DNA of 22,240 bases from a virus. The position numbers and the translations under genes are program-made. The notes under the pieces were generated by a model. It did not search any database and was not told the DNA's origin. It was given only the letters and a program-made list of their open reading frames with translations. Shown piece after piece: positions 1 to 22,240 of this stretch. Location: the IMG/VR virus record IMGVR_UViG_3300025127_000323, positions 1 through 22,240 of that record, one strand, 5' to 3'. The first letter of the stretch is position 1; each line of letters opens with the position of its first letter.

Positions 1-15
1 AATGTGAGGAAGTAG
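1..15 (+). CDS. Possible 3' end of an upstream gene (partial)
   Basis: The first five codons in frame 1 read AAT GTG AGG AAG TAG. The stop lies directly against the ATG of the gp59 gene, so the bases could be the tail of an upstream co-transcribed gene whose end carries the GAGG ribosome-binding site of gp59. Only four residues are visible and nothing can be said about identity. The frame is chosen only because end-to-start packing is the rule in this window. Confidence 0.3.
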   Translation, partial: NVRK

Positions 16-606
16 ATGAAAGTGACACCCTTTGAAACCTATCAAACATATCTTTCCGTAAAGAATCATTTTTCAAATCCGAAATATGATTATTTTAAAT
101 ATGGTGGTAGGTCAAGAGCAAAGATAGCAGCATTTAATAAAAGAAAGGATAAGTATTGGTTTGAAAAGACATCAAGAAAATATCCTGATAAAGAGATAGT
201 AGAATTTCTAGTATCTAATTTTATATCTGCTGATAATCCACAAACTCTTTGGATTGGAGAGATTATGAACTCTGGTGAGAAAGTATATTCTGAGTGGTCA
301 AAAACTCAGCAGAGCTTAGGGTACATATTTAAGGATAAAATTACTGACTTGTTGGATAATAATAATCTAGAGGAGTTGTTTGATTGTTCTACTGGTCATC
401 CACTATTACTTAAGAAGTATCTTAGTGGTGAGTTGAATTTGGAGATACTTGTTATCCTTGAACACATCTTTCATTTTGTAAAAGATTTTGATAGTAAATT
501 ATCTGATCCCGTGTGGGAAACCGTAAGTATGAAAATTACTAAGTATACTCCTTTCATAAATATAGATGTATTCCAATACAAAAAAGTCCTTAGAGAAATC
601 GTATGA
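16..606 (+). CDS. 59: gp59-like loader of the replicative DNA helicase
   Basis: T4 gp59 binds fork DNA, gp32 and the gp41 helicase, and loads the helicase at replication and recombination forks in the infected cytoplasm. The 196-aa product is close to T4 gp59 (about 217 aa). It has the family's basic N-terminal part (MKVTPFETYQTYLSVKNHF, then Lys/Arg/Tyr-rich segments to about residue 60) and an all-helical C-terminal half. The assignment rests on this overall pattern plus position: it directly precedes a gp33-position gene and gp32, the order seen in T4-like cyanophages. The ATG has a good Shine-Dalgarno (GAGGAAG) just upstream. Its last codons overlap the next start (ATGA), so the two are probably translationally coupled. 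Identification is by recognition, without a database search. Confidence 0.85.
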   Translation: MKVTPFETYQTYLSVKNHFSNPKYDYFKYGGRSRAKIAAFNKRKDKYWFEKTSRKYPDKEIVEFLVSNFISADNPQTLWIGEIMNSGEKVYSEWSKTQQSLGYIFKDKITDLLDNNNLEELFDCSTGHPLLLKKYLSGELNLEILVILEHIFHFVKDFDSKLSDPVWETVSMKITKYTPFINIDVFQYKKVLREIV

Positions 607-935
607 GTGCTTTCTTTGAATCAGAGATTATTAAAGAGGAATTGGGTGTGATCAATAAACTTCAAGAAGAAGTTTATGGAAAACTTATTCATTTCCATAT
701 GATGACTCATGATGAACAACTAGATCATATTAGTAAATTGTCTGAACTATTAGACAAACAACGTGTCATGTATGCTAGATTATCTTTATCAGATGATCCA
801 GAATGTAAAGTTATGAAAGAGAGTTTAAATAAAACAGTTGCCATGATGGGATACCCAGAGGGAACTGATGTTAAACTATTATTTGATAACATGCACACAA
901 CTATTGATGCACTTAAAGACTTTCTCAAAGCATAG
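603..935 (+). CDS. 33: gp33-position protein, DUF1825-like; probable late-transcription co-activator
   Basis: In T4, gp33 links the sliding clamp to host RNA polymerase for late transcription, and the gene lies between 59 and 32, as here. The 110-aa product is mostly helical and soluble. It starts with a pattern like FFxSEIIKEE and has a middle helix LLDKQRVMYARLSLSDD. It ends with MMGYPEGTDVKLLFDNMHTT and a short helix. From memory this arrangement (FF.S.I..EE; R.F..R..LS.D; MG...QMF..MH.T) resembles the cyanobacterial DUF1825 family more than T4 gp33. It overlaps gp59 by four bases. The gp33 role is inferred from synteny, and the DUF1825 likeness from remembered family features. Confidence 0.65.
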   Translation: MSAFFESEIIKEELGVINKLQEEVYGKLIHFHMMTHDEQLDHISKLSELLDKQRVMYARLSLSDDPECKVMKESLNKTVAMMGYPEGTDVKLLFDNMHTTIDALKDFLKA

Positions 936-937
936 AG

Positions 938-965
938 TTGATTTTTATCAATTATATGCTATAAT
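938..965 (+). promoter_or_regulatory. Sigma70-like promoter of gp32
   Basis: A TTGATT box (938-943) is separated by 16 bases from a perfect TATAAT (960-965), and TG at 957-958 makes it an extended -10. It lies in the 70-base gap between the gp33-position gene and gp32, about 40 bases upstream of the gp32 ATG. The -35 box overlaps a small TTGAT-TTTT-ATCAA inverted repeat (938-951). This would let unmodified host polymerase transcribe gp32 strongly and early, independently of gp59/gp33. Confidence 0.7.
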
Positions 966-1005
966 ATAAACAATCCCACGATCAAATTAATCCGAGGTAA
1001 TCTAA

Positions 1006-1911
1006 ATGTCATTCGCAGACTTAAAAAAGCAATCCAAATTAGGATCCTTGACCGCTAAATTAGTGAAGCAGGTTGAGAAGATGAATAATACTGGAAGCAC
1101 AGGTGATGATCGTCTATGGAAATTAGACGTTGATAAATCAGGTAACGGTTATGCTGTTATTAGATTTCTACCTGCACCAAATGGTGAAGATCTTCCATTC
1201 GTAAAACTATACTCCCATGCCTTTCAAGGTCCTGGTGGTTGGTATATCGAAAACTCTTTGACTTCACTTGGTCAAAAAGATCCAGTATCCGAGTACAACA
1301 CAACTTTGTGGAATAACGGTACAGACGCTGGAAAAGAGTTAGCAAGAAAGCAAAAGCGTAAACTAACTTATATTAGTAACATTTACGTTGTGAAGGATCC
1401 ATCAAATCCTGAGAACGAAGGTAAAGTATTCTTATACAAATATGGTAAGAAGATCTTTGATAAACTTACTGCAGCAATGCAACCTGAGTTTGAAGATGAA
1501 GAAGCAATTGATCCATTTGATTTCTGGCAAGGTGCTAACTTTAAGTTGAAAGCAAAGAATGTTGCAGGATACAGAAACTACGATAGTTCTGAGTTTGCTG
1601 CACCAAGTCCTTTACTTGATGATGATGACGCAATGGAGTCATTATGGAAGAAGCAATTCTCTCTTGCTGAGTTAGTTGCTGCTGATCAGTTTAAATCATA
1701 TGAAGATTTGAAGAAGCGTCTTGGTTATGTTCTTGGAAATGCTGCACCTCGTCAAGATGTAGAAGTCGAAGACGAAGTTGAAATAATTCAGAGAGAAAGA
1801 GCAGAGCAAGTTGTTACTGCTGCAACTGAGTCTACTTCAGCATCAGTTACTGCTTCTGCAGACGCTGAAGATGACACACTCTCATACTTTGCAAGACTTG
1901 CTGAAGAGTGA
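1006..1911 (+). CDS. 32: gp32 single-stranded DNA-binding protein
   Basis: gp32 coats ssDNA during phage replication, recombination and repair. The 301-aa product matches T4 gp32 in length (301 aa). It has a basic N-terminal cooperativity segment (KKQSKLGSLTAKL), an OB-fold core with aromatic DNA-contact segments (RLWKLDVDKSGNGYAVIRFLPAP, GPGGWYIENSLTSLG, and later FDFWQGANFKLKAKN), and an acidic C-terminal tail (from about residue 250) that in T4 recruits partners such as gp59. The zinc ligands of T4 gp32 (one His, three Cys) are not conserved: the loop after WYIEN has no cysteine. The start is supported by a Shine-Dalgarno-like CGAGGTAA. An upstream promoter and a downstream hairpin terminator suggest a discrete monocistronic transcript besides read-through. 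Confidence 0.95.
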   Translation: MSFADLKKQSKLGSLTAKLVKQVEKMNNTGSTGDDRLWKLDVDKSGNGYAVIRFLPAPNGEDLPFVKLYSHAFQGPGGWYIENSLTSLGQKDPVSEYNTTLWNNGTDAGKELARKQKRKLTYISNIYVVKDPSNPENEGKVFLYKYGKKIFDKLTAAMQPEFEDEEAIDPFDFWQGANFKLKAKNVAGYRNYDSSEFAAPSPLLDDDDAMESLWKKQFSLAELVAADQFKSYEDLKKRLGYVLGNAAPRQDVEVEDEVEIIQRERAEQVVTAATESTSASVTASADAEDDTLSYFARLAEE

Positions 1912-1980
1912 GATACAATCAACTCTGTCTAACATTGTTAGTCATAGCAGCATATTTAAATTTACTACTTAAGTAAACAT

Positions 1981-2008
1981 AGACCGTAGAGAAATCTACG
2001 GTCTTTTA
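1981..2008 (+). terminator. Intrinsic terminator after gp32
   Basis: A perfect 10-bp stem, AGACCGTAGA (1981-1990) pairing with TCTACGGTCT (1995-2004), closes a GAAA tetraloop (1991-1994) and is followed by TTTT. It lies about 70 bases after the gp32 stop. Only the plus strand has the T run, so it should stop gp32 transcripts before they run antisense into the convergent gp53 gene, whose stop codon (2006-2008) lies in the T tract. Confidence 0.85.
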
Positions 2009-2656
2009 ATTTGGATCTGTATTTCTTGTATTCTCTGTTTTAATTAAGTCTGTATCAATAAATTGTGATGAATCTGTATATCTCATTATTGTTCTCATAT
2101 CCTTCAAGAAGATTCCAAGATATTGTGGACTTAAAATATAGATTTCTCTTTTAGCATCATTTAATTTAGTTTCATATTCATAATTAGTTACACCACCTAC
2201 AGGATTTAGTGTAGCGGTGGAGGACGCTGGATCTGGAATTGTAAATCCAGAATCTACGACTTTTCCTTTGGGAAATACCAATCTACCGTTAGCATCTTTT
2301 ACTTCTGTAGTTTCATAGTGACGAATTTGATTAAGATCATTTCCATACTTATTAAATGCATAGTTATACATGTCACGACTATCTAATGGCCATTGATCTC
2401 TTACATTGGTTATATTTGCACTCGTAAGGACAACCCAATCCAATCCCTCATCACCATATACCGATTCTGCAACTTGATCAGGTCTAACACCATCCCTAAT
2501 ATAATAACTATTCAAAGATGTAAAAATATAACTTAAATCATCACGTAATTTTGCTCTACGAAATAAATTTTTTACTTGAATATAATCTGTAGAATTATTT
2601 CTTTCTTTTAGGAAAGATTGATAATTTAAGTTTGGTAGTTCTCTAAAATAAGTCAT
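2006..2656 (-). CDS. 53: gp53 baseplate wedge protein
   Basis: In T4 gp53 joins the last wedge intermediate and helps lock wedges around the hub. The 216-aa product shows the family's diagnostic block near residues 47-78: YYIRDGVRPDQVAESVYG followed by DWVVLTSANI. T4 has YYIKGSPRPEELANAIYG and a W-V-L-L stretch. A second conserved area is the DPLD-like SRDMYNYAFNKYGNDLNQIRHYET. The C-terminal part (LNDAKREIYILSPQYLGIFLKDMRTIMRYTD) matches the family's closing helix pattern. The gene is last in the minus-strand block; its ATG overlaps the stop of gp48 by one base (TAATG), which implies coupled translation. The stop codon sits at the gp32 terminator, so transcription here is convergent. Confidence 0.9.
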   Translation of the reverse strand: MTYFRELPNLNYQSFLKERNNSTDYIQVKNLFRRAKLRDDLSYIFTSLNSYYIRDGVRPDQVAESVYGDEGLDWVVLTSANITNVRDQWPLDSRDMYNYAFNKYGNDLNQIRHYETTEVKDANGRLVFPKGKVVDSGFTIPDPASSTATLNPVGGVTNYEYETKLNDAKREIYILSPQYLGIFLKDMRTIMRYTDSSQFIDTDLIKTENTRNTDPN

Positions 2657-3762
2657 TAGTATCCAACTCCTTTTCCAGCTGCTTTAGTATCATAATCTTC
2701 TTGATAAACTGGATTGACTTCTGTGAATGAGCATTGAACAGACATGTGTGTTGGTGTACCATCATAAAATGTTGAATAATTTCCTGACTGTGTATAATTA
2801 ACTTTTAAATTTGTAAGATGAGCAGGTAAAAATTTGTTTAAAAATGGATGAGATTTACTTCCCTGTTTGTACTCTAGTTGAAATATATCTGGTTGTTTAA
2901 TAAAGACACCTTTTCCTGTTGTGCCTTTTTTTGCAGCCATAGATCTTTTTAAAACTTTAATTATATTTTTTACTTGTTGTGCTTCATCATAATTACGAGG
3001 AAAAAATTCAAATTGAAATGGGAATACTCTAAGTTGAACTCCTTCAAACAATAATTCAAGATTTGGATTTAAAATTTGACCAGATGCTCTTGCTATTAAT
3101 TGATTGGGTGTAACATTACCACCGAATGCACCGATTGCACGACCTGCAATCGCTGCTGATATCGCATCTTGATTACCTGCTATTGCATCAGCCCCTTCTT
3201 TAATTATCAACCCAAATGCTTGTTGTATTTGTTTGAAATTTGGATTATCCAATGTGGAGGCTACCAAACCAGTACCAATTGCTTCCAATGGATTTAAAGT
3301 TCCGTTTCCATATTGTACACCGTTTGAATCTTGAACTTGTCTTGGTATTGGTAAGTATATCGTATGTTTCGCTTTTTGATTTTTATTTGCAGTAGAAGCT
3401 GTTCTTAAAGCAAATGGACTTGCTTCTGCATCTTTTAATGCATCTCCTCCTTCTACAATAGCATCATTACCTTCACCTTTAACATTAACTAAACCTTGTA
3501 AGTTTAAACCAGCTTCTTTGAAATCAGATATTCTGATAACTAAAAAATCCATAGAATCATCTAAGGCAGTATTGGGATATCTTAGTGTTTCTGGAAGACC
3601 ACCAGTGGTATCGTAATCTTTTACTCCATCTTTGTCTTTTGTTTCTTCTCTTTTTTTAGCATCATAAGTATTCATCGCTTCAACGGAATCAAATCCTCTC
3701 ATACCAGATATCTGTTCTTGACTAAATCCTGTTGTATTTGTACTACCTAAGTTTCCTGCCAT
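2656..3762 (-). CDS. 48: gp48-like baseplate tail-tube cap protein
   Basis: T4 gp48 caps the baseplate hub and, with gp54, provides the platform on which the gp19 tube polymerises. The product is 368 aa (T4: 364). The N-terminal third is polar. The middle (about 190-230) is Ala/Gly-rich. The C-terminal third looks like the tube-initiator domain: RVFPFQFEFFPRNYDEAQQV, a helix with KNIIKVLKRSM, a PDIFQLEY strand, and the closing MSVQCSFTEVNPVYQEDY strand. That ending is characteristic of cyanophage gp48/gp54-type proteins. The gene sits between gp53 and the unassigned 152-aa gene on the minus strand. gp48 is more likely than gp54 from length and neighbours, but the two T4 proteins are related and the labels could be exchanged. 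Confidence 0.75.
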   Translation of the reverse strand: MAGNLGSTNTTGFSQEQISGMRGFDSVEAMNTYDAKKREETKDKDGVKDYDTTGGLPETLRYPNTALDDSMDFLVIRISDFKEAGLNLQGLVNVKGEGNDAIVEGGDALKDAEASPFALRTASTANKNQKAKHTIYLPIPRQVQDSNGVQYGNGTLNPLEAIGTGLVASTLDNPNFKQIQQAFGLIIKEGADAIAGNQDAISAAIAGRAIGAFGGNVTPNQLIARASGQILNPNLELLFEGVQLRVFPFQFEFFPRNYDEAQQVKNIIKVLKRSMAAKKGTTGKGVFIKQPDIFQLEYKQGSKSHPFLNKFLPAHLTNLKVNYTQSGNYSTFYDGTPTHMSVQCSFTEVNPVYQEDYDTKAAGKGVGY

Positions 3763-3781
3763 TTATCGACCTACTTTTTTA

Positions 3782-4240
3782 CTATTTAGGAGGTTTCATT
3801 TGGAAATTCTGAAATGGTATCAATTCTAGGTCTTTCAACTCATCCGAAGTCACTTCATATAATCCACCTTGTACTTCTGGATAGGTGTATTTTCTGTTTC
3901 TACCCCAGTGAAAATTATATGCAATAAATCCATAAGAGAATACTTCAGTTACTTGAACTAAGGGATTCAAATCAAATTTAATCTCTGGTGTCTTCGCCAT
4001 GTATCTAAAAATATAATATGAACCTGGTATTGGCACAACAGGACCTTCAGTTAAAACAGTCTTAACTCGTGTTGCAAGTTCATCTGGATTTTTTATACTG
4101 ACTAGACTGTCTGATATTGGACGAATACGGTTCCCAAGTGTATCTTCAGGTCTATCCTCTTTATACAAACCTTCATCTATCAGTTTTTTTCTAAGTCTTA
4201 ATAGTGCTTTAGGAGATAATCGTGTTGCTCTACGTGCCAT
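3782..4240 (-). CDS. Conserved-looking unassigned protein between gp4 and gp48 (152 aa)
   Basis: I do not recognise a named family. The N-terminal 35 residues are strongly basic (MARRATRLSPKALLRLRKKL), followed by a central helix. A beta-rich C-terminal half contains PGSYYIFRYMAKTPEIKFDLNP, split around a P-x-V/Q-x-T-E-V strand, an aromatic FIAYNFHWG stretch, and a tail rich in Glu/Leu/Phe. The basic start hints at nucleic-acid contact or assembly on DNA, but that is only composition. Its start overlaps the end of gp4 by 11 bases on the minus strand, so it is surely co-transcribed with gp4 and probably acts in head completion or baseplate assembly. A GGAA ribosome-binding site precedes the ATG. 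Confidence 0.8.
   Translation of the reverse strand: MARRATRLSPKALLRLRKKLIDEGLYKEDRPEDTLGNRIRPISDSLVSIKNPDELATRVKTVLTEGPVVPIPGSYYIFRYMAKTPEIKFDLNPLVQVTEVFSYGFIAYNFHWGRNRKYTYPEVQGGLYEVTSDELKDLELIPFQNFQMKPPK
3783..3789 (-). promoter_or_regulatory. Putative late-promoter element upstream of gp48
   Basis: On the minus strand the heptamer CTAAATA lies 21 bases before the gp48 ATG. It overlaps the last codon and TAG stop of the 152-aa gene. It resembles the T4 late -10 sequence TATAAATA and is identical to the two copies in the gp4 divergent intergenic region. The motif is short and AT-rich, so chance is not excluded. Confidence 0.4.
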
Positions 4241-4676
4241 ATTTAATTCCTAATTCTTTCTCAGTGAATACTTTGAACTCATATCCACGATCTTTACACC
4301 AGTCATCTGCTGCTTCCCACTTTGCTTGATTCTTTGCATATTCATATGCTTCACGTAGATAACCTTTTGTTTGTCTTTTTGGTTTTGCTGGTGGTTTTGT
4401 TTGTTTAGCAGGTTTTATTTCTATAATATATTTCTTGATTGCACCTGTACTTTCTTTCACTTTGATGTAGAAATCAGGAAAGTATCTATGTGGTCTATTG
4501 TCGATTGGTGAACGATACCAAACATACATTTCTTCACTACCCCATTCAAGTATTCTTTCATTATTATCACAGTAAACCATAAATTTTCTTTCCCAAAGTG
4601 ACCTATAAACTATGTTTGTAGGATTACCTTTATACTTTCGAGGATAAGATGGTTGATATTTACCCTTATAAGTCAT
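4230..4676 (-). CDS. 4: gp4 head-completion protein
   Basis: T4 gp4 (gp50/gp4) is needed to finish DNA-filled heads before tail joining. The 148-aa product matches T4 gp4 in size (about 150 aa). It has the family's sequence path: VYRSLWERKFMVYCDNN, ILEWGSEE, YRSPIDNRPHRYFPDFYI, then YIIEIKPAKQTKPP. The PDF...EIK arrangement (about residues 66-68 and 86-88) is like a PD-(D/E)xK nuclease core, as in TnsA-like and gp4-type proteins, so the protein may act on DNA. A conserved WEAADDWCKDRGYEFKVFTE segment closes the domain. It is the first gene of the minus-strand unit, with a CTAAATA motif about 28 bases upstream. In T4 genes 4 and 53 are likewise neighbours. Confidence 0.9.
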   Translation of the reverse strand: MTYKGKYQPSYPRKYKGNPTNIVYRSLWERKFMVYCDNNERILEWGSEEMYVWYRSPIDNRPHRYFPDFYIKVKESTGAIKKYIIEIKPAKQTKPPAKPKRQTKGYLREAYEYAKNQAKWEAADDWCKDRGYEFKVFTEKELGIKYGT

Positions 4677-4683
4677 CTAAATA
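4677..4683 (+). promoter_or_regulatory. Putative late-promoter element for the tail-tube-fold/gp26 operon
   Basis: CTAAATA on the plus strand, 28 bases before the GTG start at 4712. It is similar to the T4 late promoter TATAAATA. The gene cluster downstream (baseplate and tail) is of late type. It overlaps the start region of the divergent gp4 gene. Confidence 0.45.
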
Positions 4684-4703
4684 ATAATAAGACAAGTTTT
4701 AGG

Positions 4704-4710
4704 TATTTAG
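4704..4710 (-). promoter_or_regulatory. Putative late-promoter element for the gp4-gp53 operon
   Basis: CTAAATA read on the minus strand, 27 bases before the gp4 ATG. It mirrors the plus-strand copy at 4677-4683, so each promoter would fire across the other's element within a 35-base intergenic space. Confidence 0.45.
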
Positions 4711-4711
4711 A

Positions 4712-5452
4712 GTGGTAAGACCCCGTAGGATATCAGATTTTAAACCCACATTTACAAATTTAGCACAAACATCACACTATCAGTTGATATTTGGGGGACT
4801 ACCCACTGGATTGAGACAGCATTTAAATGTAAGAGGTATAAATTATAGATTCATAACAGAAACATCAGGATTGTTATGCAGTAGTGCAGTATTACCTGGT
4901 GCAGGTCTTGCTACTGCACAGGTAGTTGGTAACTATGCAGGAGTTACAGAGAATATGGTTCATTCAAAAATATTTACTAAAATAAATTTAGAATTTTATG
5001 TTGATAATGAATATAAAAGTTTAAAATTTTTAGAACATTGGGTTGAATTTGTAGCAAACGGATCTGGTGAAGATCAATCTAGAAAAGATTACTATTATAG
5101 AATGGAATATCCTGATGATTATAAGACCTATCAAACAAAGTTAATTAAATTTGATAGAGATTATAAACAAGAAATGCAGTATAATTTTTATGGTATGTTT
5201 CCATCACAAATAAGTTCCATTCCTATAAAATATGAGGGATCTCAGGTGCTAAAGGCAACTGCTACCTTTATGTTTGATAGATACTCTGCTGGTAAATTCT
5301 CTAGTTATGATAGGTATAGAGGAAATTATAATAACTTGAAAGAAAACCAACCTAAACCTGAAGTACAAGCGATTATGGATGACGGTGGGTATAACCAAGA
5401 GGAGGCTTCCATACTAGCGTCAGGAGGTTTTGTAGAAACAGTTATCGAATAA
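4712..5452 (+). CDS. Tail-tube-fold protein (gp54/gp19-like), probable tube initiator
   Basis: The 246-aa product has the strand pattern of T4-type tube proteins. HYQLIFGGLPTGL opens the fold, followed by SSAVLPGAGLATAQVVGN and a loop with VTENMVHSKIFTKINLEFYV. Next come KFLEHWVEFVANGSG, YYYRMEYPDDYKTYQTKLIK, YNFYGMFPSQISSIPIKYEG and a closing ATATFMFDRYS strand. This is the plan of gp19 and of the initiator proteins gp54/gp48 on which the tube is nucleated. Its place at the head of the hub operon, next to gp26/gp51 and not beside a tail sheath gene, favours an initiator (gp54-like) role over the major tube protein. The start is GTG: an in-frame TAG at 4700-4702 excludes a start further upstream, and AGG at 4701-4703 can serve as ribosome-binding site. 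Confidence 0.7.
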   Translation: MVRPRRISDFKPTFTNLAQTSHYQLIFGGLPTGLRQHLNVRGINYRFITETSGLLCSSAVLPGAGLATAQVVGNYAGVTENMVHSKIFTKINLEFYVDNEYKSLKFLEHWVEFVANGSGEDQSRKDYYYRMEYPDDYKTYQTKLIKFDRDYKQEMQYNFYGMFPSQISSIPIKYEGSQVLKATATFMFDRYSAGKFSSYDRYRGNYNNLKENQPKPEVQAIMDDGGYNQEEASILASGGFVETVIE

Positions 5453-5485
5453 CCTACTATATAATATACAATTTAGTAATATATT

Positions 5486-6202
5486 ATGCCTTTACCAAAG
5501 ATTAGCACCCCGACATATGAGTTGGAAATTCCGTCAACGAAGAAAAAAATAAGATATAGACCGTTTTTAGTCAAGGAAGAAAAGATATTAATAATCGCTA
5601 TGGAAAGTCAATCTGACTCTCAGATAGCGAACGCTGTAAAAGATGTTCTCGCCAGTTGTGTACTCACAAAAGATATAAAGATAGAAGATTTATCAACATT
5701 TGATATCGAATATCTATTCTTAAATATTAGAGGTAAATCTGTTGGTGAGGATGTTGAAGTGATGGTAACTTGCCCAGATGATAATAAAACAAAAGTTCCA
5801 ACTTTAATTAAACTTGATGATATAAAAATTAAAACTTCAAAAAATCATAGTAAGGATATAAAATTAGATGATAATTTAACCTTAAGAATGAAATATCCAT
5901 CTATGAAAGAGTTTATTAAGTCAAACTTTAGTGTAGAAGGTATGAAACCTGAAGACACATTTGATTTAATTATATCTTGTATCGAACAGGTTTATAGTCA
6001 AGAGGAGTCATGGTCTTCTTCAGACTGTACTAAGGATGAGATGGATGAGTTTCTTGATCAATTGAATTCTACACAATTTAAAGAGATTGAGAAGTTTTTT
6101 GAAACAATGCCTAAATTATCTCACACATTAAAGGTAAAAAATCCTAAGACTAATGTTGTAAATGATATAAAATTGGAGGGACTGACTGCTTTTTTCGGGT
6201 AG
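5486..6202 (+). CDS. 26: gp26-like baseplate hub protein
   Basis: T4 gp26 takes part in baseplate hub assembly. The product is 238 aa (T4: 208). It begins with a short beta segment (PTYELEIPSTKKKIRYRPFLVKEEK, given here in part as IRYRPFLVKEEKILIIA) and a helix with SDSQIANAVKDVLASCVL. These are followed by LSTFDIEYLFLNIRGKSVGE and VMVTCPDD, a combination typical of the T4-like baseplate family found in cyanophages. The second half has an acidic helix region around residues 150-215 and ends TAFFG. It is followed two bases later by gp51, as expected for the hub module. The upstream 33 bases are almost pure A/T with no clear Shine-Dalgarno. Confidence 0.8.
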   Translation: MPLPKISTPTYELEIPSTKKKIRYRPFLVKEEKILIIAMESQSDSQIANAVKDVLASCVLTKDIKIEDLSTFDIEYLFLNIRGKSVGEDVEVMVTCPDDNKTKVPTLIKLDDIKIKTSKNHSKDIKLDDNLTLRMKYPSMKEFIKSNFSVEGMKPEDTFDLIISCIEQVYSQEESWSSSDCTKDEMDEFLDQLNSTQFKEIEKFFETMPKLSHTLKVKNPKTNVVNDIKLEGLTAFFG

Positions 6203-6204
6203 GT

Positions 6205-6390
6205 ATGGCTCATGAAGATCTTGAGTCATACTTTAAAACAAATTTTGCCTTGATGCAACACCATAAATATAGTTTGACAGAGCTTGAAAATATGATTCCT
6301 TGGGAAAGAGAAGTTTATCTATCCCTACTACATCAGTTCATTGAAGAGCAAAATCTAAAGGCACAACAAGAACAAGGTTTAAATGGATGA
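6205..6390 (+). CDS. 51: gp51-like baseplate hub assembly catalyst (61 aa)
   Basis: A small acidic helical protein containing SLTELENMIPWEREVYLSLL, the segment typical of phage hub assembly chaperones next to gp26 (comparable to small tail-assembly proteins that follow a gp26-like gene in many phages). T4 gp51 is larger, so this is the short cyanophage form. The ATG follows the gp26 stop after two bases, with GGGTAGG as a plausible ribosome-binding site within the end of gp26. It overlaps the next gene by eight bases. Confidence 0.7.
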   Translation: MAHEDLESYFKTNFALMQHHKYSLTELENMIPWEREVYLSLLHQFIEEQNLKAQQEQGLNG

Positions 6391-7759
6391 AGATCAAGTA
6401 GATCAATCTACAGAGAACACAGAAGAAAATCAAGAAAGCACTGGATCTAGAGAGTCTGAAAGATCTAAGAGAGAGAATAGTGTTTTCTCAACGATAGGTG
6501 GAGCTCGTCAAGTAAATGTAAATAGATTAGTAAGTAGCAGAACAAATCCTTTATTAGAAAGAATTGCTAGATTAGAATTAAATTTAGCAACAAGTAATAA
6601 AAATGTACAAGCAGTCAACTCTTCAACAGAGAGAAGTTTGATACAGATAAACACTTCGATAGTCGCTTTACAGCAAAGTTTGAAAGTAATATCCGATGGA
6701 ATGGATGTGTCTGATAAACTTGAGAAGATAAAAGATGCAAATGATAAAGCAAGAGAGAGACAATTAGCAGAACAAGCACTTCAAGATGGTAAAGAGCAAG
6801 TAGTTGAGAAGAAGATGCAATCCGCATTAACAGCACCCCTTCGGAAAATTGGTACTAAAGCAAGATCAATTCTTGCAAGTTTAGTTGAATTTTTCAACGT
6901 AACTTTGCTTGGATTCATGGGATTAAAGACTGTTGAACTCATATCTGCATTAGCAAGTGGAAATAAAGAAAAACTTGAAGAGGTAAAAGAAAGAATATTA
7001 AAACAATTAAGTATAGCAGGTGGTATATTCTTAGCAATAAATGCAGGATTTGCCATAGCTTTGAGATCACTATTACGATTAGGTGCCTACATAACAAAGG
7101 TTGCAGCAGCAAATTTATTAAAAAAACCGATTGATTTACTGCTTAACTTAGTAACCTCTGGTAGATTTGGTGGTGCACGACCAGGTACTAATGTTCCACC
7201 TGTTGTTCCACCTGGTGGTGGAAAAGGGAACACTGCTGCAGGAGGACCAACTCCATTAGGTTATGCACTCTTTTATGGTACTGCTTTTTTAGATGAATTA
7301 AGTCAAAGTCAAGGTCAAGTTCCAGAATCATTAGTAACTGCTGGATTAAGAACAGGTTCATTTGGTCTTACATTCAATACAATATTAAGATTAGCTAGAG
7401 GTGCAAGAGGAGGAGGTCCTGGTGCATTTATTGGTAGTCTTCTTTTAGATCAGTTTCTTTTTAAAAATCTTTTTGATCCAATAGGTGACTACGCTGGTGG
7501 ACTCATAAGAGACCAATTTGGTATGGCACCTGTGATAGACAGTATGAGTCAATACAATCAAGGTACTCAAAATTTGTTTACTCAAGGTGACGAAGATAAG
7601 ATAAATGTTTTTGTTGTTGACGGAGAGGAGAGAGCATCTATATCTAGTGTGCCTGATGGTAGTAATGATGCATCAATAAATCCAGGTGTATCCAGTTCAA
7701 ATCCAGATAATCCATATATTTTAAATTCAATCATCGAGTATAATATAATCGGAGTATAA
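6383..7759 (+). CDS. Coiled-coil/hydrophobic tail protein A, tape-measure candidate
   Basis: The 458-aa product has four parts. An acidic Ser/Glu-rich N-terminus spans about 1-45. A long coiled coil spans about 55-150 (heptads with LLERIARLELNLATSN and later EKIKDANDKARERQLAEQAL). Two long hydrophobic helices cover about 165-240 (SLVEFFNVTLLGFMGL; SIAGGIFLAINAGFAIALRS). The final part, about 265-458, is Gly/Pro-rich and partly hydrophobic. Position between gp51 and gp27 is where T4 carries genes of the hub and tape measure (27, 29). Coiled coil plus membrane-active helices is what a tape-measure protein has. It shares its core pattern with the next gene. It could also be another hub protein. 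No match to a named family is claimed. Confidence 0.75.
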   Translation: MDEDQVDQSTENTEENQESTGSRESERSKRENSVFSTIGGARQVNVNRLVSSRTNPLLERIARLELNLATSNKNVQAVNSSTERSLIQINTSIVALQQSLKVISDGMDVSDKLEKIKDANDKARERQLAEQALQDGKEQVVEKKMQSALTAPLRKIGTKARSILASLVEFFNVTLLGFMGLKTVELISALASGNKEKLEEVKERILKQLSIAGGIFLAINAGFAIALRSLLRLGAYITKVAAANLLKKPIDLLLNLVTSGRFGGARPGTNVPPVVPPGGGKGNTAAGGPTPLGYALFYGTAFLDELSQSQGQVPESLVTAGLRTGSFGLTFNTILRLARGARGGGPGAFIGSLLLDQFLFKNLFDPIGDYAGGLIRDQFGMAPVIDSMSQYNQGTQNLFTQGDEDKINVFVVDGEERASISSVPDGSNDASINPGVSSSNPDNPYILNSIIEYNIIGV

Positions 7760-7760
7760 T

Positions 7761-8969
7761 ATGAAATTAGCAACAATAAAATTAGATAGGATTAATAAAG
7801 CAGTTGATGGTTTATCATCAGTAATTAGAAGTACGAATATTATTGCATCTGAAATTGGTAAAAAAGTTAGGGAATCAAATCAAAGGTTAAGAGAAAGAAT
7901 ATCAAATGCAAATAAAAACTTTCAAAGAAGATTAGAGGGATCAAGAAAAAAACAAAGAGAAGAATTAATAGAGGCACTTGGAATTGGTGGTGCGATGCGT
8001 AGAACAGGTCAAGTTATAAGAAATACAGCGAAAGGATTTTTAGGTAGAATTATGGAGTTTTTGTCTGTAGTTTTGATTGGATGGGCTATTATTAATATTC
8101 CAAAAATAATCAAAGGTGCTCAAGGTTTAATCGACAGATTAAGAAAATTTTACAAGGTAGGTGAGCAACTCGTTACAGATTTAACTCAATTTTTAACAAA
8201 TTTTGGTAAAGAGTTAAGTGAACTTTTTTCAAGTTTGATACAATTTGACTTCAAACCGTTGCAAGATAAGATCGGTTCAATTATGATTAAACTACAGAAT
8301 GATTTTAGGACTGTTGAAAGAGGTTTAATAAAAGATGTTAGTGAACTTATTGATTTAGATGAAGAGGATATAGTGAACATGATGGGTAGCGAAACAGATC
8401 AAGTTAAAGCGATGGATGAACAAATATATGAACAAGGTATTGATAAAGAAAAGTATGATGAATTACCTGATAGTATTAAAACTGCAATTAGAGTACTGGC
8501 GAAGAGAAATTTAGATCAAGGCAAACCCATGTTTGATGAATTTGATTTAGAAGATTTGCAGAAAGCAGAAAGTGTATCTGATTTTGAGCAAGTTTTAAAA
8601 GATAATAGATTTGTTCTTAAAGAGATAGATGGGGTACAATATTATGTACCACCAGAATTAGTTAATACTAAGAGTTTAGGAGATGAAGTAAAGGATGCAT
8701 TTGAGAAATACATGGAAGGTCCTGACTACAATGATAAAGAAGAAAGTAATATTGACGGAAAGAGAGTTTCATTTAATCCTATAAAAAATGATCGTAATTT
8801 TGAGGTAGATAAGAAATCAAAGGATGTTTTCATTCCATTCAGTAATATATTCAATAATACATTTATGAAACGACAAAATAATTCAGATTCTTTTATAGCA
8901 TTAAATAGTATTGACAGTAATATAGGTTATGCTTCGTTTGAAAATCAAATGTTAAATTCAATAGGATAA
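7761..8969 (+). CDS. Coiled-coil/hydrophobic tail protein B, tape-measure candidate
   Basis: The 402-aa product starts with a basic coiled coil (about 10-75, many Arg/Lys, e.g. KKVRESNQRLRERISNANK). It continues into a hydrophobic helix (GRIMEFLSVVLIGWAIINIP, about 92-112). A long helical stretch with KFYKVGEQLVTDLTQFL follows, and the rest is an acidic, largely soluble C-terminal half. The pattern coiled coil, then E-F-L/F-x-V-x-L-x-G, then a long helix repeats that of the preceding gene, so they may be ancient duplicates sharing the tape-measure function. The ATG follows the previous stop by one base with GGAG eight bases upstream, and its own stop overlaps the gp27 start (TAATG). Confidence 0.75.
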   Translation: MKLATIKLDRINKAVDGLSSVIRSTNIIASEIGKKVRESNQRLRERISNANKNFQRRLEGSRKKQREELIEALGIGGAMRRTGQVIRNTAKGFLGRIMEFLSVVLIGWAIINIPKIIKGAQGLIDRLRKFYKVGEQLVTDLTQFLTNFGKELSELFSSLIQFDFKPLQDKIGSIMIKLQNDFRTVERGLIKDVSELIDLDEEDIVNMMGSETDQVKAMDEQIYEQGIDKEKYDELPDSIKTAIRVLAKRNLDQGKPMFDEFDLEDLQKAESVSDFEQVLKDNRFVLKEIDGVQYYVPPELVNTKSLGDEVKDAFEKYMEGPDYNDKEESNIDGKRVSFNPIKNDRNFEVDKKSKDVFIPFSNIFNNTFMKRQNNSDSFIALNSIDSNIGYASFENQMLNSIG

Positions 8970-10303
8970 TGGCTGCAATATCACCATCAAGATATGATGA
9001 AGTAACAATCGAATCGGCTGATGGTAAATCTACCACAATTGATTTGAGATTGGGTCTTGCATCTTTTTTATATTTTGAGGATTTATTATCCCCAACTATC
9101 ACTGCACAAATGGTAATTATTAGTGCAGAGGGTGTGGTTTCTAATAATGATAAGACAGATAAAAAAGAATCTTTGTATAATGGATTACCAATTAGAGGTG
9201 GTGAAAGAGTTTCAATCAGAATCGCAGGTAATTCGGAAAACAATGCTGGACTTAAATTTGATACTCCTGAGACTTATTTGTACGTTTCAAAAGTTTCAAA
9301 TGTTATAAGAGATGGTCAAAAAGAATTATTCGTGTTAAACTTAGTATCAAAGGAAGCAATAACCAACGAATTGACTCACGTAACAAGAAAATTCAATAAG
9401 GATATTCCAGTAAGCGATAATGTCAAAGATATTTTAAAAAATGATTTAAAAGTTAAACCAAACAGATTTAAAAAAAATATTGATAGAACTAGTAATAAAT
9501 TAGGATTTATAGGTAATTTAAAAAAACCCTTTAAAATATTAGTATGGTTGGCATCTAAATCTTCATCTACTATTAAAGATAGCATAGCAGGATATTTCTT
9601 TTATCAAACTAAAGACGGGTTTCATTTTAGATCAGTTGATAATCTAATAAGAAAAGGAGTTAAAAAACCTGTTGCGATTTTTACTCATAAACAGTTTACC
9701 AATAAAATAACTGAACGAACTGATTTTAATATACTATCCTATAGTATAAAAAGAAATAATGATCTTTTAAAAAAGTTAATCATAGGACAGTATTCTAGTT
9801 TTACAGTATCTTTTGATCCTTATACAGGAGGTTTTTCAAAAGTTGCTGATGGTATTTTTTCACTAAGTGATGTTGCTATCAGTAAAAAACTTAAAAATTT
9901 AGGTGATGTTGTTGAAGTTCCTAAAATATTATCAGAGACAGGAGAAACAACGGGGCAACTGCCCAGTAGAATTATCTCTCTAATTAAAGATGTTGGAACT
10001 TTAGATAAAGAAGCAAGTGCAGATGCAAATTCTGAGGCAAATATTTATCAAAAACAATCCATATTAAGATATAATATTCTTTTTCAGCAGATGGTTTACA
10101 TCGTGACTCCGTTAAATACTGAAGTATCTGTTGGAAATGTAGTTGAATTGAAATTTATAGGAACACCAGAGGGTCAAGATTATGATAGACAGCAGAGTGG
10201 TTTTTACCTAGTTAAAGAATTATGTCATTCATTTGATCCAGAAAGATCTGTTACATCTATGACCGTTGTTCGTGATACATTTGGGGAGTTTGCAAAAGAA
10301 TAA
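8969..10303 (+). CDS. 27: gp27-like baseplate hub protein
   Basis: T4 gp27 trimers form the hub ring that connects the tube to gp5. The 444-aa product has the hub fold's opening: acidic strands with a SYDEVTIES-like start, LRLGLASFLYFEDLLSP, and the strand ETYLYVSKVSNVIRDGQKEL. Next comes a typical helical linker with VSDNVKDILKNDL. The centre has the landmark PFKILVWLASKSSS followed by AGYFFYQTKDGFHFRSVDNL, seen in hub proteins of T4-like phages. The C-terminal part (GQDYDRQQSGFYLVKELCHS) is the OB-like domain used to hold gp5. T4 gp27 has 391 aa. It overlaps its neighbours by one base on each side (TAATG), and gp5 follows directly, as expected for hub partners made in equal number. Confidence 0.85.
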   Translation: MAAISPSRYDEVTIESADGKSTTIDLRLGLASFLYFEDLLSPTITAQMVIISAEGVVSNNDKTDKKESLYNGLPIRGGERVSIRIAGNSENNAGLKFDTPETYLYVSKVSNVIRDGQKELFVLNLVSKEAITNELTHVTRKFNKDIPVSDNVKDILKNDLKVKPNRFKKNIDRTSNKLGFIGNLKKPFKILVWLASKSSSTIKDSIAGYFFYQTKDGFHFRSVDNLIRKGVKKPVAIFTHKQFTNKITERTDFNILSYSIKRNNDLLKKLIIGQYSSFTVSFDPYTGGFSKVADGIFSLSDVAISKKLKNLGDVVEVPKILSETGETTGQLPSRIISLIKDVGTLDKEASADANSEANIYQKQSILRYNILFQQMVYIVTPLNTEVSVGNVVELKFIGTPEGQDYDRQQSGFYLVKELCHSFDPERSVTSMTVVRDTFGEFAKE

Positions 10304-12357
10304 TGGATAATTTAAATTTTAAAACTAATTTTGTTGGAAAAGATGGATTTGTCTGGTGGGTTGGACAGATACCAGATCAAGAAGCATGGCAGACTCAAAT
10401 TGATGAGGGTAAAGGTAGTTGGGGAATAAGATATAAAGTTCGTATCATGGGATATCATCCATATGATTCTGGTATTTTATCTGATGATGATTTGCCTTGG
10501 GCACAAGTATTATGCCCACCAGGTAATAGTGGATCTGCTGGACGTATGGAAACAATTAAACTGGCTCAAGGAGACACAGTTGTTGGATTCTTTCTTGATG
10601 GTCACAGTGCTCAAATTCCAATTATACTAGGTGTATTTTGTAAGACTCCAGAGAGTGAGAGAGCATCTACAGATACTCCATCACCATTCGGAAATTTCAC
10701 TCCATATTCTAAAACAATAACAAAGGATCCTGATTTTGCAATGCAGTCTGTAGGATCAAACTCGCAAGGTACAGGTAATGAAAAAGATAAAGTTCAAGAA
10801 TCAAATGCTAATATAACTCAGTCGCAAGCAGATGAACAAGGTAAATCAACCCTTACTTCAAGTGCTGGTGCAACCATCGAAAATTGTGGTGGTGCAAGTC
10901 CGATTAGTGGTATGCAAGTTGGTGTAAAAAATCTAATGCATGATGTGAAAACTATTAATGCAAGATTAGGTGAGGGAACGGAATTTGCTAGAGATGCAAT
11001 TAAAAAGAGAATATCATCTGCTTCTCAAGATATTACAGGTAAAGCAAGTAATTTAGTAAGTGGTATGGTTAATGATACATTTAATAAGTTAGGACCCTTA
11101 TCTAATGCAGGTATGGGTGGTTTGTATAGTAGTGTAAATGCTAAAATAACAGCAGCTACAGGTAATCCAGCAATAGGACATCTTGCTGGCGTAGCATCAC
11201 AAGTATCAATGGCTGCACCTCTACAAATAGCAGAAAATTTAATAGGTTGTCTTGCTAATAATATTGTTGCAGATTTGGGTAGCAACATTGAAGATATATT
11301 ATCATCTGTTGTTGATAACGCTGTGAATTTTGTTGACTGTGTTGCAGATCAAACTATAGGTGCAATTACTAATTCAGTAATAGGAAAAGTTGGTGATGGA
11401 ATGGATCAAGCACTGGGTGGATTAGATAAAATTATGCAGTTTGTTGGTGGGGGTGCAGGAATTGGTGGTAAAGGTTTTGTTGATAATTTAATTAGAAATA
11501 GCACATCATCAATCGCTGGTGCTGTTGGATTGAAAGGTTGTAATGAACCTGTTAAAAAAGAAGTGGGCTCATGTAGATATGTTCTAGGTTATGGTCCTGT
11601 GTCTGGTGGTGATGCAGATCTTAGTAAGATTATTAAGAATGCAAATTTAGCAGCATCACTATCTACTGCTGCTAGATTAACTGGATTCCCACTTGATGGT
11701 ATTCAAGATATTGCTGGTGCATTAGATATATTCAACTCTGATATGAAAACACCTGGATTTAAGAGTGCGATCAGTGATTGTTATTCTGGTTTACCTACAG
11801 TTTGTGAACCACCTAAAATTAAAATATTTGGTGGTAATGGATCTGGTGGTGAAGCGATTCCTATTTTTGGTAGAATACTGGGAGATTCAAGATATAGAAC
11901 AGGAAGTATCATTGATATCAGACTTACAAATCCAGGCAATAATTATACATTCCCTCCATTTGTAGAAGTTGTTGATAATTGTGGGCAGGGGTATGGTGCA
12001 ACTGCTAGAACTACTCTCAAAGATGGAAAAATAGATCAAATTTATATTGTGACTGAGGGTGAAAATTACCCTGTTGCAGATCAGAATGAACAGGTGGTTG
12101 AAAGTGTAAATATAATTTTTCCTGGTGGTGGATATACAGATGGTGATCAGGTAACTGATAATTTTGGAAATCAATATGATGTCACAGTTCAACAGGGATT
12201 GATTACCAAAGTTAAACCCATAACTCAAATTAAAGTTGATGATGTTCCAGTTCTTACCGCAATCGGATCTGGAAATGGTGCTATACTTAGTGCTAACTTA
12301 AATGATAGACCTGAGTTCCAAGGTGAAGTAAAGCAAGTTATAGATTGTGTTTCATAA
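10303..12357 (+). CDS. 5: gp5-like baseplate hub protein with OB-fold and no lysozyme domain
   Basis: Residues about 1-125 form the gp5-type OB-fold that binds the gp27 ring: FVWWVGQIPDQ, RYKVRIMGYHPYDSG, DDLPWAQVLCPPGNSG, and DTVVGFFLDGHSAQIPIILG. T4 gp5 has the same order but continues into a T4-lysozyme-like domain. Here no Glu-Asp-Thr lysozyme motif is seen. Residues about 200-500 are an Ala/Gly-rich helical region with many cysteines (11 in the whole protein). From about residue 535 two repeats follow, each with Gly-x-Tyr turns (IRLTNPGNNYTFPPFVEVVD; SVNIIFPGGGYTDGDQV), also seen in the 1093-aa protein. No beta-needle follows the OB part in this gene; it seems to be encoded by the next one. 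The 684-aa size exceeds T4 gp5 (575). Confidence 0.8.
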   Translation: MDNLNFKTNFVGKDGFVWWVGQIPDQEAWQTQIDEGKGSWGIRYKVRIMGYHPYDSGILSDDDLPWAQVLCPPGNSGSAGRMETIKLAQGDTVVGFFLDGHSAQIPIILGVFCKTPESERASTDTPSPFGNFTPYSKTITKDPDFAMQSVGSNSQGTGNEKDKVQESNANITQSQADEQGKSTLTSSAGATIENCGGASPISGMQVGVKNLMHDVKTINARLGEGTEFARDAIKKRISSASQDITGKASNLVSGMVNDTFNKLGPLSNAGMGGLYSSVNAKITAATGNPAIGHLAGVASQVSMAAPLQIAENLIGCLANNIVADLGSNIEDILSSVVDNAVNFVDCVADQTIGAITNSVIGKVGDGMDQALGGLDKIMQFVGGGAGIGGKGFVDNLIRNSTSSIAGAVGLKGCNEPVKKEVGSCRYVLGYGPVSGGDADLSKIIKNANLAASLSTAARLTGFPLDGIQDIAGALDIFNSDMKTPGFKSAISDCYSGLPTVCEPPKIKIFGGNGSGGEAIPIFGRILGDSRYRTGSIIDIRLTNPGNNYTFPPFVEVVDNCGQGYGATARTTLKDGKIDQIYIVTEGENYPVADQNEQVVESVNIIFPGGGYTDGDQVTDNFGNQYDVTVQQGLITKVKPITQIKVDDVPVLTAIGSGNGAILSANLNDRPEFQGEVKQVIDCVS

Positions 12358-12362
12358 TCACG

Positions 12363-12370
12363 AATAAATA
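12363..12370 (+). promoter_or_regulatory. Putative late-promoter element before the needle gene
   Basis: AATAAATA lies between the gp5 stop and the ATG at 12384 and matches seven of eight bases of the T4 late core TATAAATA. The start would be only 13 bases away, giving a very short leader, so it may be a partial internal promoter or a coincidence. Confidence 0.35.
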
Positions 12371-12383
12371 TTTAAAAAAGACT

Positions 12384-13196
12384 ATGGTATATCAACCCGA
12401 TAACGCATATACAAAGAAGTATGGATATCAGTTTGGGCAATTCATAACAAATCCAGTGCAGCATCTTGCTGGACCAAATGTTTTTACTCAGTACTCTTAC
12501 ACAAAGAAAGAAAATAAAAAATATTCTATTCAACATGGGGAGAACGGAAGAGTTGAGTTGAATAATGATAGATCAATTGATATAATCGCTGGTGCTGATG
12601 GAGAAGATGCAAATATACTTGTTCATAATAGAAATGGAACTATAGACATCAGTGTGGGAGAAAATGGTGAAGTTAGAATAAACGCACAGAATGTTACATT
12701 TCATGCTGACAATATAATGAAACTTGAGGGTAAGAAGGTACAAGTTGAAGCAACTGATGAATTTTCATTACAAGCACCATTTGCACATAGTAGTGGACAT
12801 AGAGGAAATTTAGTTCCACTTAGTTTTCTAGATGTTGCAACTTCTGGACAATTTGTAGGACCTGATATAATAAGCAAATTTAAAACAGAAGGTGTTGCAA
12901 AGTTAGCAGGACTTAGTGAAAAATTAAATGATGTTGCACCAGTCCTTACACAAAAACTTGGTGGTCTAACTGATACACTGGGTGATGTTCAAGATCAGTT
13001 GGGTGGAGCACTTGAAGGTATTCAAGGACAATTACCTAGCATGCAAGCAGATTTAATGAATCTCAGCAGCACTGTGAATCCTGTTTTGAAAGACATCGCT
13101 ACCTCACCTGGCGTGACTAATCTTGGTGAAGCTTTAAAGGCTAATTCTGGTGCATTTGCTAATTTTGGACAAGGATTAGTACCGACAGGATATTAA
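12384..13196 (+). CDS. Beta-needle protein resembling the gp5 C-terminal spike
   Basis: The open frame extends back to a TTG at 12345, but the ATG at 12384 is preferred because it avoids overlap with gp5 and begins a normal soluble start (MVYQPDNAYTKKYGYQ). The product is 270 aa. Residues about 45-140 are short alternating beta strands with Gly/Asn turns: GENGRVELNNDRSIDIIAG, RNGTIDISVGENGEVRI, NIMKLEGKKVQVEATDEFSLQ. This is like the gp5C/VgrG triple beta-helix needle. A second part (about 170-260) is amphipathic helix (KFKTEGVAKLAGLSEKLND, LGGLTDTLGDVQDQLGG). It directly follows the gp5-like gene, so I infer that it supplies the membrane-piercing needle missing there. Start and stop fit the operon: the next gene begins two bases after its stop. 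Confidence 0.7.
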   Translation: MVYQPDNAYTKKYGYQFGQFITNPVQHLAGPNVFTQYSYTKKENKKYSIQHGENGRVELNNDRSIDIIAGADGEDANILVHNRNGTIDISVGENGEVRINAQNVTFHADNIMKLEGKKVQVEATDEFSLQAPFAHSSGHRGNLVPLSFLDVATSGQFVGPDIISKFKTEGVAKLAGLSEKLNDVAPVLTQKLGGLTDTLGDVQDQLGGALEGIQGQLPSMQADLMNLSSTVNPVLKDIATSPGVTNLGEALKANSGAFANFGQGLVPTGY

Positions 13197-13197
13197 T

Positions 13198-16100
13198 ATG
13201 GCACAAACTGAACCAAATCCTAATGTAGATCCAACAATAACAGGTCAAGAGGCTTGGTTCAATGAAGACGCACGTTTTTATAAAGACGTATATGTTTATG
13301 GAAACTTATATTATGATTTTGCTGGAACTGATGCTTTAAATCTTGATAATTTAAACGTATCAGGTATTGCGACATTTAATAATATTGATATAAATGGTGC
13401 TCTTGGTGGTACTGATTTAGATATTACAGTTAGAAATTTTCAATCAACTGGAATTTCAACATTTTTAGGTGATGTATTCATACGAGATGATATATTTTTC
13501 ACAAAACCCGTTGATAATCTTCAAATTGGTATTTTAACTACAACTGAAAGTTTTCAATTTATCAACAATACTAATGAATATTTTACTATACAAGGAACTG
13601 GATCTAGGGCAGGTAATGTTGGTATTGGTAGTACACTACCTGATCAAAAGTTAGATATTGGTGGATCTGTTCATATTGATGCAGAGATATTTGACTCAGA
13701 TAATGCATCTGGTAATATTGGAAACTATTTAAGTAAGGATGCTGGTGGTATTCGTTGGGTTAATTTACCACCTAATGCTAATGCTGATGGTGTATTTGCA
13801 AGAAATGAAGGTATTAATATAGGTGTCGGATCATTTACGACAATAAACTTAATTGGAACTCGTAGTGGTGGTGATTTAGTATTTGGTACAGATGCAGGTA
13901 GTGGTGTATTAGATATTGATATTAGATCACGATGGATTGAAAATTCTTCTGGTATTCATACAACATCGAATGTTGGTATTAATGTTGTTAATCCAACTAA
14001 ACCTCTTGATGTTGACGGGTCTGCAAGAATAAGAAATGATCTCGATGTTGATGGAGTTTCATATTTAAATGGTCAACTTGATGTTGATGGTACAGCAGTC
14101 TTTAGAAACACGTTAAATGTTCAAAATAATGTTGATTTTGATAATGACTTAAATGTTGATGGAGATACCACATTAGATGGATTGACTGTTGATCAAGAGT
14201 CATCATTTAACGATAAAGTATTCATAGGTAATAGTGTTATTATCACAGGATTTACCACTGGTACAATATCTACTTCAATACTTGCAGTTGAGTCACAGAG
14301 AGCAGGATTTGCCACATTTTCAGATACTTCTGGTATCTCTACTTTTGCAAAGATTGCTGGTGTTGCTACTATTGCTGGATTTGCAACAAATTCGCACAGA
14401 GCAGGATTTGCTACATTCGCAGACTTAGCAGGTATATCTACATTTTCAGTCACAGCAGGATTTGCAAATACATCTGGATTATCCACTAATACAAACTTTA
14501 TAGATGTAGATTCTACAGATGCTAACTCATTACATCCAATCACATTTATTGATTCCACAAACACTGGAACATTCCATAAGTTAAAGATTGATGCGAGTGA
14601 TGGATTATTATTCAATCCATTTGATAATCTACTGAGTGTTGGTGAAGTTAGTATTTCAGGTATTCTCACAGTGGGTGGTGCAACCACAGTTTATAGTACA
14701 CTTGACGTATTTGAAAAAACAACTTTAAAGAATCAACTTGAAGTTGATGGTCAATCCGTGTTTGATAATTCCGTTGAATTAAATTCAACACTTATAGATG
14801 TTAACAATAGTGTTGCTGCAGGTAAGACAGACTATAGATTATCTTCAGTTGGAACTGGTGTATCATGGAGACCATCAGGTGTTGAAACTAAAAATATTCT
14901 TTATGTAACTAAAGATGGTAATGATGCAAACTCTGGTTTACTTGAGGGTGATGCAAAGGCAACTATAGGTGGTGCTGCTGCAGTTGCATTAGATGGAGAC
15001 ACAATATATGTAAGACCAGGTGTTTACTTTGAAAATAATCCTGTCGGTCTTAGAACTGATGTATCAGTATCTGGTCAAGATCTAAGATTGGTTACTGTAG
15101 TTCCTACTAATGTAAATGATGATGTATTTCATGTTAGAAGAGGGTGTTTAGTTGAAAACTTAAATTTCGCTGCTTCTAATTTTGGTGTATTGCATGAAGG
15201 TTGTGGTTGTCTTGCTTTCCCACCAATACAAGCAGATATCACTGCTGGTGATGCAACAGCAACGAGAAGTGGATATGTTGGTCCTGGTCCTGCAAATGAA
15301 GGTCCGAGTGGAAGATGGAGATCACCATATGCTAGAAACTGTACGAACTTTATAACTGGTAGTATTGGACTGAAGATAGATGGTAGATACGCTAATGCTG
15401 CATATACAGGAACAAATAATCTTGGACAAGATTTAAGAAGTATGGTGTGTGATTCATTCACACAATATAATGAAGCAGGTATTGGTGTATCAGTCACAAA
15501 TAAAGCATATGCACAGTTAGTTTCTATATTCACAATCAACAGTCATATTGGTATATTTGCTGGAGGTGGTGGACAATGTGACTTGACTAACTCTAACTCA
15601 TCATTCGGTGATTTTGGTTTGTTTGCTGATGGTACGAGTCTTGCAGAATTTACGGGAGTTACTACGGGTGGAGCAACTGCTGAAAGTGACGTATTCAACT
15701 TTCTAAATGTAAGAGATGATGATAATAATGTTCGTAAACCTTTTGATGGGCAATCATTGTTCTTTAAAATAAATCTTTCAGATTATCCAGAGGTCGCTGG
15801 ATATAGTGGTATTCTCACACAACCAATGAGAACTATCAGAAGCGTGAAGATAACTAATGGTGGATCTGGGTACAGTGCTGCTTCACCACCAAACGTGACT
15901 GTTACATCACCAGCAGGTCCTGAGGCAATACTCGCTGAATTATCTGCAAACGTAAGTGCAGCAGGTACAATTACTTCTGTTGATGTAATCGCAAGTGGTA
16001 GAAATTTCTTACCTATACAACCAATTGATATATCTTTTAGTGGTTCTGGTGGAGCAGTTGGGATAGCAGTTACTGATCCTATATTATTTACAGTGGATGA

Positions 16101-16479
16101 TGCAACTGAAGTTACAAATGCAGGTTTAACTACAGTCACATTTAATGAATTCGTTCCTTATAGTGTTGCTCAAGGGGTAGGTGTTGAATTCTTAAGAATC
16201 AGTCGTATCATCACTAGTTCTCATTCTTTTGAGTACGTAGGTGCTGGTACCGACATAAATAGAGCAAACCCCTTCCAAGGTGGTGAGCCAATTCCTGAAA
16301 ATGAAATTGTCGCAATAAATGGAGGTCAAGTTCCGTTCACTAGCACAGATCAAAAAGGTAACTTTAGAATTGGTTCTGGATTAGAAATTAACCAAACTAC
16401 TTCAACCATTTCAGGAAGAGACTTCAACAGAGCGATACAAGCTAACTTAACCCCACTAATCCTTGCTTTGGGAGGATGA
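13198..16479 (+). CDS. Large beta-helix virion protein of cyanophage type (1093 aa)
   Basis: Likely a tail-associated fibre or spike. The N-terminal 270 residues hold fibre-like beta repeats (GNVGIGSTLPDQKLDIGG). Residues about 275-345 hold LDVDG-x-(A/S)-type repeats in which LDVDG/LNVDG recurs five times. Residues about 370-430 hold a repeat with RAGFATFSDTSGISTF and RAGFATFADLAGISTF, 33 residues apart. A right-handed beta-helix region (about 565-835) begins ILYVTKDGNDANSGLL and DGDTIYVRPGVYFE and ends with QCDLTNSNSSFGDFGLFADG. Around 877-960 are Gly-Ser-Gly-Tyr turn repeats, and the C-terminus carries GNFRIGSGLEINQTTSTISG. I recognise this architecture as a common structural protein of T4-like cyanophages, with no assigned function. 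Pectate-lyase-like folds can bind or cut polysaccharide, but no catalytic residues are evident. It follows the needle gene by one base. Confidence 0.8.
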   Translation: MAQTEPNPNVDPTITGQEAWFNEDARFYKDVYVYGNLYYDFAGTDALNLDNLNVSGIATFNNIDINGALGGTDLDITVRNFQSTGISTFLGDVFIRDDIFFTKPVDNLQIGILTTTESFQFINNTNEYFTIQGTGSRAGNVGIGSTLPDQKLDIGGSVHIDAEIFDSDNASGNIGNYLSKDAGGIRWVNLPPNANADGVFARNEGINIGVGSFTTINLIGTRSGGDLVFGTDAGSGVLDIDIRSRWIENSSGIHTTSNVGINVVNPTKPLDVDGSARIRNDLDVDGVSYLNGQLDVDGTAVFRNTLNVQNNVDFDNDLNVDGDTTLDGLTVDQESSFNDKVFIGNSVIITGFTTGTISTSILAVESQRAGFATFSDTSGISTFAKIAGVATIAGFATNSHRAGFATFADLAGISTFSVTAGFANTSGLSTNTNFIDVDSTDANSLHPITFIDSTNTGTFHKLKIDASDGLLFNPFDNLLSVGEVSISGILTVGGATTVYSTLDVFEKTTLKNQLEVDGQSVFDNSVELNSTLIDVNNSVAAGKTDYRLSSVGTGVSWRPSGVETKNILYVTKDGNDANSGLLEGDAKATIGGAAAVALDGDTIYVRPGVYFENNPVGLRTDVSVSGQDLRLVTVVPTNVNDDVFHVRRGCLVENLNFAASNFGVLHEGCGCLAFPPIQADITAGDATATRSGYVGPGPANEGPSGRWRSPYARNCTNFITGSIGLKIDGRYANAAYTGTNNLGQDLRSMVCDSFTQYNEAGIGVSVTNKAYAQLVSIFTINSHIGIFAGGGGQCDLTNSNSSFGDFGLFADGTSLAEFTGVTTGGATAESDVFNFLNVRDDDNNVRKPFDGQSLFFKINLSDYPEVAGYSGILTQPMRTIRSVKITNGGSGYSAASPPNVTVTSPAGPEAILAELSANVSAAGTITSVDVIASGRNFLPIQPIDISFSGSGGAVGIAVTDPILFTVDDATEVTNAGLTTVTFNEFVPYSVAQGVGVEFLRISRIITSSHSFEYVGAGTDINRANPFQGGEPIPENEIVAINGGQVPFTSTDQKGNFRIGSGLEINQTTSTISGRDFNRAIQANLTPLILALGG

Positions 16480-16488
16480 TAAAATAAT

Positions 16489-17784
16489 ATGGCAATTGCA
16501 CCAGTCAATAAGTTTCTATCTATTGCTGTTCCTGTAGCACCAGGCGAGCAGAAACTTTATGAAGTACCAACAGGTACTACTGCAATTTTGCTGTACGCAC
16601 AAGTATCTAACGTAGGAATCGGACAGACATATCCAACAGCGACTTTAATTCATAGAAGAGAATCAAGAAGCACAGGTAATAAAAGAGATATAAGAATTAT
16701 AAAAGATATTGAGATACCACCAAATGATGCAGCGATATTGATTGATGGTAGATTAGTATTAGAAAAGACTCCACTTACATTAGATAGATTATTCCTGAAA
16801 GGTGTACAGTCAGGAGTAGGAACAATAACAAATGTTGTTTATCATGAACCCACTGGTGTAGCCACAGTAACCACCATGAATGCTCACAATTTCAACGTGG
16901 GTGATCCAATTACAATGAGTGGTATTGCATTCACTTGTTCAGGGAGCACAGGAATTACAACAACAATATTCCCAGATCCACAGCAATCTTATGTTGTAGA
17001 TGAGATAACAAACGCAGTCGGAACATCAAGAACATTTACTGCAGTCATAGGAAGATCAAAAGGTTATCCACATTTTTATAATCCAGCAATACATTATTTT
17101 GTTCGTTCAAGAAGTAACGCAGTTACAACAAATACTGGAACACAATTTACACCTTCATTTGCAACTTATACAGGTGTGAGTGGTGAATTAGTCTTAACTT
17201 TAGGTGCTGGACATGGACTAAGAAGTGCTACAACAACTCATACTGCGACTAATGCGTTATACAGTCCAGTAACAGGGATCATGACTGTAACTGTTGCAAA
17301 TCATGGATTCTCTGCTACAGATAAAATTAAATTTGCAGATGGATCAATTACATTTACGTGTGCTCAAGATAGTCATGCATCAAATCATCCATATCCAAGA
17401 TCTACTGATTATCCTAGTGGCAAGTGGTTAAGTATATCAAATGTCACCACTAATACTTTTGAAGCTGTGGTTTTAGACACAATACCATCAACATACACAG
17501 GTATACACACTTTTGTAAGTGCAACTACTAATGGTATAAGTAGGGCATATTCAACTGTTGGAATCGCAACTGATTCAATTATATTCACTTGTACTCAAGA
17601 TGGTAATTCTACAGAACATGCATATCCAAGATCTACCGATCCATATGCAGGATTGAATATATCAATAGCCTCAACTACTACAACCACTGCAACAGTGAAT
17701 GTGGGAACTTCACCCAGTGGTGGATTAGTCGCACCATTACAAATGGAGTTTATAGCAAGTATCCTAGAAAATAGTACTGCATAA
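16489..17784 (+). CDS. Beta-repeat virion protein with FTC..D..YPR motifs (431 aa)
   Basis: I do not recognise a named family, but similar proteins are typical of cyanophage structural gene clusters. Residues 1-115 form a compact N-terminal domain ([21 protein letters not shown] through a hydrophobic [13 protein letters not shown]). Afterwards a motif repeats. Degenerate copy: [13 protein letters not shown] (about 146-160). Strong copies: SITFTCAQD...HPYPRSTD (about 286-308) and SIIFTCTQD...HAYPRSTD (about 363-385), each followed by Thr/Ser-rich strands. Each Cys (about 148, 291, 368) sits in the same place of its repeat. The protein is short of helices and probably forms a stalk or adhesin. 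Its TAA overlaps the ATG of the next gene (TAATG), so it may be a partner or tip of the collagen-like fibre protein. The start is preceded by an AT-rich sequence without Shine-Dalgarno. Confidence 0.75.
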
Positions 17785-20636
17785 TGACTCAAGGAAGGAA
17801 GTCTCAGCGATATTTAAGTGGAAGATCCAAAATTATTGGATTTTCAGGATTAAGCACGGATAGACATCTTTATATTGAACCAGGTCAGGTTGAACCTAAC
17901 TTGGGATTTCCTGGTGAAAAGAATTTACCAGCTTCAGGAACTTATTACAAATTAATTACAGTTCCAAATGGGAACACATATGATAGATACTGGCAGGAAG
18001 ATAGTCCTGCAACTCTTGTAAATGGAATCACAGTATTTGATGAAGGCACGTTAATAGGAACAGCAAATACTGTATCAAAACTAAACTTTGTTGGTTCAGC
18101 AGTCACAGCAACTGCGAGTGGAACAATATCTACAATTACAGTTACACCTGTATCAATATCAACTCTTGCACCACCTAATCCAAATTCAGGAGATTTATGG
18201 TGGGATAGTGATGAGGGTGAACTAAATGTTTATTATCAAGATGTTAATAGTGCACAGTGGGTAATAGCAAATAGTGGAATCGGAACTACTGCAGGAGGTG
18301 GTGGAGGTGGTGGATCAGGTGGTGCTAACGTAACAGTATCATCAAATCCACCAACAAGTCCAACTCCAGCAAATGGAGATTTATGGTGGGATAGTGACGT
18401 AGGTGAACTATTCATTTATTATACTGATGGTGATAGTAACCAATGGGTGGAAACTTCTGGAGGAAGTGAAACTGTTACTATATCAGACAACGCCCCGTCA
18501 AGTCCAAATGATGGTGATTTATGGTGGGAAAGTAATACTGGATCTTTAAAAATATATTATAATGACGGAGACAGTCAGCAGTGGGTAGATTCAAACGCAG
18601 GAGTTCTTAGTTCATTAGCATCATTTACAGCATGGAGCACAAATAGTGCTGGTATTCACACCACAGTAAACGTTGGTATTGGAACAACCATACCACAACA
18701 AAATCTTGAGGTAACTAGTACTTTTGGAGTTACGAGTCCAAATTATAGTAATTATTTAAGAATTAATACTGGTGATACTAATGGTGCAACAATTTTTTCA
18801 CGACAGACCACTGGTGCATATAAGAGATTACGATTAGATGCATCTGATTTTCATATAAGAAATAGTCCAACTAACTCTGATGATTTTACAAATTCATTAT
18901 CAATTAGAGAGAATGGTAATGTTGGTATACATTCTACGTTACCTGCGGCTGTAATGGATATTCGTGGTGACACTGTGGTCACAGGAATTACAACCCTTGG
19001 TAACACTATCGTCGGTAGTGCTACAACAGAACTTATAGTTCAGGGTGACGCTCGTGTGACTGGTATTTTGTCTGTAGGTACAGGCACATTAGTGATAACA
19101 GACACAGGTATTAATGCAACAGGAGTAATTACTGCTACTGGATTTAAAATTGGAGCTGGTGTGACTGTATCAGAAGTAGGTAACTTTGATATTACAGGTA
19201 TAGTTACAGCGACTAAATTTGTTGGTGATGGATCAGGTTTAACAAACCTTTCAGGTGGTGGAGGGGCAGGTGCTCAAGGTGCTCAAGGTTCTCAAGGATC
19301 TGCAGGATCAAATGGTGCAACAGGTGCTCAGGGTGCACAGGGTGTAGCTGGTACTGCTGCATCACAAGGTGCTCAAGGTGCAACGGGTGCCACAGGTGCT
19401 CAAGGAGCACAAGGTCATCAAGGTGCCACAGGAACTGGTGCTCAGGGTGCTACAGGATCTACAGGTGCTCAAGGTGCAACAGGATCCACGGGAGCACAAG
19501 GTGCTACAGGAGCTACAGGTGCTCAAGGTGCACAAGGACATCAAGGAAATACTGGATCAACAGGAGCACAAGGAGATGCTGGTTCCAGAGTATATACCGT
19601 TACAAATAGTGGATCTGGTGCGTATGTGATAGATGGATCTAATAATCCAACACTTAATTTACTGAGGGGTTTTACATATACATTTAACATTAACGCTTCA
19701 GGTCATCCTTTTTATATTAAAACAGCACAAACCACAGGTACAGGAAATCAATATACATCTGGTGTCACTGGGAATAGTACGCAGTCAGGAACTTTAACAT
19801 TTGCTGTTCCATATAATGCCCCATCAACTTTATATTATATCTGTCAGTATCACAGTGCTATGAAGGGCACTATATCAATATCCGACGTGGGTCCAACTGG
19901 TGCTCAAGGTGCTGCTGGTGCTCAAGGTGCTACAGGAGCTACTGGTGCTCAAGGTGCTACAGGAGCTACTGGTGCACAAGGTGCTGTTGGTGCTCAAGGT
20001 GCTCAAGGTCATCAAGGAAACACTGGTGGTGGAGGATCTACGGGTGCTCAAGGTGCTACAGGAGCTACAGGTTCTCAAGGTGCTACTGGTTCAGGAGGAT
20101 CAACAGGATCTACTGGTGCTCAGGGTGCTACAGGAGCTACTGGTGCTCAGGGTGCTGCTAACACAGGTGCCCAAGGTGCAACGGGATCTACAGGTGCTCA
20201 AGGTGCTACTGGTTCAGGAGGATCAACTGGTGCACAAGGTGCTTCTGGTCCTGCTACAGTGCCTCAAATTAAAAAAGCAGAAAATACGTCTCAGCAATAT
20301 GTTTATTCTGGTACTGGTTGGAATACTAAACTTTCATTAACATTAAGTAATGTAGATAATGATTCACACGTTTTAATAGTTTGGCGTGGTGAAATATTTT
20401 GTGGTGGTGGTAATAATAGACAATCTTCAATTCAATTAACTGGTGGTAGTTTTGGTGTTGGAAGCTCTGGTGGTAACAGTACTGATCAGAGTTGGGTTGG
20501 TTTTGGTGATGTAGTCATTGATGTTGGTGGCGGTACAAGTAGAACTTATAGTATTCAATGGAAGAGGAATCAACATGCTTCATATGCTATAATCAGAAAT
20601 GCCTACTTATTTGTTATGGAAATGAAACCAAATTAA
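17784..20636 (+). CDS. Collagen-like tail fibre with inserted cupredoxin-like domain (950 aa)
   Basis: Domain order: an N-terminal anchor region (1-130); three repeats of [21 protein letters not shown] type starting at residues 136, 198 and 244; fibre-shaft beta repeats ([35 protein letters not shown]; about 290-490); collagen-like tract 1 (494-600); cupredoxin-like domain (601-702); collagen-like tract 2 (703-824); and a C-terminal beta domain (825-950) with [20 protein letters not shown], probably a trimeric tip. The cupredoxin-like part has SGHPF (H641) and [14 protein letters not shown] (C687, H690, M693), consistent with type-1 copper ligands though the spacing is unusual. Collagen tracts are Gly-Ala-Gln/Gly-Ala-Thr triplets with regular QGHQG inserts. 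Role: distal adhesive fibre, inferred from architecture; no signal peptide is expected. Confidence 0.8.
18189..18590 (+). repeat. Three GDLWW repeats in the 950-aa fibre
   Basis: Units start at 18189, 18375 and 18513. The first two share GGAGATTTATGGTGGGATAG exactly, the third is diverged (GGTGATTTATGGTGGGAAAG). Each encodes Gly-Asp-Leu-Trp-Trp-(D/E)-S followed by a strand with Tyr-Tyr and a Gln-Trp-Val end. Spacing is 62 then 46 codons, so they arose by duplication with later change. They are probably small beta modules that join the fibre to the virion or to one another. Confidence 0.8.
19263..19583 (+). repeat. Collagen-like Gly-x-y tract 1
   Basis: Codes for residues 494-600 of the 950-aa fibre. 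Nearly every third codon is glycine, mostly in GAQ, GAT and GST triplets, with an occasional break (GTAAS, GTGAQ). Two [10 protein letters not shown] blocks occur. DNA runs repeat GGTGCTCAAGGTGC(A/T) imperfectly. Confidence 0.9.
19584..19889 (+). other. Cupredoxin-like domain inserted between collagen tracts
   Basis: Codes for residues 601-702 of the 950-aa fibre. It starts at SRVYTV, has SGHPFYI (His641) on one strand, and [20 protein letters not shown] on the next. The loop is CQYHSAMKG (Cys687, His690, Met693). That is the ligand order of plastocyanin-type copper proteins, where one His is followed far downstream by a Cys-His-Met loop. Spacing Cys-x2-His-x2-Met differs from plastocyanin (Cys-x2-His-x4-Met). 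Copper binding is predicted, not shown. Confidence 0.75.
19890..20255 (+). repeat. Collagen-like Gly-x-y tract 2
   Basis: Codes for residues 703-824. It has GAQ/GAT triplets, a [11 protein letters not shown] block and GSGGSTG interruptions. Repeated DNA words such as GGTGCTACAGGAGCTAC occur several times and are shared with tract 1 and with the next fibre gene, giving possible recombination partners. Confidence 0.9.
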
Positions 20637-20640
20637 CCTC

Positions 20641-20648
20641 AATAAATA
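20641..20648 (+). promoter_or_regulatory. Putative late-promoter element before the 51-aa gene
   Basis: AATAAATA begins four bases after the 950-aa stop codon, 11 bases before the ATG at 20659. It is the same octamer as that at 12363-12370 and similar to the T4 late core. Could drive the 51-aa gene and the second fibre separately from the first fibre. Confidence 0.4.
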
Positions 20649-20658
20649 ATTAAAAAGT

Positions 20659-20814
20659 ATGCAACAGATCAGAAGGAGTGATGGGCAGATAGTTTTACCT
20701 ATGTTTTCTACAGATGAAAAAGTCGGACTTACAACTGCGACTGGTTCAATGATATTCAATATTGATACAAATATAATTGAATATTATAATGGGTCAAGTT
20801 GGAAAGAATTATAA
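20659..20814 (+). CDS. Small fibre-associated protein with NGSSWK module (51 aa)
   Basis: This frame is complete from ATG to TAA and fills most of the 186-base gap between the two fibre genes. The sequence starts MQQIRRSDGQIVLPMF, has a middle VGLTTATGSMIFNIDTN, and ends EYYNGSSWKEL. The last part matches the first residues of the next fibre ([15 protein letters not shown]) and recalls the Tyr-Tyr...Trp strands of the GDLWW modules in the preceding fibre. It looks like a single stand-alone copy of a fibre-base module. The function is unknown; it could be a connector or assembly adaptor. An AATAAATA element lies upstream. The shared module argues against a random open frame. Confidence 0.7.
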   Translation: MQQIRRSDGQIVLPMFSTDEKVGLTTATGSMIFNIDTNIIEYYNGSSWKEL

Positions 20815-20822
20815 TATAGATT

Positions 20823-22208
20823 ATGACTGGTATAGATTTTCCTTCCAATCCTAGTGTAAATCAACAATTCTCTGCATTTGGTAATGTATGGGTTTGGAAT
20901 GGATCATCTTGGAGAAAAGTAAGTAGAACAGCAGTTGTAGGTGCTCAAGGTAATACAGGTCTGAGTGGATCGACAGGAGCACAAGGTGCAACAGGTCCGC
21001 AAGGTGCTTCTGGTTCAGGTGCTCAAGGTGCTGCTGGTCCAACAGGACCCACTGGTGGTGCAGGTGCTATAGGAAATACTGGTGCTCAAGGTGCTGCTGG
21101 ATCAGGTTCTACGGGTGCACAAGGTGCCCAAGGACATCAAGGAAATACTGGTGCAACAGGTGCTCAAGGTGCTGCTGGTGCTCAAGGATCCGCAGGTGCT
21201 CAAGGATCCGCAGGTGCTCAAGGATCCGCAGGTGCTCAAGGTGCTGCTGGGGCTCAAGGTGCTGCTGGTTCAGGTGGATCTACAGGAAATACAGGTGCCC
21301 AAGGTGCCCAAGGACATCAAGGAAATACTGGTGCAACAGGTGCTCAAGGTGCTGCTGGAGCTCAAGGGGCTGCTGGAGCTCAAGGGGCTGTAGGTGCACA
21401 AGGTGCAACAGGTGCACAAGGTGCTGCTGGATCTGCTGGATCAACTGGTGCTCAAGGTGCTGCTGGTGCTCAAGGTGCTGCTGGTGCTCAAGGATCTGCT
21501 GGTGCTCAAGGACATCAAGGTAACACTGGTGCTGGTGGATCAGGTGGATCTACAGGTGCTCAAGGTGCTACAGGTGCTACAGGTGCTCAAGGTGCTACTG
21601 GATCTGCTGGATCAACTGGTGCTCAAGGTGCTCAAGGACATCAGGGACAATCTGGAACCAATGCAGGTCAAGGTGCTCAAGGTGCTACTGGTGCTCAGGG
21701 TGCTTCAGGAACAAACGGTGCTCAGGGTTCCACAGGATCTGCTGGATCAACTGGGATCCCATCAGGTGTTATACTAATATGGTCAGGTGCTTCAAACAAT
21801 ATTCCCTCTGGATGGGTATTATGTAACGGTTCTAATAGCACTCCCGATTTGAGGGATAGGTTTGTTATTGGTGCTACGAGCAGTTATGCAGTGGGTGCTC
21901 AGGGTGGTTATACTGATACATTCATACCAGAGCATACTCATACATATAGCGGTTCTGTTAGTGGTGGTACTCACAATCATACTTACGTTGACCAATATGT
22001 TGTAATTAATAATGGATATAGACCTTGGCCAGCAAGTAATAATGACTGTGCTGCAAGAAATGTAAATGTAGGTGGGGATGGAAGTCACTCTCACTCATAC
22101 AGTGGAACTACTGCAGTTAACACTGGTGGTGCTGCAATTACAAACGCACAAAGATCAGGTAGAAACTTACCACCATACTATGCACTATGCTATATCATGA
22201 AGACATGA
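20823..22208 (+). CDS. Collagen-like tail fibre with C-terminal tail-collar domain (461 aa)
   Basis: Residues 1-39 hold a small base module ([28 protein letters not shown]). Residues 40-311 are a long Gly-x-y tract, mainly GAQ, GAA, GAT and GSA triplets. From 311 the phage tail-collar domain follows: [48 protein letters not shown], ending [14 protein letters not shown]. This is the classical fibre tip of phages. Three His-x-His pairs (H371/H373, H384/H386, H422/H424) recall metal-coordinating His pairs of T4 gp37/gp12 tips, though a site is not proven. It likely binds host surface structures. It is the only gene in the window with the collar domain and would be the best guess for the receptor-binding tip. 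It starts eight bases after the 51-aa gene. Confidence 0.9.
21120..21178 (+). repeat. 59-base direct repeat, copy 1 (180 bases from copy 2)
   Basis: The 59 bases 21120-21178 are identical to 21300-21358. They encode [18 protein letters not shown] in each copy. The offset of exactly 180 bases (60 codons) keeps frame, so the intervening stretch can be lost or gained without breaking the gene. Confidence 0.9.
21177..21230 (+). repeat. Three exact 18-base tandem repeats
   Basis: The unit GGTGCTCAAGGATCCGCA is present three times in a row without a single difference, coding (Gly-Ala-Gln-Gly-Ser-Ala)3. Identity also at third codon positions points to very recent duplication by slippage. Confidence 0.95.
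21300..21358 (+). repeat. 59-base direct repeat, copy 2
   Basis: Identical to 21120-21178. It includes the AAGGACATCAAGGAAATACT word coding KDIK in another frame but QGHQGNT in the real frame. Two copies in one gene give a 180-base in-frame recombination target. Confidence 0.9.
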
Positions 22209-22231
22209 TATAATATAAAAAAAAATATATT

Positions 22232-22240
22232 ATGAGATTA
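22232..22240 (+). CDS. Possible start of a further plus-strand gene (partial)
   Basis: ATG AGA TTA at the end of the window follows an AT-rich leader (AATATATTATG) like those in front of several other genes here. Only three codons are visible. It may be the next gene of the fibre locus; no statement on identity is possible. Confidence 0.3.

Follow-up and report, generated by a model that had tools for sequence, protein, structure and literature searches.

The cell-puncturing protein gp5 of bacteriophage T4 is made as a single chain, with a lysozyme between base and needle, and is then cut. The locus described here, in which two genes and no lysozyme stand in the corresponding place, raised the questions of whether it encodes the same device in divided form and which protein, if not the spike, opens the wall. 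The window, i.e., the whole stretch of DNA analysed, is a 22,240-base virus record with 36% G+C and represents a fragment of a genome. Its baseplate genes grouped it with the T4-like cyanophages. The window gp26 showed sequence identities of 70% to P-SSM2, 69.5% to S-SRM01 and 67% to S-SKS1, and the protein at the gp27 position showed identities of 46% to S-SRM01 and 41% to P-SSM2. The genes for gp26, U2, U1, the hub protein, the gp5 homologue and the needle described below lie on the plus strand. The gene order was gp26 (5486-6202; a baseplate hub protein matching Pfam T4_baseplate, E 8e-74), a 61 aa gene, U2 (6383-7759, 458 aa), U1 (7761-8969, 402 aa), the gp27-position hub protein (8969-10303, 444 aa), the gp5 homologue (10303-12357, 684 aa) and the putative needle (12384-13196, 270 aa), followed by fibre genes. 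The coordinates of the last two genes had been given correctly in the initial annotation. The hub protein matched PHROG 350 ('tail protein', E 1e-85), and its sequence did not match T4 gp27 significantly; its assignment as gp27 rests on its syntenic position and the PHROG match. Farther downstream, 17784-20633 and 20823-22205 encode collagen-like tail proteins, the former of which also showed a weak cyclophilin-like match.

The product of 10303-12357 matched PHROG 1922 (E 2.4e-106, residues 6-596), and its N-terminal domain (residues 16-112; 10348-10638) was found to be an OB-fold. Alignment of the aligned family to T4 gp5 with hhalign covered T4 residues 8-118 (Prob 90%, E 1.5e-6), and the family profile matched the PDB entries 9f4a (E 4e-7) and T4 1k28 (E 0.009). 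Ten of the 37 family members matched Pfam Gp5_OB; the window protein itself was below threshold. The AlphaFold2 (AF2) monomer, with a mean pLDDT of 59.7, revealed the OB strands at residues 16-112, a disordered linker (116-198), long helices (200-378; 10900-11436) and a C-terminal β domain (505-670; 11815-12312), the last with pLDDT values of 72-86 and PHROG-matching stretches at 502-593. The 'NPGxxYT'-type repeats of this C-terminal region also occur in other phage structural proteins, and the chain ends at 12357 without a C-terminal β-helix. Foldseek searches with the model gave a P1 baseplate chain as the best match (prob 0.99, E 0.05), followed by OB/S1-type folds.

The long helices occupy the position at which T4 gp5 carries its lysozyme. 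As had been proposed, no lysozyme was found there: none of the 37 family members matched any hydrolase family in Pfam, and the T4 gp5 positive control yielded the OB, Phage_lysozyme, Gp5_C and Gp5_trimer_C domains. No lysozyme was present among the best Foldseek matches, and residues 120-684 of the window protein and its 36 relatives bore no resemblance to a hydrolase. The search for a hidden hydrolase in the middle region that the initial annotation had called for, performed with Pfam on 37 members and with AF2 and Foldseek, therefore returned nothing recognisable. A genome search with Pfam PF06714 was uninformative, as even the controls produced no matches. The middle region contained 23% Ala+Gly and six cysteines within residues 120-500. 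Six of the 11 cysteines of the protein (C195, C316, C346, C413, C501 and C682) were kept in 35-37 of 37 members, with Cys316 and Cys346 invariant, and this conservation held down to 23% identity; they could possibly form disulfides or metal sites. The window gp5 thus differs from that of T4 in that a long-helix, cysteine-conserved middle replaces the lysozyme. Cysteines were, by contrast, absent from the window's needle, U1 and U2. PHROG 1922 bears the name 'baseplate hub subunit and tail lysozyme', and matches to the family occur in 486 phage records, almost all of them from T4-like cyanophages. Because no hydrolase was found in the gp5 homologue or its 36 relatives while the control worked, the lysozyme half of this name is unsupported, and the 'tail lysozyme' label carried by hundreds of records is misleading. 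The protein belongs to the gp5 OB lineage and is not a tail lysozyme.

A spike of this kind had been taken to imply that another enzyme or simple force opens the peptidoglycan. This expectation was right in form but had overlooked U2 and U1, the two genes upstream of gp27. These proteins are paralogues in the window (hhalign E 1.3e-5), and their homologues carry a variety of hydrolase domains. Pfam identified M23 in 16 of 44 U1 proteins, in addition to M15, Phage_lysozyme, Amidase_3 and Amidase_5, and identified Phage_lysozyme2, Hydrolase_2, SLT and Phage_lysozyme in U2. Of the 49 contigs outside the window's clade, 38 had a U1 or U2 match to at least one of two profiles that we built (M23 and SLT-like). 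The HxxxD-type motif and HxH were retained in all full-length M23 matches. Neither profile matched U1 or U2 in the remaining 11 contigs, some of which have other hydrolases (L029, L040); in L040, the phage-lysozyme family itself lies within U1. Among isolated phages, the U1/U2 pair of S-CAM7 contained an SLT-like and an amidase/NlpC-type domain, and S-SRM01 and S-PM2 each contained a single M23 per genome, located in U1, the small lysozyme being encoded separately, at a distance of no less than 39 kb. On one contig (L054:3433-5492), U1 was seemingly split over two frames with M23 pieces in both, possibly by a frameshift or an assembly error.

The corresponding proteins are virion components in S-CREM2. 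Mass spectrometry of its virions yielded 73 peptides for U2, 71 for U1, 25 for the hub, 40 for gp5 and 14 for the product of the next gene, which shows that all five are located in the particle (PMC10665884). We found an SLT-like domain in S-CREM2 U1 (E 2e-23). Taken with the virion presence, the domains suggest that U1 and U2 of most relatives do the wall cutting with interchangeable hydrolase domains and that they would act on the wall during entry. The lengths of U1 and U2 are suggestive of tape measures, although they are not proportional to the tail (1456 and 1565 aa with a 418 nm tail in S-CREM2, and 722 and 933 aa with a 138 nm tail in S-N03), and T4 gp29 did not match either protein.

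In the window itself, no such domain was recognisable in U2 or U1. An SLT_2 match in window U1 (E 0.14) was weak, was not repeated across the clade and was rejected. The window's clade comprises 16 contigs including the window, some of them near-identical, and its U2 (approximately 440-460 aa) and U1 (approximately 395-450 aa) are shorter than the proteins of relatives. The M23 and SLT-like profiles revealed no hydrolase in U1 or U2 of the 16 contigs, Pfam revealed none in U1 of 12 of them, and none was present in the scanned proteins of a 43 kb clade contig (L011). P-SSM2 gave the same picture: U1 and U2 contained no recognisable hydrolase, searches of the complete genome (252 kb) for M23, phage lysozyme, SLT and NlpC were negative, and no hydrolase was among the families listed (25 of 36) when 87 further proteins were scanned with Pfam. 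By the families searched, the complete P-SSM2 genome (L092, L097-L101) likewise lacked a recognisable endolysin. As this phage does lyse its host, its genome must encode some unrecognised hydrolase, and the absence should not be over-read. A Subtilase (S8) fragment was observed among the fibre genes of the 43 kb clade contig (L090:196-1059), and P-SSM2 has one likewise (PSSM2_297). In the window's clade and in P-SSM2, the wall could be passed by an undetected enzyme, by an enzyme encoded elsewhere or by force.

Profile searches could have missed a cryptic hydrolase that has diverged too far, be it in the gp5 middle (residues 200-500) or in the second half of U1 or U2, which is divergent. P-SSM2, with the same module and no recognised hydrolase, lends weight to this explanation because its need to lyse the host means that unrecognised hydrolases exist in the group, and the six nearly invariant gp5 cysteines could mark a functional site. 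The model of the gp5 middle, however, consists of long helices, and Foldseek placed nothing resembling a lysozyme near it. The second halves of U1 are poorly conserved and gap-rich, and no conserved catalytic motif of any known class was apparent in them. We regard a cryptic hydrolase as rather unlikely, while rating it above the other alternatives. Slightly less probable is that the window's clade and P-SSM2 lack a virion hydrolase and that force suffices, perhaps aided by wall enzymes of the host. The empty searches of U1 and U2 in all 16 clade contigs, of the 43 kb contig and of P-SSM2 agree with this explanation for the families searched; on the other hand, the clade contigs are fragments, diverged enzymes escape Pfam, and the all-Pfam scan of P-SSM2 extended to those 87 proteins and 25 of 36 families. 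The strictest version, in which these viruses carry no virion peptidoglycan hydrolase at all, the force of contraction alone crosses the wall and the needle works without either a lysozyme or a PAAR tip, appears improbable to us.

The second gene, 12384-13196, begins with ATG 26 bases 3' of the stop of the gp5 homologue, and its product belongs to PHROG 3363 (function unknown). An ATAAATA at 12364 was considered as a late promoter for this gene and rejected, as 6 matches were found against 10.7 expected. The initial annotation had described the product as a gp5C-like needle, and several observations make this likely. Residues 51-140 carry hydrophobic residues at every second position (p = 2e-4 against shuffles), by a measure on which T4 gp5C itself does not score. 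The AF2 monomer had pLDDT values of approximately 70-89 across residues 31-140, and intrachain strands were absent from residue 62 onward. The lack of an intrachain sheet is as expected of intertwined chains and thus supports, but does not prove, such an arrangement. The predicted intertwined β part spans approximately residues 46-147 (12519-12824), as judged from the alternation, the AF2 model and the Foldseek search of BFVD, in which cyanophage needles and gp5/VgrG proteins were the neighbours and the first match alone was significant.

Direct comparison with T4 was less informative. The strict T4 VxGxxxxx repeat was absent from the window needle, neither profile nor Foldseek searches of the PDB gave a significant match to a solved structure, and hhalign of the needle family profile with T4 gp5/gp5C produced no useful alignment; among the weak Foldseek PDB matches, T4 gp5 and other spikes recurred. 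Proteins at the same position in isolated phages were more telling. The S-CREM2 protein, to which the window family profile aligned weakly, aligned to T4 gp5 residues 384-519, the β-helix (E 0.006), and to 9f4a (E 5e-4). This protein, gp212 (L102:17270-18229), is annotated as an inner wedge protein and, judged by its sequence, is probably the needle. The S-SRM01 protein matched DUF2345 (E 2.5e-4), which we take to be the VgrG C-terminal domain.

That neither structure nor profile comparison linked the product significantly to T4 gp5C, together with the wedge annotation of the S-CREM2 gene, would also fit a short fibre or another baseplate decoration. The gp5 β-helix and DUF2345 matches of the same-position proteins argue against this assignment, as do the β alternation, the AF2 behaviour and the cyanophage needle and gp5/VgrG neighbours in BFVD, and we consider it more improbable than any of the explanations above. 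The product is likely a β-helix needle that is gp5C-like in function and a candidate member of the gp5C family. Its C-terminal extension of approximately 120 residues (12825-13193), which AF2 modelled with low confidence as helices at 148-253, is confined to the window's clade in the family alignment. Many other needles finish in a short amphipathic-looking helix. No PAAR gene was found in the 22 kb window, in the 43 kb clade contig or in complete P-SSM2; among the 13 records searched, PAAR exceeded the threshold in S-CREM2 and S-N03 only. The S-CREM2 gp215 (L102:19281-19625) is a PAAR-type tip.

The division of gp5 into two genes was confirmed relative to T4, but it is not a peculiarity of this virus, as the initial annotation had implied, since a large group of cyanophages shares the separate needle. 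A separate needle followed gp5 in 48 of 80 related contigs, several of the others ending inside or just after gp5, and was also present in the isolated phages P-SSM2, S-SKS1, S-CAM7, S-SRM01 and S-CREM2. Viruses of marine cyanobacteria thus commonly have this arrangement. Not every lineage shows the split: P-SSM7, ACG-2014d and similar phages carry the OB and β-repeats in a single chain, which in P-SSM7 and ACG-2014d has a helical-looking middle, and small forms of 223-277 aa contain little beyond the OB and β-repeats. The adjacency of both genes on the same strand might suggest that a single T4-like gp5 was split by a recent frameshift or by a mistake in sequencing or assembly. This is refuted by the conserved two-gene layout: each gene has a start and a stop of its own in dozens of independent contigs as well as in isolated phages, and both positions were detected in S-CREM2 virions. 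The probability of such an artefact or frameshift is negligible. Our search of the open literature turned up no previous description of this arrangement for T4-like cyanophages.

T4 gp5 is cleaved at Ser351/Ala352, and the mature device, (gp27-gp5*-gp5C)3, consists of nine chains (PMC3004832). As mature T4 already has separate gp5* and gp5C chains, non-covalent docking of the needle, which had been presented as a departure from T4, is not exotic (PMC3004832). The two genes can be viewed as encoding directly what T4 attains by cleavage, with no cut needed. The window layout resembles that of mature T4 in its OB-fold base, its likely β-helix needle and its three separate chains including the hub (PMC3004832).

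Taken together, we consider it probable that the device comprises a lysozyme-free OB base and a separately encoded needle, with wall cutting placed off the spike and mostly on U2 and U1. The hub, gp5 and needle genes would then make up the module for the central spike in a T4-like virus whose relatives include P-SSM2, S-SRM01 and S-SKS1. By homology, the hub (8969-10303) would hold a trimer of the lysozyme-free OB protein (10303-12357), which in turn may bear a needle trimer (12384-13196) non-covalently, so that hub, base and needle would form the three-chain layout that T4 reaches by cutting gp5. By analogy with T4, contraction would push the needle across the outer membrane. In most of the family, the peptidoglycan would be cut by the paralogous virion proteins U2 and U1 and not by the spike. 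In the window's clade, where both proteins are short and without a visible hydrolase, this step may depend on an unrecognised or elsewhere-encoded enzyme or mainly on force.

Comparison with other phages revealed related arrangements with some differences. P-SSM2 (PSSM2_014 to PSSM2_020) shares the gene order, the lysozyme-free gp5, the separate needle (174 aa there) and U1 and U2 without a recognisable hydrolase, but its needle lacks the helical extension of the window's clade and its gp5 is 32% identical to that of the window. S-CREM2 ORF208-212 (T4-like cyanophage cluster C) has the same order and a separate needle matching T4 gp5C, and differs in the length of U1 and U2, the SLT-like domain of U1 and the PAAR tip protein. 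The Anabaena myophage A-1(L) (hub gp15, spike gp25) likewise has an enzyme-free spike (PMC10966104). In this phage, which is not T4-like in size, assays located wall hydrolysis on a different protein of the baseplate (PMC10966104). Its enzymes are on the hub itself, whereas here they are on two genes upstream of the hub in relatives, with none visible in the window. The RaK2-like phages (CBB, RaK2) also have rearranged gp5 modules and baseplate hydrolases but differ in that the lysozyme remains in the spike polypeptide (PMC5259590, PMC3622015).

The locus therefore represents a genuine and conserved version of an established device. Hundreds of cyanophage genomes label the gp5 gene 'tail lysozyme', and no lysozyme was found in the roughly 40 members scanned with Pfam, so that the finding corrects a widespread annotation. 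S-SRM01, with enzymes, and P-SSM2, with none visible, provide a natural comparison for asking if wall enzymes are at all necessary for contractile phages. The likely wall-cutting proteins are the products of two neighbouring genes that are usually called hypothetical or endolysin, and this points to where the enzymes that open cyanobacterial walls may be sought.
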